The notes under the pieces: generated by a model
Databases searched by the model: none
What the model was told of the DNA's origin: nothing
What the model saw: the letters and a program-made list of their open reading frames with translations, nothing else
Translations under genes and position numbers: made by a program
From: Smithellaceae bacterium
GTDB taxonomy: Bacteria; Desulfobacterota; Syntrophia; Syntrophales; Smithellaceae
Direction of reading: 5' to 3'
DNA length: 64,000 nt
Assembly (NCBI GenBank): GCA_030690945.1
Contig: JAUYFM010000058.1
Span: 1-64,000 of the forward strand
Part shown: positions 1 to 64,000 of the stretch, one piece after another
How positions within the stretch are numbered: position 1 is the stretch's first letter
Layout: each line of letters begins with the position of its first letter

Positions 1-3000
1 GGTGTCGATGATAATCAGTTTCTTGGTGGCCGGAATATTCGCAATTGCCTCCTTAAGCCTATGCTGCGATATGGCATCGGTCTTGAGCTTCTCGGTTCGG
101 AGCGATCCCACGTTGGAGGTAATCAGAAAATATTCTCCCTCATCCACGGTGCCGTGGCTGGCAATATAAAAAACAAAAAGGTCATCGGGCCGCAAAGACT
201 GAAAGGATTTGATTTCGCGGATAATCGCTTCATTTGTGGTCTGTTCAGGGGTTACAAGCTTTTTAATATGCACCTGCTCAAATAATCCTTCCGAGGCGTT
301 CTTCAGTGTTTGGGCAAACAGATCGGCGTCGGCCACGGGATAATTTAATTTCAACTTGGGGTTCTTAAATTCATTGATGCCGATGATCAAAGCATGCATC
401 GACGGTTTGGCAGCCAAAGCAAACACTGCCGTCATTTCGTGGATGGCGTCATTGCTTTGCATGGTATTTTCACTGTTAAACGCGACAGCCCGGATCACAT
501 TGCTGCCCTTCACCAGCTTGAGGGTGTAGTTTTTCAGGAGGGTTTTGTCGTCTTGGGAAACAATCTTGACGGCCCGGCTGCCGTCCATAATCACCGCCGT
601 GCCGTTTAAGTAAAGGCGGATATCCCCGATGCCCCCGCCGTTATCCTTCAGACGTAAGGTCACCGCCACTTCATCCCTGCTGACATTCTTGGGCGTATCC
701 ACAATGTTGACGGTAGGCGGTTGCTTCACATCGGCGATGTTCCGGAAATCCTGAAGCGATCCACCGGAAAGCGCGACCTTTACAAGATCCGGTCGGAAAA
801 ACGCTTCCCGGTAATTCTCGATTCCGTAGACGTTGTTGCCGACCCGGATGTTTAGATACTTGTCGCCGTTTGGCGACGCATTGTAATAGCCTCCCGGCGT
901 CACAACAATCCATTCGCCGTCGGCAAAACTGACAAACTGGGCTGTTTCCTTACCCGTATCAAGGCTCCAGATCCGGACGGTGCCGTCATCGCCTGCCGAA
1001 AGAATCGATTTTCCGTCTGGAAGAAAAGCCACAGACCAGATCGTATTATGATGACCGGAAAAGGTTTTCAACACCCTTCCTCCCGCAACAGTCCAGAGGA
1101 TGAGTTCATCGCCCCCCGTCAACAGCATCTTGCCGTCGGGAGAAAATTTAGCGGCATACACGGATTTTTTATATTGGCCGAAGTTCCGCATCTCCCGACC
1201 GGTTGCCGTCTCCCATAGCTTGAGGGTGTTTTGATCGGAATAGATCTGGGCGCCGGATAAGAGATATTTGCCGTCAGGCGAAAAATCGAGGGAATAGACA
1301 AACGATCCATGACGCATTGTCCGAATGTCAGCCCCCGTTTCAGCATCCCACAATTTCACATCCATCGATCCCCCGGCTGCCAGGTAGCGGGCCGCAGGTG
1401 AAATCGCCACAGCTTTCACGAAGGTTTTCAGAGGCACCGTCCGGACTTCCCGAAGCGCTTCCATATCGTAGAGCGTGACGACATCTCTGCCGCCGGCCAC
1501 AGCATATTTGCCATCCGGAGAATACGCAAGCGCCCTTCCGACAGAAGAGATGCTGTCGTTCTTGAAGGACATGACCGGCGCCGTCTTCGCCGTATCCCAG
1601 ACCGTCACATTATCATCACCGGCAGACAGAAAAAATTGCTCTTTCGGGGAAAAAACAACGGAGGTATCGTGTTTATAAGGCTTGAAACTGCGCAGTTCAC
1701 GCCCCTGCATATCCCACAGGGAAATCGATCCGTTATCATGCGCAGCCGCTATATGGCGACCATCCGGCGAAGGGGCGGCAGTGGATACGCTCTGCTTGTT
1801 GCCCGCAAGCGTACGAAGGCAGACACCCCCTTGGATGACGCCTGCCACGCCCACCGAAATCTCTTTTCCCTGGGCGTCTTTGGTCTTTGTTGCAGTCGGG
1901 ATCATCTTCACGGATAGCTCCCGATTGTTCCTCAACAGGGCAATCGTCAGTTCTTTATCCGGATTCGCCGCGGCCATGCCTGCGAATGCCTGCCACGATG
2001 CCATTTTCCTTCCATCCACGGAGACAATGGTGTCGTCTTCGGCAAGGTTCGCCCTGGACGCTGCGGAGTTCCGTTCCACACCGCCGATTACAATATCTTC
2101 CCTGAAGATGTCCCAGAGCTTGATCCCCCCGTTTTTATAACCAGACAGCGCACGTTTTCCGTCGGGTGAAAAGGCCACACAAGTGACACCATAACGGGCG
2201 CCATACTGATAATACTTGTAATGATAAACCGAACGGACTTCCTTGCCGGTTGCCGTCTCCCAGAGTTTCAGGGTGTAGTTTGCCCCTCCGGACAACACAT
2301 GCCTGCCGTCGGGAGCAAAAGCAACGGCATTCACTTTCCCCATATTTCCTTCGAAAGTTCTGACTTCAGCGCCTGTTTGTGCATCGTACAAAACCAGGCT
2401 GTTGAACTTCCCCAGAAGGACGTAGCGTGCATCGGCAGAGATCACGATGGACGTCTCTCCCGAGGGGATGGCGGTCTTCAGTTGGAAGCTGCGCACAGTC
2501 TTATCCGTCTGCGGATCCACCACGGTAAATCCTGACTGTTTGGCCACAAGAAGGTGCTTCCCTTGATCGATAAAGGCGGCGGCAAGGATATCTCCACCTC
2601 CCGATGTCGCCTTTAATTTTCTTGATGTGCCTGAATGAATATTCCAGATGACGATTTCTCCGAAACTATTGAAAAGCAAGTCGCCTTCGGCGTTGAAAAT
2701 AGCAAAGCTCGTATACGCAGCAGAATAACGTCGCAGCTCTCTACCGCTTGCCACCTCCCACAACCGTACCGTTGCGTCATGGCTTGTCGAAACCAGAAAC
2801 CGGCCATCGGGAGAGAAGGTGACAAAGTAAATATAGCTCGTATGGCCTTGCAATGTTCTTATTTCCCGGCCTGTTTCAGTGCTCCAGAGCTTCACGTTAT
2901 TATCCATTCCTCCGGACGCGGCATATTTTCCATCGGGGGAAAAGGCCGCGGAGTGGACCGTTGACGAGTGTCCCAGCTGCACATAAAATTCCGGTCGATC

Positions 3001-3087
3001 GGCGGCGGAAACGGGAGTGACTGGCAACATGGTCATTATTCCAAAAAAGACTGACAAAAAACATAATAAACTATTAAAGCTAAACAC
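1..3087 (-). CDS. Secreted WD40 / PDZ-like / WD40 / caspase-like (peptidase C14) protein, C-terminus cut by window edge
   Basis: The frame is open from GTG 3087 to the left edge with no stop, so the C-terminus is missing. Seen in order: signal peptide (hydrophobic ~5-25, cleavage after VSA); WD40 blades with repeated FSPDG...LW motifs (~30-325); a PDZ-like insert (~330-400); more WD40 blades (~405-705); a DGEWIVVTPGGYY module (~711); an Ig-like linker from PPTVNIVDTP (~790-880); and a caspase-like fold from ALIIGINEF (~896). The catalytic His lies in YIASHGTVDEGEYF (~978). The last visible residues, KLIIIDT, stop just before the expected catalytic Cys. GTG 3087 follows GGAGGAAAC; in-frame ATGs at 3117 and 3120 are alternatives. 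Secretion is inferred from the signal peptide. The protease is probably active if the Cys is present next door. It is last in a four-gene block, 52 bp after the previous gene. Confidence 0.85.
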   Translation of the reverse strand, partial: MFSFNSLLCFLSVFFGIMTMLPVTPVSAADRPEFYVQLGHSSTVHSAAFSPDGKYAASGGMDNNVKLWSTETGREIRTLQGHTSYIYFVTFSPDGRFLVSTSHDATVRLWEVASGRELRRYSAAYTSFAIFNAEGDLLFNSFGEIVIWNIHSGTSRKLKATSGGGDILAAAFIDQGKHLLVAKQSGFTVVDPQTDKTVRSFQLKTAIPSGETSIVISADARYVLLGKFNSLVLYDAQTGAEVRTFEGNMGKVNAVAFAPDGRHVLSGGANYTLKLWETATGKEVRSVYHYKYYQYGARYGVTCVAFSPDGKRALSGYKNGGIKLWDIFREDIVIGGVERNSAASRANLAEDDTIVSVDGRKMASWQAFAGMAAANPDKELTIALLRNNRELSVKMIPTATKTKDAQGKEISVGVAGVIQGGVCLRTLAGNKQSVSTAAPSPDGRHIAAAHDNGSISLWDMQGRELRSFKPYKHDTSVVFSPKEQFFLSAGDDNVTVWDTAKTAPVMSFKNDSISSVGRALAYSPDGKYAVAGGRDVVTLYDMEALREVRTVPLKTFVKAVAISPAARYLAAGGSMDVKLWDAETGADIRTMRHGSFVYSLDFSPDGKYLLSGAQIYSDQNTLKLWETATGREMRNFGQYKKSVYAAKFSPDGKMLLTGGDELILWTVAGGRVLKTFSGHHNTIWSVAFLPDGKSILSAGDDGTVRIWSLDTGKETAQFVSFADGEWIVVTPGGYYNASPNGDKYLNIRVGNNVYGIENYREAFFRPDLVKVALSGGSLQDFRNIADVKQPPTVNIVDTPKNVSRDEVAVTLRLKDNGGGIGDIRLYLNGTAVIMDGSRAVKIVSQDDKTLLKNYTLKLVKGSNVIRAVAFNSENTMQSNDAIHEMTAVFALAAKPSMHALIIGINEFKNPKLKLNYPVADADLFAQTLKNASEGLFEQVHIKKLVTPEQTTNEAIIREIKSFQSLRPDDLFVFYIASHGTVDEGEYFLITSNVGSLRTEKLKTDAISQHRLKEAIANIPATKKLIIIDT

Positions 3088-3139
3088 GTTTCCTCCGTAT
3101 GTTTTACCGGTAGCCATCATTTTATTCAGATACGTTCCC

Positions 3140-4087
3140 TTAGTCCACATAACCTGGTTTTGCGCCCGTAATTGTCCGTCCATCATGTATGACCGCGCAG
3201 TGATTGCGGCCCAGTCCTCTTTTTGGCACGATCAAAGCATATTCAGAGCTTCTAATGATTTTGTAATCCTCTTTGGAAAATCTTGACAAGAACTCTTCCA
3301 GAGGCATACCCGATGTCGCCTGACGGCAGGCATCGGCAGCCAGATGCCGGGCCTGATTCAAATCATAGACAAAGTAGCCGACCATAAGTCCGGCCAGCAG
3401 CGCCATTGCAATGATGATTCCCCGGACAAAAGGCCGTAATTTTTTGCCTGCGGGTTTTGCCTGGGTCTTCGGCCAGAGAATTTTCCGGGCCGTCTTGCGT
3501 AGAAGATAGTAAAGGCACAGCACGCCCATGATAAACAGTAGTGGTGCGCCTTTTTCACTTTCGAAGAGCGGCATGAACGGCAAAATAAAAAAGGAAAGAA
3601 AGATCAGGATGGCCGGGTACCGGGCATAACGCGCATAACGGATTAATCCGGAACCGGTTACTGACGCGGCAAACGCGTAAAGGACGGCAAGGGCAACATC
3701 CGTAATGCCGCCCTCAGCAATGGATCGAATATTGATCAAAACAGGAACACATATAAAAAGCAGGAGATAGCCGATGACGCGGATCGAAGCGTAGGCATTT
3801 CGCTCGTCCTGGAGCTGCTTTTTTTCTTCTTTGGTTACCCACCGATCATGAAAGAGAAGCAGGTTTCTTCCCTTCTCCCAGGCCGAAGCTGTGTCGTAAT
3901 TTATTTTCGTGTCATTTCGAAGCGAAGCGAGAAATCTTGTTTTAAATAAATTCAGCGCATTTAGATTCCTCACATTCGTTCGGAATGACAATTTCTCCAA
4001 GGACAGCCCAGTCTCGCTGTCGCGAGGAATGCCCCAATCCGTGTTAATCAGTAAATCCGGGCGACCCGGCTGATATTTTTTCAACAT
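3140..4087 (-). CDS. Hypothetical five-helix membrane protein with a repeat-derived N-terminal insert
   Basis: No family recognised. 315 residues, with likely transmembrane helices at about 102-120, 131-149, 157-175, 181-197 and 222-241, then a soluble tail of about 75 residues containing MPLEEFLSRFSKEDYKIIRS and ending GAKPGYVD. The N-terminal 100 residues are hydrophilic. Residues ~33-60 are encoded by a genomic palindromic repeat (3911-3990) also present at 22960-23040, so this stretch is probably an insertion read in frame rather than ancestral protein. The start at 4087 lies 1 bp after the stop of the upstream gene, which indicates translational coupling. It shares the operon with the ankyrin and caspase-like proteins and could anchor them at the membrane; that role is a guess. 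Confidence 0.6.
   Translation of the reverse strand: MLKKYQPGRPDLLINTDWGIPRDSETGLSLEKLSFRTNVRNLNALNLFKTRFLASLRNDTKINYDTASAWEKGRNLLLFHDRWVTKEEKKQLQDERNAYASIRVIGYLLLFICVPVLINIRSIAEGGITDVALAVLYAFAASVTGSGLIRYARYARYPAILIFLSFFILPFMPLFESEKGAPLLFIMGVLCLYYLLRKTARKILWPKTQAKPAGKKLRPFVRGIIIAMALLAGLMVGYFVYDLNQARHLAADACRQATSGMPLEEFLSRFSKEDYKIIRSSEYALIVPKRGLGRNHCAVIHDGRTITGAKPGYVD
3911..3990. repeat. Solo copy of GTCATTTCGAA palindromic repeat, inside a gene
   Basis: Begins GTCATTTCGAAGC and ends CGTTCGGAATGACAA, so the ends are inverted repeats. A near-identical copy (same GAGAAATCTTG and AGATTCCTCACAT blocks) sits at 22960-23040 between genes. Here it lies within the coding region of the minus-strand membrane protein and keeps its frame open. 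Confidence 0.8.
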
Positions 4088-4088
4088 G

Positions 4089-4619
4089 CTATTTTACCGT
4101 CTCAATAATGTTACCGCATGGAGCAGCGTCTAAAACTGACTGCTGCAAGTTTTTATTCTGATGATTTCGATACCTTTTCTTGTAGTAAGGGTCATCCTGG
4201 CTGTTTGTGAAAACAAACAAAATAAGAAGAATGACAATCAATAGAAAAACAATCAGCACATTCGCCTTGAGTCTAAAGAGCGCGGGAAACAGACCGGACA
4301 TGCCGACACGATTTTCCTGGCCGCTTTTCTGGAAACGGCACAGCAACCCCAGGATAATGAAAGGTCCAAGCAAAGGAAAAACTGTCACTGCCGCGATCAA
4401 GTAGAAGCGCCAGTCTTTAAAGGGAGAGTAGCCTCTGTTTTTCAATTCCGAAAATGCACCGACAACCAGCAGCACACAGGAAAACGGAAAGACTATACTA
4501 AAAAAATAGTCCGTCCCGGATGACGAAAGCATTGCAACGAGCAGGGCTGCCAGATGACTGATGAGCCCCGAAAAAAGAGCATTTCTTCCTATTTTAGTAT
4601 AGGCAATTTCAGGCATCAT
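4089..4619 (-). CDS. Hypothetical four-helix membrane protein
   Basis: No family recognised. 176 residues with predicted membrane helices at about 14-32, 39-57, 72-93 and 119-138, and a charged tail (YYKKRYRNHQNKN). The double-Met start (MMPEIAYTKIG) lies 1 bp past the stop of the ankyrin-repeat gene, and its own stop is 1 bp before the next start, so the genes are almost certainly cotranscribed and translationally coupled. The second loop has a short SELKNRGYSPFKDWRFY stretch of the sort found between helices of small inner-membrane proteins. Role unknown. Confidence 0.6.
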   Translation of the reverse strand: MMPEIAYTKIGRNALFSGLISHLAALLVAMLSSSGTDYFFSIVFPFSCVLLVVGAFSELKNRGYSPFKDWRFYLIAAVTVFPLLGPFIILGLLCRFQKSGQENRVGMSGLFPALFRLKANVLIVFLLIVILLILFVFTNSQDDPYYKKRYRNHQNKNLQQSVLDAAPCGNIIETVK

Positions 4620-4620
4620 C

Positions 4621-6915
4621 TTATCTTCGAATTCCAGATGTGGAACCGGCCTCTTCTAAAATCATGGGGACATCTTTCGATTTTTCGAAAACCCGCATAT
4701 GATATTGGCCGCCCGCCTGGAAAGGCCCGCTCAAACGCAACATCACGTCATGAAGCGAATAGGCAATAACCAGTTTGCCGTCGCGACGTTCGGGTCCGCT
4801 GAATCCGATAGAATAAAGCCATCGCGCTTCATGCCCCAGGAAAACACACGCCACCACGTATTTTTCAAAATCCATATCCGGCGCGGGCTTTTCAAAGGCG
4901 CGCAGCCAGAGCTCGGACCATTCCTTTGGCGTCTCCACCACTTTAATGAATGCCTCTTTTTGCTTGGAAACATTGCCCTTCCATTCCATCCCGAGATAGT
5001 CCCGGACCGCACCGGCTTTTTCCAGAAGGCTCACGATAGCGGGATTGGCGCCTTCTACCGCATAAGTCCAGGCCGACTTTCCCTCTTTATCTTTCAGTGA
5101 TGCGGCGGCTCTCTTTTCGACCAATATTTTTACCATATCCGCGTTGCCTCTTTTGACCGCCAGAATCAGCGCCGTCTCACCCTTTTTGCTTACCGCATTG
5201 AGATCCGCGCCATGGTCGATGAAATACTTGATGCAGGAAAGATTTGATTCTTTAAAAGACTTAACCGCTTTCATCAAAGCCGTCTCTCCTTCGTCATCCT
5301 TTATGTTAACATCCGCGCCTTTTTCGACCAGAAATTTCACCAGGACAATATCGCCGTCCGCGGCCAGCATCAGAGCAGTTCCCGAGGCAAAGCCGCGCAT
5401 ATTCACATCCATATCTTTGGTCAGCAAAAGTTTGACGATCTCCTGATCACCGGCAATAACGGCCGAAAAAAGAGCTTCCCGTCTGTCAAAATTCCCGCTG
5501 TTTTTTATCAATGTTCTGACGATCCGAACATTTTTTGCAGCGATGGCCTTGCTTAAGGCCGTATCCCCGTATTTCGATTTTTGATTGATATCCGCTCCGG
5601 CCTTCAAAAGCGCTTCCACTAAATCGGCATTACCCTTTTCACAGGCAATCATCAGGGCCGTCATTTGATTCTTATCCACGGCATTGACATCCGCTTTATG
5701 GGCAATCAGTAATTTGGCGATATCGGCACTGCCGGCCTCAACAACCATCATCAAGGCTGTTTTCTCATCATCATATTTATCGTTTACCTTTGCGCCGTGC
5801 TTCAGCAATAGGCCGACCACTGTCGTCCTTTTACTCAACACCGCATAGATCAGAGCATCACCCTTAGCCATGTTCTTTACGTTCACATCGGCTTTTTTGC
5901 TTAAGAGCTCATAGACAACACCTTCATGACCTTTGATGGAGGCGTAAATTAATGCCGTGTTGTTGGCGCCGTTTTTGGCATTCACGTCGGCACGGGAATT
6001 CAGCAAAAATCGGACCATTTCCAGCTTATTGCCGTCGGCTGCGTACATCAATGGCGTACTGCCCGTCGGAGCCCGGAGATTCACATCCGCGCCTTTGGCG
6101 ACCATCGCTTTGACTTGATCCAGGCGGTCTTCTTTTATCGCCTTAAACAAAGGATGACGTGAAGTATCCGCTTGCGGCGATGGTTCGCCGCCCGCTGATT
6201 TTTCCAACAATTGAGCAATGTATTCCAGCCCATCCTTTTTTGCCAGCGACAGGGCTGTCTCGCCATCCTTATTTTTTAAATCAAGCCTCGCGCCTTTGGC
6301 TAGAAAATCCTGCACCAAGGCCGCGTCTCCCTGCAGCACTGCATACATCAGCGGCGTCCGGCCTGTTTTCAGCCATGATTCATCCTGAACATTCACATCC
6401 GCGCCGTTTTCCAAAAGAATACGAATTGTTTTTGGTTTATCGCCGGCGGGGCCGATAAGGACGCGTCCCCAGGCGCTGGCGGCAAGCAGTGGCGTGAGGC
6501 CCTTGCCCTTGGCATTCACATCAGCGCCCTTTGCGATCAGATATTTCACAACGGCAGCGTGTCCCTGCCCGGAGGCTTCAATTAAGGGTGTCCGATCACC
6601 TGTTTCTTTGCCGGCATCAACAACCGCTCCGTGCAGGGCCAGCAGCTTGACGATCTCCAGATTGCCGTTGCGGGCGGCAACCGACAACGGCATATCGCCG
6701 GTGTTGCCTTTTTGATTGACCTCATATTTACTGGAGGCTGAGGGGGGGCCGCTCAGAATAGATTTAACCTTTTCAACATCGCCCTTTTTGACAGCCTCCA
6801 GGAGAGGATAATCGGGCGGCGGCATGCGGCTTTCGGCCATACTCTTCGCCGGCAGGAATACTAAAATCAGTAAAAAAAGAAGAACACCAAAAAGGGAAAA
6901 GATTATTTTGCGCAT
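4621..6915 (-). CDS. Secreted ankyrin-repeat protein with PrcB-like C-terminal domain
   Basis: 764 residues. A signal peptide (hydrophobic ~5-24, cut after SMA) is followed from about residue 35 by a long array of ~33-residue ankyrin repeats. The repeated pattern is G.TPL..A...G....V..LL..GADVN, giving roughly 16-17 units to residue ~640. The last ~115 residues are different (EWKGNVSKQKEAFIKVVETP... FEKYVVACVFLG) and resemble the PrcB C-terminal domain; that match is tentative. Ankyrin arrays bind proteins, so a periplasmic scaffold or inhibitor role is plausible. It is the first gene of the block ending in the caspase-like protein, with 1-bp spacing to the next gene. A GAGG-containing Shine-Dalgarno precedes the start. 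Confidence 0.85.
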   Translation of the reverse strand: MRKIIFSLFGVLLFLLILVFLPAKSMAESRMPPPDYPLLEAVKKGDVEKVKSILSGPPSASSKYEVNQKGNTGDMPLSVAARNGNLEIVKLLALHGAVVDAGKETGDRTPLIEASGQGHAAVVKYLIAKGADVNAKGKGLTPLLAASAWGRVLIGPAGDKPKTIRILLENGADVNVQDESWLKTGRTPLMYAVLQGDAALVQDFLAKGARLDLKNKDGETALSLAKKDGLEYIAQLLEKSAGGEPSPQADTSRHPLFKAIKEDRLDQVKAMVAKGADVNLRAPTGSTPLMYAADGNKLEMVRFLLNSRADVNAKNGANNTALIYASIKGHEGVVYELLSKKADVNVKNMAKGDALIYAVLSKRTTVVGLLLKHGAKVNDKYDDEKTALMMVVEAGSADIAKLLIAHKADVNAVDKNQMTALMIACEKGNADLVEALLKAGADINQKSKYGDTALSKAIAAKNVRIVRTLIKNSGNFDRREALFSAVIAGDQEIVKLLLTKDMDVNMRGFASGTALMLAADGDIVLVKFLVEKGADVNIKDDEGETALMKAVKSFKESNLSCIKYFIDHGADLNAVSKKGETALILAVKRGNADMVKILVEKRAAASLKDKEGKSAWTYAVEGANPAIVSLLEKAGAVRDYLGMEWKGNVSKQKEAFIKVVETPKEWSELWLRAFEKPAPDMDFEKYVVACVFLGHEARWLYSIGFSGPERRDGKLVIAYSLHDVMLRLSGPFQAGGQYHMRVFEKSKDVPMILEEAGSTSGIRR

Positions 6916-7068
6916 ACAACCTCCATAGGTAGTTTACCAGAAATCATGCAGCAGAGCTGAAATGATTGGATTGGAGGGATCAGGTACCCCATTCCTATAT
7001 TCATGATAAAAAGAAGGAAATAAAGCTTTAACGTGAAATGAATACCTCCAAAGCATTTACACTTGCGG

Positions 7069-8685
7069 CTATTTCAGGGTGCCGTCTATTTTTCTCAGCT
7101 CTCTCCTCAATATTTTACCGACCGCGCTCCTGGGCAGGGAATCCATAAGCTGAATCGCTTTCGGCCTTTTATAGGTGGGCAGATTCTCCCTGCAGAAATT
7201 CATCAGTTCTTCCTCACTGGCCGCGCCCGCATTTTTGAGAACGACAAACGCTTTCACCACTTCCCCGTACACTGCGTCGGGAACGCCGATGACTCCCGCC
7301 TCCAGCACCTGAGGATGCCTGTGGAGGATATTTTCTATTTCCTTCGGATAGATGTTTTCTCCTCCCCGGATAATCAGGTCTTTCTTCCGGTCGGTAATAT
7401 AAAGGTAACCGTCTTCGTCGGCATATCCCACATCACCGGTATGCAGCCAGCCGTTGCGGAGCACTTCCGCCGTTTCCACAGGTTTGTTCCAGTAGCCCTT
7501 CATGACTCCCGGCCCTTTGATCACGATCTCTCCCGTCTGTCCGGCGGGAAGCTCCCGGTCGTTTTCGTCAAATATCTTGATCGTATTGCACTTCTGGTAA
7601 CAAAAACCTATGGAACCGTATTTGGGGGGACGCCTTCCGGCAACGTTGCCGCAGTTGACGGTAGTCGCCTCGCTTAATCCATAACCTTCCCAGATATCTA
7701 TGCCGTATTTCTCTTTCCATTTTCGGGCTATCTCGAGAGGCATCGGGGCGGAACCGCAGATACAGGTCTTCAGGGAACTCAAATCATATTGAGCGGCGGC
7801 GGGGTGGTTAAGCAGCTGAATATACATGGTCGGTACGCCGCGAAATTCGGTAACTTTAAATTTCTCAATACGCTTCATCGCCTCTTCAGTGTCCCACCGG
7901 CTGATCATGATCAGCTTCCCGCCTGTCAGGAATTCCAGATTCAGAGCGAATACACCATACCCGTGAAACAGGGGAAGCGTTATCAAAGAGACACGGTCCC
8001 GGGTAATACCGAACACTTCCTCTCTATTATCGGTAATTTTATCCTGTGCGCCGGCGCGCTTCAAAATTTTACCTTTCGCGGCAACGCCCCAGGAGTCCAG
8101 CAAAACCAATTCATAATATCCTGTTACGTGAGTATACCAGTTATAATGGGTGAGCATGACACCTTTCGGATTTCCCGTAGTGCCCGCGGTATAAATCATG
8201 ACGGCGGTATCGTCGTTGTCCGTATCCTCGATGGCCAGTTGATCCGAACTTTGCTGAACGATTTTTGCATAGGATAGAAAACCATCCGGTATTTTTTTCC
8301 CTTTCAGGATAACATTTTTCAACTGTGCCGCTTCGCGCCGTGCTTCTTGGATAATGGCCACATAATCAACACTGCTGATCAGGGCGGATATACCCGCGTC
8401 CTGATACAAATAGGCGAGTTCATGAACACGCAGTGACGGATTCACCGGAACCAATATCGCCCCTATTTTAAAAACGGCGAAAAAAGCCTGCATAAGCTCT
8501 ACGCAGTTCAATAACTGAACGCCAACCTTATCGCCTTTTCCGACACCCAGTTTTTTCAAGGCGTTTCCCAGCCTGTTGGCAATAAGGTCCATTTCCACAT
8601 TCGTATGCCAACGCCCTTCAAAGTTGACAAATTTGTATTCGCCGAATCTTTTAATATTGTCCTCTGCCAGCCTTCCGATATTCAT
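7069..8685 (-). CDS. AMP-forming acyl-CoA ligase (long-chain fatty-acid-CoA ligase family)
   Basis: 538 residues, full length for the ANL superfamily. It activates a carboxylic acid with ATP to the acyl-adenylate and then the CoA thioester, in the cytoplasm. Visible motifs: P-loop-like YTAGTTGNPKG (~165), GYGLSEATTVN (~336), TGDVGYADEDGYLYITDRKK (~416) with the hinge region, GGENIYPKEIE, and the catalytic C-terminal lysine in SAVGKILRREL. The acid used cannot be read from sequence; fatty or aromatic acids are likely in a syntrophic anaerobe. It stands alone, with a MITE upstream and the ankyrin operon downstream. It is distinct from the ligase at 57827-59629. Confidence 0.88.
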   Translation of the reverse strand: MNIGRLAEDNIKRFGEYKFVNFEGRWHTNVEMDLIANRLGNALKKLGVGKGDKVGVQLLNCVELMQAFFAVFKIGAILVPVNPSLRVHELAYLYQDAGISALISSVDYVAIIQEARREAAQLKNVILKGKKIPDGFLSYAKIVQQSSDQLAIEDTDNDDTAVMIYTAGTTGNPKGVMLTHYNWYTHVTGYYELVLLDSWGVAAKGKILKRAGAQDKITDNREEVFGITRDRVSLITLPLFHGYGVFALNLEFLTGGKLIMISRWDTEEAMKRIEKFKVTEFRGVPTMYIQLLNHPAAAQYDLSSLKTCICGSAPMPLEIARKWKEKYGIDIWEGYGLSEATTVNCGNVAGRRPPKYGSIGFCYQKCNTIKIFDENDRELPAGQTGEIVIKGPGVMKGYWNKPVETAEVLRNGWLHTGDVGYADEDGYLYITDRKKDLIIRGGENIYPKEIENILHRHPQVLEAGVIGVPDAVYGEVVKAFVVLKNAGAASEEELMNFCRENLPTYKRPKAIQLMDSLPRSAVGKILRRELRKIDGTLK

Positions 8686-8768
8686 TGCCTTTATTCCTTT
8701 ACATTGGACTTAGTTGATTTCGAATCTTACTGAATCGCATCCACCATTCCGGTTGATTCCGGATATTT

Positions 8769-8892
8769 TAGTGTCTCGTCAATCAAGAAATGTCATTTCG
8801 ACCCCCATTCTGGGGGCAAGACCGCAGGGAGAAATCTAAGATTTCTCAGTCGTTATGACTCCTTCGAAATGACAGCGTATCGTTGACGTGAC
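8769..8892. repeat. MITE-like element, family 1 (copy 1)
   Basis: About 124 bp. The left end TAGTGTCTCGTCAATCAAG and inner ATGTCATTTCG are mirrored at the right by CGAAATGACA and GTTGACGTGACA. The central GAGAAATCTAAGATTTCTC is itself palindromic. Other copies lie at 17803, 21365 and 27661. No coding capacity. Confidence 0.85.
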
Positions 8893-9099
8893 AATGGTAG
8901 CACCCTATTGCGCGCCGGACTAAGCCGTTGTTTAATAATAACTGTAACATTTTAATATCATAACCGGCATAAGGGGCCGTAACGAATATGGACAAAAATG
9001 TAACAGTTATTTCTTAACGGCCCCTAACCGCGCTGACAGCAGGGTCTGAGCTTGCCGCCCGCCCTGCTGTCTTAAAAGACGATGGGTGCTTGTTGGATG
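8893..9099. other. Intergenic stretch with two interleaved inverted repeats and a GC-rich hairpin
   Basis: 8937-8953 (AATAACTGTAACATTTT) pairs with 8995-9011 (AAAATGTAACAGTTATT, one mismatch). AGGGGCCGT at 8972-8980 pairs with ACGGCCCCT at 9017-9025. The two pairs are interleaved (a-b-a'-b'). Further right, GACAGCAGGG (from about 9035) pairs with CCCTGCTGTC (to about 9071), a hairpin just downstream of the FKBP gene that could stop or protect its transcript. No T-run follows it. Confidence 0.6.
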
Positions 9100-9822
9100 C
9101 TATTTCTTTGCCTTTGGTTTCGGTGCGGCAGCCGGAGGCATCGCGGGCGCTGCAGGAGGTGCTTTCGTATCCAGCAGTTCCACTTCAAAGACCAGCGTTG
9201 CGCCACCCGGGATGACGGGCGGACGTCCCTGATCGCCGTAAGCCGTCTCCGACGGACAAACCAGCTTAGCCTTGCCGCCCACTTTCATCATGCTGACGCC
9301 TTCCGTCCAGCAGGAGAAGACCTGATTTAACGGCAATTCCACGGGCTTGCCTTGTTTGACGGAGCTGTCAAATTCTTTGCCGTCAATCAGCGTGCCGACA
9401 TAGTGGACTTTGACGATATCCGTAGCTTTAGGCTGCGCGCCTGTGCCGGCTTTGATTTCTGTATAGACCAGACCGGAAGCGGTTTTTTGCGCGCCTTTTT
9501 CAGCGGCGGCTTTCTCTAAAAAGGGTTTGGCCTGCGCTTTTTGTTTTTCAGTGGCTTTCGCCATGCGAGCCTGAGCCAATTCGCCCAGTTTCTGCATGTT
9601 GGCTTCCGGTTCCGTTGCCAGCTTCTTGCCGGCGGCCGCGTCGGACATGCCCTGCTGAACATATTTCAACTCCTCGGGGCTCAGGTCAAAAACGGACAAT
9701 TGTTTGTTGAGGTGAGCGCCTAGCGCATAGAAGGCCTTCTGATCTTCTGTTTTCGGCGCTTCCGGGGAACAACCCCAAACAGCAAAAAGGGCAATAAAAA
9801 CGACAATCATCAATTTACGCAT
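9100..9822 (-). CDS. FKBP-type peptidyl-prolyl isomerase, lipoprotein (FkpA/Mip-like)
   Basis: 240 residues. Lipoprotein signal (MRKLMIVVFIALFAVWGC, lipid-linked Cys at ~18) indicates a membrane-anchored periplasmic protein. An N-terminal helical dimerisation region (~25-110, like FkpA/Mip) is followed by the FKBP domain (~118-218) with GKEFDSS, ELPLNQV, GGKAKLVCP, AYGDQGRPPVIPGGATLVFEVEL in the usual order. A Pro/Ala/Lys-rich tail ends the protein. It catalyses cis-trans isomerisation of prolyl bonds during folding of exported proteins. Its neighbour at 9951 is a close paralogue, so this is a tandem duplication. The terminal Lys tail is common in such proteins. Confidence 0.9.
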   Translation of the reverse strand: MRKLMIVVFIALFAVWGCSPEAPKTEDQKAFYALGAHLNKQLSVFDLSPEELKYVQQGMSDAAAGKKLATEPEANMQKLGELAQARMAKATEKQKAQAKPFLEKAAAEKGAQKTASGLVYTEIKAGTGAQPKATDIVKVHYVGTLIDGKEFDSSVKQGKPVELPLNQVFSCWTEGVSMMKVGGKAKLVCPSETAYGDQGRPPVIPGGATLVFEVELLDTKAPPAAPAMPPAAAPKPKAKK

Positions 9823-9950
9823 AACAATCCTTTCTTTTCTCTTTTAATTTAAAAATTAATCTTTGCCCTGAGGCAAAGAGTCTAATCAACTTGGGCTTAA
9901 CCTGATCAACCCAAACGATGAAAACATCGGCCGCGGTCATCAACCTCAAA

Positions 9951-10667
9951 CTATTTCTTTTTACTTGCCTTAGGCGTTGCGGGCGTCTTGGCCGGGGGCG
10001 CCGTGAGAGCTTTCACTTCCAGCAGTTCCACTTCAAAGACCAGCGTTGCACCACCGGGAATGATGGGCGGTCTGCCCTCGTCGCCGTAAGCGATATCCGC
10101 AGGACACGTAAGCTTGGCCTTGCCGCCGACTTTCATCAGACCTAAACCTTCCGTCCAGCAGGGGATGACCTGCCCCAGAGGAAATTCGGCGGGCTCGCCG
10201 CGCCGGACGGAGCTGTCAAATTCCTTGCCGTCAATCAAGGTGCCGGTGTAGTGCACTTTAACGGTGTCCGCGGCTTTAGGCTGAACGCCGGTTCCGGCTT
10301 TGATTTGCTGGTAAATAAGGCCGGAAGCCGTTTTCTCGGCGCCTTTTTCCTTGGCGGCATTCTCTAAATAGGGTTTGGCCAGCTCTTTTTGTTTTTGCGA
10401 GGCAACCTGCATCCGCGCCTGTAAAAGCGCATTGATGTTTTGCCCATAGGCTTCCGGTTCGGCAATTGGTTTTTTACCGGCGGCAACGTCGGTAATGCCC
10501 TCCTTGACAAATTCATACTCCTCGGCAGACAGGTTGAAAATGGCCATTTGTCGTGTCATATGAACACCCAACGCATAGAGGGTTTTCTGGTCATCAGTCT
10601 GAGGCTGGGCGGCCCAAGCCGGAACAGCCAGAAGTAAAACAAAAACAATAAACATTAATTTTCGCAT
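9951..10667 (-). CDS. FKBP-type peptidyl-prolyl isomerase, periplasmic (FkpA/Mip-like)
   Basis: 238 residues, paralogue of the product of 9100-9822 with the same MRKLM start, helical N-domain and FKBP domain (GKEFDSSVRRGEPAEFPLGQ, AYGDEGRPPIIPGGATLVFE). Here the signal peptide ends PAWAA with no lipobox Cys, so this copy should be soluble in the periplasm while its sister is lipid-anchored. The pair probably divides soluble and membrane-proximal folding work. It is 58 bp downstream of moeA on the same strand, so it may share moeA's transcript. Function by family; differential roles are inferred. Confidence 0.9.
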   Translation of the reverse strand: MRKLMFIVFVLLLAVPAWAAQPQTDDQKTLYALGVHMTRQMAIFNLSAEEYEFVKEGITDVAAGKKPIAEPEAYGQNINALLQARMQVASQKQKELAKPYLENAAKEKGAEKTASGLIYQQIKAGTGVQPKAADTVKVHYTGTLIDGKEFDSSVRRGEPAEFPLGQVIPCWTEGLGLMKVGGKAKLTCPADIAYGDEGRPPIIPGGATLVFEVELLEVKALTAPPAKTPATPKASKKK

Positions 10668-10725
10668 AACAATCCTTTCTTTCCTTATGATATTTCAAAT
10701 TGATTTTTGCAGCAGGACAAAAGAT

Positions 10726-11991
10726 CTACCCGAAACGGGTAAACTCTGTTCTGGTAAATATTTCATCAAGGAGTTGCACGACAACATCGTCACCCTTTTT
10801 AATGAAAGAAACATTTTCACCCAGAACAATGAAGGCATTGGCCGCCACCATCGATTTCAGCATACCTGACCCTTGTTCTCCCGTCACTTTCGCAATATAA
10901 ACATTGCCTTTTACGTAAACAATAGCCCGGATAAAATTTTTAACGCCGGTGCTCTTCTTAATATCCTGCGCATTTACCGCCGTGAGCGTCTGACGGAATA
11001 TTCGGGTGTGTCCCTGCATTTTTAACAGATAGGGACGGACAAACTGTTCAAAGGACACCATGGCGGAAACCGGATTGCCGGGCAGACCGAACAGCGGCAC
11101 GCCGTCGATAGAACCAAAAGCCAGCGGTTTGCCGGGTCGCATGGCCACTTGCCAGAAGTGCATGGCGTTACCGATGTCGCCCATCACATCCTTGACAAAA
11201 TCATAATCGCCGACCGAGACACCGCCGGAAGAAAGGATAACGTCGGCGCGCCGTGCCACCTGAAATTTTTCCACAAGCTCTTCTTTTTTATCGCGGCCGA
11301 TGCCCAGCATAATCGGAATGCCGCCGCAATCAAGGACCTGCGCGGCAAGCGAATAGCTGTTGGAGTTGACAATTTTACCGGGCGGCGGGTCGGTCGAAAT
11401 ATCAACCAGTTCGTCGCCGGTGGAAAGAATCGCCACCCGCGGCTTCTGATAAACACCGACAAACGCCTTTCCCAGCGCAGCCAGCATACCGATATGTCCC
11501 GGACGCAAAACACTGCCCGCTGCAATGACGCGTTCTTCTTTTTGCACATCTTCCCCGGCAAAGCGGATATCCAGTCCTTTGGAGGCGGCCACTTTAATCA
11601 GCACCGTCTTGTCCCGCGTTTCGGTATCTTCACGGCGAACAACTGCATCAGCGCCTTTGGGGATCAAGGCGCCGGTCATAATGCGCGCCGCCTGACCTTC
11701 CTTCAGTGTTTTGCGGGGAATGCTGCCCGCCGCGACGGTTTCAATCACCTTGAATTCCAAGGGTTTTCCGGCTTTTACACCTTTCGTGTCGCCGGACCGC
11801 ACGGCGTAACCATCCATCGCGGAATTAGCGGCGGAGGGAATATCGCGCGGGGCAATAATATCCTCGCCGATCACCCGGCCGCAGGCTTCCAGAATATCCA
11901 CTTTTTCCAGTCCTAGCGGGCGGCAACCAACCAGAATGGTTTGAAGCGCTTCTTCCACAGAAATCATTTTTTTATTGTCTCCATTGCTCAT
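10726..11991 (-). CDS. moeA: Molybdopterin molybdenumtransferase MoeA
   Basis: 421 residues, normal length. Inserts molybdate (or tungstate) into adenylylated molybdopterin, the last general step of Mo-cofactor synthesis. Visible: N-terminal SVEEALQTIL; SAMDGYAVRSGDT (~59); MTGALIPKGADAVVRREDT (~102); LSTGDELVD (~190); SSGGVSVGDYDFVKDVM (~255); FGLPGNPVSAMVSFEQF (~307); and a C-terminal domain IV with GSGMLKSMVAANAFIVL. Formate dehydrogenases need this cofactor, which fits the fdhE gene at 34043-34900. It is divergent from mfd, with a TTAAG-rich repeat in the shared upstream region. Confidence 0.93.
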   Translation of the reverse strand: MSNGDNKKMISVEEALQTILVGCRPLGLEKVDILEACGRVIGEDIIAPRDIPSAANSAMDGYAVRSGDTKGVKAGKPLEFKVIETVAAGSIPRKTLKEGQAARIMTGALIPKGADAVVRREDTETRDKTVLIKVAASKGLDIRFAGEDVQKEERVIAAGSVLRPGHIGMLAALGKAFVGVYQKPRVAILSTGDELVDISTDPPPGKIVNSNSYSLAAQVLDCGGIPIMLGIGRDKKEELVEKFQVARRADVILSSGGVSVGDYDFVKDVMGDIGNAMHFWQVAMRPGKPLAFGSIDGVPLFGLPGNPVSAMVSFEQFVRPYLLKMQGHTRIFRQTLTAVNAQDIKKSTGVKNFIRAIVYVKGNVYIAKVTGEQGSGMLKSMVAANAFIVLGENVSFIKKGDDVVVQLLDEIFTRTEFTRFG

Positions 11992-12035
11992 TAGGAATGC
12001 ACCTTATCAAAGACTAAAAGCTTGTCAATTAAAAT

Positions 12036-12129
12036 AAGTTTTAAGTATTAAGATTTAAGATTTAAGTATAGTCGAGGCGTTTCGCGCAATTATTTCAACT
12101 TAATACTTAAAACTTAATACTTAAAACTT
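12036..12129. repeat. TTAAG-type AT-rich direct and inverted repeat between moeA and mfd
   Basis: Left arm TTTTAAGTATTAAGATTTAAG and right arm ACTTAATACTTAAAACTTAA are complementary over most of their length, forming a long AT-rich hairpin with a GC-containing loop (GTCGAGGCGTTTCGCGC). The same units appear at 25729-25857. It sits in the divergent moeA/mfd promoter region. Confidence 0.75.
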
Positions 12130-12141
12130 CATTTGAACTAA

Positions 12142-15100
12142 ATGGTTATTTGCGATAGAGAATGGCAAAAGACGATAGAAGGAAGCGATGCTGGCGGTAT
12201 CTTAACCAGCTGTTTAACCCGTTTGGTTGGATTGATTTCATTGAGAAAAATCATCGATAAAAAAATTATCCACGACGCCCCGCCTGTACGGGAGCTCCTG
12301 GAACTGATCGAAAAAGAGACGCCTGTTATTGATGTTCAAGGGCTCATCGGCGCCGCGTGTCCGTTTCTAACCGCGCTTTTGTTTGATCGTCTGCACACAC
12401 CCGTCACGGTCATTTGTCCCACGGCCAGGGAAGCCGTCGCGTTCGCCCGCGATCTGGCCCTATTCCTGGGAGAAAATGATGTCCTGCATTACCCGCCGCT
12501 GGATTTTCTATCCATCGATATGTTTGCCCTGCAACGGGAAGAAGAACTGGCGCGTCTGAATGTGCTGACCCAGTTACAGGTGGACAGCCGTAAGATCATC
12601 GTGACCTGCCTTGCGGCCTGCATGCAAAAAGTCATGCCGTTTGCCGATTTTCAGCAGTACCTGAAAATTCTCTCTAAGGGCGATACGCTGCTGATGGAGG
12701 AATTCCCGGCCCGGCTCCTGGCGGGCGGCTATCAAAGGGTATCGCTTGTGGAAAATCCCGGCGAATTCAGCCTCCGCGGCAATATTCTGGATATTTTCCC
12801 GCCCACCGAAACAGCAGGGCTTCGCCTGGAAATGATAGGCGACGAGATTGAAACGATCCGCCGCTTTGACTGCTCATCCCAGCGCTCAGGCCTTGCCGTT
12901 GACGCTTTCGTTCTGGGGCCCGCCGGTGAAATTCTGATCGACGAAGCAAGTCTGAATCGCGCCGTGCGTAATGTCAAACGCCGCGCCGATGATCTGGACC
13001 TTTCACGCGATCTGCGCAAAAGGCTTTCGGAAACGCTCCGGCAGCAATCCGCTACATCCGTCAACCCGATCTTCCTGCCCCTGTTTTATGAAGACTATGA
13101 CGACCAGGGCGGCATCACCTTGCAAAAGCTTTCCAATGTTTTTGATTACCTGCCGCAAAATGCTCTGATTGTGCTCAACGATCCGCTGGCGATCGAGCAG
13201 GCCGCGCAAAACGCCGCAGCCAACATCGACAAGATGCTCTACAAGGCTAAAGCCGGCGGCAAGTTTTATCTGGAAAGCGCCGGCGTCTATCTCACCATCG
13301 AAACGTTACGCGCCGGCCTGAGCAATTTCCGGCAGTTGCAGTTTGCCGGTCTGACGCTTGATGCGGAAAGCAGTCCAACCCCTTCGGTGACACTCGCGGC
13401 GCACCGGCACATCGTGGCAGCCCAGCCGCAGGCCGGTGAAGTCAAGGAAGAAGCGCTCCTGCGCAGCACGGCGGATAAAATTAAAAGCTGGATGGCAGAG
13501 GACATGCTGGTCTGCCTGATTTCGCCCACGCCGGAAGACACGACCCGGATGAAGCACCTGCTCGCGGGGTATGATCTGCCGGTGCAGATTCTGTCCGCGG
13601 ACACTCCCCTTCTCACAACCGTCACTACGCCCGGCGACGCCTCATTGCTTTTTTTACGGGAAGGGAAAATATCCGGCAGTTTTGTCTTTGAAACATTGGG
13701 GCTGGCCTTTTTGAGCGAAGAAGAAATCTTTGTCAAAAAGACATCCCGCCGCCGTGGACGGCCGATTCGTGAAGGGTATTTCCTGAAATCCTTCGGCGAT
13801 CTGAAAGAGGGAGATTTTGTCGTCCACACGGATTTCGGCATCGGGCAATACCTCGGCCTGCAAAAAATTACCGTGGGCCTTATCGAAAATGATTTTCTGG
13901 TCATCGAATATCTGGATGGCGATAAACTCTACCTGCCGGTGAACGCGCTGGAAAAAATTCAGCGCTATCTGGGGCCGGACGGCTACACGCCGAAAATCGA
14001 AAAGATGGGCGGCACCTCCTGGGACGCGGTCAAGGAACGGGTCAAAAAATCCGTCCGGGACGTGGCCGAAGAACTGGTGGCGATCTACGCCGCACGCGAG
14101 GCGCTGGAGCGCAAATCCTTCGCGCCGCCGGACCGCATCTATGAAGAATTCTGTTCAACGTTTGAATTTGAAGAAACACCCGATCAGGCCCGGGCGATTG
14201 AAGATATTCATGCCGATATGGATGATTTGAAACCGATGGACCGCCTGATCTGCGGTGACGCGGGGTTCGGTAAAACGGAAGTTGCGCTTCGGGCCGCGTT
14301 TCGGGCGGTCATGGACGGCAGGCAGGCGGCGCTTCTGGCGCCGACCACCATTCTCGCCGAGCAGCATTACGCGACGTTCTCGCGACGCCTGGCCGACTTC
14401 CCGATCCGCGTGGACGTGCTCAACCGTTTCAAGACCGCCACCGAACTCAAGAAGACCATAACGGACCTTCGTCTGGGAAAAGTGGATATTGTCGTCGGCA
14501 CGCACCGCCTGCTGCAAAAGGACGTGGATTTCAAGGATCTGGGGCTGGTCATTATCGACGAAGAACAGCGGTTCGGCGTGACGCATAAAGAAAAGCTGAA
14601 GAAAATCAGGACGCTGGTCGATGTGCTGACGCTGTCGGCCACGCCGATTCCGCGCACGCTGCACCTGTCACTGGTCGGCATCCGCGATTTATCCATTATC
14701 AACACACCGCCGGAAAACCGGCAGCCGATAAAAACCTATGTACTGGAATTTGATGAAGATACCATCAAGGCCGCGGTGGAGGCGGAGCTTTTGCGGGGCG
14801 GCCAGGTGTTTTTTGTCCATGACCGGGTGCGCTCCATCTATTCCATCGCCCATCTGGTGCAGCGGCTCTCCCCCCAGGCAAAAGTCGGCGTGGTGCACGG
14901 TCAGATGAAACCGGCGGACATTGAAAAGGCCATGTCGCAGTTCATCCGGCGCGAGTTTGACGTGCTGGTCTGCACGACCATTATCGGATCGGGGCTCGAT
15001 ATTCCATCGGCGAACACGATTGTCATCAACCGCGCCGACCGATTCGGTCTGGCCCAGCTCTACCAGATCCGCGGCCGCGTGGGCCGGGGCAATCAGGAGG

Positions 15101-15795
15101 CCAGTGCGTATCTGCTCTTGCCGAAGGGCGCCCTGCTTTCACGCGACGCTTTGAGGCGACTTCAGGCCATCAAGGAATTTTCCGAACCCGGCTCCGGTTT
15201 CCGCATCGCCTACAACGATCTGGAAATCCGCGGGGGCGGCAATCTGCTGGGCCTGTCGCAGGCGGGACATATTTCCGCCGTCGGCTACGAACTTTATACC
15301 GAACTGATGGAAAAGACGGTACGGGAAATCAAGGGCGATCCAACACCTGTCGAAGAAGCGCTTCCCGAAATTCAAATGGGGATTTCCGCCTTTCTCCCCG
15401 AAGACTACGTCGAGGACGTTCATCAGCGGCTGATTTTATACAAACGCATATCGCACGCGGAAGGTCATGAAGATCTCGATGAGATTCGCAACGAGCTTGC
15501 CGACTGCTATGGGCCGTTGCCGGAGAAGGCGGATAATCTGCTGCGCGTGATCGGCATCCGCAATCTCTTGAAACCGCTTAAGGCCAAAAAGATGGGCTAC
15601 GACGGCAAATACTTTTATCTGTATTTCCGGGAAACCTCCCCGATTGATCCGGCCAAAATCATCGCCCTCTCGCGCAAAAAAATCAAAGATTTACGCTTTA
15701 CACCCGACTTTAAGCTATTTTTGCCCGCCCGGGCTGCAACCGCGCCGGAAATACTGGATCAGGCCGAAGGGCTTTTAAAGATGCTTGCCCAATAA
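12142..15795 (+). CDS. mfd: Transcription-repair coupling factor Mfd
   Basis: 1217 residues. Removes RNA polymerase stalled at DNA damage and recruits UvrA. N-terminal UvrB-like module (GNILDIFPPTE, ~210), RNA-polymerase-interaction (CarD-like) domain (GDFVVHTDFGIGQYLGL, ~555), then RecG-like helicase: Walker A CGDAGFGKTEVALRAAF (~703), DEEQ box IIDEEQRFGVTHKEKL (~803), LSATPIPRTL, QIRGRVGRG (~975), and the C-terminal TRCF domain (GISAFLPEDYVEDVHQRL). The first ~35 residues (to TTG 12241) match nothing typical and ATG 12142 lacks a clear ribosome site, so the true start may be later. uvrA lies 2.3 kb downstream, on the same strand. Confidence 0.95.
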   Translation: MVICDREWQKTIEGSDAGGILTSCLTRLVGLISLRKIIDKKIIHDAPPVRELLELIEKETPVIDVQGLIGAACPFLTALLFDRLHTPVTVICPTAREAVAFARDLALFLGENDVLHYPPLDFLSIDMFALQREEELARLNVLTQLQVDSRKIIVTCLAACMQKVMPFADFQQYLKILSKGDTLLMEEFPARLLAGGYQRVSLVENPGEFSLRGNILDIFPPTETAGLRLEMIGDEIETIRRFDCSSQRSGLAVDAFVLGPAGEILIDEASLNRAVRNVKRRADDLDLSRDLRKRLSETLRQQSATSVNPIFLPLFYEDYDDQGGITLQKLSNVFDYLPQNALIVLNDPLAIEQAAQNAAANIDKMLYKAKAGGKFYLESAGVYLTIETLRAGLSNFRQLQFAGLTLDAESSPTPSVTLAAHRHIVAAQPQAGEVKEEALLRSTADKIKSWMAEDMLVCLISPTPEDTTRMKHLLAGYDLPVQILSADTPLLTTVTTPGDASLLFLREGKISGSFVFETLGLAFLSEEEIFVKKTSRRRGRPIREGYFLKSFGDLKEGDFVVHTDFGIGQYLGLQKITVGLIENDFLVIEYLDGDKLYLPVNALEKIQRYLGPDGYTPKIEKMGGTSWDAVKERVKKSVRDVAEELVAIYAAREALERKSFAPPDRIYEEFCSTFEFEETPDQARAIEDIHADMDDLKPMDRLICGDAGFGKTEVALRAAFRAVMDGRQAALLAPTTILAEQHYATFSRRLADFPIRVDVLNRFKTATELKKTITDLRLGKVDIVVGTHRLLQKDVDFKDLGLVIIDEEQRFGVTHKEKLKKIRTLVDVLTLSATPIPRTLHLSLVGIRDLSIINTPPENRQPIKTYVLEFDEDTIKAAVEAELLRGGQVFFVHDRVRSIYSIAHLVQRLSPQAKVGVVHGQMKPADIEKAMSQFIRREFDVLVCTTIIGSGLDIPSANTIVINRADRFGLAQLYQIRGRVGRGNQEASAYLLLPKGALLSRDALRRLQAIKEFSEPGSGFRIAYNDLEIRGGGNLLGLSQAGHISAVGYELYTELMEKTVREIKGDPTPVEEALPEIQMGISAFLPEDYVEDVHQRLILYKRISHAEGHEDLDEIRNELADCYGPLPEKADNLLRVIGIRNLLKPLKAKKMGYDGKYFYLYFRETSPIDPAKIIALSRKKIKDLRFTPDFKLFLPARAATAPEILDQAEGLLKMLAQ

Positions 15796-15818
15796 CCATT
15801 ATCAAGATATAGAATGCC

Positions 15819-16808
15819 ATGAACAACATGCGGCCGCAAATATTAAGAAAATTAATCAAACCATACAGAACTTTCATGCCCCTGGTTTTTCTAGGGGTTT
15901 TGTGCCTGATTACCGCCTGCGGCAGGGATGATCTTCTCAATCGAAAGCATGTCGCCACAGTCAACGGCGAAAAAATTTATCTGGATGAATATCGAGAGCG
16001 ATTGAATACCCAAAAAGAGCTGCTCTCCCCCAAGGCCTTCCCGGATTCATCGGATAAACGGGAGTTGCTGGAAAAGGAAATTCTGGAATCCCTGATCACG
16101 GAAAAAATCGTCCTCCAGAGAGCGCAGGAATTGAACCTGTCGGTCAGCAATACGGAACTGGAAAGAAAGCTGACCGATATCCGGAAAGATTACGGCGACA
16201 ATTTTTTTGATTTGCTCATTGCACAAAATGTGCGATATGAAGACTGGCGCGAAGAGCTCAGAAAAGAGATGCTTTGGGACAAGCTGGTGGCCGCGGACGT
16301 GAATGCATCCATCCGCATTTCGGAAGACGAAGCGGAAGATTACTTTAATAAAAATCCCGGCATGTGCAAGACTCAAGCGAGTGTCCGGGCGTCGCAAATC
16401 GTCGTCGGGGACGCCCGGAAGGCTGACGAAATAAAAGCAAGGCTTCAAAAAGGCGAAGAGTTCGCCGTCGTTGCGACACAGGTATCCACGGGGCCGGAAG
16501 CGGTTCGCGGAGGCGATCTGGGTTTGATTTCCCGTGAGACCATGCCGGAACCGCTGGACAAAACTCTTTTTAATCTGCCGGCAGGCAAAATAAGCCCGGT
16601 TGTGAAAAGCGCTTATGGATACCATATTTTCAAGGTGACAGACATACAGCCGGCCCGGACCAGACCTTTTTCCGATTGTAAGGAAGACGTCGTGGCCGCT
16701 ATCCGGGCCCAAAAGGAGGAGGCGGCATTTACCGTCTGGCTGGAGGGATTGAAGGTGAAAGCCATCGTCAAAAAAGAAACCTCTCTCCTCAGTACAAAGA
16801 CACCATAA
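15819..16808 (+). CDS. Parvulin-type (PpiC/SurA-like) peptidyl-prolyl isomerase lipoprotein
   Basis: 329 residues. Signal peptide with lipobox LITAC (Cys ~35), then a SurA-type N-terminal chaperone region (VATVNGEKIYLDEYRERL; helical to ~185) and one parvulin domain (~190-285: VRASQIVVGDARKADEI, GLISRETMPEPLDKTLFNLPAGKIS, SAYGYHIFKVTD). It should be anchored in the membrane, facing the periplasm, and help fold outer-membrane proteins such as the porin at 23517-24836. Spacing to mfd is 24 bp and to the next, related gene 25 bp, so the three may be cotranscribed. It is paired with a soluble relative, mirroring the lipoprotein/soluble FKBP pair. Confidence 0.88.
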   Translation: MNNMRPQILRKLIKPYRTFMPLVFLGVLCLITACGRDDLLNRKHVATVNGEKIYLDEYRERLNTQKELLSPKAFPDSSDKRELLEKEILESLITEKIVLQRAQELNLSVSNTELERKLTDIRKDYGDNFFDLLIAQNVRYEDWREELRKEMLWDKLVAADVNASIRISEDEAEDYFNKNPGMCKTQASVRASQIVVGDARKADEIKARLQKGEEFAVVATQVSTGPEAVRGGDLGLISRETMPEPLDKTLFNLPAGKISPVVKSAYGYHIFKVTDIQPARTRPFSDCKEDVVAAIRAQKEEAAFTVWLEGLKVKAIVKKETSLLSTKTP

Positions 16809-16833
16809 TAAATTTAATACAGGGGGAAAAATT

Positions 16834-17805
16834 GTGAAGGTTTTTAAAATAAGTCTCACGATAATCTTGGCGATAGGGCTTATGTGCGGAGCGGTTGCCG
16901 CGGAAATGACGGATAGAATTGTTGCCGTAGTCAATGATGAGGTCATCACCCTTACCGATCTCAATCGGGCGTTTGAACCCTATGCAAAAAATATCGATGC
17001 CACCTATCAAGGGAAGGACAAGGAAGCCGTTTTGAAGCAGAACAAAGAAGTCTTCCTGCAGAACCTGATTGATCAGATGCTGATCGAGCAACAAGCAAAA
17101 AAAGCGGGGGTGGGTGTTGCCGCCATAAAAGATGAGGACGTGATGAATGTCATCAAGGATATGCTGGCCAAGAACAACACGACTATGGAGGCCTTTACAA
17201 GTAAACTGGCGGCGGAAGGAAAATCTCTGGCGGCCGTGAAAAAAGAAATCAGGGGACAAATGCTGCGGATGAGACTGCTCCGGAGTGAAGTACAATCCAA
17301 AATTCTGGTCACCGATGAAGAAATCGGTGATTTTTACGACAAACACCGCCAGGATTATGAAGGGAAGGAAGCGGTGCGCATCAAACAGATTTTATTGCCG
17401 GCGCCCGAAAACAAAACAGCGCGGGAAGGCGTCAAAAAACAGGCGCAGCAATTACGCGAACGCATCCTGAAGGGTGAGCCGTTTGAAATGCTTGCGGCGC
17501 AATATTCCAAAGGGCCGGCAGTGGCTGGGGGCGGTGATATCGGCTTTGTGGAAAGAGGCGCTATTCTGCCGGACGTCGAAAAGGCGGCCTTCAACCTGCC
17601 CGTGGGAGGCATAAGCGACGTGATCGAATCGGAAATGGGATTTCACATTATCGCGGTTGTCGATAAGCGGGGCGAAGGGCTGAAACCGCTGCCCGTGGTG
17701 CGCGACGAAATCAAAGCAAAAATTGAAGATGAAAAAATCGCCAAAAAATATGACGAATGGCTTGCCGGCATCCGCAAGAAATCCTTCATCGATGTCCGAC
17801 TCTAG
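16834..17805 (+). CDS. SurA-like periplasmic chaperone / parvulin isomerase
   Basis: 323 residues, GTG start after an AGGGGGAAAAATT ribosome site. Cleavable signal peptide (to VAA at ~23), SurA N-terminal domain opening with the typical MTDRIVAVVNDEVITLTDL, helical region to ~170, and one parvulin domain (~180-285: RIKQILLPAP, GGGDIGFVERGAILPDVEKA, ESEMGFHIIAVVDKR). The C-terminal helix ends WLAGIRKKSFIDVRL, the usual SurA ending. It escorts outer-membrane proteins. Oddity: the TAG stop codon is the first three bases of a MITE-like element (TAGTGTC...), so that element sits exactly at the gene's end. Confidence 0.9.
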   Translation: MKVFKISLTIILAIGLMCGAVAAEMTDRIVAVVNDEVITLTDLNRAFEPYAKNIDATYQGKDKEAVLKQNKEVFLQNLIDQMLIEQQAKKAGVGVAAIKDEDVMNVIKDMLAKNNTTMEAFTSKLAAEGKSLAAVKKEIRGQMLRMRLLRSEVQSKILVTDEEIGDFYDKHRQDYEGKEAVRIKQILLPAPENKTAREGVKKQAQQLRERILKGEPFEMLAAQYSKGPAVAGGGDIGFVERGAILPDVEKAAFNLPVGGISDVIESEMGFHIIAVVDKRGEGLKPLPVVRDEIKAKIEDEKIAKKYDEWLAGIRKKSFIDVRL

Positions 17806-17930
17806 TGTCCTGTCAACAATACTCTGTCATTTCGAAGGAGTCATAACGACTGAGAAATCTTAGATTTCTCCCTGCGGTCTTGCCCCCAGAATGGGGGTCG
17901 AAATGACATTTCTTGATTGACGAGACACTA
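17803..17930. repeat. MITE-like element, family 1 (copy 2), overlapping a stop codon
   Basis: 128 bp from TAGTGTCCTGTCAA to TTGATTGACGAGACACTA: terminal inverted repeats with TA at each outer end, as expected for a TA target duplication. The internal GTCATTTCGAAGG / GGGTCGAAATGAC arms and GAGAAATCTTAGATTTCTC centre match the other copies in reverse orientation to the 8769 copy. Confidence 0.88.
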
Positions 17931-17960
17931 GTGAATTGTTTCGTAAAAACTTTACACAGA

Positions 17961-18056
17961 TGTCATTTCGAACGGAGTGAGAAATCTCAAGAAATCCGGC
18001 ATACTATAAAGATATCTCTCTTCGGTCTTGCCCCCAGAATGGGGGTCGATATGACA
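17961..18056. repeat. Related GTCATTTCGAA core repeat (solo)
   Basis: Starts TGTCATTTCGAACGGAGTGAGAAATCTC and ends GGGGGTCGATATGACA; shares the TCTTGCCCCCAGAATGGGGGTCG block with the adjacent family-1 element but lacks the TAGTGTC ends. It lies just upstream of uvrA. Confidence 0.75.
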
Positions 18057-18099
18057 ATGTTTCATGATCGCACTACACTAGGAAGCGGCAAACGGCACT

Positions 18100-20922
18100 A
18101 TGGATTTCATAAGAATCAAGGGCGCGTCCCAACATAATCTCAAAAAAGTTAATCTGGATATTCCCCGCGACAAGCTGGTGGTCATCACCGGCGTCTCCGG
18201 CTCCGGCAAATCTTCCCTGGCGTTCGACACCATTTACGCCGAAGGTCAGCGCCGTTATGTCGAATCGCTCTCCACTTACGCGCGCCAGTTTATCGGCCAG
18301 ATGGACAAGCCGGATGTGGAATCCATCGAAGGCCTCTCGCCCGCGATTGCCATTGAGCAGCGCGCGGCCAGCCATAATCCGCGTTCCACCGTGGGCACGG
18401 TCACCGAAATTTACGACTATTTCCGCCTGCTTTTCTCCGGGATCGGCGTCTGTCACTGTTACAGTTGCGGACGGGAAATTAAAGCACAAACCATTGACAA
18501 CATTGTGGCCGGCGTACTTTCCCTGCCTGAGGGCGCGCGCTTCAGCGTCATGGCGCCTTTGGTCCGCGGGAAAAAAGGCGAGTTTGCCAAAGAATTGAAA
18601 AAACTCCAGAAGGAAGGCTTTGCCCGCATACGCATTGACGGCGAAATCCGCGATCTGGCCGAAGATATCATTCTATCCAAAACAAAACGCCACGATATCG
18701 ATCTGATTGTTGACCGCCTGGTCTTGAAGGAAGGCGTTCGAAAAAGACTGCGCGACTCCGTGGAAATCGCCGCGGGTAAAAGCGACGGCCTGGTCAGGAT
18801 CGTAACCGCCGACGGGTGTGAAACGCTGTACTCTGAAAAATACGCATGTCCCGATTGCGGCATCAGCATGGCGTCACTTGCGCCCCGCGTGTTTTCGTTC
18901 AACAGCCCCTACGGCGCCTGCCCGGCGTGTAACGGTCTGGGTTCGCGCATGCACTTCGCACTCGACCTGGTGGTGCCGGACGCAGGCCTGTCGCTTCGCG
19001 AGGGTGCTATCGCGCCCTGGGCCGGACGAAACTCCCTTTACTATCATAACATGCTCGATGCGCTGTCTTCGCATTATAAGTTCGACATCAACACACCGTT
19101 TAACAAACTGCCCGAAAAAATCCAAAACGTTCTCCTTTACGGATCGGGGACCGAATCGATTAAATTCTATTCCGACCGTCCGGACAAGCGCTACTTCGCC
19201 CACCGTTCCTTTGAGGGTGTGATCAAACAACTGGAACGGCGCTGGCGGGAAACAACCTCCGTAGCGGTGCGCAACGATCTGGGACGCTACATTGACTTGA
19301 GGCCCTGTGAAACCTGCGGCGGCGCGCGCCTGAAGAAAGAAAGCCTGGCCGTTACCGTGGGCGGCAAAAACATCTATGACCTGTGCCTGATGTCCATCCG
19401 CGAATGCTTCCAATTTTTTGAAACAGTAACCCTTTCGGCGCAGGAGCTGTTCATTACTGAACGCATTCTCAAAGAAGTCAAAAGCCGCCTTCAGTTTCTG
19501 CTCAATGTCGGCATGGATTATTTGAATCTGGCGCGCTCCACCTCCACCCTGTCGGGCGGCGAGTCCCAGCGCATAAGGCTCGCCACGCAAATCGGCTCCG
19601 GCCTGATGGGCGTTTTGTATGTGCTCGACGAGCCGACCGTCGGCCTGCATCAGAAAGACAATCTGCGGCTGATCGACACGTTAAAAAAACTGCGCGACAT
19701 GGGCAACACCGTGCTGGTCGTGGAGCATGACGCCGATATGATGCTGGCGTGCGACCATATTGTGGATATGGGACCGGGCGCCGGCGCCCAGGGCGGCGAA
19801 GTCATTTTTCAGGGCACGCCCGCCGAAGTGCTGATCAGCGAAACATCGCTCACCGGCAAATTTCTGTCCGGAAGGGAAACAATCGCCGGGCCGGCCGGGA
19901 GGCGCTCCACGAAAGGCCGCCACATCATTCTGGAAGGCGCGTCGCAAAACAATCTCCAGAATATTGATATTAAAATCCCGGCAGGCGTTTTGACGGCGGT
20001 GACCGGCGTGTCCGGTTCCGGCAAAAGCACCATGGTGATTGAAACGCTGTATAAAGTGATGGCGCGCCGCTTAAACCAGCATAGCGGATCGATGGGAAAA
20101 ATCAAACGGGTCAAAGATATGGGAGACATCGAACGGGTGATCATGATTAATCAGCAGCCGATCGGACGGACGCCCCGTTCCAATCCCGTCACATACACCG
20201 GCATCTTTTCTTTTATCCGCGATCTTTTCACAGGGCTCCCGGAAGCGCGCGTGCGCGGCTACAAACCGGGGCGTTTCAGCTTCAACGTCAAAGGCGGGCG
20301 CTGCGAAGCCTGCGAAGGCAATGGTTTGATCAAGATCGAAATGCATTTTCTACCGGATGTCTATGTGACCTGTGACGCCTGCCGGGGCAAGCGCTTCAAC
20401 GCCGACACGCTGGATATCAAATATAAGGATCAGAGCATTGCCGGCGTGCTGGACATGACCGTCCATCAGGCGCTGGATTTCTTTGCCAACATTCCTTCCC
20501 TCCAAACGCATCTGCAGCTCCTGGCCGACGTGGGATTGGGGTATATCCGCCTGGGACAATCGGCCACGACGCTGTCCGGCGGCGAGGCGCAGCGTATCAA
20601 GATTGCGCGGGAGCTGGGCAAAAGAGTGAACAGCAATACCCTGTATATTCTGGACGAGCCGACCATCGGTCTGCACTTTGCGGATATCCAGAGATTGCTC
20701 GATGTGTTGATGCGTCTGGTGGATATGGGCAATACGATGGTGGTGATCGAGCACAATCTGGATATCATCAAATCCGCGGATCATGTGATTGATCTCGGCC
20801 CCGAAGGCGGCCCGGGCGGCGGACGAATTATAGCATCAGGCACGGTTGCGGACGTGGCGCAAAACAAACAATCCCCTACCGGCCTATTTTTAAGAAAAAT
20901 TTTGAACGATCAGAAAAAATGA
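18100..20922 (+). CDS. uvrA: Excinuclease ABC subunit A (UvrA)
   Basis: 940 residues, normal length. Damage-recognition ATPase of nucleotide excision repair; loads UvrB. First ABC ATPase Walker [17 protein letters not shown] (~29), zinc-binding CYSCGREI (~122) and CPDCG / CPACNGLG (~250-275), signature [20 protein letters not shown] (~485), Walker [16 protein letters not shown]. Second ABC unit: [19 protein letters not shown] (~632), zinc finger CEACEGNG / [10 protein letters not shown] (~730-765), [20 protein letters not shown] (~825), [18 protein letters not shown] 18100 follows AGGAAG and gives the standard N-terminus [20 protein letters not shown]. Two repeats separate it from the chaperone gene. 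Confidence 0.96.
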
Positions 20923-21364
20923 TGACCTAAGAAACTTCTTTTGGGTAGTGTTTATAAACCCCGATGGGGTTTCACGTTTATAGCTAATTGTGTCAACATA
21001 CGTGCGACCCCGATGGGGTCGTAGATTGTTTTTGGATATGTATTTCTATAAACCTATTGAGACCTTTGCACAACCACTCTATCCGGGCTGCCGGGCACAT
21101 ATCCTCCGCCGGCGCGAAGTCGGGAGAATTTCCGAGAGGTGTCACCCGGCATGCGCCGGGCAGACTCCGTGACGGAGGTGGGCCAAACCGTCACTGCGAT
21201 GAACCTTACACCTGCAATAACACATCCACCCCCTACCCCCGCCAGCGGGGGACATTGTAGGGACTGACGCGTGACCTCGTGTGACCTTCAGGTTATTAGG
21301 TTATCCCCGAACAGTCCGAAAAGCGGCGCGTTCGGAGATAAAATGGATTTTTAAAGGAATAGAC
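20923..21364. other. Gene-free stretch with small palindromes
   Basis: No credible gene. Contains two CCCCGATGGGG palindromes (about 20959-20969 and 21007-21018), a CCCGGC...GCCGGG-type inverted repeat near 21147-21163, a CCCCCGCCAGCGGGGG hairpin at about 21236-21252, and GTGTGACCTTCAGGTTATTAGGTT near 21278-21301, which is also found inside the element at 27524-27659. Confidence 0.55.
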
Positions 21365-21472
21365 TATTGTCCTGTCAACGATACTCTGTCATTTCGAAGG
21401 AGTCATAACGACTGAGAAATCTTAGATTTCTCCCTGCGGTCGAAATGACATTTCTTGATTGACGAGACACTA
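21365..21472. repeat. MITE-like element, family 1 (copy 3)
   Basis: 108 bp, from TATTGTCCTGTCAACGATAC to TTGATTGACGAGACACTA. Same arms and centre as the 17803 copy, but it lacks the ~20-bp TTGCCCCCAGAATGGGGG block, so it is a short subtype like the 27661 copy. Confidence 0.85.
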
Positions 21473-21473
21473 G

Positions 21474-21596
21474 GTGCTTGTAAAAAAATAACTGCTGCAA
21501 AATCCGTCCGCCCTGAGCTTGTCGAAGGGCCGCCATTTATGGTTCGACAAGCTCACCACGAACGGCTAATTGTTCTACTAATTTTTTTACAAGCAC
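21474..21596. repeat. MITE-like element, family 2
   Basis: Ends GTGCTTGTAAAAAAAT (left) and ATTTTTTTACAAGCAC (right) are exact inverted repeats. The interior carries CCTGAGCTTGTCGAAGGG and GTTCGACAAGCTCACC, a second nested palindrome. Flanked by TAG on both sides and placed directly after a family-1 element. No open frame. Confidence 0.8.
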
Positions 21597-21735
21597 TAGG
21601 CTTGATGGCGATCATGATTTCAGTATTTCCGCTTTTTTTCTTTTGTATATTCTGTTATCCTTCAGCATATCGAGCTTCGTGACGATATACAGGCTGGACG
21701 TATAAACTATTTATCACTTTTATGGACTTAAACCT

Positions 21736-22881
21736 ATGAATCCATTTCCATTATCACCATTAAAATACCGGCATTCGATCCTGCTGATTGATGACGAGGC
21801 AGCTATTCTGGACATCATGACCATGATGCTGGCGGATGAAGGGTATGATTTGCACACGGCCGGTTCCGCCGCAGAAGGGCTTAAAATATTAAAAGAATCG
21901 CCGAATTTTTCCCTGATCATCTCCGATCACATGATGCCGGGCATGACCGGCGTGCAATTCTTTGCGCAGGCCCGGGAAATCTGCCCTAACGCGCTGCGCG
22001 TCCTTTTGACCGGCTATACCGACATGGATGCGATGATCGACGCGATCAACAGCGGCGGAATTCATCTGTATCTTACCAAGCCGTGGCAGAGAGATGAATT
22101 GCTCTATTCGATCAACCAGATGCTGTCCAAAGCGGAGCTGATTATCGAGAACCGGCGTCTGGATGAATTGGTCAAAAAACAAAATGAGGAATTGCTCGAA
22201 CTCAACAAAAATCTGGAAGAAAAAGTGCGGATCAAAACGCGCCATCTGGATCAACGGGCCGATGAACTCAAAACCAGCTATGAAAAGACCCGTCTTATTT
22301 TGAGTGGAACCGTGCTGGCCATGTCCAAAATCGTGGAAAGCCGCGATCCTTACACGGCAGGCCATGAACAACAGGTATCCGAAATCGCCGGCCTCATCGC
22401 GCAAAAAATGTCTCTTTCTGACGACCAGGTGGAGGCTGTCCGGATTGCCGGATCGCTTCATGATATCGGCAAAATCGGCGTTCCAGCAGAGATTCTGACT
22501 AAACCGGGACGATTAAGCTGGCTGGAAATGGAGATGATCAAGACCCACACGCAAAATGCTTATGATATTCTCGAGACGATCGAGTTTCCTTATCCGATTG
22601 CGCAGATTATCTTACAGCATCACGAAAGGATGGACGGTTCCGGTTATCCGCAGGGACTCAAAGGAGAGGATATCCTCCTTGCGGCGCGGATTATCGGCGT
22701 AGCCGATGTTCTGGAAGCCATGTCCGCGCATCGGCCCTACCGTCCCGCGCTGGGCATGGAAGCCGCCATGGATGAAATCGTCAAAAACCGCGGCGCCCTT
22801 TACGACCCGAACGTCGTCGATGTCTGCCTCGGTATTTATCAATCCGAAAGTCAAAATGGATTTCTGCAACTGCAGCCCTGA
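21736..22881 (+). CDS. Response regulator with HD-GYP cyclic-di-GMP phosphodiesterase domain
   Basis: 381 residues. Receiver domain (~13-130) with phosphoacceptor Asp in LIISDHMMPGM (~68), acidic pair DDE (~19) and Lys in YLTKPW (~116). A coiled-coil linker (~135-190) leads to an HD-GYP domain (~195-370) with HDIGKIGVP (HD pair, ~247), HHERMDGSGYPQGL (the HxxxxGxGYP signature, ~296) and DVLEAMSAHRPYRPA. Such proteins hydrolyse cyclic-di-GMP when phosphorylated. No sensor kinase is adjacent, so the partner is elsewhere. It is bounded by repeats on both sides and is probably a single-gene unit. Confidence 0.93.
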   Translation: MNPFPLSPLKYRHSILLIDDEAAILDIMTMMLADEGYDLHTAGSAAEGLKILKESPNFSLIISDHMMPGMTGVQFFAQAREICPNALRVLLTGYTDMDAMIDAINSGGIHLYLTKPWQRDELLYSINQMLSKAELIIENRRLDELVKKQNEELLELNKNLEEKVRIKTRHLDQRADELKTSYEKTRLILSGTVLAMSKIVESRDPYTAGHEQQVSEIAGLIAQKMSLSDDQVEAVRIAGSLHDIGKIGVPAEILTKPGRLSWLEMEMIKTHTQNAYDILETIEFPYPIAQIILQHHERMDGSGYPQGLKGEDILLAARIIGVADVLEAMSAHRPYRPALGMEAAMDEIVKNRGALYDPNVVDVCLGIYQSESQNGFLQLQP

Positions 22882-22959
22882 ATCCTTGGCAGAAACTACC
22901 ATGAACGATCTCCTCGCGCCACTTCCTACCAGAGCAGACTTGTCACAATTCATTTTCAT

Positions 22960-23040
22960 GTCATTTCGAAGCAAAGCGAGAAATCTTGTTTTTAATAAAT
23001 TCAAGGTATTAAGATTCCTCACATACGTTCGGAATGACAA
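22960..23040. repeat. Solo GTCATTTCGAA core repeat, intergenic twin of the in-gene copy
   Basis: GTCATTTCGAAGC ... CGTTCGGAATGACAA with internal GAGAAATCTTGTTTTTAATA and AGATTCCTCACATACG. Differs from 3911-3990 at only a few positions. Confidence 0.8.
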
Positions 23041-23218
23041 TTGTTATAATTGCGACACAGTCTCCACCACCTAAAGGTGGCAAGCCTGGTTGGGCGCGAA
23101 GACCGCGCCCCTACGAATGGGTGTCAGCTTGAAAGAACAAGGGGTCTTGCCTGATTGCAATGTCGAATAATACCAAATTGCATTCAAAGGATAACAATTC
23201 GGCAATGAGGCGGCAAGT

Positions 23219-23242
23219 AGGGAACGGTCGCGACCGTTCCCT
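23219..23242. repeat. AGGGAACGGTCGCGACCGTT palindrome (copy 1)
   Basis: A perfect 24-bp palindrome centred on TCGCGA. The same unit occurs at 33291-33314, and with one change (TCTCGA centre) at 29324-29345. Intergenic in each case. Confidence 0.8.
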
Positions 23243-23449
23243 ACAAACACATTGAGGAAACTGATCCCGATTTATCGGGACCAACAAAGTTATCCAAAGA
23301 ATGCGACTTGGTATAAGAAACTTCGCGGTTACTTACGCAGATGTGTATTGCATACGCCCTGGTTGGGCGCGAAGACCACCTGAAGGTGGCAAGACCGCGC
23401 CCTTGGTTGGGCGCGAAAACCGCGCCCCTACTTTCCCGCCCATTTTTCA

Positions 23450-23484
23450 TAAAAAAATCCCCGGAAGGTTGCCCTTCCGGGGAT
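23450..23484 (-). terminator. Rho-independent terminator of the porin gene
   Basis: On the minus strand: stem ATCCCCGGAAGG, loop GCAA, stem CCTTCCGGGGAT, followed by seven T. The 12-bp perfect stem plus T-run, 33 bp past the porin stop, is a textbook intrinsic terminator. Confidence 0.92.
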
Positions 23485-23516
23485 GCACTAATTTTGGAAC
23501 AACACCTTGCGGACTC

Positions 23517-24836
23517 TTAGAAGGTCAGGGTCAGCTTGTTGATCACAAGGAAATCATTGGTAAGGCTATTGGCCTCATCAACGCCTTTGAAATATTTACC
23601 GGTGAACAGATAACCACCACCCAGCATATAGGACAGGTTATTGGTGATTTTATACGTTGCGGTTAAATCCACTTCGTAACCGTAGTCATTGTAAAGCCAT
23701 GTCGCCGACGGTTTCTTATCGGCACTCGCATAAGAAACCGACAAGCCGATATCCAACTTGTCAACAGGTTTCACACCGCCGCGAATCTGTCCGAACCAGG
23801 CGTTGGTCAGCGCACCACCAGTACTCGAACCACCATAACCAGGCGCCGCACCCGCCCAGTAGTTCAAATCACTGTTGAACAGGATCAAAGTGGGCTTATA
23901 GTCCAGACCGCCGCTAGCGCCTCTTACTGCACCATTTCCAGGATCATTACCGGAAACATAAGCAATGGAACCGCCGGCATAGAACATACCGAAATTAGCC
24001 GTGGCATCAACCCACCCGTATAACATACTTAATCTCGTATCGTCGGGCGTACCGGCCTCCCATTTAGCTCCTTGTCCCCAAATGTGATACAACTCAGCCT
24101 GCAGATCCACAGGACCGAGTTTTTGTTTAGCGAAACCTATTGCAACATTCGTATTGCCTATAAAGTTTGATCCCCTGACAGTTGCATTGCGGATGTACTT
24201 ATACAGAAAACCACCCTGACCGGTTTTCCATGCATAATTCACGAAGGCGGTGTAGAAGCTAGAATCCCTGTCGGCAGCGGTTGCGGGATTAATTGCCGTC
24301 TTGCTGAGTTCGCCATCGGGATTTTTACCGGTGATAAGGCCGATCGTGAAGCCTTTGATTGGCAAAATATAGGCAATTCTAGGGGTCGGCATCGACGTAT
24401 CACCGAATACGGTACCATACGCGCCATCGATCTGGTAACCGACCATGAACATACCGATCGGTGAAACGTACTGGGCATACAGCAGATCAAAAACGATGTT
24501 TTCATTTTCAGCTCTGGTGCCGGCGGACATCGTGTCATTGCTTGTTACCAAGGGCACATTGGATCGCGGAGCGCCCCATGCTCTTTCCATGATGTCGGCG
24601 CGGGCGATCAGGCTCAGGCCCGGAGAAACAACAAAATCGGTTCTCAGGCGCAGTCTCTGGAAATAGAAAGCTGTGCTGGGGCCATCGGTTCCCGAGTCTT
24701 TTCTAAGCGTTGTTTTATCCAGATATAAACCTGCCGCATAATACTCGCCGCTGAATTTTACATCAACGGCCATCGCTGACGTGCTGAAGGCTACGATCAA
24801 CCCCAGTGACAGCAAAACTAACCAAAATCTCTTCAT
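23517..24836 (-). CDS. Outer-membrane beta-barrel porin-like protein
   Basis: 439 residues. Signal peptide (cut after AMA, ~23), then alternating amphipathic strands rich in aromatic and Gly/Ser residues (e.g. VKFSGEYYAAGLYLD, FYFQRLRLRTDFVVSPGLSL) and a C-terminal strand LVINKLTLTF ending in Phe, the BAM recognition signature. No specific porin family can be named; it may be a general diffusion porin of the deltaproteobacterial type. A strong ribosome site (AGGAGGATAAA) precedes ATG 24836, an extended -10 promoter lies 125 bp upstream and a strong terminator follows, suggesting a highly expressed monocistronic gene. Likely a client of the SurA-like chaperones at 15819-17805. Confidence 0.88.
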   Translation of the reverse strand: MKRFWLVLLSLGLIVAFSTSAMAVDVKFSGEYYAAGLYLDKTTLRKDSGTDGPSTAFYFQRLRLRTDFVVSPGLSLIARADIMERAWGAPRSNVPLVTSNDTMSAGTRAENENIVFDLLYAQYVSPIGMFMVGYQIDGAYGTVFGDTSMPTPRIAYILPIKGFTIGLITGKNPDGELSKTAINPATAADRDSSFYTAFVNYAWKTGQGGFLYKYIRNATVRGSNFIGNTNVAIGFAKQKLGPVDLQAELYHIWGQGAKWEAGTPDDTRLSMLYGWVDATANFGMFYAGGSIAYVSGNDPGNGAVRGASGGLDYKPTLILFNSDLNYWAGAAPGYGGSSTGGALTNAWFGQIRGGVKPVDKLDIGLSVSYASADKKPSATWLYNDYGYEVDLTATYKITNNLSYMLGGGYLFTGKYFKGVDEANSLTNDFLVINKLTLTF

Positions 24837-24969
24837 TTTATCCTCCTAAAAATTAATAGAGTCAAAAATCTTCCGCCTTTTTCTCGAAACGGGCATTTCT
24901 TGAAAAAGGCCACCTAACCTCTTGCGCATATTTTACGTCTAAATGTCTATCCGCAAAATACACGGCGCG

Positions 24970-24999
24970 AACCTAGCATCGGTCCATCAGTCTTGTCAA
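24970..24999 (-). promoter_or_regulatory. Putative sigma70 promoter of the porin gene
   Basis: On the minus strand: TTGACA (24999-24994), 18-bp spacer ending in TGC, then TAGGTT (24975-24970). The TG extended -10 compensates for the weak hexamer. Implies a leader of about 125 nt before ATG 24836. Confidence 0.5.
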
Positions 25000-25349
25000 T
25001 ATTTTTCTGACGGCCCGAGCACGTTTCGTTTGTTTCTTTGATTCAGCAAATTCAATGCCATAGTTAAAAGCCACATCTAAAAGATCAAGATAATGGGGAT
25101 TCCCCTTTCATCAAACACCATACAATGGCTTGCGGCAAAGCGTTTTAACTTATACTTCTATTTGAAATAATTGAATATATAGATATGAAGCCCGTTCAAT
25201 TCCGATCAACTGTCCTTCATCCGACATGTATCTATTTTTACCACAAACATTGTGTTAGCCGTCACCATTCGGCGCCACAAGACACCTCCCAAACGCATTT
25301 GCGTGTTGTTTTTAACACACAGATGAAGAAAAGCAGCCGCAGGCTGCTT
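25000..25349. other. Gene-free stretch upstream of the heptamer arrays
   Basis: AT-rich, no credible gene. A CAGCCGCAGGCTG palindrome occurs at about 25335-25347 next to the heptamer repeats. Confidence 0.5.
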
Positions 25350-25456
25350 CGTATCTCGTGAAGCGTGAAGCGTATCTCGTAAAGCGTGAAGAAAATGCGT
25401 GAAGCGTATCTCGTGAAGCGTATCTCGTGGAGCGTATCTCGTTGTTCGTGAAGCGG
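25350..25456. repeat. Degenerate CGTGAAG array (minus-sense of the CTTCACG array)
   Basis: Repeated CGTATCTCGTGAAGCGTGAAG units, about 14-21 bp periodicity, built from CGTGAAG and GTATCT. It faces the CTTCACG array at 25473-25528, so the two can fold into a long hairpin. It continues without spacers, so it is not a CRISPR array. Confidence 0.75.
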
Positions 25457-25472
25457 GCATACAACTGTCCTT

Positions 25473-25528
25473 CTTCACGCTTCACGCTTCACGCTTCACG
25501 CTTCACGCTTCACGCTTCACGCTTCACG
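25473..25528. repeat. Perfect tandem heptamer array (CTTCACG)x8
   Basis: Eight exact head-to-tail copies of CTTCACG, 56 bp. Four further copies stand at 29349-29376. Confidence 0.92.
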
Positions 25529-25612
25529 CATTTTCATCTAGTCAATCCACCAATATTCTGATATTAGGTAAGTCATTAATATTTCCCTTAAGAAAAAACG
25601 GAGGTTGAACTT

Positions 25613-25717
25613 ATGTCGAAATCCAAAGATGCGAAAAAAGACACCAAGAAAAAACCGGTCAAATCAGCCAAGGAAAAGAAAGAGGCCAAAAAACAGAAAA
25701 AATCCGGAAAAGAATAA
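25613..25717 (+). CDS. Very small lysine-rich protein (34 residues)
   Basis: ATG 25613 is preceded by a strong ribosome site (GGAGGTTGAACTT, 7-nt spacing). The product begins MSKSKDAKKDTKKKPVKSAK and is about 45% lysine with no hydrophobic core, so it is expected to be unstructured and nucleic-acid or ribosome associated. No named family recognised. The good ribosome site and the codon structure right to a TAA stop favour a real gene. It lies between the heptamer array and the TTAAG array, which makes it a lone gene in a repeat-filled gap. Confidence 0.6.
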   Translation: MSKSKDAKKDTKKKPVKSAKEKKEAKKQKKSGKE

Positions 25718-25728
25718 AAGGAAAACAA

Positions 25729-25857
25729 GATTTAAGATTTAAGATTTAAGGGTTAAGATTTAAGGGTTAAGATTTAAGGATTAAGGGTTAAGATTTAAGG
25801 GTTAAGGGTTAAGATTTAAGATTTAAGAACTTAATACTTAAAACTTAATACTTAATA
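25729..25857. repeat. GATTTAAG / GGTTAAG tandem array
   Basis: About 12 tandem 7-8-bp units (ATTTAAG, GGTTAAG) end in ACTTAATACTTAAAACTTAA, the inverted arm also seen at 12036-12129. Located just upstream of the beta-CASP nuclease gene. Confidence 0.85.
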
Positions 25858-25906
25858 GCAGCTCGTAGTCCATGGCCTCATAACGTCAAGTAGATCAGGA
25901 TGGATT

Positions 25907-27517
25907 ATGAAAATTAAATTCCTCGGGGCCGCAAGAACAGTCACCGGCTCGTGTTATGTTATTGAAACGGATCAGGCGCGATTTGCCGTTGATTGCGGCA
26001 TGCATCAGGGTTCCGACGCCATTGAAAGACGCAACCTGGACGTTGCTCCTTATGACCCGGCCCGGATTGATTTCTTCATCATCACCCATGCGCATATCGA
26101 CCATTCAGGGCTGCTGCCCCGCATGACACAGCAAGGTTTTCGGGGGCCCATTTACGCCACCGAACCAACCGGCGATCTGCTCAAGATACTCCTTCTGGAC
26201 AGCGCGCATATTCAGGAGGTGGAAGCCGCCGGAAAAAATAAAAGATTGCAGCGCACGGGTATGAAAACGGATGCTGTCCCTCTCTACACGACAAAAGACG
26301 CCGAAGCGGTGATGCCGCTTATTAAAACCCGGAAATATGATGAAACCTTCAGTCCGGGCCCCGGCATCAGCGTCCGGTTTCAGGACGCCGGCCATATTCT
26401 GGGCGCAGCCATTGTGGAATTGTTTATAGAAGAAAACGGGGGAACCACGAAACTTGTTTTCTCAGGCGATATCGGCCGTCCCCATCAACTTTTGATGAAA
26501 GAACCCAGCCCGGTGCGTGAGGCGGATTTTCTATTGATGGAATCGACCTACGGCAACCGCAACCACAAAGGCGAACAGGAAAGCCTTGATGAACTGGCTC
26601 TCGCCATTCGCTACAGTTACCGTAATGGAGAGAAGGTGGTCATTCCCGCTTTTGCCGTGGAAAGAACGCAGGAAATTCTTTATTCGCTTCATCTTCTTTT
26701 ACGCGACGGGAAATTGCCCAAGGACATGCCGGTCTATCTGGACAGCCCGCTGGCCATCAAGGCGACGGAAATCTTCCGCCGCTATGCGTCCTACCTGGAT
26801 GGCGAAACCCAGATTCTGCTGAAAAACGGCGAAGATCCGCTCGGCCTCCCCAACCTGAAATTGTCCACCACCACCGAAGAATCCATCCGGATCAACGAAA
26901 CGCGGGAACCGGCCATCGTGATTTCCGCCAGCGGCATGTGCAACGCGGGACGAATCAAGCATCATTTACGGCACAACTTGTGGCGACAAGGCGCCAGCAT
27001 TGTCTTTGTCGGCTTCCAGGCGGAAGGCACGCCGGGCCGTAAGATCGTTGACGGCGCGAAAAAAATACGCATTTTTAATGAAGACATTGCCGTCGCGGCC
27101 AAAGTGTTTACCATCAACGGTTTCTCCGCCCATGCCGGCCAGGACCAGCTTTTGGATTGGCTCAAAAATTTTCAGAGTAAGGCCATGCAGGTCTTTCTGG
27201 TGCATGGCGAATTTTCCGCACAGGAACACCTGGCGTCCTTAATCCGGGATAAATTCGGCCTGTCCGTGACCATACCGGAATACCTGGAAGAAATCCGGCT
27301 GAAACCCGGAACGCCAATAGAGGAGATTAAGCAACCAAAAATCGTTGTTCCGCAGGTTAACTTATCGCCGCTTTTGGCCGACTTAAAAACAAAGCTGGAT
27401 GATGTGGGTGGTAAAATGGGGAAATTTCAATCCCTGTCGGCCTCTCAACAAACCGCGATTGCCGACTTACTCAAACAGGCCGCTCTGAACATTGATGAGA
27501 TAAAGAATAAGTCCTAA
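25907..27517 (+). CDS. MBL-fold beta-CASP RNA-processing nuclease (CPSF73/Ysh1-like)
   Basis: 536 residues. Metallo-beta-lactamase core with zinc motif THAHIDHSG (~60), upstream VDCGMHQG (~28), SGDIGRP (~186) and the beta-CASP motifs: ESTYGNRNH (~206), PAFAVERTQEILYSL, DSPLAIKATEIF, ISASGMCNAGRIKHHL (~340), and INGFSAHAGQ (~403). The family cleaves RNA (endo- and/or 5'-exonuclease); a housekeeping RNA turnover role is likely. The last ~65 residues after LEEIRLKPG are a coiled-coil-like tail specific to bacterial members. AGGATGG precedes ATG 25907. Monocistronic by spacing. Confidence 0.9.
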   Translation: MKIKFLGAARTVTGSCYVIETDQARFAVDCGMHQGSDAIERRNLDVAPYDPARIDFFIITHAHIDHSGLLPRMTQQGFRGPIYATEPTGDLLKILLLDSAHIQEVEAAGKNKRLQRTGMKTDAVPLYTTKDAEAVMPLIKTRKYDETFSPGPGISVRFQDAGHILGAAIVELFIEENGGTTKLVFSGDIGRPHQLLMKEPSPVREADFLLMESTYGNRNHKGEQESLDELALAIRYSYRNGEKVVIPAFAVERTQEILYSLHLLLRDGKLPKDMPVYLDSPLAIKATEIFRRYASYLDGETQILLKNGEDPLGLPNLKLSTTTEESIRINETREPAIVISASGMCNAGRIKHHLRHNLWRQGASIVFVGFQAEGTPGRKIVDGAKKIRIFNEDIAVAAKVFTINGFSAHAGQDQLLDWLKNFQSKAMQVFLVHGEFSAQEHLASLIRDKFGLSVTIPEYLEEIRLKPGTPIEEIKQPKIVVPQVNLSPLLADLKTKLDDVGGKMGKFQSLSASQQTAIADLLKQAALNIDEIKNKS

Positions 27518-27523
27518 TAACAA

Positions 27524-27659
27524 GTTGCATTCAAAGGATAACAAGCCAACGTAGTCCGAACCTCGCGTGACCTTCAGGTTATTAGGTTCGCGTGTTCAAC
27601 GGGTCTAATAACCTGAAGATCACAAGCGACCCGAACTACTGTTAACATTTGAATGCAAC
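27524..27659. repeat. MITE-like element, family 3
   Basis: Ends GTTGCATTCAAAGGATAACA and TGTTAACATTTGAATGCAAC are near-complete inverted repeats, with a nested pair CTTCAGGTTATTAGGT / TCTAATAACCTGAAGATC. It abuts the family-1 element at 27661. One end alone recurs at 23177-23197. Confidence 0.82.
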
Positions 27660-27660
27660 C

Positions 27661-27768
27661 TAGTGTCACGTCAACGATACGCTGTCATTTCGAAGGAGTC
27701 ATAACGACTGAGAAATCTTAGATTTCTCCCTGCGGTCGAAATGACATTTCTTGATTGACGAGACACTA
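27661..27768. repeat. MITE-like element, family 1 (copy 4)
   Basis: 108 bp from TAGTGTCACGTCAACGATAC to TTGATTGACGAGACACTA, short subtype like 21365-21472. Starts 1 bp after the family-3 element ends. Confidence 0.88.
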
Positions 27769-27860
27769 GTATAAACATCAATTTGTGCTGATTTCTGGTC
27801 AAGATACTTTTACAGGATTTGTGATAAGACTTCGTTCGTGATCATCGAAAAAACTGCTCT

Positions 27861-27919
27861 ATCAACCACCTCGTGAGCTCGCTGCGGAGAATTGACGCTC
27901 GTCCCGCAACAGCGGGATT
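27861..27919. repeat. TCAACCACCTCG...CAGCGGGATT repeat, copy 1
   Basis: About 59 bp, ending GACGCTCGTCCCGCAACAGC GGGATT, repeated with few changes at 28647-28707. Contains CCCGC..GCGGG hairpin. The two copies flank the tRNA-Leu/secG pair as direct repeats. Confidence 0.75.
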
Positions 27920-27923
27920 TAAA

Positions 27924-28009
27924 TGGTGCCGAAGCCGGGATTTGAACCCGGACGGATTTTGTCCACTACCCCCTCAAGATAGCGTGTCTACCAATTTCAC
28001 CACTTCGGC
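27924..28009 (-). tRNA. tRNA-Leu, anticodon GAG
   Basis: Minus-strand sequence begins GCCGAAGTGGTGAAATTGG and ends GGCTTCGGCACCA with CCA encoded. Acceptor stem GCCGAAG/CTTCGGC; anticodon stem CTATC/GGTAG encloses loop TTGAGGG, anticodon GAG. A long variable arm and GGTTCAAATCC T-loop fit a class II leucine tRNA. 86 nt including CCA. Confidence 0.95.
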
Positions 28010-28102
28010 AGCAATTTAATATCAGGCACTAACACCGCATTCCCGTTGATCGTTTTTGAAAAGCCAGGGTTTTCAGGTTTGCGTATATGAAAAGAACAAC
28101 GC

Positions 28103-28477
28103 TTATTTCGCTGCCGGTGCAGCAACCGGTGTATTAGCCGTGCCGGGTGCAGTAGCCGGTGTAGCAGGCGGTGCTGCGGGTTTTGGCGCTACGGGAACCG
28201 TTTGTTGGTTCGTCACAGGGGCTGATACCCCATCCATCAAAGCCGACGTCTTTCTTGATGCTGTATAAGTTAATGCAATGGAAGTCAGCATGAAAACGAT
28301 GGCTACTCCCGCTGTCATTTTTCCCAGAAAAGTGCCCGAGCCGCTGGAACCGAAAACGGTTTGGCTGGATCCGCCGAAAGCAGCGCCCATATTCGCGCCC
28401 TTGCCTGCCTGAAGCAAAACGATTAAAATCAAAGTAATGCAGGCTAAAACGTGTATTATTGTCACCAATGTCGTCAT
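28103..28477 (-). CDS. secG: Preprotein translocase subunit SecG
   Basis: 124 residues. Two membrane helices (~5-23 and ~54-72) joined by the SecG loop LQAGKGANMGAAFGGSSQTV FGSSG, which is diagnostic. It stimulates SecYE-SecA protein export in the inner membrane. The C-terminal 40 residues are a low-complexity Ala/Pro tail (PKPAAPPATPATAPG), typical for proteobacterial SecG. It lies upstream of tRNA-Leu on the same strand, the classical secG-tRNA-Leu arrangement. Confidence 0.95.
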   Translation of the reverse strand: MTTLVTIIHVLACITLILIVLLQAGKGANMGAAFGGSSQTVFGSSGSGTFLGKMTAGVAIVFMLTSIALTYTASRKTSALMDGVSAPVTNQQTVPVAPKPAAPPATPATAPGTANTPVAAPAAK

Positions 28478-28845
28478 CTTTAACGTCCTTTTTTAGTAAA
28501 ATTCAATTATTTTCAGTAATCTGCCGGATACATATCACCGGCGGATATTTTATTCAACGCTTCTTTTATGGGAAGACCAGCGTTAAATTGCTTAATAAAA
28601 ACAATTATATTTTAATTGAGAAATCCAATCAATCCTATGTCTGCTAATCAACCACCTCGCGAGCAAGCTCGCGGAGAATTGACGCTCGTCCCGCAACAGC
28701 GGGATTCAAAAACGCGCGGATCATATCCAAATGACGAGAAATCGTCAACTTTTTTCTTTTCTTTTTTCTTTTCTTCGTGGGCCTGTAGTTTACGGGTAAC
28801 ACAAAAAATCAGCAGCCGCTGAAAGCAGTCGGTTGAAGGGATTTG
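28478..28845. other. Gene-free stretch upstream of secG
   Basis: Contains the second copy of the TCAACCACC repeat (28647-28707) and a homopyrimidine tract (TTTTTTCTTTTCTTTTTTC, about 28749-28775). No credible gene. The secG promoter should lie at about 28490-28600 on the minus strand but no convincing hexamers are claimed. Confidence 0.5.
28647..28707. repeat. TCAACCACCTCG...CAGCGGGATT repeat, copy 2
   Basis: Same unit as 27861-27919, here with an extra palindrome CGCGAGCAAGCTCGCG. Confidence 0.75.
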
Positions 28846-29019
28846 CTATGCCAACTCTTTTATAATATGCTTCGCCAGGATTTCGTCTATTTCCTTATGC
28901 CTTGGCACAGGCTGCTTCTTACCCGTCTTAGGATTACCATAAAGATCGTGTCGATTGCCGTGTCTCAGAAGGACACATCCGACAGAAGTGATTTTTTTGA
29001 TAAGGTCCTTTCTTTTCAT
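28846..29019 (-). CDS. hicA: HicA-family mRNA interferase toxin
   Basis: 57 residues starting MKRKDLIKKITSVGCVLLRH, with the family pattern K...L...G..L.R.G..H..Y.NP.TGK..PVPRH.EI (here GNRHDLYGNPKTGKKQPVPR). The dsRNA-binding-like fold cleaves mRNA using the conserved His in the GNRHDLY segment. The start codon overlaps the upstream antitoxin stop as ATGA, giving an antitoxin-first order. It is short and easily missed by length cut-offs. Confidence 0.9.
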   Translation of the reverse strand: MKRKDLIKKITSVGCVLLRHGNRHDLYGNPKTGKKQPVPRHKEIDEILAKHIIKELA

Positions 29020-29213
29020 ACCGCAATGGTGAGTTCTTTAACTTTATGTTCGACCGGAACATCGTCCATTGCCATCAGAATATATGCGTCTTTCATGTTC
29101 TCCTCAAGTTCTGCAAGTGTCTCTCCCTGTGTCATTATGTCGGGATATTCAATAAGCTTTCCCACCCAAAATTTTTCACCTTTCCAATAAATCATTTTTA
29201 ATTTTGTTTCCAT
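29016..29213 (-). CDS. hicB: HicB-family antitoxin
   Basis: 65 residues (METKLKMIYWKGEKFWVGKL...). The partial RNase-H-like HicB fold is shown by YPDIMTQGETLAELEENMKDA, matching the P.....G.T..E...N..DA pattern. No C-terminal HTH or ribbon-helix-helix DNA-binding domain follows, so it is a short HicB and autoregulation may rely on a complex or be absent. Overlaps hicA by 4 bp. Confidence 0.88.
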   Translation of the reverse strand: METKLKMIYWKGEKFWVGKLIEYPDIMTQGETLAELEENMKDAYILMAMDDVPVEHKVKELTIAV

Positions 29214-29244
29214 TATAACCTCACCTCATTGATAATTTAATGTA

Positions 29245-29273
29245 ATAATAGCACAAAATAAGATTGTATTCAA
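29245..29273 (-). promoter_or_regulatory. Putative sigma70 promoter of hicBA
   Basis: Minus strand: TTGAAT (29273-29268), 17-bp spacer, TATTAT (29250-29245), 32 bp upstream of the hicB start. Confidence 0.55.
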
Positions 29274-29323
29274 AATAGTAATGTGCCTGGTGGTCCCTCA
29301 AGCTAAAATTAAGCTTTGAATTC

Positions 29324-29345
29324 GGAACGGTCTCGACCGTTCCCT
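29324..29345. repeat. GGAACGGTCTCGACCGTTCC palindrome (variant copy)
   Basis: Variant of the AGGGAACGGTCGCGACCGTT unit with TCTCGA at the centre. It immediately precedes a (CTTCACG)x4 run. Confidence 0.7.
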
Positions 29346-29348
29346 ACG

Positions 29349-29376
29349 CTTCACGCTTCACGCTTCACGCTTCACG
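29349..29376. repeat. Tandem heptamer array (CTTCACG)x4
   Basis: Four exact CTTCACG units just downstream of the nth stop, same unit as 25473-25528. Confidence 0.88.
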
Positions 29377-29385
29377 CCTTGAGCT

Positions 29386-30042
29386 TTACCTGCTTACCGT
29401 TACTCCCGCCCGGTCGCAGTATTGGCTGATCGGGCAGATGCTGCAAAGTGGCGATACGGGCTTGCAGGTTTTCCGGCCAAAGGCAACCATCAGCGTATTG
29501 TAGATAATCCAGTGCCGGCGCGGCAGCTTGGCCCGGAGCGCAAATTCCGTTTCATCCGGTGTTTTGGTGACAACATACCCCAATCGATTGGAAATGCGGT
29601 GCACATGCGTATCTACGCAAATGCCATCCTTACCGTAAGCCAGTGTGATGACCAGGTTGGCCGTTTTCCGTCCGACACCCTTAATACTTAAAAGGTCGTC
29701 CAGATTATCCGGCACTTTCGAGCCAAAGCGGTCTATGAGTTCGTTGCAGGTATGATGAATGGTTTTGGCCTTGACCCGGTAAAAACCTACCGGATAGATT
29801 GTTTTGGCAATTTTTGCCTGAGGGACTTTCAGCATTTCTTCGGGGGTTTGGGCCAGCGCGAAGAGCCTTTCCGTGGCGACTTCCGTGACTTCATCTTTGG
29901 TACGCAGGCTCAAAAGTGTGGAAATCAAAATAACAAAGGGATCGCGCTCGCTTTCCGCCAGATGCGATACAATCGGCATCTCTCCCACGGCCAACTCTTT
30001 TTTCAGGATTTTAACAACTTGATTAATATGATCATCTTTCAT
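29386..30042 (-). CDS. nth: Endonuclease III (DNA glycosylase/AP lyase)
   Basis: 218 residues. Excises oxidised pyrimidines and nicks abasic sites. Helix-hairpin-helix LLSIKGVGRKTANLVI (~113) with catalytic Lys in the GVGRKTAN motif region, catalytic Asp in CVDTHVHRISNRLG (~140), and the C-terminal 4Fe-4S loop C-x6-C-x2-C-x5-C (CKPVSPLCSICPISQYC, ~192-208). The iron-sulfur cluster set is complete. It is monocistronic by spacing (about 170 bp to hicB start) and unrelated to its neighbours. Confidence 0.95.
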   Translation of the reverse strand: MKDDHINQVVKILKKELAVGEMPIVSHLAESERDPFVILISTLLSLRTKDEVTEVATERLFALAQTPEEMLKVPQAKIAKTIYPVGFYRVKAKTIHHTCNELIDRFGSKVPDNLDDLLSIKGVGRKTANLVITLAYGKDGICVDTHVHRISNRLGYVVTKTPDETEFALRAKLPRRHWIIYNTLMVAFGRKTCKPVSPLCSICPISQYCDRAGVTVSR

Positions 30043-30170
30043 CGAGTCATTCCCTTATTATGGGCTCATGTGAAAAGCAAGTCTTTATCCACAAAACCGC
30101 ATCGATCAGTGATTGGAATATAGTTATAAAATTATTGATAAAGAACCTGTTTAGCCGAGAGTGTTTTTTC

Positions 30171-30197
30171 TTGACAGGGCCTCTTTATTCTTATAAT
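30171..30197 (+). promoter_or_regulatory. Putative promoter of korDABC
   Basis: TTGACA (30171-30176) and TATAAT (30192-30197) are both perfect consensus hexamers, but the spacer is 15 bp, shorter than the usual 16-18. It lies about 145 bp upstream of korD in an otherwise gene-free 300-bp gap. Confidence 0.4.
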
Positions 30198-30341
30198 GCC
30201 AAGTCTGCAACTTTGCGCGCATTTGATGGAGTTTGGTCCTTCAGGGAAACGGTTCCGGTAAAAATCCCCGATAATCAAGCAGATAAAATCCATCCGGCAG
30301 GTCGCCTAGTGTAAATCTGATTATGCGGGGAAATATTTGAA

Positions 30342-30629
30342 TTGATGCAGAAAACCAGGAATTATCCAATAAATCCGCAAAATGAAAACGGCTCTCGAAA
30401 AAAAAGGCTGGGGCAGGTTATTGTCATTGAAGATCGTTGCAAGGGCTGCGGCTTTTGCATTGCCAATTGTCCCCGGCAGGTTTTGCGATTTTCCTCCACT
30501 TTTAACAAAAAAGGCTACCACCCCCCCGAAGTGAATGACGCCACAAGGTGCGTTAATTGCCATTTCTGTGAAGTTCTCTGTCCTGATTTTGCCTTATACA
30601 GCATTGAAAATGATGACCTTAATGAATGA
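30342..30629 (+). CDS. korD: 2-oxoacid:ferredoxin oxidoreductase, ferredoxin-like delta subunit (KorD)
   Basis: 95 residues carrying two 4Fe-4S motifs: CKGCGFCIANCP (~32-43) and CVNCHFCEVLCP (~67-78). This fits the 2-oxoglutarate/2-oxoacid:ferredoxin oxidoreductase delta subunit, which passes electrons from the TPP enzyme to soluble ferredoxin. The first ~25 residues are basic and precede the conserved VIVIEDRC. It lies 13 bp before korA. The whole DABC order matches oorDABC/korDABC operons. Confidence 0.9.
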   Translation: MMQKTRNYPINPQNENGSRKKRLGQVIVIEDRCKGCGFCIANCPRQVLRFSSTFNKKGYHPPEVNDATRCVNCHFCEVLCPDFALYSIENDDLNE

Positions 30630-30648
30630 GGGTTGAAGGAGATTGGTT

Positions 30649-31809
30649 TTGGTTGCAAAAGAAGTATTAACAGGAATGCATTTTATGAACGGCGATGAGG
30701 CCTGCTGCGAGGGAGCGCTGGCCGTCGGCTGCCGTTTTTTTGCCGGCTATCCGATCACACCCGCGACGGAGGTCGCCGAAGCCATGTCAAGACGGCTGCC
30801 CCAACTGGGCGGCATTTATATTCAGATGGAAGATGAAATCGCTTCCATGGCGGCAATCCTGGGCGCCAGTTGGGGCGGTGTTAAATCCATGACCAGCACG
30901 TCCGGACCCGGATTTTCTCTGATGATGGAAAATATCGGGCTCGGGATCTGCACGGAAACGCCCTGCGTGGTCTGTAACGTCCAGCGGGCGGGACCGAGCA
31001 CAGGGCTTCCCACGGCGGCGGGCCAGGGGGATATGATGCAGGCGCGCTGGGGATCGCATGGTCATTACGAGATCATCGCGCTTTCTCCGTCCAGTCCGCA
31101 GGAAATGTTCGATATGACCATCCGCGCCTTCAATCTCAGCGAATACTATCGTCTGCCCGTATTGGTTATGGCCGATGAAGTGGTCGGGCATATGAATGAA
31201 CGAGTCATCATCCCGCGCGAGGAGGACATTGAAATCATCAACCGGCGGAAACCCACCGTTTCGCGGGAAGACTATCTTCCCTATGAAGCGGACGCGGACG
31301 GGATCGCGCCAATGGCCAACTGCGGCGACGGTTACCGGATTCACGTAACCGGCCTTACCCATGACGAACGCGGCTATCCGGCGATGAACGCCAAGGCGCA
31401 TGAACAAATGGTCACACGCCTGGTCGGTAAAATACGTAATAATCGTGATAAAATTATCAGCACAAAAAATTTCTATCTGGATGATGCCGAGGTCGTCGTG
31501 GTGTCTTACGGCATCAGCGCCCGCTCGTCCATGAAGGCCGTGCGCGACGCACGCAATGAAGGCATCAAAGCTGGGCTGATCAAGCTGGAAACCGTCTGGC
31601 CTTTCCCCGAAGAACTCATCCGCAGCCTCGCTCCTCAGGTTAAAGCCCTGATTATGGTGGAAATTAACGGCGGTCAAATGGTGCTGGAGCTCGAACGCTC
31701 GGCTCGTGGCGCCTGTCCCGTAAGTCTGGTCGGAAATTATGGCGGTGCGATTCTCCATCCCAATTTGATTCTTGGCGCTATTTCCAAAGCAGTAAAAGGA
31801 AAGACATGA
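30649..31809 (+). CDS. korA: 2-oxoacid:ferredoxin oxidoreductase subunit alpha (KorA)
   Basis: About 386 residues. The pyrimidine-binding half of the thiamine-diphosphate enzyme: GYPITPATEVAEAMSRRL (~30), the conserved Glu in QMEDEIASMAAILGASWGG (~52), STSGPGFSLM (~80), and QRAGPSTGLPTAAGQGDMM (~105), which is characteristic of KorA. TTG 30649 sits 7 nt after AAGGAG and is preferred to the in-frame TTG 30643. It lacks the CoA-binding/Cys-rich extras of pyruvate oxidoreductase. Operates oxidatively or reductively on 2-oxoglutarate or a related 2-oxoacid; the substrate cannot be fixed from sequence. Confidence 0.92.
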   Translation: MVAKEVLTGMHFMNGDEACCEGALAVGCRFFAGYPITPATEVAEAMSRRLPQLGGIYIQMEDEIASMAAILGASWGGVKSMTSTSGPGFSLMMENIGLGICTETPCVVCNVQRAGPSTGLPTAAGQGDMMQARWGSHGHYEIIALSPSSPQEMFDMTIRAFNLSEYYRLPVLVMADEVVGHMNERVIIPREEDIEIINRRKPTVSREDYLPYEADADGIAPMANCGDGYRIHVTGLTHDERGYPAMNAKAHEQMVTRLVGKIRNNRDKIISTKNFYLDDAEVVVVSYGISARSSMKAVRDARNEGIKAGLIKLETVWPFPEELIRSLAPQVKALIMVEINGGQMVLELERSARGACPVSLVGNYGGAILHPNLILGAISKAVKGKT

Positions 31810-32690
31810 CAACATCAAAACCCGTAAAAAATGTTCCACCTCATCCGATGGATTCTCTGCTCAGAACAGAAAGAATTCCGCATATCTGGTGCCCCGGCTG
31901 CGGCATCGGCACCGTGTTTTCCGCCGTGATCGCCGCGATTAAGAATACCGGATGGGATCCTAATTCCATTGCGATGGTCTCCGGTATCGGCTGCACCGGA
32001 CGCATGGCCGGTTACATCAAGCTGGATTCGTTTCATACCACGCACGGCCGCGCCCTGCCGTTTGCCACCGGCCTGAAACTGGCGCGTCCGCAAACAAAGG
32101 TTATCGTTGTTTCCGGAGACGGCGACCTCTTTGCCATCGGCGGCAATCATTTTATTCATGCCGCACGCCGGAACATGGATCTGACCGTGATTTGCGTCAA
32201 CAACCTTAATTACGGCATGACAGGCGGTCAGCAGGCCCCCAGCACACCGCTGGGCGCCAAGACAACGACATCCGTCAGCGGGTCACCGGAAGAACCTTTC
32301 AATTTCAGCTATCTGGCCTCCGCCTGCGGCGCGACGTATGTGGCCAGATGGACAGCCATGCAGGTGAGGTCGCTGCGGAGCTCCATCAGCGAAGCTCTGG
32401 AGAAACGCGGCTTCAGTTTTGTCGAAGTCATCACACCCTGTCCGTCCTCATTCGGGCGGCGCAACCGCATGGGCAGCGCGCTCGAGATGCTGAAGTTCTA
32501 TCATGGCCGTTCGGTCATCCGCGGCGACATTGATCCCAAAGATGCGTCTATGGATATTGATAAGGAAATTGTTGTGGGAAAATTTGTTGATATCGAGCGA
32601 TCCACATTCTTGGATCACTACGAAAAATTCAACCGTCCTCAGATGCCGCAGTGGCGTTCCATGCATCCTGACAATCAGAAAGGACGGTGA
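31806..32690 (+). CDS. korB: 2-oxoacid:ferredoxin oxidoreductase subunit beta (KorB)
   Basis: 294 residues, overlapping korA by 4 bp (ATGA). TPP pyrophosphate-binding motif GDGDLFAIGGNHFIHAARRN (~99) with the Asn of NNLNYGMTGGQ, and Cys-rich start of the fold HIWCPGCGIGTVFSAV (~27). Forms the alpha-beta catalytic core with KorA; with KorC and KorD makes the full heterotetrameric enzyme. Cytoplasmic, links 2-oxoacid oxidation to reduced ferredoxin. Confidence 0.93.
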   Translation: MTTSKPVKNVPPHPMDSLLRTERIPHIWCPGCGIGTVFSAVIAAIKNTGWDPNSIAMVSGIGCTGRMAGYIKLDSFHTTHGRALPFATGLKLARPQTKVIVVSGDGDLFAIGGNHFIHAARRNMDLTVICVNNLNYGMTGGQQAPSTPLGAKTTTSVSGSPEEPFNFSYLASACGATYVARWTAMQVRSLRSSISEALEKRGFSFVEVITPCPSSFGRRNRMGSALEMLKFYHGRSVIRGDIDPKDASMDIDKEIVVGKFVDIERSTFLDHYEKFNRPQMPQWRSMHPDNQKGR

Positions 32691-32696
32691 AAAGCT

Positions 32697-33287
32697 ATGC
32701 CGGACAAAAGGGAAAGACATATTTTAATCACCGGTTTCGGCGGCCAGGGTATTGTCATGGCCGGCGATATTCTGGGAAAAGCGGCAACGCTTTACGATCA
32801 TAAGCACGCCACCATGACACAGAACTACGGACCGGAGGCGCGCGGCGGCGCCTGCACAAGCCAGGTCATCATCAGCGGCGAGGAAATACTTTTCCCCTGC
32901 GTGGAAGAGCCGGAAATTCTGGTCTGCATGAGTCAGGAAGCCTACACGAAAAACGTTAAATCCCTTCGTCCGGAAGGCACCTTAATCTGGGATACAGACC
33001 TCGTGCACACGCGCAAAACCGACATGCGCTACAAAACATTTCACATCCCGTCCACGCGCTTTGCCGAGCAACTCGGAACCAAAATGATGGCCAATATCGT
33101 CATGCTGGGATTTCTCTCCGCGGTTGAACCTCTTGTTCATTCCGAAGCGCTCAAAAAGGCCATCATGGATTCCGTCCCCGGATCCACGAAAGACAATAAC
33201 CTTCATGCCTTCAATAAAGGCAGGGAATACGGCACGTCAATCATTAAGGGATTGGTGAAGGCAGAGCAGGCGAAACACCAGGATTAG
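32697..33287 (+). CDS. korC: 2-oxoacid:ferredoxin oxidoreductase subunit gamma (KorC)
   Basis: 196 residues. Gamma-domain signature TGFGGQGIVMAGDILGKAA (~12) and QNYGPEARGGACTSQVIIS (~42). Completes the KorDABC complex. 6 bp after korB. The last ~20 residues (IIKGLVKAEQAKHQD) are a short charged tail. A palindrome 4 bp past the stop (33291-33314) ends the operon region; it is a genomic repeat, not clearly a terminator. Confidence 0.92.
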   Translation: MPDKRERHILITGFGGQGIVMAGDILGKAATLYDHKHATMTQNYGPEARGGACTSQVIISGEEILFPCVEEPEILVCMSQEAYTKNVKSLRPEGTLIWDTDLVHTRKTDMRYKTFHIPSTRFAEQLGTKMMANIVMLGFLSAVEPLVHSEALKKAIMDSVPGSTKDNNLHAFNKGREYGTSIIKGLVKAEQAKHQD

Positions 33288-33290
33288 TGT

Positions 33291-33314
33291 AGGGAACGGT
33301 CGCGACCGTTCCCT
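33291..33314. repeat. AGGGAACGGTCGCGACCGTT palindrome (copy 2)
   Basis: Identical to the unit at 23219-23242, directly after korC. Confidence 0.8.
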
Positions 33315-33367
33315 ACAGGCTGACCCCCTTGCCAGGGGGCGCGAGGCTGAAGGATAAGAGGATATAC

Positions 33368-34036
33368 GTGAAGCGTTTTTTATCATGGGTTACTGCGTGT
33401 TTGTTTTTCCTTATGGCAGGACAGGTATTGGCAGCGAATGCGACTGATCATTTGAACGCGAAAGCACCCGTTGGGTATTATTCCGGAGAGTGTGATAACT
33501 TATCCTCCTTATCCGCCAAAGAAAAGGAACTTGTAGAATTTGTCTGCAAGGCAAAGGCTTTCGCTTTCGCCAACATAAAAAAAATGGGCAAGCAGAAGGG
33601 ATTGGCCGCTACGTTTAAGGAATTTGAGAGGCAGGCCGTTGATCCTGAGTGCAAAGCCGGCAAATGTTCATTCCAGCAGGGGGAACTTTATATGTTCGCC
33701 TATGAGAACGAAACGCAGGATGGCCGGACTGTAAAGATTTACTGCCGGGCGCACGGCGCAAACCCGGCAATGGTCGGCAAGGATTTCTTCAATACAGGTT
33801 TCGCGATGAAGGCTTATCCTCAATATGGGATAAAGAACGCGCCAGACGCTAAATTCTTTCGCATGGTTTCCGACGCCGCCTACCGGAAAAACGGTTATGA
33901 TAAAGGTTTTGTTCTGTTCACTTGGCCCAATCCAATGGATGGAAACAAGATATGGCTGAAAAAAGGCTATTCCACAAAAATCACGGATACCATCTGGATC
34001 GGCTCCGGAATTTACATGGAGAAGATTGATCGATAA
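33368..34036 (+). CDS. Secreted/periplasmic Cache-domain protein
   Basis: About 222 residues from GTG 33368 (GAGG ribosome site); an upstream in-frame ATG at 33329 lies before the signal peptide and is less likely. Signal peptide MKRFLSWVTACLFFLMAGQV LA is followed by a single-Cache-like domain: helix CKAKAFAFANIKKMG, strand QQGELYMFAYENETQ, and VGKDFFNTGFAMKAY, with C-terminal GFVLFTWPNPM and a ring-closing WIGSGIYMEKID. Such stand-alone Cache proteins bind small carboxylates and pair with sensors. Cys pairs (CDNL, CKAGKC) might form disulfides. Function not established. Converges with fdhE, 7 bp apart. Confidence 0.75.
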   Translation: MKRFLSWVTACLFFLMAGQVLAANATDHLNAKAPVGYYSGECDNLSSLSAKEKELVEFVCKAKAFAFANIKKMGKQKGLAATFKEFERQAVDPECKAGKCSFQQGELYMFAYENETQDGRTVKIYCRAHGANPAMVGKDFFNTGFAMKAYPQYGIKNAPDAKFFRMVSDAAYRKNGYDKGFVLFTWPNPMDGNKIWLKKGYSTKITDTIWIGSGIYMEKIDR

Positions 34037-34042
34037 AGGACG

Positions 34043-34900
34043 TCAATTATAGCCTTCTTCATACGCCAGCATATCCAGATGCAGCGTGGCGATATCTTCC
34101 ACATCCAGATTCACTTCTTCGGATGATTTCGACAACTCGACGATTTTAATATACCGGCGGCACTTGTTACAGACATCCACCCGGTGGCTTTCTTCGCCTT
34201 CCACGGCAAAATAGGCCAGGGAATGTTGTTCTTCGTTACCGCAGAAGGGGCATTTGATCCGACGGAAGTGCCATTTATGTCCGCACTGGTGGCAGAACAG
34301 ATAACGCCTGCCGTCTTCGCTTTCCCGGATTTCGCCGATTTTCGGTTCCTTGCCGCAGATAGGGCAATACCCTTCCGTCCAACCGGATTTTTCAACAGCC
34401 GCTCCATATTGCTCGGCTATAACTTCCAACTCCGGACGGAGACTTTCTTCGATAAACAAATCGACCAGATCGAGATGTTCATCATTTTCTCCCGACATTT
34501 TCTCTTCTTTGTCCAGAATTTCGTCTTCGGCAGGATTGGGATTAAATGACGCTCTGATAATCTTTTCCCAATCAAATTTTTCATCTTTAATAATATCGAG
34601 AAACTTATGCGCTTCCGCAGGCATTCTTTTTTCAGCAATGGCAATCAGCGAATAAAAATATTCTTTCGGGCGGGTCAAGTCGTATTTTTGTCCCGCAAGA
34701 TCAATTAAGGGAAGGCCGCCTTCCATTTTTCCGGGGATTAATTTATCTTCCACGGAAAAAATAGGACTCATCATATTCTTTCGGTATTCTTCCCGAAGAA
34801 TCAGAATCTCCGCCAGTATATCCAGTAAATCCGTATAGTGAGGAATACTTACCTTGTAGTCCTCTATTGTTTTTAAAGATTTGCGCAGTGTTGCAGCCAT
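34043..34900 (-). CDS. fdhE: Formate dehydrogenase accessory protein FdhE-like
   Basis: 285 residues. FdhE family proteins bind formate dehydrogenase before its export or maturation. N-terminal helical half (~1-150) and C-terminal rubredoxin-like half with paired CxxC motifs: CPICGKEP (~180), CHQCGHKWHFRRIKCPFCG (~200-220), and CNKCRRY (~243), all four present. GGAGGACGATAAATA precedes ATG 34900. No formate dehydrogenase subunits are seen here, so the enzyme genes are elsewhere; MoeA (10726-11991) would supply its cofactor. Confidence 0.88.
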   Translation of the reverse strand: MAATLRKSLKTIEDYKVSIPHYTDLLDILAEILILREEYRKNMMSPIFSVEDKLIPGKMEGGLPLIDLAGQKYDLTRPKEYFYSLIAIAEKRMPAEAHKFLDIIKDEKFDWEKIIRASFNPNPAEDEILDKEEKMSGENDEHLDLVDLFIEESLRPELEVIAEQYGAAVEKSGWTEGYCPICGKEPKIGEIRESEDGRRYLFCHQCGHKWHFRRIKCPFCGNEEQHSLAYFAVEGEESHRVDVCNKCRRYIKIVELSKSSEEVNLDVEDIATLHLDMLAYEEGYN

Positions 34901-35229
34901 TATTTATCGTCCTCCATATTCTTCTTTTGCCAACTTTACCATTCCAAGGCGACCGTGTGGTTAAGATAACAACGGCAGCGCCTAAAGGCAAAGTCCGCCT
35001 CGCCTATAGCCGCTTTCCATTGTATCTTCAAGCAATATTTATGTCGGCCGCAAAGCGCTAAAACTTCACGGTTTATTCTCTAAACAATATCCACGAAGCA
35101 TCTTTCAGGCTAAAAAAATAATCGGGGAATGCCCATAATGCCAGAATTTATTTTTAGAGGAACTCTATTTCTTGACAATCTATAAATAAATGACTAAGAA
35201 ATTCAGCGTTGAAAAAAGGGGGAGGTAAT
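34901..35229. other. Divergent gene-free region between fdhE and V-ATPase operon
   Basis: No credible gene. TTGACA at 35172-35177 is a good -35 but nothing better than TAAGAA is found 17 bp on, so the V-ATPase promoter is only suggested. The 5' leader holds a GAAAAAAGGGGGAGGTAAT ribosome site for the first V-ATPase gene. Confidence 0.5.
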
Positions 35230-35850
35230 ATGGCAAAGACATTGGGAGACATTACCGGAGAATTAACTGAAAAAGTTCTGGAACCCGCGAAGGCCGCGGC
35301 AGACCTTCTCCGCCAAGATGCACGAGCAGATGCTGATAAGATTGTCGCCGCAGCCCATATGGAAGCTCAAAAAATCCGGGAGCAGACGAAACGGGAAATC
35401 GAAACCCTGAAAAAACAGATGGACGTCGATTTGGAAACGGCAAGCCGTAATTTCCTCATTATGGTCGAAGAACGGCTGGAAAAGGTTGTAGTCGATCCCG
35501 TCATCGAGGCGGCGGTCAAGCCGATTCTCGACGACCGTCAATTTTTAGAAAAAATGATACTGGAAATTCTCGCCGGATATATTCAGCACATTGGGAAAGA
35601 GCATCACATCGAAATCCTCCTGCCGGCGGCGAAAAAATCCGAACTCGAAACCTGGTTTACCGAAAAGTTCCGCCATAAAATGTCCCATCCGCTGGAAGTC
35701 CGATTTACGGATAAAATTTCCTTCGGCTTCAAGATCGGTGTTGCAGGTACGGGCAGTCACGTTAATTTCAGTGAAGGGCTGGTCCAGGTGTTTTCCGAAT
35801 TCTGTTCGCCCCGTTTCCGGAAATATTTTTTCCCCCGGAAGGAGTCGTAA
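35230..35850 (+). CDS. atpE: V-type ATPase subunit E
   Basis: 206 residues from ATG 35230, which directly follows GGGGGAGGTAAT (an upstream TTG at 35209 would give an implausible MKKGGGN start and overlap the ribosome site). Long helical coiled coil (~10-75: LLRQDARADADKIVAAAHME AQKIREQTKREIE) followed by the globular C-domain (VEERLEKVV...). Peripheral stalk of the V-type ATPase, anchoring the catalytic head to the membrane part. First gene of the seven-gene operon. Confidence 0.85.
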   Translation: MAKTLGDITGELTEKVLEPAKAAADLLRQDARADADKIVAAAHMEAQKIREQTKREIETLKKQMDVDLETASRNFLIMVEERLEKVVVDPVIEAAVKPILDDRQFLEKMILEILAGYIQHIGKEHHIEILLPAAKKSELETWFTEKFRHKMSHPLEVRFTDKISFGFKIGVAGTGSHVNFSEGLVQVFSEFCSPRFRKYFFPRKES

Positions 35851-35856
35851 AAAACG

Positions 35857-36579
35857 ATGGGGGCTTACTATTTCCTGACGTGCCTGCTGCCGCCACTACC
35901 GTCATCCCTGGGGGAAAAGCTCGCCGTGCCGTTTCCCGATATAACCCGGATGGTGCGCCGTCATATCCAGCCCTCGGACGATGGTCTGCTCCGGGCACAG
36001 CTTTCCATTATCGACGCGGCCAATTGGGAAAGCATCGACCAGGGAAGGGATCATTTTCAGGAAGGTGGAACCCTGACCCATGAGGAGCTGGAAACCCGGC
36101 AGAATCTGCCCGCGTTTATCAGTCAATTCCTGGCCGAAAAAGAGCGGGGAATCCGACGTCCCCATATCTATGACCGGCTTTGGGAACTCTGCTATGGAAC
36201 CCTGCTGGCCCAAGCCCAGGAAGAGGGTTGCCGCTATCTGATCGATTACACCGTCTGGGAGATCGAACTGCGTAATTGCCTGGCGACACTGAGACTGCGG
36301 GAGAGCGAAGGAAATATCGCCGATCACACTATTATGCCGGGCATCCGGGCATTCGATTTTTCGGTGCTTCTCTCCCAGTTAGACGGTCAAAAAAATCCTC
36401 TGGAAGCAGAGCGCATTATTGACGGTGAGCGCCTGAAACAGATTTTTCATTGCCAGGGGGCCGACTCTTTTTCTCTGGACGCCATACTGGCTTTCCTCGC
36501 CCGCGCCTTCATTTACAGTCGCTGGGAAAGGATGCAGATTCCTTATGATATTAATAACTTTATATACAGTGGAGGTTGA
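35857..36579 (+). CDS. DUF2764 family protein of bacterial V-ATPase operons
   Basis: 240 residues starting MGAYYFLTCLLPPLPSSLGE. The family occurs in the bacterial V-ATPase operons of chlamydiae, spirochaetes and deltaproteobacteria in this exact position (after E, before A) and is probably the counterpart of the missing subunit C, coupling rotor to ring. All-alpha with RYLIDYTVWEIELRNCLATL. No catalytic motifs. Six bp after the E stop; its TGA lies within the ribosome site of the next gene (GGAGGTTGA). Confidence 0.8.
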   Translation: MGAYYFLTCLLPPLPSSLGEKLAVPFPDITRMVRRHIQPSDDGLLRAQLSIIDAANWESIDQGRDHFQEGGTLTHEELETRQNLPAFISQFLAEKERGIRRPHIYDRLWELCYGTLLAQAQEEGCRYLIDYTVWEIELRNCLATLRLRESEGNIADHTIMPGIRAFDFSVLLSQLDGQKNPLEAERIIDGERLKQIFHCQGADSFSLDAILAFLARAFIYSRWERMQIPYDINNFIYSGG

Positions 36580-36581
36580 AC

Positions 36582-38363
36582 GTGGGTGATCTTTCCAAAG
36601 GTCGTATCATCGCGATAAACGGCCCCCTGGCAACCTGCGAGGTCGACCAGGGTAGCGAGGTTCTCCAGAACGAAGTAGCTTATGTGACCTGTCAGGGGGC
36701 GTCCCTCAAAGCAGAGGTGATCCGCGTTCGGGGCCGGCAGATCGACATGCAGGTTTTCGAAAGTACCACCGGTATGATTGTGGGGAATGAGGTGACATTT
36801 TCCGGAGAGCTGCTCTCGGCAACTCTGGGACCGGGCATTTTAGGCATGATCTATGACGGCCTTCAAAATCCCCTGACACATCTGGAAAATGAACAATCTT
36901 TTTTTCTCAAACGGGGTCAATACTTAAATTCTCTGGATGAGGAAAGGCAGTGGGACTTCACACCTTCCGTGTCTGCAGGCACCGTTGTCAAGGCGGGCCA
37001 GTATCTGGGCAGCGTTCCCGAAGGGCTCTTTAAACACCATACGATCGTTCCGCTTGCTCTGCGCGGAACATGGGAAGTTATGGAGATCATGCCGGCAGGC
37101 CCCTACCGGGTGAGTGAGACCATTGCCGTCCTGAAAAGCACTGATGAAGGACGGGAAGCACGCGTCACACTCAAGCAGGAATGGCCGGTCAAGATGCCTG
37201 TCCGCGCCTATCAGGAGAGGCTGCTCCCCAATCGGCAGATGCTTACCCAGTGCCGTCTCATTGATATTTTCTTCCCCCTGGCCGAAGGCGGCACGGCCTG
37301 TATTCCCGGCCCTTTCGGCGCCGGCAAGACCGTTTTGCAGCAGATCATCTCCCGCTATGCCGAGGCGGACGTCGTGATCATCGTAGCCTGCGGAGAGCGG
37401 GCAGGCGAAGTCGTGGAGACGATCCGGGAGTTTCCCGAATTGGAAGATCCGAAAACAGGCGGCTCTCTCATGAACCGGACCGTTATCATCTGCAACACCT
37501 CGTCCATGCCTGTGGCCGCCCGTGAGGCGTCCATTTATACGGGTATTACCATCGGAGAATATTACCGGTCTCTGGGGCTCAAGGTACTCCTCCTGGCCGA
37601 CAGCACATCCCGCTGGGCTCAGGCTCTCCGTGAATCTTCGGCGCGTCTTGAAGAAATACCAGGCGAAGAGGCGTTTCCCGCTTATCTGGAAAGCCGTATA
37701 GCCGCCGTTTATGAACGGGCCGGGCTGGTGCAGCTTTCCGACGGCGCCACCGGGTCGTTGACCGTGATCGGCAATGTCTCACCCGCCGGCGGCAATTTCG
37801 AAGAACCTGTCACGCAAAACACCCTCAAGGTTGTGGGCGCCTTCTATGGTCTTTCCCGATCACGCTCCGACCAGCGGCGTTATCCGGCGATCGATCCTCT
37901 CATCTCCTGGAGTCTCTATCTTCGGCAAATGAAGGAATCGCTGGCGGCGCGCTGCGATGGATGGGTGAAACTGGTCGAAGAGGTCCATGGGCTTCTCTAT
38001 GCAGGCAGCGAAGTGCACCAGATGATGCTCGTTGTCGGTGAGGAGGGCATCGCGCTTTCCGACCTCATCACCTATCTGAAATCCGAGATTGTGGACGCCG
38101 TCTGCCTTCAGCAGGATTCGTTCGATGTCGTGGACCGTGCAACGTCGCTGGAACGACAGGTTGCCGATTTTCTGCTCTTAATGGATATGGTGCACCATCC
38201 GTTCACCTTTGAGAACAAAGAAAAGGCGCGCCTGGAAATGACCGCCCTGCACAACCGTTTCTTCCAGATGAAATACTGCCCGTTTAAGGGGGAATCCTAT
38301 CTTAAATACCGAGGCGAGATCGAGTCCATCATAGCCGGACAAGGAGCAAGCAGCCCATGTTAA
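36582..38363 (+). CDS. atpA: V-type ATPase catalytic subunit A
   Basis: 593 residues from GTG 36582, 6 nt after GGAGG; the in-frame TTG 36576 overlaps that site. ATP-binding P-loop [20 protein letters not shown] (~243), Walker [21 protein letters not shown] (~340), catalytic Glu of [18 protein letters not shown] (~268), and the insertion domain [14 protein letters not shown] unique to A-type subunits. Catalytic ATP hydrolysis/synthesis. Overlaps atpB by 7 bp. Confidence 0.95.
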
Positions 38364-39673
38364 CAGAACACTCTCACATCATCAGAATCCAGGGCGACAT
38401 CATCACGGTACCCGCGAGGAACATCGGTTACGGTGAACTGGCGCAGGTCAAAAGCCGGTACGGGGTGTCTTTAGCTCAGGTGATCCGTCTCAAGGGTCAC
38501 GATGTTTTCTTACAGGTATTTGCCGGGTCCCGGGGCGTTTCCACGGGTGATCAGGTCCGTTTCCTGGGACGTCCCATGCGCGTGGCTTTCGGCGACGCCC
38601 TTCTGGGGAGGATATTCAACGGTTCCGGCGAACCTATCGACAACGGACCCGATCTGACAGCACTGCCCAAAATTGAAATCGGCGGACCTTCGGTAAACCC
38701 TGTCCGGCGTGTTATTCCCAGGGGATTTATTGAGACACGTGTTCCCATGGTGGATGTTTTCAATCCCCTGGTGGAAAGCCAGAAACTGCCCATCTTTGCC
38801 GCGGCGGGCGAGCCCTATAACGATCTTCTGGCTCGTATCGGCATGCGCGCCGATGCCGATGTCGTTATCCTGGGCGGCATCGGCCTCAAGTACGACGAGT
38901 ATCTGAAATTCCGGCACGCCTTCGAAGAGGCGGGCGTGATCTCCCGTTCCATCATGTTTGTTCATACGGCATCAGACCCCGTCGTAGAGCGTCTGCTGGT
39001 GCCCGACATGGCGCTGGCTGTGGCCGAACAGTTCGGTGTCCGGGGGAAGCGTGTTCTGGTATTGCTTACGGACATGACCGCGTTTGCCGATGCCTTGAAA
39101 GAAATCGCCATCTCCATGGATCAGGTTCCATCCAATCTCGGCTATCCGGGATCGCTCTACAGCGATCTGGCGTCGCGCTATGAGAAGGCCGTGGATTTTG
39201 AGGGAGCGGGCAGCATTACCGTTCTGGCCGTTACATCCATGCCGGGTGACGATGTTACCCACCCGGTTCCCGACAATACGGGCTATATTACAGAAGGGCA
39301 ATTCTATCTCCGCAAAGGGGTCATCGAACCTTTCGGATCTCTTTCCCGGCTTAAACAGCTCGTCATTGGCAAGGTGACCCGGGCCGATCACGGGGTGATC
39401 ATGAACAGCATGATTCGCCTTTTCGCCAAGAGCCGCGAAGTGGAGCAGAAGCTGGCCATGGGATTCGACAAGACAGAGGATGATGAGCGGTATTTGCGTT
39501 ACGGGAAGCTCTTTTATGAACGTTTTATGGATTTGAACGTGGACATCGGCCTCAACGATGCCCTGGATTTGGGCTGGAAAACGTTGTCGGAATGCTTCCG
39601 GCCCGAAGAAGTCGGCATTAAACAGGAATTTATTGATCAGCACTGGACAAAAGATAAACTCTGCGAGATCTGA
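38357..39673 (+). CDS. atpB: V-type ATPase regulatory subunit B
   Basis: 438 residues. Non-catalytic nucleotide-binding subunit; [20 protein letters not shown] replaces the P-loop (~143), and [20 protein letters not shown] (~193), [15 protein letters not shown] (~235), [16 protein letters not shown] (~260) and GRITQGQ-like [12 protein letters not shown] (~300) are all present. Alternates with A in the A3B3 head. Overlaps the end of atpA. Confidence 0.95.
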
Positions 39674-39678
39674 ACTCT

Positions 39679-40281
39679 ATGGCACAGCGGATCAAACTCA
39701 ATAAAGTCTCCCTGAGAGAGCAAAAACAAAAAATGGCGCTCTATCAACGCTTTCTTCCCGCTCTGGAGGCGCGTAAACAGCAGTTTCTCATGCAATTGGC
39801 AGTTGTCCGGAAGGATATCCGGGAGCAAGAGGGCGCCCTGGCTTCGCTTACGGCGGATATTTCTTTGTGGGCTCCTTTGGTTCGGGATATGGAGGACGTG
39901 CTGAGGCCGTTTGTCGAAATCCGTCAGGTCCGGGTTTCCATGCACAATGTGGCGGGTTTGAAGATTCCTCTTTTCCAAGAGGTCGTCTTTGGAGATCTCT
40001 CCTACAGCGCCTTTGCCACGGCTTATAGTTTCGAAATCGTCCTTAAGCGCCTGCGCGAAGCAATTCGCCGGCGCGAGAGACTGAGAATTCTACTGGAACA
40101 GGAGCGGATCTTAGCGGAAGGTTTCCGCAAGACGAGCCAGCGGATCAACCTCTACGAGCAGCGGCTGATCCCCGAGTGCCGTGAGGCCTTGCGCAAAATT
40201 GCCGTTTATCTCCAGGACCAGCAGGCCGCAGCCGTGGGCGTGGCCAAGGTCGCCAAGCGCCTGTTGGAGGCAGGTTTATGA
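39679..40281 (+). CDS. atpD: V-type ATPase subunit D
   Basis: 200 residues. Central rotor shaft: long N-terminal helix KVSLREQKQKMALYQRFLPA LEARKQQFLMQLAV and C-terminal helix RRRERLRILLEQERILAEGF, pairing as a coiled coil, with the short middle domain (VAGLKIPLFQEVVFGDLSYS). Turned by ATP hydrolysis. Five bp after atpB. The stop TGA overlaps a possible 19-codon frame (ATG 40278). Confidence 0.9.
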   Translation: MAQRIKLNKVSLREQKQKMALYQRFLPALEARKQQFLMQLAVVRKDIREQEGALASLTADISLWAPLVRDMEDVLRPFVEIRQVRVSMHNVAGLKIPLFQEVVFGDLSYSAFATAYSFEIVLKRLREAIRRRERLRILLEQERILAEGFRKTSQRINLYEQRLIPECREALRKIAVYLQDQQAAAVGVAKVAKRLLEAGL

Positions 40282-40337
40282 TGGATAACAACGTTAAACG
40301 CCCGTCCGGCAAAAGAACAGGCCGAAGGAGGTCTTAA
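40278..40337 (+). CDS. Possible 19-residue peptide between atpD and atpI
   Basis: ATG overlaps the atpD stop (ATGA), frame encodes MMDNNVKRPSGKRTGRRRS and ends just before atpI. The GAAGGAGG ribosome site of atpI lies inside it. It could be a real basic peptide or only a translational bridge coupling atpD to atpI; no homologue is recognised. Confidence 0.2.
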   Translation: MMDNNVKRPSGKRTGRRRS

Positions 40338-40339
40338 CC

Positions 40340-42166
40340 ATGGCGATTGCAAAAATGAGCCGGGTATTCATGGTCGGTCCTTCCATTCATAAAGAAGAAA
40401 CAGTACGTTTTCTCCAGCGCGCCGGCGTTGTTCATCTGGAACCGGTCCAACCCCTTGCCGGCGCAGGCGAGAAAGAGGCCTCGGCGGCACTGCTGCGCCT
40501 GCGCAGGATCGGACAGACCGAAGAGGCTGTGAACCGCTATAGCCGTCGCGCAAAACGGCAGACTGCCGATTGTTCCGATGAGGAACTGGTTGGCTGTGCG
40601 GAAGATGCCTTGGCGACTCTTCAGGAAATTGAAAACCGGAGACAAACTCTCGAACGTCTGGCCGATGACCTTGCCCCCTGGGGAGATTTCGATCCCGACG
40701 TGCTCAGCCGTCTGGAAGAAGCCGGGGTATCTGTCAGGCGCTGGCGTATGGATCGCAAAAAAGGTGCCGAGTGGACGCTTCCCGACGGAATCTTTGCCGA
40801 GATTGTTTCGGAAAAACAGGCGATCTTATTTTATACCATTTCCCTCGCGGGGCCTGTCGACATTCCCGTTGCCTCTCCCCTGCCGATGCCGGAAATGGGT
40901 CTTGCCGCAGCCGCAAGAGAAATCGAACGGCTGAAAGCGGAAGAAGAATCCCTCGCCTGTCGCCTGGCCGGTATCGCCCAGAGAGCCGATGTCCTGAAGG
41001 CGCAGGTGACGTCCGCCCTCAACGAAGCGCTCTATCTGGAGCAGATGGGAACGCTCTATGCAGAGGATTATCTCTTCGGCCTTCAGGGTTGGATTCCCGA
41101 GGATCACATCCACGATTTTCTCCAGGAGATCACAAGAGAACACCTGCCGCTCCAATGCGAGATAAGAGACCCCCTGCCGGAAGAAGAGCCTCCGATCCTC
41201 CTTAAAAACAACTGGCTGATAAGACGGATAGAACCTTTGTTGAAGCTCTACGGCAATCCCAAGTATCGCGATCTCGATCCGGCTTATTTCTTTGCTCCTT
41301 TTATGGTCCTGTTCTTCGGCATTTGTCTCTCCGACGCCGGTTACGGTGTGGTTTTCTATCTTGTTGCCCACTTCATCGGGCGCAAATGGGGCGGGAAAGT
41401 GGAAGGGTTGCCACTGGTGATCAAGCTCTGTAAGGCCTTTGCCGTTTCCGCCGTGATTGTGGGCATCATCACGGGTTCCGTCTTTGGCTACAATTTTGAG
41501 GATCGCCGCTGGATTCTTTTCGACGTGTCTGTGGGCACCGGTAATCCGATGCTTTACTTCTACATGGCCCTCGGCCTGGGCGTTGTCCATCTGAGTCTTT
41601 CCTATCTCCTGGGAATATTGCAGTCGGCCTACCGGTATCTCCAGCTCCAGAAACTCGGCCTTATTTTTGTTCTCTGGGGCGGTGTGATGCTGGTAGCCCG
41701 GGCTGTCTGGTTTTCCACCCCTGACGCGGCGTGGAACCCACCTCTTTTCTATGGAGGTATAGGCTTCCTCGGCTTGGGTCTGGTTTTAACTTTGTTATTT
41801 GCCACCAACAATCCGAATTGGTTCATACGGCTCGGTGTGGGCCTCTGGAACGTCTATGGCCTCACCGGACTCATTGGCGATCTCCTCTCGTACGCCCGTC
41901 TATTCGGACTGGGGATAGCGACCGGAGCCATCGCTTCTGTGATGAACCAATTGGCCATGATGGTCTTCAACGCCACCGGTCCCATTATCGGCATTCCGCT
42001 GGCGGTGATCGTGATTATCCTGGGGCACACGTTCAACCTTGCGCTTTCCATTCTGGGAAGCACCATACATTCCGCCCGACTCCATTTTGTGGAAGCCTTT
42101 AAAAGTTTCTTCGAAGGGGGAGGAGTTGAATACAAACCATTCAAAATCGAAAGGGGTAAGTTATGA
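40340..42166 (+). CDS. atpI: V-type ATPase subunit I (a-subunit)
   Basis: 608 residues. N-terminal cytoplasmic arm of helices (~1-315, with PLAGAGEKEASAALLRLRRI), then a membrane half of about seven helices from YFFAPFMVLFFGICLSDAGY (~315) through the half-channel region GDLLSYARLFGLGIATGAIA (~512), whose Arg in SYARLFGLG is the essential ion-path arginine, to GHTFNLALSILGSTIHSARL (~562). Forms the stator half-channels that pair with the K ring. Overlaps atpK by 4 bp. The insert between helices is shorter than in Archaea. Confidence 0.93.
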   Translation: MAIAKMSRVFMVGPSIHKEETVRFLQRAGVVHLEPVQPLAGAGEKEASAALLRLRRIGQTEEAVNRYSRRAKRQTADCSDEELVGCAEDALATLQEIENRRQTLERLADDLAPWGDFDPDVLSRLEEAGVSVRRWRMDRKKGAEWTLPDGIFAEIVSEKQAILFYTISLAGPVDIPVASPLPMPEMGLAAAAREIERLKAEEESLACRLAGIAQRADVLKAQVTSALNEALYLEQMGTLYAEDYLFGLQGWIPEDHIHDFLQEITREHLPLQCEIRDPLPEEEPPILLKNNWLIRRIEPLLKLYGNPKYRDLDPAYFFAPFMVLFFGICLSDAGYGVVFYLVAHFIGRKWGGKVEGLPLVIKLCKAFAVSAVIVGIITGSVFGYNFEDRRWILFDVSVGTGNPMLYFYMALGLGVVHLSLSYLLGILQSAYRYLQLQKLGLIFVLWGGVMLVARAVWFSTPDAAWNPPLFYGGIGFLGLGLVLTLLFATNNPNWFIRLGVGLWNVYGLTGLIGDLLSYARLFGLGIATGAIASVMNQLAMMVFNATGPIIGIPLAVIVIILGHTFNLALSILGSTIHSARLHFVEAFKSFFEGGGVEYKPFKIERGKL

Positions 42167-42681
42167 CCAAGAAGGGAAAATGGGTGATGGGAGTTTTGGC
42201 GGCGGTCCTTGTGACGGCGGGATTTGTCTTCCCGGCTGTAGCCGGGGCAGCAACGGCGCCGCCGGAAAACTGGGCGCCGCTCATTGCAAAAATTGTGATG
42301 GGTCTGAGCCTGTCTCTGGGATTGTCGGGTTCCGCCGTCGGCTTGTCCATATCTTTTCAGGCTCTCCTCGGGGGTGGCGAGGAAAACTTTTACAAGAATA
42401 TCGCCGTGGCGATGATGCCGTCATCCCAGGGGATTTACTCCATTGTGGTTTTCTTCTCCAACATGGATGGGTTGAACACGGATCCCTATACTGTGGCCGG
42501 AAGGGCGGCTATCTTCGGGATGGCCATGTTTTTGAGTGCCTGGTATCAGGGAATCGTTTGCGCAGCCGGTATCCGCAGTATCCAGGAAGGTCGAAACACG
42601 ATGGCCAATGCCCTGGTGGCGGGCGCCATGCCGGAAACTTACGCAGTGTTCGCGTTGGTTATGACCTTCATTATGAAATAA
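42163..42681 (+). CDS. atpK: V-type ATPase proteolipid subunit K, sodium-type ligand set
   Basis: 172 residues: cleavable/leading hydrophobic segment (MGVLAAVLVTAGFVFPAVAG), then two hairpins. Hairpin 1 carries PSSQGIYS (Gln, ~88); hairpin 2 carries WYQGIVCAAGI (~127) and the ion-binding Glu in MPETYAVFAL (~161). In E. hirae NtpK the Na+ is bound by Leu61, Thr64, Gln65, Gln110, Glu139; here Met, Ser, Gln, Gln, Glu stand in the matching places, so Na+ coupling is likely. Duplicated hairpin with one Glu per subunit, V-type. Confidence 0.9.
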   Translation: MTKKGKWVMGVLAAVLVTAGFVFPAVAGAATAPPENWAPLIAKIVMGLSLSLGLSGSAVGLSISFQALLGGGEENFYKNIAVAMMPSSQGIYSIVVFFSNMDGLNTDPYTVAGRAAIFGMAMFLSAWYQGIVCAAGIRSIQEGRNTMANALVAGAMPETYAVFALVMTFIMK

Positions 42682-42699
42682 ACAGACCCAACGAACACA

Positions 42700-43728
42700 T
42701 TACTCCCGGATGCGTTTCTTGAGTTCTTTGATCAAGTTGTTGAGCAGATCGCTTGCGTCGGCGGCAATGGCGACGTCGGCTATTTTCATCATCGTTGCCT
42801 GGGGATTTTTATTGATTGCGACAATGAAATTCGCTTCGCCCAGGCCGGCGGTGTGCTGAATAGCGCCGCTGATGCCGAAGGAAAAAAGAATTTTGGGTTT
42901 AATGTGCTTGCCCGCCTGTCCGACCAATGCGTCGTGATCAGCCCATCCGGCGTAAACCACCGGCCTTGTCGCGCCGACGTCTCCGTTTAAAAGTCTGGCC
43001 AGTTCGTTGAGCTTTTTGAAATTGTTTTTATTGCCCATGCCGCGTCCGCCGCAAACAATCACCATCGCGTTTTCAATCGTGTGCCCTTTTTGCGCCGCGC
43101 GTTCATATTCCACCACGCGAACCCGCGATGCCGGTAGATTGGCCGGCAGCGACAGACGCTCCACGATGGCGGTACGTTCATAATTGTGCGGAATTTCCTT
43201 GAAGGTGCCGGGGCGCACGGTGGCCATTTGCGGACGGTGTTTTTCCGTGACGATTTCTGCCAGCATATGGCCGCCGAAAGACGGTGCGATTTGCACAAGC
43301 AGGCCTTCCGGTGCGATATCCAGACCGACGCAATCGGCAGACAAGCCGGTTTTCAAGCGCTTGGCTAACCTGGGCGCAAATTCCCGTCCGAAATCCGTTG
43401 CGCCGATCAGGATAATGTCCGGGTCTCTTTGCCTGGCCAATTTTTCAATCAGCGCCAGGTAATTTTCCGTGCTGTAGCTGGTCAACGACGGATGGTCAAT
43501 GGCCAGCACGCGATCCGCGCCGTGCGCGGTATATTCCATAATCCATTCTTCAACATTGTGTCCGAAAACGACCGCGCAGACTTCCGCGTCAACGACACGC
43601 GCCAGATCCACCGCTTTGGAAATCAGCTGCAGTGTCACGCGGTTCTGGTAATAGTTGCGGTAGTCGCCAAATACCCAGATGCTCTTTTGTTTGTTCTTCA
43701 TCGTCCGTTTGTTTTTACCTGTCTTCAC
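42700..43728 (-). CDS. etfA: Electron transfer flavoprotein subunit alpha (EtfA)
   Basis: 342 residues. N-terminal domain (~12-190, KSIWVFGDYRNYY, DIILIGATDFGREFAPRLAK) and C-terminal FAD-binding domain: VIVCGGRGMGNKNNFKKLNE (~222), GATRPVVYAGWADHDALVGQ AGKHIKP (~255), SFGISGAIQHTAGLGEANFI VAINKNPQA (~285), the FAD pattern. A likely start is the MKNKQKS Met at residue 10. Overlaps etfB by 4 bp. It carries electrons from the neighbouring acyl-CoA dehydrogenase to the respiratory or confurcating machinery. Convergent with atpK. Confidence 0.93.
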   Translation of the reverse strand: MKTGKNKRTMKNKQKSIWVFGDYRNYYQNRVTLQLISKAVDLARVVDAEVCAVVFGHNVEEWIMEYTAHGADRVLAIDHPSLTSYSTENYLALIEKLARQRDPDIILIGATDFGREFAPRLAKRLKTGLSADCVGLDIAPEGLLVQIAPSFGGHMLAEIVTEKHRPQMATVRPGTFKEIPHNYERTAIVERLSLPANLPASRVRVVEYERAAQKGHTIENAMVIVCGGRGMGNKNNFKKLNELARLLNGDVGATRPVVYAGWADHDALVGQAGKHIKPKILFSFGISGAIQHTAGLGEANFIVAINKNPQATMMKIADVAIAADASDLLNNLIKELKKRIRE

Positions 43729-44552
43729 GCCTGCTTCTCGGCCTCTATTGATTTCCCGATAACCGCGCTGATGGCCCGCTGGTAACGGTCGAGGAATTCA
43801 CCTGCGGCAATGGCCGCCGCGCCCGTGATCATCACATTTTCCTTTTGCGTTTTGCGGATAAAGACGCGGCGCACTTTTGTCCGTGACCCGCGCGCTTCGA
43901 GATTTGCGGCTGTTATTCCCAGAGCCTCCGCATTCAGAACGGGAATGTCCGTCTCCATAAAAGCCTTGTTGAGGCCGGCGAAAGATGCGTAACGCGGCTC
44001 GTATCGTTCCATGGAAATGGTGACCAACGCCGGAAATTCCATCTCCAGCGTTTCGCGGAAATTATCCACCAGACGCCGCACGCGCAGGATGCGCCCGGAA
44101 ATGTCTAGGTGTTCGGCGTAAGCTGCCGCAGGTATGTTCAGCTCCTCGGCCAGTTGCGGACCCACCTGCGCGGTTTCGCTGTCCGACGTGTAGGCGCCGC
44201 ACAAAATCAGATCACATCCGGAGGCTTCTTTTTGAATCGCCGCCGCCAGGATGAACGACGTGGCATACGTGTCGGAACCGGCTAAAATCGGGTCGCAGAT
44301 GAAGATGCCCCGGTCCGCTCCCATCGCCAGGGCCTCGCGCAGAACTTCTTCGGCGGCGGGCGGACCCATCGTCATGACCGTGATGGATGCGCCCTGTTTT
44401 TCCTTGATTTGCAGCGCCGCTTCCACCGCGCGCTTGCAGGCCGGATTCATCATCCCCGCCGCCAGATCACGCCGGAGCGTGCCGGTTTTTTCATCCCAGG
44501 GCAGTTCGGTGACCATCGGCACCTGTTTAATACACACCACAATATTCAGCAT
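43725..44552 (-). CDS. etfB: Electron transfer flavoprotein subunit beta (EtfB)
   Basis: 275 residues. AMP/flavin-binding beta subunit: NIVVCIKQVPMVTELPWDEK at the N-terminus, CKRAVEAALQIKEKQGASIT, GADRGIFICDPILAGSDTYA (~80), GAYTSDSETAQVGPQLAEEL (~117) and the recognition-loop region around ARGSRTKVRRVF near 213. It lies 6 bp from the acyl-CoA dehydrogenase stop, so dehydrogenase-etfB-etfA is one operon. ETF of this type can be a simple carrier; whether it confurcates cannot be read. Confidence 0.92.
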   Translation of the reverse strand: MLNIVVCIKQVPMVTELPWDEKTGTLRRDLAAGMMNPACKRAVEAALQIKEKQGASITVMTMGPPAAEEVLREALAMGADRGIFICDPILAGSDTYATSFILAAAIQKEASGCDLILCGAYTSDSETAQVGPQLAEELNIPAAAYAEHLDISGRILRVRRLVDNFRETLEMEFPALVTISMERYEPRYASFAGLNKAFMETDIPVLNAEALGITAANLEARGSRTKVRRVFIRKTQKENVMITGAAAIAAGEFLDRYQRAISAVIGKSIEAEKQA

Positions 44553-44558
44553 AAATGC

Positions 44559-45710
44559 TCACATCATCTGTTGAGATAGTATCGCGCGGGCGATGACCAT
44601 GCGCTGGATTTCGCTCGTACCTTCGTAAATTTCCGTAACCCTGGCGTCCCGAAAGTATCGTTCCACATCATATTCCTTGCTGTAACCGTAACCGCCGTGA
44701 ATCTGAACAGCCAGCGATGTTACTTTGGACGCCACGGTGCTGCAATACAGTTTGGCCATCGACGCCTCACAGCCAAATGCCGCCCCTGCGTCCTTGAGTT
44801 CACAGGCGCGATACAAAAGCAGGCGCGCGGCCATGATTTCAGTGGCCATGTCAGCAATATAGTTTTGAATCGTCTGCTGGGAGGCGATGGGTTTTTTAAA
44901 CTGCTGCCTTTCCTTGGCGTATTTGACTGCCGCTTCCATTGCGCCCTGCGCGATGCCCAGCGCCTGGGCGGCCACGCCGATCCGGCCGTTATCCAGCGTC
45001 GTAAGCCCGATCTTCATGCCGTCGCCTTGTTTTCCCAGGAGGTTTTCTTCCGGCACAGGACAGTCTTCAAAAAATAGAGAAGAGACGGGATTGGCCCGCA
45101 TGCCGCAGAGGTCCTCGAGTTCGCCGCGCAAAAATCCCGGGAATTTACTCTCGACAATAAAAACGCTGCTTTGCAGTTTGTTGTCGGGCGACGACGTTAA
45201 CGCGAAAATTAAAGCGACGTCGCAGACCCCGCCGTTCGTGACAAATATTTTTGTGCCGTTTAAAATGTAATCCGTGCCGTTTTTGACGGCTGTTGTTTCC
45301 ACACTACCCGCATCGGAACCCGCGTTGGCCTCCGTCAGGCTGAACGCGCCGATCGCGTTTCCTGCGGCTAATTGCGGCAGATATTTTTCTTTTTGCGAGG
45401 CATTGGTAAATTGCAAAAAAGGATAAACGGCCACGCCGTTGTGGACGGTGACGCACAGCCCCACCGCCGCGCAGACGCGGGAGATTTCTTCTACCACAAT
45501 GGCGGCGCTGATGGAATCCAGGGCCGCGCCGCCGTATTCTTTGGGAACTTGCAGGCCGAAATAATTGAGTTCCCCCATTTTGGCGATGACGTCGCGGGGG
45601 AAGATCCTCTGCTGGTCAATTTCGGCGGCAATAGGCGCCAGTTCCGCTTCGGCGAAATGCCGTGCGGAATTGCGGATCAGTTTATGTTTCATACACGGGT
45701 TAAATTGCAA
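44559..45710 (-). CDS. Acyl-CoA dehydrogenase
   Basis: 383 residues from TTG 45710, 7 nt after AGGGGAG; this yields QFNPCMKHKLIRNSARHFAE, which aligns with the usual family start. The TTG at 45734 and ATG at 45692 are alternatives. Middle FAD/substrate region: GAFSLTEANAGSDAGSVETT (~128), IFVTNGGVCDVALIFALTSS; C-terminal QIHGGYGYSKEYDVERYFRD (~338) and catalytic Glu within IYEGTSEIQRMVIAR (~360). Oxidises a short- or medium-chain acyl-CoA and passes electrons to the adjacent EtfAB. Substrate chain length is not determinable. Confidence 0.92.
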   Translation of the reverse strand: MQFNPCMKHKLIRNSARHFAEAELAPIAAEIDQQRIFPRDVIAKMGELNYFGLQVPKEYGGAALDSISAAIVVEEISRVCAAVGLCVTVHNGVAVYPFLQFTNASQKEKYLPQLAAGNAIGAFSLTEANAGSDAGSVETTAVKNGTDYILNGTKIFVTNGGVCDVALIFALTSSPDNKLQSSVFIVESKFPGFLRGELEDLCGMRANPVSSLFFEDCPVPEENLLGKQGDGMKIGLTTLDNGRIGVAAQALGIAQGAMEAAVKYAKERQQFKKPIASQQTIQNYIADMATEIMAARLLLYRACELKDAGAAFGCEASMAKLYCSTVASKVTSLAVQIHGGYGYSKEYDVERYFRDARVTEIYEGTSEIQRMVIARAILSQQMM

Positions 45711-45810
45711 AATTCGTCTCCCCTGCCGGGGCAAGACGTTTCGTGCCCCAACAATTTCACTGGCTTATAGAAAAAAGATGCGGTAAAGTCAATCAAAGAT
45801 TCACATTATC

Positions 45811-45907
45811 GTAGGGGCGGGGTCATCCCGCCCTGATTCACCGGGGTCATCCCGCCCTGATGCACCGGGGTCTTCCCGCCCTGATGCACCGGGGTCATCC
45901 CGCCCCG
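45811..45907. repeat. REP-like GTAGGGGCGGGGTCATCCCGCC array
   Basis: One GTAGGGGCGGGGTC unit is followed by three ~31-bp tandem variants of CACCGGGGTCATCCCGCCCT GAT. Related in inverted orientation to the GGGCGCGAAGACCGCGCCCC units nearby. Confidence 0.85.
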
Positions 45908-45945
45908 TGTTATTTGATAGATGCGAAGATTACTGGAAAGAAGGG

Positions 45946-45990
45946 CGCGAAGACCGCGAAAAGAGCGGGCGCGAAGACCGCGCCCCTACG
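45946..45990. repeat. REP-like GGGCGCGAAGACCGCGCCCC doublet
   Basis: Two adjacent units (GGGCGCGAAGACCGCGAAAA GAGC and GGGCGCGAAGACCGCGCCCC TACG), directly upstream of and in frame with the transposase relic. Further copies at 46181-46205 and 46231-46280, and at 23091-23115 and 23362-23431. Confidence 0.85.
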
Positions 45991-46182
45991 GTCGGTAATA
46001 TTGTGGCGTATTTTAAATATCAATCGACGAAGCATATTAATGTTATGCGTAATGGCGGATTTCAAAAATTATGGCAACGCAATTATTACGAACGCGTAAT
46101 ACGCAATGAAAAAGGATTGTTTGAAACGCGGCAATATATTATAAACAATCCCATGAATTGGGAATTGGATGAAAATTATCGT
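45991..46182 (+). pseudogene. REP-associated tyrosine transposase (IS200-like, Y1) C-terminal relic
   Basis: 64 codons beginning VGNIVAYFKYQSTKHIN and ending INNPMNWELDENY match the C-terminal third of REP-associated transposases, including the catalytic-tyrosine helix WQRNYYERVIRN. The N-terminal HUH domain is absent: upstream sequence is REP repeat that stays in the same frame (translated as GREDREKSGREDRAPT). It therefore cannot act on its own. REP-like units lie on both sides, the expected partners of this enzyme family. Confidence 0.82.
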
Positions 46183-46280
46183 AGGGGCGGGGTCTTCCCG
46201 CCCTGATATTGAATAAAGGGCGCAAAAGAGATGGGCGCGAAGACCGCGAAAAGATTGGGCGCGAAGACCGCGCCCCTACG
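46181..46280. repeat. REP-like units right of the transposase relic
   Basis: GTAGGGGCGGGGTCTTCCCG CCCT at about 46181-46205 and two GGGCGCGAAGACCGCG units at about 46230-46280. The last ends just 13 bp before the next gene's start. Confidence 0.85.
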
Positions 46281-46293
46281 GAAGGGGATCAGG

Positions 46294-46656
46294 ATGAAAA
46301 AAATATCTATAATTTTACTTACGGCGGTTTTATTGTTTTCTTTTATGCCTTCAGTGCAGGCGCAGGAATACGGAAAGATTCGCGCGCTCCAGCAAAGGGC
46401 GGCTTATGTGACCAAGCAAAAGAATGATTTTGTCGTCCGGGTGCTAACGTCCTACAAAATCCGTCACGAGATCAATGAGCAGGGCGCTGTGGTCCGTATC
46501 AACATGGATAACAAATGGATGGACATAACGGCTATTGAAATTGTTCCTGTGCTCAAAGAATCCGCTGACAAAAGCCGAGAGGTCACCGCGCATGAATTGT
46601 TTTTCTTTACGGCTGATGGGATTCTGGATGTTATTTCGGCCCTGACCATCCGGTAA
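46294..46656 (+). CDS. Small secreted protein of unknown function
   Basis: 120 residues from ATG 46294 (GGGGATCAGG ribosome site). Signal peptide MKKISIILLTAVLLFSFMPS VQA, mature part about 95 residues of mixed alpha/beta (YVTKQKNDFVVRVLTSYKIR HEINEQGAVVRINMDNKWMD). No family recognised; may be periplasmic. Because its promoter region consists of REP repeats, transcription may start within them. The upstream repeats continue in frame but are not part of the protein. Confidence 0.6.
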   Translation: MKKISIILLTAVLLFSFMPSVQAQEYGKIRALQQRAAYVTKQKNDFVVRVLTSYKIRHEINEQGAVVRINMDNKWMDITAIEIVPVLKESADKSREVTAHELFFFTADGILDVISALTIR

Positions 46657-46983
46657 TCAGGCCTGGCCAACCTTGCTTTTCATGTCGGCCAGTTTGGCTT
46701 TATCCAGATAGTATTTGCCGTCGCCGGTTTTGATGACCAGTCCGTCGGCGATCAGGACGCCCAGCGCCTTAGGACGCAGATTGCTTGTCCCTATGCGAAA
46801 GAAATTCTTCCGTTTGTCCTGAAGTTTAATCGCCTTGCCAGCACTGAAAGCCCTGGCTTCTTCCATTTCGGCGATAATTTTAAAGCACACCCGCCGCAGA
46901 CCCAGGCCGGTCAAATACATGGCCGCCAGGACAAAAACGATAAAGGCGGCAATCAGTAAAATAATTTGTAAATAAATAGGCAT
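46657..46983 (-). CDS. Small membrane-anchored hypothetical protein
   Basis: 108 residues. One N-terminal membrane helix (~4-27, LQIILLIAAFIVFVLAAMYL) followed by a basic cytoplasmic region with FFRIGTSNLRPKALGVLIAD GLVIKTGDGKYYLDK, which looks like a small winged-helix fold. Family not identified. It abuts the previous gene's stop with no gap, in the opposite direction (convergent). Confidence 0.5.
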   Translation of the reverse strand: MPIYLQIILLIAAFIVFVLAAMYLTGLGLRRVCFKIIAEMEEARAFSAGKAIKLQDKRKNFFRIGTSNLRPKALGVLIADGLVIKTGDGKYYLDKAKLADMKSKVGQA

Positions 46984-47050
46984 ATTATTGAGTATTCCTT
47001 ACTGTTTTTTCCACGATCGCGATTTCTTCCGGGGTCGGTTTGGTTAGACT

Positions 47051-47509
47051 TCAACCCGAACACTTGCCCGACATTATTTCAATTCTTACACCCATCACGC
47101 AAACTTTGTCCAGCGCATCGTCCGCATAGGTAAATAAATCCCGTCCTGTGTACTTTTTCATCAGGATATTGAGCGCCTTCTTTTTCTCGTCAGCTCCTTC
47201 GATAAAATAAGCCTCGCCAAATCCGATGACACTTTTGTACTTCATGCCCCACGAACACGCCGTGTCAGCCGCCCTCAAATCGCCGGGAATATCCACTTCA
47301 AAGCAGACCGAAGGATTTTTCCGCAGCATGTCGATTTTTTTACCTGATTTTGCACAGTGGAAATAAAGATGGTGATTGCTCACGGCAAAATTGACCGGAA
47401 CAATATAAGGACTGTCGCCTGCGGCCATTGCTATCCGGCCGACCTGCGCGGCTTGCAAAATAGCGTCAATTTCTTTGGGGTCTTTTATTTCTTTATCCGA
47501 ACGGCGCAT
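47051..47509 (-). CDS. FMN-binding split-barrel protein (pyridoxamine 5'-phosphate oxidase-like / NimA-like)
   Basis: 152 residues, MRRSDKEIKDPKEIDAILQA. Typical split-barrel pattern: GRIAMAAGDSPYIVPVNFAV (~29), YFHCAKSGKKIDMLRKNPSV CFEVD (~50) and SWGMKYKSVIGFGEAYFI (~84), which places it with NimA/flavin reductase-like proteins. Possible nitroaryl reductase or redox enzyme; the substrate is unknown. Its divergent neighbour is murI. Confidence 0.8.
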   Translation of the reverse strand: MRRSDKEIKDPKEIDAILQAAQVGRIAMAAGDSPYIVPVNFAVSNHHLYFHCAKSGKKIDMLRKNPSVCFEVDIPGDLRAADTACSWGMKYKSVIGFGEAYFIEGADEKKKALNILMKKYTGRDLFTYADDALDKVCVMGVRIEIMSGKCSG

Positions 47510-47703
47510 TGTACTGCCTCCCTTCCCTTTTCAAGCGGGCAAAAATAATCAGTCCCGAAGAACTCTTGGCATGTTTCAGAAAGTTATGATAAAAAACAGC
47601 ACTTTTTCTGATCGACTTTTGAAGGCTGCTTCCCTGTGGTGTTTTTATCCGAACAACGGAAAAAAGTCGATGACTTTATGATGCGGATATGAGAGAAAAA
47701 AGC

Positions 47704-48510
47704 ATGGACATCAAAAAAAATCGGGCTATCGGCGTTTTCGATTCCGGCATTGGCGGGCTGACGGTTGTGCGCGCGCTCATGGAACGCCTGCCTTTTGAAA
47801 ACATCATTTATTTCGGCGATACCGCGCGGGTACCTTACGGCATTAAATCGGTGGAAATGATCAATCGTTACGCGATGCAGATCACGGAGTTTTTGCTGAA
47901 GAAGGATGTCAAGCTCCTGATTGTCGCCTGCAACACGATGGCGGCAGTGGCCTATCAGGCCATCCGGGACTTATCCCCCGTGCCTGTGCTGGAGGTGATT
48001 GAAGCCAGCGCAAAAATCGCCGTTGCCGAAACGCGCAGCAAGGCCATCGGCGTGATCGGCACACCCGCCACGATTAACTCGAATGCTTACTCCCGGGCCA
48101 TTCACCTCTTGGATCGCGACGCAAAGGTGTTTTCGCAGGCCTGTCCCTTGTTTGTTCCGCTGGTGGAAGAGGGCTGGTTTGATCATGCAGCCACAAGGCT
48201 TGTCGCCGAGGAATATTTAAAGCCGGTGATGGCCGAACACATCGATACGCTGGTGCTGGGCTGCACGCATTATCCGCTTTTAAAACCGCTCTTTCAGGAT
48301 ATCGTAGGAAAGCAGGTCCGGCTGATCGATTCGGCGGAAGCGATGGCGGAAATTGCCGCCGACTTGATTAATCGGGAAAATCTGAGCAACGAAAACCGTC
48401 TGTCGCCGGATTACCTTTTTTGCGTAAGCGACGTGCCGTATCGTTTTCAGACCATTGGCGAGCGTTTCCTGGGACGGACGCTCCCGCGCGTCGAAATGGT
48501 CAGGCTTTAG
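47704..48510 (+). CDS. murI: Glutamate racemase
   Basis: 268 residues from ATG 47704 (AGAGAAAAAAGC upstream); an in-frame ATG at 47689 would add five residues. Catalyses L-Glu to D-Glu for peptidoglycan. Conserved AIGVFDSGIGGLTVVRALME, catalytic Cys in LIVACNTMAAVA (~70) and the second in LVLGCTHYPLLKPLF (~182), both present, with DTARVPYG (~37). Four bp before the ThyX-like gene, so likely cotranscribed. Confidence 0.93.
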   Translation: MDIKKNRAIGVFDSGIGGLTVVRALMERLPFENIIYFGDTARVPYGIKSVEMINRYAMQITEFLLKKDVKLLIVACNTMAAVAYQAIRDLSPVPVLEVIEASAKIAVAETRSKAIGVIGTPATINSNAYSRAIHLLDRDAKVFSQACPLFVPLVEEGWFDHAATRLVAEEYLKPVMAEHIDTLVLGCTHYPLLKPLFQDIVGKQVRLIDSAEAMAEIAADLINRENLSNENRLSPDYLFCVSDVPYRFQTIGERFLGRTLPRVEMVRL

Positions 48511-48513
48511 CTT

Positions 48514-49971
48514 ATGAATATTCTACTTGCCGGTTACAATATTGATTATGACCTGATTCGCGAACTTCAGGAAAAAAGTGGGCTTAAACAGGATATCACG
48601 CCGGAAACCATCTCCGCCGCCTACGCGCGCATCAGCCGCAGTCCCAAATCCGTTGATGAACTGCGCGCAGACGCCGTGGCCTATGTGGACAAAGCCCGCA
48701 AGTCCAACCGCAACATCGTTTTTGAAATGGGCCATAGCTCGGTGGCCGAGCATGCCGTTTTCAATATCGACATCATCGGTGTTTCCCGCCTGCTGGTGGA
48801 GGAAATTGAAAAGTTTCGCCTTTGCTCCTATACGGAAAAATCGCAACGCTATGTCCTGTTTGACAAAGACTTTGTTGTGCCCGATGAAATAGCCGAGGCG
48901 GGTCTGAAGAATTTGTTTGTCGAAACGGTTCAGATGCAAAATCATTTTTACCATCAGCTCTATGACGAACTCCGACCGTATGTCTTTGAACAAAACAAAG
49001 AACTGGCCGAAAATCCAGCCAATAAGTCAATGCTGGAAGGCTGGGCCAAGGAAGACGCGCGATACGCCATATCGCTTGCCACGGAAACGCAGCTGGGCAT
49101 GACAATCAACGCTCGCAATCTGGAGCTGATGCTGAGAAGGCTTTCGGCGCTGCCGCTTGCCGAGGCGCGTCTCTTCAGTGAAAAGCTCTATGCCGCAACC
49201 AAAGACATAGCACCGTCGCTCATCCGTTATACCCAGGCTACGGAATATGACCGCCTGACCCGCCAGAACCTGCGCGAGTTTTGCGAAGGGTACACCGGAA
49301 AAAAGGAAAGCCGGTCATCGGAAGCCGTTCGTCTGGTTTGGGCCACGCCGGACGCGGATATTAAAGCCGCCGCCGCGCTGCTTTTCTCGTCATCCGGCTT
49401 GGGCTACGACCATTGTCTGAGAGAGGCCAAACGGATGAGTCTTCGCGAGGCAAAAGCCCTGTTCAAAACCGCCTTTGCCCATATTCAGGCTTATGATACC
49501 GTGCTGCGCGAACTCGAAAATATCGACCTGCAGTTTGAGCTGATCATGAGCGCCAGCTGCTTTGCGCAGCTCAAACGCCACCGCATGGCCACCATCGTTA
49601 GCCAGGACTACGATCCGGCCCTGGGCGTCACCGTTCCCCCGGCCGTGCGCGCGATCGGCCGGCAAAAAGAATTTATGATGATGATCAAAAAAACCAACAG
49701 TGTTCATGAACTCATCAAACAAAGGAATCCCGGGGCCGCCGCCTATGTGCTGACCAACGCGCACCGCAAGAGAGTGTTCATGAAATTAAATGCCCGGGAG
49801 CTCTATCATTTAGCTCGCCTGCGGGCGGATACCCATGCCCAGTGGGATATCCGCCATCTTTCCGAAAAGATGCTGAAGCAGGCGCGTAAAGTCATGCCGC
49901 AGACCTTAATGATGGCCTGCGGGAAAGATGGTTTTGCCTCGCAGCAAAAAAAAATATTCCCCGGAATGTAA
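48514..49971 (+). CDS. Tandem ThyX-like protein (FAD-dependent thymidylate synthase family, two halves)
   Basis: 485 residues, about twice a normal ThyX (220-250). The N-terminal half has EMGHSSVAEHAVFNIDIIGV SR (~71) and SYTEKSQRY but lacks the RHR signature (EEIEKFRLCS instead). The C-terminal half keeps RHR in QLKRHRMATIVSQDYD (~352) and the nucleotide-binding NARELYHLARLRADTHAQWD (~426). It may make dTMP from dUMP with N5,N10-methylene-H4folate and FAD, with the first half structural. Whether it is a thymidylate synthase or a paralogue with another role is open. Pairs with murI upstream. Confidence 0.75.
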   Translation: MNILLAGYNIDYDLIRELQEKSGLKQDITPETISAAYARISRSPKSVDELRADAVAYVDKARKSNRNIVFEMGHSSVAEHAVFNIDIIGVSRLLVEEIEKFRLCSYTEKSQRYVLFDKDFVVPDEIAEAGLKNLFVETVQMQNHFYHQLYDELRPYVFEQNKELAENPANKSMLEGWAKEDARYAISLATETQLGMTINARNLELMLRRLSALPLAEARLFSEKLYAATKDIAPSLIRYTQATEYDRLTRQNLREFCEGYTGKKESRSSEAVRLVWATPDADIKAAAALLFSSSGLGYDHCLREAKRMSLREAKALFKTAFAHIQAYDTVLRELENIDLQFELIMSASCFAQLKRHRMATIVSQDYDPALGVTVPPAVRAIGRQKEFMMMIKKTNSVHELIKQRNPGAAAYVLTNAHRKRVFMKLNARELYHLARLRADTHAQWDIRHLSEKMLKQARKVMPQTLMMACGKDGFASQQKKIFPGM

Positions 49972-49995
49972 TCATTTTACTTTCAATGTGACCGC

Positions 49996-50514
49996 ATGAC
50001 AAATAAAAGAAAGCTTCCCATCGTGCTTCTGGCCACCACCCTCATCTCATTTACAACGCCCTTCATGGGTTCCGCCGTCAACATCGCTTTGCCGATGATC
50101 GCCCGTGATTTTTCCATGACCGCCCTGTCCCTGAGCTGGGTGGCATCCGCCTTTCTTCTGGCCGCATCTATCACGCTGGTGCCGCTGGGACGCCTGGCCG
50201 ATATTTACGGACGAAAAATATTTTTTCGGGGGGGCTCGGTAATCTTTGCCCTGTCGTCGCTTCTGTGCATCTGGTCGCAGACGGAAAGTTTCTTTATCGC
50301 CATGCGCGTTGTTCAGGGCATCGGCGGCGCGATGATCTTCAGCACCGGTACAGTCATGCTGGTTTTCGCCTGGATTATCGGCGATCAAAGTCTTACAAAT
50401 GAAAACAGCGCATTTTTGATTGTAAGCGCAAAACTCATTTTTGGAATTCTAGCCATAACCTGTATGGCGGGCGTGTTTGCCTCGCTGGCGCGCGGGCGCG
50501 TGCATAAGCAATGA
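49996..50514 (+). pseudogene. MFS (EmrB/QacA-like) transporter with internal deletion
   Basis: 172 codons. Residues 1-115 are the normal N-terminus of a 14-helix drug:H+ antiporter (FMGSAVNIALPMIARDF, LGRLADIYGRKIFFRGGSVI, RVVQGIGGAMIFSTGTVML). Directly after this the frame joins a segment typical of the C-terminus (FLIVSAKLIFGILAITCMAG VFASLARG). About 300 residues are missing, with the frame kept. With only five or six helices it should not transport as the family does. It may be a degraded gene, or a retained small membrane protein. Confidence 0.65.
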
Positions 50515-50572
50515 TAATAAGTGTTAATCACTGTCATAGCATTGAAAAGCTAAACCAGAGAGGGAAGATTAT

Positions 50573-51844
50573 ATGGAAAACGAAAAAACATTGACGGACT
50601 TAAAAAACAGAATCCATTGGCTGGAGGCGGAAGTCGAAAGGCTAAGTCAGCAAAACAAAACTCTGATGGAGCGTCAAGTCATTTACGATACTATTATGGA
50701 AAAGTCGCTGGTCGGCTACTATATCTTCTCAAGGGGGAAGTTCCGCATTGTTAATCCTGTAGTGGTATTTTATACGGGCTATCCTGCAGATGAAATCATC
50801 GGAAGCCGTGCGGATTTCATCGTGCATCCCGAGGATCAGGATGAAGTGAAAAAAAATGCCTCTGCCATGCGGCAAGGCTCACTATTCGTCCCCTATGAGT
50901 ACAGAATCATTACGAAACAGAATGAAATCCGCTGGGTACTGGAGGTTGTCTCGTCCATTACGTTTGACGGGGAACCGGCTGTCCTCGGAAGCGCCATGGA
51001 CATTACCCAGCAAAAACTGACGGAAAAAAAACTGACGGAATCAGAAAACCTCTATCGCACAATCTTTGAAACGACAGGCACCGCAACCGTCATTATCGAA
51101 GGCGATAAGACATTGTCTCTGATCAACAGGGAATTTGCAAAACTGACCGGTTATCGCAAGGAGGACTGGGAGGGCAAAAGAACCTGGGTGGAGCTGGTCG
51201 CTGAAAGGGATCGGGAGCGTCTGGATGAGTATCAAAGGCTGGGACGCCTTGATCCCCGTGCAGTGCCCAGAACCTATAAATTTCATCTGGTGGACAGCCA
51301 TGGCAAAATCAAGAATATGCTCAGCAGGAACAGTCTCATCCCCGGTACGGATAAACATGTGTGCTCAGTCATGGATATTACGGCGCTTACGGAAAAGGAG
51401 ACAGAATTGCTTGCCAAATCCCATAACCTGGAAGATCTGAACACGGCCCTGCGGGTGATGCTCAAACAGCGGGCGGAGGATCGGGAGGAGCTGGAGCAGA
51501 CCCTCCTGGCCAATGTCAAGCAACTGGTGCTGCCCAATCTGGAGAAGTTACGCAAAGGAGCGTCGGAGCAGAGCCGCCAGGTCTATCTTGATCTCATTGC
51601 GTCCAATCTGGAAGAGATGTTTTCTCCCTTCTCGCGGAAGCTCTCCGCTCGGTTCCGAAGCCTGACCACGACCGAAGTTCAGGTTGCGCATCTGATCAAA
51701 GATGGTAAAAACAGCAAAGAGATCGCTGACGTTATGAGTGTATCGAGCAGCGCCGTCGATGTTTACCGGTATCGCATCCGCAAAAAGCTCGGCATAAATA
51801 ATCAGAAAGTCAACCTCAGGTCCTACCTTCTCAGCCTGTCTTAA
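50573..51844 (+). CDS. PAS-PAS-LuxR cytoplasmic regulator
   Basis: 423 residues. N-terminal coiled coil (~5-35), PAS domain 1 (~38-150, KSLVGYYIFSRGKFRIVNP, HPEDQDEVKKNA), PAS domain 2 (~160-285, GTATVIIEGDKTLSLINREF AKLTGY), a coiled coil (~290-340) and a LuxR-type HTH at the end (LTTTEVQVAHLIKDGKNSKE IADVMSVSSSAVDVYRYRI, ~362-410). No membrane helix or kinase domain: a one-component sensor-regulator. It precedes the Liv transporter/ligase operon on the same strand and probably controls it; the PAS ligand is unknown. Confidence 0.88.
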   Translation: MENEKTLTDLKNRIHWLEAEVERLSQQNKTLMERQVIYDTIMEKSLVGYYIFSRGKFRIVNPVVVFYTGYPADEIIGSRADFIVHPEDQDEVKKNASAMRQGSLFVPYEYRIITKQNEIRWVLEVVSSITFDGEPAVLGSAMDITQQKLTEKKLTESENLYRTIFETTGTATVIIEGDKTLSLINREFAKLTGYRKEDWEGKRTWVELVAERDRERLDEYQRLGRLDPRAVPRTYKFHLVDSHGKIKNMLSRNSLIPGTDKHVCSVMDITALTEKETELLAKSHNLEDLNTALRVMLKQRAEDREELEQTLLANVKQLVLPNLEKLRKGASEQSRQVYLDLIASNLEEMFSPFSRKLSARFRSLTTTEVQVAHLIKDGKNSKEIADVMSVSSSAVDVYRYRIRKKLGINNQKVNLRSYLLSLS

Positions 51845-51887
51845 ACGTTTCCATACTGTTTTTGTATGGAAACGGCTTTGTTTATTT
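51845..51887 (+). terminator. Rho-independent-type terminator of the PAS-LuxR gene
   Basis: Stem CGTTTCCATAC (51846-51856), loop TGTTTTT, stem GTATGGAAACG (51864-51874), then GCTTTGTTTATTTC. 11-bp perfect stem; the T-run is interrupted. Confidence 0.75.
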
Positions 51888-51891
51888 CATG

Positions 51892-51920
51892 TTGACTTCC
51901 AATCGCTGCTATAATAATAT
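51892..51920 (+). promoter_or_regulatory. Alternative upstream promoter for the liv operon
   Basis: TTGACT (51892-51897), 17-bp spacer, TAATAT (51915-51920). Weaker than the site at 52050. Confidence 0.3.
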
Positions 51921-52049
51921 GCCGTCAAGTTAGAGTTTGAGGTGATGCGCCACATTTGTGGCTCGCGATGAACAAAAATGGTTAGGGCTGAGATTATTTA
52001 AATTAAGATAGGGTCGCCACCAGATCTTAATAGTATAAATCGAATCACC

Positions 52050-52079
52050 TTGACACATCGGATACACCTCTATTATAAT
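52050..52079 (+). promoter_or_regulatory. Strong sigma70 promoter of the liv operon
   Basis: Perfect TTGACA (52050-52055) and perfect TATAAT (52074-52079), 18-bp spacer, about 85 bp before livM. It lies in the 320-bp gap between the PAS-LuxR gene and the operon, where a LuxR-type site would also fit, but no operator is identified. Confidence 0.65.
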
Positions 52080-52163
52080 ATTTAATATTGCATAACGTAA
52101 ACGGAAGCTGAACCAGATGTAATCAACCCTTCTATTAAGTTGACCTTAGGGGTGCGTGATCTT

Positions 52164-53234
52164 ATGGATATGAAGCGTGCGTATTACGAGGATATTGAGC
52201 TTTTCAAAAGCGGTACGATTGTTTTCTGGACGATTGTTTTTCTCGCCGTGCTAGTCACATTTCCTCTGTACATGTCAAATTACTATTTGTATTTATTCAG
52301 CCTGATGATGGTGTATGTGATAGTGTCGGTAGGGCTCAATATTCTCGTTGGTTCCACAGGGCAGATCTCGCTGGGACACGCGGGATTTTTTGCGATAGGC
52401 GCCTATGGGACCGTGATGCTGATGACCTCCCTGAATCTGCCTTTTTTCGTTGCCATTATCGCCGCGGCCTTTATCGCGGCTTTTTTTGGTTTTGTATTAG
52501 GCTTGCCGGCGTTGAGGCTGGAGGGACCATATCTTACCATTGCCACTCTTGCTTTCGGTCTGGCCATCATGCATATCATCGGACACACGGAGATCTTCGG
52601 CGGCCGGCAGGGTTTGGTTGCCCCCGCTTTTGATATCGGGGTGCCTCAACTGGGATGGAGCTATATTCTGGGCTCCATGATCAGTAAGTATTATCTGGTT
52701 TTGATTTTCACCATCGTCATGGTTCTGATAGCCATCAATATTTTGAAGACAAAGGCCGGCAGAGCTTTTGTCGCCATCCGGGACAGTGACATTGCCGCCG
52801 AGGTGATCGGCATCAACCTGACGATGTATAAGACCCTGGCTTTTGCCACGAGCGCTTTTTTTGCCGGGATCGGCGGCGGGCTTTTCGCCTTTGTGCTCGG
52901 GTTTTTCGACCCCTTCACGTTTAACCTGATCCTTTCGGTTATCTTTATCGTCATGATTGTCGTAGGCGGGCTCGGTTCGGTTATGGGATCCATATCGGGA
53001 GCGATACTGATCACCTATCTGATGTATGATCTTTTCAAGAATATCGGTGAAGTCCCTATTGTGGGGGCATTGCTGGTTGCCTTTTCAAAGCAGTTTATGA
53101 CGATTACGGGCATGGACAATTTCAATTATATCGCCGTGGGCCTTGTCATGATAGGAATCATGTTGTTTGAGCCCCTGGGGCTGTTCGGGGGATGGATACG
53201 GATCAAGAAATACTGGAAGACATGGCCTTTCTAA
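52164..53234 (+). CDS. livM: Branched-chain amino-acid type ABC transporter permease (LivM-like)
   Basis: 356 residues from ATG 52164 (a TTG at 52140 is possible but begins inside the leader). About nine or ten membrane helices, with YYLYLFSLMMVYVIVSVGLN ILVGSTGQISLGHAGFFAIG AYG near the N-terminus, the LivM hallmark, and EAA-loop-like DIAAEVIGINLTMYKTLAFA (~211). Pairs with LivH as the membrane channel. Listed substrate family is branched-chain amino acids, but see the ligase in the same operon for a possible carboxylic-acid substrate. First gene after the PAS-LuxR regulator. Confidence 0.9.
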   Translation: MDMKRAYYEDIELFKSGTIVFWTIVFLAVLVTFPLYMSNYYLYLFSLMMVYVIVSVGLNILVGSTGQISLGHAGFFAIGAYGTVMLMTSLNLPFFVAIIAAAFIAAFFGFVLGLPALRLEGPYLTIATLAFGLAIMHIIGHTEIFGGRQGLVAPAFDIGVPQLGWSYILGSMISKYYLVLIFTIVMVLIAINILKTKAGRAFVAIRDSDIAAEVIGINLTMYKTLAFATSAFFAGIGGGLFAFVLGFFDPFTFNLILSVIFIVMIVVGGLGSVMGSISGAILITYLMYDLFKNIGEVPIVGALLVAFSKQFMTITGMDNFNYIAVGLVMIGIMLFEPLGLFGGWIRIKKYWKTWPF

Positions 53235-53363
53235 AGATCGGCGTAAACGGGCCGGAGATGATGAATTAAAAGCACGTTCCTTATATTTACGTTGGACTTC
53301 TGATCTGCAATGTCCGCGGAAATCGGAAAAGGAAAGTAGCAGCAAATAAGAGGGGAGATAGAT

Positions 53364-54239
53364 ATGCCGGTTGGACAGTTGTTAATCGATGGGTTAGCTA
53401 TGGGTGCCTGTTACGGTCTTTTCGGGCTGGCGGTCGTTATTATCTACAAGACGTCGGACGTGATTAATTTTGCGGCGGGTGAGATGGCGATGTTTTCGAC
53501 ATTTGTCGCCTTTCATGTATTGAGTATTTTCGGTTATCCCTTCTGGATCGCCTTTATCGTTGCACTGGCCTTTGCGGCCCTTCTGGGTGTGCTGGTTGAT
53601 TATTTTTTCTTGCGGCCCGCGAAGAATCCCACACTTCTTGGCCTCATCGTGATCACGATCGGCGCGCAGATGCTGCTTGCCGGTCTGGCCAGCTGGAAAT
53701 GGGGCGCGGAACAAAAACAATTTTCCATCCCCGTTTCATATTCGATCACCTATGAGCCTATTAAGGGATTCATCATCAGTCAATGGGCTCTAGCCGTTTT
53801 CATTACGGCTATTGTGATCGTGACTTTCATGTTTTTCTTCTTCAAGTACACAAAGATGGGAACCGCCATGCGGGCGACGCAGCAAAACAAACATGCCGCG
53901 AAAATTATGGGGATCAAGACCGATCGTGTCTTTGCCTTTGCCTGGGGGTTCAGCTCGGTCATCGGCGCGATAACGGCCCTGCTCTTATCCGCCAAGACCA
54001 TTCTTGATCCCGGCTTTATGATGGAGCCTTTTCTCCGCGCCTTTGCCGCCGCCGTGCTGGGCGGCCTCATGAGCATACCCGGCGTGCTGCTCGGGGGCTT
54101 AATCATGGGTCTTATTGAAAACTTCTTTGGTTATGTCTGGCCGGCATGGAAGCCGATCACGGCCTTTGTGGTAATCGTTCTGGTTTTATGTGTTCGCCCC
54201 AGCGGTCTGTTTGCGAAGCACTATGTTAAAAAGGTTTGA
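53364..54239 (+). CDS. livH: Branched-chain amino-acid type ABC transporter permease (LivH-like)
   Basis: 291 residues, GAGGGGAGATAGAT ribosome site. About eight helices; LivH signature at the start (GLAMGACYGLFGLAVVIIYK TSDVINFAAGEMAMF, ~10) and EAA-type loop ATQQNKHAAKIMGIKTDRVF (~172). Second half of the permease. Follows livM at 130 bp; that gap carries no gene. Confidence 0.92.
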   Translation: MPVGQLLIDGLAMGACYGLFGLAVVIIYKTSDVINFAAGEMAMFSTFVAFHVLSIFGYPFWIAFIVALAFAALLGVLVDYFFLRPAKNPTLLGLIVITIGAQMLLAGLASWKWGAEQKQFSIPVSYSITYEPIKGFIISQWALAVFITAIVIVTFMFFFFKYTKMGTAMRATQQNKHAAKIMGIKTDRVFAFAWGFSSVIGAITALLLSAKTILDPGFMMEPFLRAFAAAVLGGLMSIPGVLLGGLIMGLIENFFGYVWPAWKPITAFVVIVLVLCVRPSGLFAKHYVKKV

Positions 54240-54242
54240 TCC

Positions 54243-54719
54243 ATGACTGTGAAAAAGCGTCACGTGAAAAAAGGAATACTGTACGCTTCGATGGCTTGTT
54301 TTGCTCTGGCCATGATGATTGTGCTTTGTGTTCCCGGAAGCGGTTTTTGCGGGTCGTCAAACGATCCGGAGGAAAAGGCCGTGCTGGAGGCTGCCCGGAA
54401 TTTTCTAGATGCGGAAGTCCGGCGCGATTATCCGGCGGTTTACGCCTGTTTTGCATCGTCGTCTCCGTATGTCCGGTCGCACAGCTATGAGCAATATCTT
54501 GCGGAAGTTCAAGCACTGCCGTACCGGATTGTCGGGTACCGCATCGTCTCGGTGAGCTACATAAAGGATAACGAAGACAAAATGAAGCTTCCCGCAACCG
54601 AAAAGATTGCCCAGGTCGAGGTGGAATTAAAATTCCTGCATGCGGATACGCAGGATCTGTCGGAAATAAATATCGGGTTTGTTTTTTTTAAAGAGCGGGG
54701 AAGGTGGTACAAAAGTTAG
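54243..54719 (+). CDS. Small secreted hypothetical (NTF2-like) protein within the liv cluster
   Basis: 158 residues, start 4 bp after livH stop. Hydrophobic signal segment (~11-30, LYASMACFALAMMIVLCVPG), then a domain AVLEAARNFLDAEVRRDYPA VYACFASSSPYV that resembles NTF2-like/SnoaL folds (helical lead, then strands EVELKFLHA, IGFVFFKERGRWYKS). The ending WYKS is typical for such folds. It may be an accessory lipid/substrate-binding factor; not recognised further. Cotranscribed with the permeases by spacing. Confidence 0.55.
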   Translation: MTVKKRHVKKGILYASMACFALAMMIVLCVPGSGFCGSSNDPEEKAVLEAARNFLDAEVRRDYPAVYACFASSSPYVRSHSYEQYLAEVQALPYRIVGYRIVSVSYIKDNEDKMKLPATEKIAQVEVELKFLHADTQDLSEINIGFVFFKERGRWYKS

Positions 54720-54866
54720 CTGTCAGATTTATGAAGAATCCATAAGTCAAAAATGACCGTGTGATCAATAGACCGGGCGTGGCGCTGGTAAATAAATGAT
54801 CAACGGAATCAGACAGCGAATGAAAAACAATGCAGTAAATAACACATTTAGAAAGGGGAAAGGTTT

Positions 54867-56069
54867 ATGCGTATCAGTAAAAATATCCTTGTAACAATGA
54901 TCGTTCTTTTGCTTGCCGTTTTTCTGGTTGCTTCCGAAGGACTAGCACAGAAAATCGGTTTCGATGACAAAGAAATAAGAATCGGTTCATGGTCGCCCCA
55001 GACAGGTCCGGCGGCTCCCTGGGGAGCGACTTCACGCGGTGTTAAGCTCCTTTTCGATATAATCAATGAAGAAGGCGGAATTCATGGCAGGCAACTCCGT
55101 TTGTTCATTCGCGATGACCAGTACAACCCTTCACAGACCATGGCCGCCGTCAGAGATCTGGTTGACCGCCAGGGCGTTTTAGCCTTCGTCGGTGGTGTCG
55201 GCACGGCGCCCGCACTTGCTGTGAAGCAATATCTTGCGCAGAACAAGATCCCGCTGGTTTCTGTTATGACGGGCGCTGAAAACATTCACGTGCCGCACAA
55301 TCCCTGGCTTTGGGGCACGTGGCCGCTTTACGATGATGACGCATCGGTAATGGCGAAGTTTGTTGTGCAAAAATTAAAGGCCAAAAAGATCGGTATGCTT
55401 TACCAGAACGATGATTATGGTCTTGACCCTCTCGCGGCGGTTCAACGGCGCCTCAAGACGTACAACATGGAGCTGGCGATTGCGGTTCCGGTTGAGCCGA
55501 TCGAACGGGATCTGTCTTCGCAGATCTCCCGGCTCAAGGCGGCAGGCTGCGACGTGGTGATCGGTTATGTCGCTCCCACACAGGCGGCCATTGCCCTGAG
55601 AAGCGCTGTGTCCGTTGATTTCCGGCCGCAGTGGATCCATTCCTACAACCTTACCGATTTTGTCCTCATGAACAAGATCACAGACGGTTTATGGGCCAAA
55701 GAAGGCGTCATGACCAGTGCATTCACGGACGATATCTTTGACTACAGCTTACCGAATATGAAAAAATATGCGGACACCGCCAAACGGCTTGCTCCGGACG
55801 AACGCTGGGGAATCTTTTACGCGGCCGGTATTGTCGCGGCCGAGCCTCTGGTGCATGCCCTCAAACAGGCGGGCAGAGACCTGAGCACGGAAGCCCTCGT
55901 CAGAGAACTCAATAAAATGGATAACTTCAAGGGTATCGGCCCGAGAGTGTCCTGGTCGGCCAAAAATCATTTGCCTCCGAAGGAGTTCAGTGTCTGGAAA
56001 TGCGGTCCCAAGGGAGAGGTCATCGTGGTTCAGGGTTGGACAGTGAACGATATGCCTAAAAAGAGATAG
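54867..56069 (+). CDS. livJ: ABC transporter substrate-binding protein (LivJ/LivK-like)
   Basis: 400 residues. Signal peptide (cut after GLA, ~27) and periplasmic type I fold: EIRIGSWSPQTGPAAPWGAT (~40), GVKLLFDIINEEGGIHGRQL, RDDQYNPSQTMAAVRDLV, GMLYQNDDYGLDPLAAVQRR (~170), LKAAGCDVVIGYVAPTQAAI. The ligand-binding Ser/Thr/Asp cluster around SVMTGAENIHVPHNPW is not the classic LivJ pattern, consistent with a non-amino-acid ligand. Separated from livG by a strong hairpin (56081-56113). Confidence 0.9.
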   Translation: MRISKNILVTMIVLLLAVFLVASEGLAQKIGFDDKEIRIGSWSPQTGPAAPWGATSRGVKLLFDIINEEGGIHGRQLRLFIRDDQYNPSQTMAAVRDLVDRQGVLAFVGGVGTAPALAVKQYLAQNKIPLVSVMTGAENIHVPHNPWLWGTWPLYDDDASVMAKFVVQKLKAKKIGMLYQNDDYGLDPLAAVQRRLKTYNMELAIAVPVEPIERDLSSQISRLKAAGCDVVIGYVAPTQAAIALRSAVSVDFRPQWIHSYNLTDFVLMNKITDGLWAKEGVMTSAFTDDIFDYSLPNMKKYADTAKRLAPDERWGIFYAAGIVAAEPLVHALKQAGRDLSTEALVRELNKMDNFKGIGPRVSWSAKNHLPPKEFSVWKCGPKGEVIVVQGWTVNDMPKKR

Positions 56070-56080
56070 GGTGCAAGAAT

Positions 56081-56113
56081 CAGGGCGCGGCATTTGATGA
56101 TGCCGCGCCCTGA
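56081..56113 (+). promoter_or_regulatory. Stable intergenic hairpin after livJ
   Basis: CAGGGCGCGGCAT, loop TTGATG, ATGCCGCGCCCTG: 13-bp perfect stem. No T-run follows, so it more likely protects the livJ mRNA 3' end or reduces read-through than acts as a plain terminator, raising binding-protein levels over the ATPases. Confidence 0.65.
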
Positions 56114-56189
56114 TTCACCGGAAGGCGTTTTTTACGACAGATTTGTCTTCATGCGAATCAAGAATTTGAGAAAGAAGGAATGATATTTC

Positions 56190-56969
56190 ATGGGCTATTT
56201 CAGCGTTGAAAATTTAAGCATCCGTTTCGGTGGGCTGAAGGCGGTTGACGGTATAAGCTTCAGTGTCGAGAAGAATGAAATCTTTTCGATTATCGGTCCT
56301 AACGGATCGGGCAAAACAACCATCTTTAACCTGATCAGCGGCATCTACAAACCGGATAGCGGCGCGGTCATGATGGAGGGCGAAGATATGGTCGGAAAAA
56401 CACCCGACCGGATCGCTCATAAAGGTATTGCCCGCACCTTTCAGAACATTGAGTTGTTCGCGAATGCCACCGTCATGGATAACCTCATGCTGGGCAGGCA
56501 TATGCACATGAACACAGGGATATTCGGCGGCGCCTTTATGTTTGGAAAGCGGTCAACTGCCGCCAAAGAGGAAGTCAAGCACAGGGAAGAAGTCGAAAAG
56601 ATCATCGATTTTCTGGAACTTCAATCCGTTCGGGATTCCTTTGTAGGCAGCCTTGCCTATGGGAAGCGTAAACTCGTTGAAGTGGGTCGCGCGCTGGCGC
56701 TGGAACCCAAGGTGATGCTTCTGGACGAACCCTCCGCGGGAATGAACACGGAGGAAAAAGACGACCTGACCATATGGATCAAAGACATTCGGGAAGACTA
56801 TAATATGACGATTCTGTTGATCGAACATGACATGAATATGATTATGGGGATATCGGATCGCGTTTTCGCAATGCAGCAGGGGCAGAAAATAACATTGGGT
56901 ACACCGCAGGAGGTGCAGAAACATCCCGATGTTATTAAAGCGTATCTCGGAGAGGAGGAAATCGGCTGA
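56190..56969 (+). CDS. livG: ABC transporter ATP-binding protein (LivG-like)
   Basis: 259 residues. Walker A SIIGPNGSGKTTIFNLISGI (~32), Q-loop ARTFQNIELFANATVMDNLM (~80), signature GSLAYGKRKLVEVGRALALE (~155) where the usual SGG is YGK, as in LivG, Walker B VMLLDEPSAGMNTEEKDDL (~174), H-loop LLIEHDMNMIMG (~208). LivG is the longer-tailed of the two ATPases. Overlaps livF start by 1 bp. Confidence 0.94.
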   Translation: MGYFSVENLSIRFGGLKAVDGISFSVEKNEIFSIIGPNGSGKTTIFNLISGIYKPDSGAVMMEGEDMVGKTPDRIAHKGIARTFQNIELFANATVMDNLMLGRHMHMNTGIFGGAFMFGKRSTAAKEEVKHREEVEKIIDFLELQSVRDSFVGSLAYGKRKLVEVGRALALEPKVMLLDEPSAGMNTEEKDDLTIWIKDIREDYNMTILLIEHDMNMIMGISDRVFAMQQGQKITLGTPQEVQKHPDVIKAYLGEEEIG

Positions 56970-57751
56970 TGCTCAAGGTGAACAATATAGAAACATGGTA
57001 CGATTTAATCCGAGCGCTGCACGGAATTTCCTTTCAGATAAAACAAGGCGATGTTGTAGCGTTGCTGGGTTCCAACGGCGCAGGCAAAACAACCATTCTG
57101 AAAACGATTATGCGCCTTTTTTATGATCTCAAAGAAGAGCAGCCTGAAAAAGGCACTATTGAATTTATGGGTCAATGCATTGAAAGAAAAGACACCGCTG
57201 AAATTGTGAAGATGGGAATAGGTTATGTTCCGGAAGGACGTGAAGTATTTCCTGAGCTTTCCGTTTTGGAAAACATCACCATCGGCGCGTATACGAGAAA
57301 TGATAGGCAGGGCATTAAAAGCGACATTGAAAACGTATTCCACTATTTTCCCAGGCTCAAGGAAAGATCGAATCAGCAGGCAGGATTGATGAGCGGCGGT
57401 GAACAGCAGATGCTGGCGATCGGCCGGGCCTTGATGAGCAGACCGAAACTGCTTATGCTCGACGAACCATCCCTGGGGCTTTCACCGATTCTAACCAAGG
57501 AAATATTTGGAATCATCAAAGACATCAACGAGAAAGACGGTGTGACGATCCTTCTGGTGGAGCAAAATGTAAACATGGCACTAAAATATTCCAGTTTTGC
57601 ATACTTGCTGGAAAACGGACGTATCGTCCGGGCCGATAAACCAGAAGTGCTTCTAGAGGATGAGGACATTAAGGAATTTTACCTTGGCATAGCGGCTGAG
57701 CAGTCTGTAAAAGGTTACAAACGTTACAGACGCAAGGTGCGGTTTCGTTAG
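56969..57751 (+). CDS. livF: ABC transporter ATP-binding protein (LivF-like)
   Basis: 260 residues. Walker A LLGSNGAGKTTILKTIMRLF (~32), Q-loop VPEGREVFPELSVLENI (~88), ABC signature GLMSGGEQQMLAIGRALMSR (~138), Walker B LLMLDEPSLGLSPILTKEIF, H-loop LLVEQNVNMALKYSSFAYLL (~192). The tail after YLGIA (~235) is a 20-residue basic extension (KGYKRYRRKVRFR). Pairs with LivG; overlaps it by 1 bp. Confidence 0.94.
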   Translation: MLKVNNIETWYDLIRALHGISFQIKQGDVVALLGSNGAGKTTILKTIMRLFYDLKEEQPEKGTIEFMGQCIERKDTAEIVKMGIGYVPEGREVFPELSVLENITIGAYTRNDRQGIKSDIENVFHYFPRLKERSNQQAGLMSGGEQQMLAIGRALMSRPKLLMLDEPSLGLSPILTKEIFGIIKDINEKDGVTILLVEQNVNMALKYSSFAYLLENGRIVRADKPEVLLEDEDIKEFYLGIAAEQSVKGYKRYRRKVRFR

Positions 57752-57826
57752 TCAGTGTGCCCATGGCCTTAAGGATGTTGCTATAAACCGCTTTTGTCGA
57801 TTTACAAGTTTAAAGGGGGAAAGAGA

Positions 57827-59629
57827 ATGGCAATTAATACGTTGCCCAAGGCATTATTAAATATTGCGGGAAAACAACCAAACCGAATCGCCATGAGAAA
57901 GAAAGATTACGGCATCTGGCGTGATGTAACATGGGCACAGTATCTCGAAAACGTGAAACATGTCGCTCTGGGGTTAAATGCCCTCGGCGTAAAATATGGC
58001 GACAGGGTTTCGATCATCGGGGAAAACAGACCGGAGTGGCTCTATTCGGCAATCGGCGCGGTATGCGCCGGCGGCGCCTGGGTCGGTATCTATACGACCA
58101 ATCCTGTGGTGGAATGTCAATATGTAGTGGAACATTCCGATGCGGTTGTTTACATATGCGAGGACGAAGAGCAGCTGGATAAAGCCCTTGCGTTCAAAGA
58201 TAAAACGCCGCTTCTGAAAAAGCTTATCGTATGGGAAATGGAAGGGCTCAAGCATTTCAAAGATCCAATGTTTATGAGCTTTGATGAACTCCTCGAAATG
58301 GGACGGGAAGCGGATCGTAAAAACCCCGATCTTTTCAAACAGCTGACGGAACTGGCCAAACCCGAAGATGTGGCAGGCATCATATATACATCAGGAACAA
58401 CCGGACCACCCAAGGGAGCGATGCTTGCCCATGAGGGGTATCTCTGGATCGCCGAGGCGGCTAACAAGGTCATGCAGGGCACTGTTAATGATGAGACGAT
58501 ATCGTTTCTTCCCCTCAACCACGTTTACGAGCAGATATACGACATCATGTTCCATTTATACCAAGGGCATATCGTGAATTTCACGGAAAACACGGATACG
58601 GTCATGGCGGATATGTGTGATGTATCACCCACGCTGTTTCATGCGGTTCCGCGGATATGGGAAAAATACTACTCTGCGATTGTTCTGAAAATGGCTGATG
58701 CCACCTGGCTCAAAAGAACACTCTATAACATCGCCATAAAAGTCGGAAAAAAATATAACGACAGGGCACTGACCGGAAAGAAAACACCTATGTATCTTGC
58801 CCTTGCCTACCATATACTGTACTTTGTGGTATTTAGAAAACTTAAAAAACGTCTCGGTTTTGACCGGGTTCGCCTAGGGGCGTCCGGGGCAGCGCCGATT
58901 TCGCCTGACGTTTTGAAGTTTTTCCAGAGTATCGGCATTCCGATTCGTGAAGGATACGGCATGACCGAAACAACCGGCATTACACACATGTCGAGTGAAA
59001 AGGAATATAAAGTTGGAACCGTCGGAAAGGCCCTGCCCGGCACGGAAGTAAAAATTGCTGAAGACGGCGAGATCCTCGTCAAACACAAGGGGATTTTTAA
59101 GGGCTATTACAAGGATGAAGAACTGACGAAGGAAGTTCTGATTGACGGATGGATGCACACAGGCGATGTGGGAGTGATTGACGAGGAAGGATATCTCAAA
59201 CTGACCGACCGGAAAAAGGATCTGATCATTACGGCGGGCGGTAAAAACATCGCTCCCCAGTACCTTGAGAACCTGCTGAAATTTTCACCCTACATCAACG
59301 ATTCCGTGGTCATCGGAGACAAAAGAAAATACCTCACAGCCATCATCGTTGTCGATGAGGAAAACATCACCAAGTACGCCCAAGACAATAAGGTTCAGTT
59401 TACGACCTTTGCTACCATGACGAAGGCTCCGGAGATTATTGAACTCATTCAGCAGGAAGTCGACAAAGTGAACAAGCAGGTTGCCCGTGTCGAGAATATC
59501 AGAAAATTTGCAATACTCGACAAGAAACTCTACACGGAAGACGGTGAAGTGACTCCGACCATGAAGGTGAAGCGAAAATCGATCAACGCCCAGTTCGGCG
59601 ACCTGATCGAATCCATGTACAAGGACTAA
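57827..59629 (+). CDS. AMP-forming long-chain acyl-CoA synthetase (FadD15/FAA1-like)
   Basis: 600 residues from ATG 57827 after AAAGGGGGAAAGAGA; a TTG 57794 start is possible but lacks a ribosome site. Larger FAA1-type synthetase: IIYTSGTTGPPKGAMLAHEG (~188), FLPLNHVYEQIYDIMFHLYQ (~230), GYGMTETTGITHMSSEKEY (~380), MHTGDVGVIDEEGYLKLTDR KKDLIITAGGKNIAPQ (~448) and the C-terminal VARVENIRKFAILDKKLYTE DGEVTPTMKVKR with the catalytic Lys. Activates a long-chain or aromatic acid. Its position, directly after livF, suggests that the Liv-type transporter feeds it. Confidence 0.93.
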   Translation: MAINTLPKALLNIAGKQPNRIAMRKKDYGIWRDVTWAQYLENVKHVALGLNALGVKYGDRVSIIGENRPEWLYSAIGAVCAGGAWVGIYTTNPVVECQYVVEHSDAVVYICEDEEQLDKALAFKDKTPLLKKLIVWEMEGLKHFKDPMFMSFDELLEMGREADRKNPDLFKQLTELAKPEDVAGIIYTSGTTGPPKGAMLAHEGYLWIAEAANKVMQGTVNDETISFLPLNHVYEQIYDIMFHLYQGHIVNFTENTDTVMADMCDVSPTLFHAVPRIWEKYYSAIVLKMADATWLKRTLYNIAIKVGKKYNDRALTGKKTPMYLALAYHILYFVVFRKLKKRLGFDRVRLGASGAAPISPDVLKFFQSIGIPIREGYGMTETTGITHMSSEKEYKVGTVGKALPGTEVKIAEDGEILVKHKGIFKGYYKDEELTKEVLIDGWMHTGDVGVIDEEGYLKLTDRKKDLIITAGGKNIAPQYLENLLKFSPYINDSVVIGDKRKYLTAIIVVDEENITKYAQDNKVQFTTFATMTKAPEIIELIQQEVDKVNKQVARVENIRKFAILDKKLYTEDGEVTPTMKVKRKSINAQFGDLIESMYKD

Positions 59630-59810
59630 GCCCAGATCACCAGTAATACAGAACATTGAGCTGAATGTCAGGGATAAACCTGTTGATGTATGCGTATATC
59701 AATCACGACATGCGCAGCCTTGTTATCTGTATAAATTTATTGACACTCCGATTTCTTCTCCATATACTCCGGCAACAAAATACAACCATTGTCCATAAAT
59801 GAGAGAAAAT

Positions 59811-60275
59811 ATGCCGCAAGTTTATCACTACGAAATAACCGTGCCGAAGGAAGCGGAAGATCAAAACGGGCATGTCAATAACGTGGAATATCTGCGCTGG
59901 ACGCAGGACGCCACGATGAAGCACTCCGAAATGACCGGCTGCACACAGGCGACCAACGTCGTCGGCGCGACCTGGGTGGTGCGAACACACAAAATCGAAT
60001 ACCTAAAACCCGCATTTGCCGGCGACAGGGTTGTTGTGAAGACTTGGGTCGCAAACTTCCGCCGTGTCCAGTCGCTACGCAAATACAGAATAATTCGTCC
60101 GTCGGATAAAGCCCTGTTGGCCGTGGGAGAGACGGACTGGGTTTTTGTGGATGTTCAAAAAGGTACGCTGCGCTCCATTCCCAAAGAAGTTAGGGCTACA
60201 TTTGAACTCCTACCGGAAGAAAAAGAAGCGGATATTTCAGCGAATGAGGAGACCCTTTGCTTCCTGCACACTTGA
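59811..60275 (+). CDS. 4HBT-family acyl-CoA thioesterase
   Basis: 154 residues from ATG 59811 (a GAGAG site lies 5 nt before; ATG 59799 is a possible earlier start). Hot-dog fold with the active-site region VPKEAEDQNGHVNNVEYLRW TQDA (~8, catalytic-type Asp/Asn in HVNN) and GAGWVVR-like ATWVVRTHKIEYLKPAFAGD (~52). Hydrolyses an acyl-CoA or acts like YbgC/4-hydroxybenzoyl-CoA thioesterase; substrate unknown. Its last ~55 codons are duplicated at 61185-61356. Its C-terminus diverges from that copy after EEKEADI. Confidence 0.88.
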   Translation: MPQVYHYEITVPKEAEDQNGHVNNVEYLRWTQDATMKHSEMTGCTQATNVVGATWVVRTHKIEYLKPAFAGDRVVVKTWVANFRRVQSLRKYRIIRPSDKALLAVGETDWVFVDVQKGTLRSIPKEVRATFELLPEEKEADISANEETLCFLHT

Positions 60276-60334
60276 CAAAACCGTTGATTATGGTTAAACA
60301 GGTCTTCGTCTGGTCTTATTTTAGGAGAGAGATT

Positions 60335-60574
60335 ATGGAAATGATCGGAACGTATGAAGCAAAAACCAACCTGGCCAAACTTCTGGAACGGGTCAATAAG
60401 GGAGAAACCATCGGCATAACAAAGCACGGCGTGCCTATAGCTATCCTGGCACCCCCCCCTCAGGCAAAGAAAACGAACCCCCGTCAGACGATCGCGGAAT
60501 TGCGCAGTTTCCGGGACGAAAACTTTCTTCAAGGCATTTCCCTGCGTAAAATGATTGAAGAAGGCAGGCGCTGA
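60335..60574 (+). CDS. Phd/YefM-type antitoxin (VapB partner)
   Basis: 79 residues, ATG 60335 after TAGGAGAGAGATT. N-terminal Phd/YefM DNA-binding module GTYEAKTNLAKLLERVNKGE TIGITKHGVPIAILAP and a C-terminal Arg-rich toxin-neutralising tail (SLRKMIEEGRR). 5 bp before the PIN toxin. A single family-consistent TA pair. Confidence 0.88.
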   Translation: MEMIGTYEAKTNLAKLLERVNKGETIGITKHGVPIAILAPPPQAKKTNPRQTIAELRSFRDENFLQGISLRKMIEEGRR

Positions 60575-60579
60575 ATGAA

Positions 60580-60999
60580 ATGAAAGAAGATTTTGTCATT
60601 GATAATTCCGTGGTCATGTCATGGTGCTTCAAAGATGAAACAAAAAAATACACGGACGCCATGCTGGACCGCCTGGAAAACGCCACAGCTTATGTGCCGA
60701 CTATCTGGCCGCTGGAAGTCGGCAACGTGCTGCTGGTGGCCGAACGAAAAAAAAGACTGAGCGAATCTGACAGCTTCCGCTTTATTGCTTTATTGAACGC
60801 ACTGCCTATTATTGTCGAGCAGGAACCACCGGAAAGAATGCTGAGCGAGATATTGAATCTTGCCCGCGAACACAAGCTGTCGAGCTATGACGCTTCCTAC
60901 CTGGACCTCGCCATCCGTAAAGGATTACCGTTTGCCTCAACGGATGACCATCTGATAAACGCTGCAAAACGTTGTGGTGTATCCATTTTAAAAGGCTGA
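60580..60999 (+). CDS. vapC: PIN-domain toxin (VapC-like ribonuclease)
   Basis: 139 residues. PIN acidic quartet visible: Asp in FVIDNSVVMSW (~8), Glu in WPLEVGNVLL (~47), Asp in HKLSSYDASYLDLAIRKGL (~100), Asp pair in FASTDDHLINAAKRCGV (~120). Metal-dependent ribonuclease toxin, neutralised by the upstream Phd-type protein. The pair sits between two partial copies of a thioesterase gene. Confidence 0.9.
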   Translation: MKEDFVIDNSVVMSWCFKDETKKYTDAMLDRLENATAYVPTIWPLEVGNVLLVAERKKRLSESDSFRFIALLNALPIIVEQEPPERMLSEILNLAREHKLSSYDASYLDLAIRKGLPFASTDDHLINAAKRCGVSILKG

Positions 61000-61184
61000 A
61001 TAACGGCAGCAAGGCCTGCAAGCCGACCTCCAAAATCCGGCGCTTTCTTTTTGTCAATTTTCGAATGGCTGTTTTGGAGATATTTTATTCACTCGACCGG
61101 GTTGATCGGTCTGAAGGTGAGCGAAACAAACTTTGAAATGATGTCCGCTCATGCTTTTTAGAAAAAAGAGGATTTTTCAAGGAC

Positions 61185-61356
61185 GACCAAGTACCGAATT
61201 CTTCGTCCGACAGATAGAACCCTGCTGGCCGAAGGCGAGACGGACTGGGTTTTTGTGGATGTTCAAAAAGGCACGCTGCGCTCCATTCCCAAAGAAGTTA
61301 GAGCTACATTTGAACTCCTGCCGGAAGAAAAAGAAGCGGATATTCTTGATCTCTAA
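61185..61356 (+). pseudogene. Thioesterase C-terminal fragment (partial duplicate)
   Basis: 57 codons in one frame (TKYRILRPTDRTLLAEGETD WVFVDVQKGTLRSIPKEV...ADILDL) nearly identical in its second half to residues ~93-145 of the thioesterase at 59811-60275. No start codon, ribosome site or N-terminal hot-dog half, so it cannot make an enzyme. It ends 21 bp before the peroxiredoxin gene. The direct repeats bracket the Phd/VapC pair. Confidence 0.85.
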
Positions 61357-61376
61357 TTTGAAAGGAGGTTCCCATC

Positions 61377-61841
61377 ATGTCAAGAATCGAACTCAACATC
61401 CAGGCGCCCAATTTCACCCTGAATGATTTTAACGGCAAGCGCACATCTCTTGCCGATTTTGCCGGACAAAAAAATGTGCTCGTGGTTTTCAATAGGGGAT
61501 TTTTCTGACCCTTCTGCCGAGCGCACATGGCGCAGTTGCGCCGGGATTACGATCAATTCGTAAAGTTAAATACGGAAATTATCGTTGCCGGGCCGGAGAA
61601 GGCCGAGGCATTCAGGGATTACTGGACAAAAGAAAACCTCCCGTTTGTCGGCCTGCCCGATCCCGAGCATCATGTGTTGAAGGTGTACGGCCAGGAAGTC
61701 AAGCTGTTCAAACTGGGCCGGCTACCCGCGCAGATGCTCATTGATAAATCCGGAAAAGTACGCTTCGTGCATTACGGCCATTCGATGTCGGATATTCCAC
61801 CGAATGAAGAGATTCTCAACCTGATTGAAACACAGCTATGA
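61377..61841 (+). CDS. Selenocysteine-containing peroxiredoxin / redoxin (in-frame TGA as Sec at residue 44)
   Basis: 154 residues read through TGA 61506-61508. A strong AAAGGAGG site 8 nt before ATG 61377 sets the start. The thioredoxin fold is seen on both sides of the TGA: MSRIELNIQAPNFTLNDFNG, LVVFNRGFF, then TGA, then PFCRAHMAQLRRDYDQF and IIVAGPEKAEAFRDYW. Peroxiredoxin relatives have Cys at this place (RGFFCPFCRAHMAQLRRDY), so the residue becomes Sec in a U-P-F-C motif, with resolving Cys47. A SECIS-like hairpin (61529-61542) follows. A simple nonsense mutation is the alternative, but a break at exactly this residue with a hairpin at the right distance argues for Sec. Selenoproteins are frequent in deltaproteobacteria. 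Needs SelA, SelB and SelC elsewhere. Confidence 0.8.
61529..61542 (+). other. Bacterial SECIS-type hairpin
   Basis: GGCGC, loop AGTT, GCGCC, within the coding region. The apical loop is 25 nt after the UGA codon (bacterial SECIS usually 16-37) and has G as its second base, as required for SelB binding. Stem is 5 bp, extendable by a T-G pair. Confidence 0.7.
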
Positions 61842-61852
61842 GAGAAATCTTT

Positions 61853-63214
61853 TTATTTATCCACCCTGATCAGCATCGCGTCGCCCTGCGCGTGTCCTGA
61901 GCAAATACCGCAGACGCCGTATCCGCCGCCGCGGCGTTGCAGTTCATAACCCAGTGTCATAGCGATCCGGGCTCCGGTAGCTCCGATGGGGTGACCATAG
62001 GCAACCGCGCCGCCGTTGATATTCACCTTTTTAAACATATCTTCTTTCGTCATTCCCAGAATGGAACGGCAGCTTACCAGCACCACCGCGGCGAAGGCTT
62101 CATTGATTTCAATGACATCCATCTGATCAAGCATCAAATCATTTTGTTCCAGAATTTTCTTAATGGCCAGTCCCGGCACGGTCGCGATATCTTTGGTCGG
62201 TTGCGACACTTCAGCATAATCCATAATGGTGAAAATAGGCTTTAAACCCAGTTCATCTGCTTTCTCGCGGCTCATGAGCAGACAGACATCACCGCCGTCA
62301 TTGACGCCGGGGGCGTTCCCGGCGGTGACACTGCCCGGCTGTCCGGTTACGGTGCTCAGATGTCCGAACACCGGTGAAAGTTTTGCCAGACCTTCCAACG
62401 TTGTCTCCGGCCTTGGCCCTTCGTCTTTATCCATAACAATTATTTTTTTACCCTGTTTGACTTCCACGGGGAAAATTTCGCAATCGAGCTTTCCTTCGTT
62501 CATCGCGCGGACGGCGTTCATCTGGGAATTGAGCGCCCACTCGTCCTGTTCTGCCCTGGTAAAGCCGAACTCGTCGGCCACTTCCGATCCGTGAATAGCC
62601 ATGTGGCGATCATAGAAGGCGTCCCACAAGCCGTCATACACCATCGCATCCACAACGCGGCCGTTGGGCAGGCCCATCCGGGCGCCCCAGCGCATATCCG
62701 GCAGCACAAAGGGACAGTTGCTCATGCTCTCCTGACCGCCGGCGATACAGATATCGGCGCGTCCGAGCAGAATCATCTGAAAGGCCAGATCAATGGTTTT
62801 GATGCCGGACGAGCAAACTTTATTCACGGTAATGGAAGGAACGGATTCCGGCACGCCCGCCAGAATGGTGGCCTGTCGCGCCGGTATCTGACCGCACCCG
62901 GCGGGAACCACCTGCCCCATGAAAATGTAATCCACATCCGCGGGCTTCACCCTGCCTTCCGTCCGGCGCAGAACTTCTTTGATCGCCAGAGCGCCCAGTT
63001 CCATCGCCGAAAAATCTTTCAGTGCACCGCCGGAACGACCATAGGGAGTCCGGCAGGCTTCTACACAAACAACCTCGCGGAATTTCTTATGAGGATTTTT
63101 TATTTTTCGGCCCATGGTGGTAAAGTCGGGCTTTCTTTCGCCAAACTTGGCCATCGGCGCATTTTTATAAATATCGGACTTTTTTCGGTCCAGTTTTTGC
63201 GGCACTTTCGACAT
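61853..63214 (-). CDS. Acetyl-CoA acetyltransferase / 3-ketoacyl-CoA thiolase
   Basis: 453 residues from ATG 63214 (GGGAGGACGACATC site); the longer in-frame start at 63295 has none. Thiolase fold: nucleophilic Cys in TVNKVCSSGIKTIDLAFQMI (~130), His in NEAFAAVVLVSC (~372), GHPIGATGARIAMTLGYELQ (~415) and the second catalytic Cys in VCGICSGHAQGDAMLIRV (~435). The N-terminal ~55 residues (KLDRKKSDIYKNAPMAKFGE) extend beyond typical thiolases. Cleaves 3-ketoacyl-CoA in beta-oxidation, or makes acetoacetyl-CoA. Confidence 0.92.
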   Translation of the reverse strand: MSKVPQKLDRKKSDIYKNAPMAKFGERKPDFTTMGRKIKNPHKKFREVVCVEACRTPYGRSGGALKDFSAMELGALAIKEVLRRTEGRVKPADVDYIFMGQVVPAGCGQIPARQATILAGVPESVPSITVNKVCSSGIKTIDLAFQMILLGRADICIAGGQESMSNCPFVLPDMRWGARMGLPNGRVVDAMVYDGLWDAFYDRHMAIHGSEVADEFGFTRAEQDEWALNSQMNAVRAMNEGKLDCEIFPVEVKQGKKIIVMDKDEGPRPETTLEGLAKLSPVFGHLSTVTGQPGSVTAGNAPGVNDGGDVCLLMSREKADELGLKPIFTIMDYAEVSQPTKDIATVPGLAIKKILEQNDLMLDQMDVIEINEAFAAVVLVSCRSILGMTKEDMFKKVNINGGAVAYGHPIGATGARIAMTLGYELQRRGGGYGVCGICSGHAQGDAMLIRVDK

Positions 63215-63460
63215 GATGTCGTCCTCCCTCTTTATGGCAATCAATATGTATTCAGAAGCATACTTACGATCTTTAAGGATGCGTTTTTCTTGCATATCAA
63301 TTTCGTTTAGTCAACCATTTTGATCCGGCAATGTATATTAAAATGTTATGATTACAATGATCTTCTGGCGATAATCCCTGTTTTATATAGTTTGACGAAC
63401 AAGAAATTATACGGTAGTCTTTAATCAATCCTACTAAATATTAGAGGGTTCAAACAAGCG

Positions 63461-63535
63461 ATGAATGAACCGGAGAAAAAACCGGAAGAGGATGCAAAAA
63501 AATCGATAATCAAGGCAAGTAATGGAAAGCGCTAG
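63461..63535 (+). CDS. Possible 24-residue peptide upstream of the DedA-like gene
   Basis: ATG 63461 to TAG: MNEPEKKPEEDAKKSIIKAS NGKR. Weak AGAGGG site. Highly charged. Ends 8 bp before the next start, so it could be a leader peptide or part of a mis-set gene start. Weakly supported. Confidence 0.25.
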   Translation: MNEPEKKPEEDAKKSIIKASNGKR

Positions 63536-63543
63536 ATTTACTG

Positions 63544-64000
63544 ATGAACAAACGTCTTGTATTCAAATTCTTCGTCCTTTTACTCCTCGTCGTACTGGCA
63601 GTTTATCTTTTTGTTCACTTTGACCTTTTCAGATTTTTCAGAAGCAGAGAGCAACTGGTACAATTCATTAAGTCCTACCAATACGATGAACTGGTCTTTA
63701 TTTTGCTCCAGATTGTCCAGGTTGTTGCCGCACCGATACCGGGAGAATTAACCGGTTTTATCGGCGGCTATATTTACGGCCCTTTCTGGGGAACTATTTA
63801 TTCCACCATCGGTTTGACGCTCGGTTCCTGGCTGGCTTTCCTGCTGGCACATTTTTTCGGCGAGCCGCTTCTGGAGAAAATAGTCAAGAAAGAAGTCTTC
63901 GAGAAATTCGACGCCTTCATGGAGCACAAAGGCATTCTGGTTTCTTTTCTGCTTTTTCTGATTCCCGGCTTTCCCAAAGATTACCTGTGCTACATCATGG
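63544..64000 (+). CDS. DedA/TVP38-family (SNARE-associated) membrane protein, cut by window edge
   Basis: 152 residues visible, C-terminus outside the window. Hydrophobic N-terminal helix (~9-25, FFVLLLLVVLAVYLFVH), reentrant motif QIVQVVAAPIPGELTGFIGG YIYGPFWG (~56), TLGSWLAFLLAHFFGEPL (~90) and LIPGFPKDYLCYIM at the cut. Belongs to the DedA/Tvp38 lipid-scramblase-like family acting in the inner membrane; the PGFPKD stretch is conserved in TVP38. Start ATG 63544 is the first in-frame Met. Confidence 0.85.
   Translation, partial: MNKRLVFKFFVLLLLVVLAVYLFVHFDLFRFFRSREQLVQFIKSYQYDELVFILLQIVQVVAAPIPGELTGFIGGYIYGPFWGTIYSTIGLTLGSWLAFLLAHFFGEPLLEKIVKKEVFEKFDAFMEHKGILVSFLLFLIPGFPKDYLCYIM

Follow-up and report, generated by a model that had tools for sequence, protein, structure and literature searches.

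The forward strand of the 64,000-nucleotide stretch of Smithellaceae DNA analysed here (hereafter, the window) carries at positions 61,377–61,841 a probable selenoprotein gene for a peroxiredoxin (Prx)-like redox protein of the UxxC type with the AhpC-TSA/Redoxin fold. A Shine-Dalgarno sequence, AGGAGG (61,363–61,368), lies 8 nt before the ATG; the preliminary description of the locus had noted a strong ribosome site there. The frame contains a single in-frame TGA, codon 44 (61,506–61,508), and is otherwise open. When the TGA is translated as selenocysteine (Sec), the product has 154 residues with the motif F-N-R-G-F-F-U44-P-F-C47 and scores 82.1 bits against AhpC-TSA (PF00578; cut-off 26) and 69 bits against Redoxin. 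Cys47 (TGC, 61,515–61,517) is presumed to be the resolving Cys of the UxxC motif, and Gly114-Arg-Leu-Pro117 is encoded at 61,716–61,727. A putative bacterial SECIS hairpin occupies 61,528–61,543, with a stem of 5–6 bp (61,528–61,533 paired with 61,538–61,543) and the loop AGUU (61,534–61,537).

A standard list of open reading frames made without recoding calls only 61,527–61,841. This fragment alone still matches AhpC-TSA, but from profile position 45 onward only. It had been foreseen that a gene caller lacking Sec support would report just the piece starting at ATG 61,527, with loss of the N-terminal half. The truncation is indeed what standard annotation would produce; the part lost would be the N-terminal third, together with the catalytic Sec.

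Upstream of the selenoprotein gene lies a thioesterase gene (59,799–60,275). A 157-bp direct repeat of 90% identity (60,080–60,236 and 61,188–61,344, thus spanning 60,080–61,344 of the window) flanks a Phd/YefM-PIN toxin-antitoxin pair (60,326–60,574 and 60,580–60,999). In the relatives L009 and L010 the thioesterase and selenoprotein genes form an intact pair, 21–22 nt apart, and the toxin-antitoxin pair has split this gene pair in the window. The neighbourhood is not conserved in general: a thioesterase was found in 5 of 40 upstream genes scanned, the window's included, and DUF4345 in 11 of 37 downstream ones. The gene neighbourhood was therefore rejected as a clue to function.

Reading of the TGA codon

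Relatives of the gene were collected at 80 loci in public (GTDB) genomes, and 77 of them have TGA at codon 44. Among the other three, the contig of L045 begins after the codon, the decayed copy L084 reads TAA, and in L087 the codon is TGT, for Cys. The relatives belong to Thermodesulfobacteriota, Chloroflexota, Actinomycetota, and Bacillota; the carriers include Syntrophaceae/Smithella, Desulfobulbus alkaliphilus, Longilinea arvoryzae, Levilinea saccharolytica, Leptolinea, Coriobacteriia, and Bacillota. A search of the window's class found exactly one TGA in every full-length match of at least ~38% identity, decayed copies aside. For the class to which Longilinea belongs, 38 genomes gave matches, and 36 of them contain a copy with the TGA. 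The protein sequence is conserved across phyla both N- and C-terminal to the TGA, which bears out the earlier remark that conserved sequence continues in frame beyond this codon.

The gene is sometimes lost: L084, in genome G024, combines TAA at the Sec codon with frameshifts, and the copy in G032 is split. Such decayed copies elsewhere are what would speak for the window's TGA being the mark of a pseudogene or a sequencing error. Yet the same TGA occurs in independent assemblies and in at least four phyla. Three copies from independent assemblies (L008–L010), 93–95% identical, all carry it, and a sequencing error, which had been named as a way in which the proposal could fail, is thereby ruled out. 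Altogether, an explanation by decay or error appears exceedingly improbable.

Another reading takes the TGA as an ordinary stop that terminates a short peptide, a separate protein beginning at the in-frame ATG at 61,527. However, the 43 N-terminal residues and the six residues between the TGA and this ATG are kept as protein across phyla, the fragment from 61,527 would lack the first strands of the fold, and the ATG itself overlaps the conserved hairpin. Moreover, homologues have Cys in place of the TGA. We consider an ordinary stop very improbable.

The exchange of Sec for Cys had been proposed as a check on residue 44, and the alignment of relatives reveals both: besides the TGA forms, Cys occupies the position in L087, L171, L173, L174, and L175. 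L170 (Sec, UKQS) and L171 (Cys, CKQS) are a sister pair with 84% identity. This pair and the Cys forms L173–L175 come from genomes G165 and G237; G237 harbours several Cys paralogues beside a Sec copy.

The hairpin GGCGC-AGTT-GCGCC (61,529–61,542) was likewise singled out in the preliminary description as fitting the bacterial SECIS rules. These rules prescribe a loop of 3–9 nt, a stem of 4–16 bp, a G among the first two loop positions, and 16–37 nt between UGA and loop (PMC13188914). The window hairpin complies, with its AGUU loop, its stem of 5–6 bp, and a TGA-to-loop distance of 25 nt. When the local sequence was folded by itself, its stability did not exceed that of shuffled sequence (z = 0.01), so the support for the hairpin is comparative. 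An Rfam scan of the SECIS region gave no match, as is to be expected given how diverse these elements are in bacteria.

The comparative support comes from codon conservation, covariation, and RNAalifold. Most of the hairpin sequences are related, and with counts that accordingly represent non-independent events, the hairpin codons are nearly fixed among relatives (Ala GCG in 72 of 73, Gln CAG in 75 of 75, Leu TTG in 78 of 78), and compensatory double changes occur in two base pairs (GC to AU in four sequences, CG to UA in three). Elsewhere in the same genes the same codons make up 28% (GCG), 67% (CAG), and 19% (TTG) of the same residues. The hairpin positions pair in 96.8% of cells in 42 sequences, compared with 18–67% for slid controls. 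In L062, L075, and L076 the hairpin is kept as TGATGC-AGTT-GCATCA although the encoded residues differ, Met replacing Ala and His replacing Arg. These patterns indicate that the hairpin is conserved beyond the needs of the protein and is under selection. A UxxT variant, L162 (UPYTRKHM), retains the GGCGC-AGTT-GCGCC SECIS of the UxxC group.

The search for the Sec machinery, advised in the preliminary description, was successful on all counts. The genome contains selA, selB, and selD, as well as a tRNA-Sec (73.5 bits) for which ARAGORN gives the anticodon TCA. The selD gene of this genome (L097) itself holds an in-frame TGA (context GUACK). The Cys form L087 lies in a genome without a selA match. 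Among 25 genomes checked, a selA match is missing in five, of completeness not given, four of which hold the TGA form. Co-occurrence with selA turned out to be uninformative as a test and constitutes weak evidence, since selA is nearly universal in the examined groups.

Since TGA conservation, the SECIS hairpin, the Sec machinery, the Sec/Cys exchange, and the independent assemblies all agree, read-through of the TGA as Sec is very likely. We estimate at about 93% the probability that Sec is inserted at codon 44 and that the protein is of the UxxC redox class. SelB with Sec-tRNA would bind the AGUU-loop hairpin 25 nt past the UGA and thereby insert Sec at codon 44.

Fold, active site, and likely chemistry

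An AlphaFold model based on a 27-row alignment (pLDDT 86.7) has a peroxiredoxin fold and matches the structures of AhpE and Bcp best (Z of 21 to Bcp4 and AhpE). Profiles aligned with 2ywn and 2cx3 put Sec44 in the column of the Thr/Ser of TxxC, Cys47 in that of the peroxidatic Cys, and Pro117 in that of the catalytic Arg; these Prx residues are named according to established knowledge of the family. The preliminary label of Sec at the peroxidatic position is therefore wrong. The ResA profile alignment places the CxxC at the columns of U44 and C47 and a Pro at that of Pro117. The fold is that of a peroxiredoxin, but the catalytic Arg is absent, and the motif NRGFFUPFC differs from PxxxT(S)xxC/U, whose last residue is the peroxidatic Cys or Sec. 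The CxxC and the Pro before a strand that mark ResA/TlpA proteins have their counterparts by sequence alignment. The active site resembles that of thioredoxin and ResA, set on a peroxiredoxin fold, and Sec44 stands where a thioredoxin-type CxxC has its attacking N-terminal Cys.

Position 47 is variable in the wider family, being Cys, Ala, Thr, or Ser. The motifs are UxxC, UxxT, UxxA, UxxS, CxxS, and CxxT, and Sec or Cys is constant at position 44 only. The UxxA sister clade (L133–L143, L163–L167, and L169, with the motif UPFA or UPYA) consists of relatives from the order and phylum of the window. Its hairpin after the TGA differs, being CATCTG-GGN-CAGATG in most members, and 16 of 18 UxxA proteins contain no Cys/Sec residue apart from this Sec. 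Because sister clades lack Cys47, an internal Se-S bond at +3 is not essential in the wider family; the essential chemistry is probably performed by residue 44 alone, the second Cys being optional. No UxxA entry was found in the 2026 selenoprotein table (PMC13188914). It is conceivable, if rather doubtful, that the wider family represents an uncatalogued selenoenzyme type with a Prx fold, a nucleophile at the thioredoxin position, and resolution by external thiols alone. The UxxA clade provides a natural test of the need for a second Cys.

A chemistry that turns on residue 44 with an optional Cys47 fits both a peroxidase and a reductase. As a true peroxidase, working like a 2-Cys or 1-Cys peroxiredoxin or a glutathione peroxidase, the enzyme would use Sec44 to reduce H2O2 or an organic peroxide, with formation of a selenenic acid that Cys47 or an external thiol resolves. 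The Prx fold, with its closest structural counterparts in AhpE and Bcp, is in keeping with this, and so are the UxxA, UxxT, and CxxS sister clades, in which the active site has a single chalcogen, that of the Sec or Cys, an arrangement that suits peroxide attack followed by external thiols. On the other hand, the peroxide-binding motif PxxxT(S)xxC is missing, and the catalytic Thr/Ser and Arg of peroxiredoxins are replaced by Sec44 and Pro117. Peroxidase activity of the Sec44 protein is thus possible, but we regard the true peroxidase as the less favoured alternative.

We lean, with modest confidence, towards a reductase as the main activity. In these anaerobes the protein would most likely serve as a dithiol/selenothiol reductase, possibly also reducing peroxides. 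The protein is probably cytosolic, with the peroxiredoxin fold bearing the thioredoxin-type active site U44-P-F-C47. Sec44 would be the nucleophile, as the U/C conservation at this position suggests, its selenolate attacking a substrate disulfide or peroxide. Cys47 would then resolve Sec44 by closing an Se-S bond, and a thioredoxin-like reductant may reopen it.

Relation to known selenoproteins

In genome G072, probably that of Syntrophus aciditrophicus, there are two AhpC-TSA genes, both with a single TGA, and one of these genes is the relative L129 (59% identity). A literature search for the motif 'UPFC' gave no match. 'Prx-like' UxxC selenoproteins were reported by Zhang and Gladyshev in 2005 (PMC1088965). 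The same authors listed a 'Prx-like thiol:disulfide oxidoreductase' in Deltaproteobacteria, including S. aciditrophicus, in 2006 (PMC1794560), and the Prx-like UxxC class still stands in the 2026 selenoprotein table with the representative WP_010940744.1 (Table 1, PMC13188914). The window protein shares with this class the PF00578 domain, the UxxC motif, the bSECIS element, and the occurrence in Deltaproteobacteria. The claim of a new selenoprotein is consequently not supported: the protein appears to belong to the already catalogued Prx-like (UxxC) thiol:disulfide oxidoreductases, an assignment made by domain, motif, and catalogue descriptions, to a 'family' that is broad in these lists. The tight family around the window gene has TGA nearly everywhere, one SECIS shape, and carriers in culture, among them Longilinea arvoryzae, Levilinea saccharolytica, and Desulfobulbus alkaliphilus, and so offers a tractable case for the function of Prx-like Sec proteins.

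By its description, the Redoxin family selenoprotein (PF08534, UxxC; HEU0032618.1; PMC13188914) is alike in the Redoxin domain and the UxxC motif. The best NCBIfam match is to SelL and the SelL-related redox protein NF040769. At 75.4 bits it lies below the curated cut-off of 120, so this model would not name the window protein, which has UxxC, not UxxU. With the peroxiredoxins (AhpE, Bcp/PrxQ, including the TxxU selenoprotein Prx) the protein has the overall fold in common, but it differs in having Sec at the Thr/Ser of TxxC and Pro instead of Arg. With the ResA/TlpA-type thiol-disulfide oxidoreductases it shares the arrangement at positions 44, 47, and 117; in contrast to them, it has no signal peptide visible by eye and has a Prx-like C-terminus, RFVHYGHSMxDIP.
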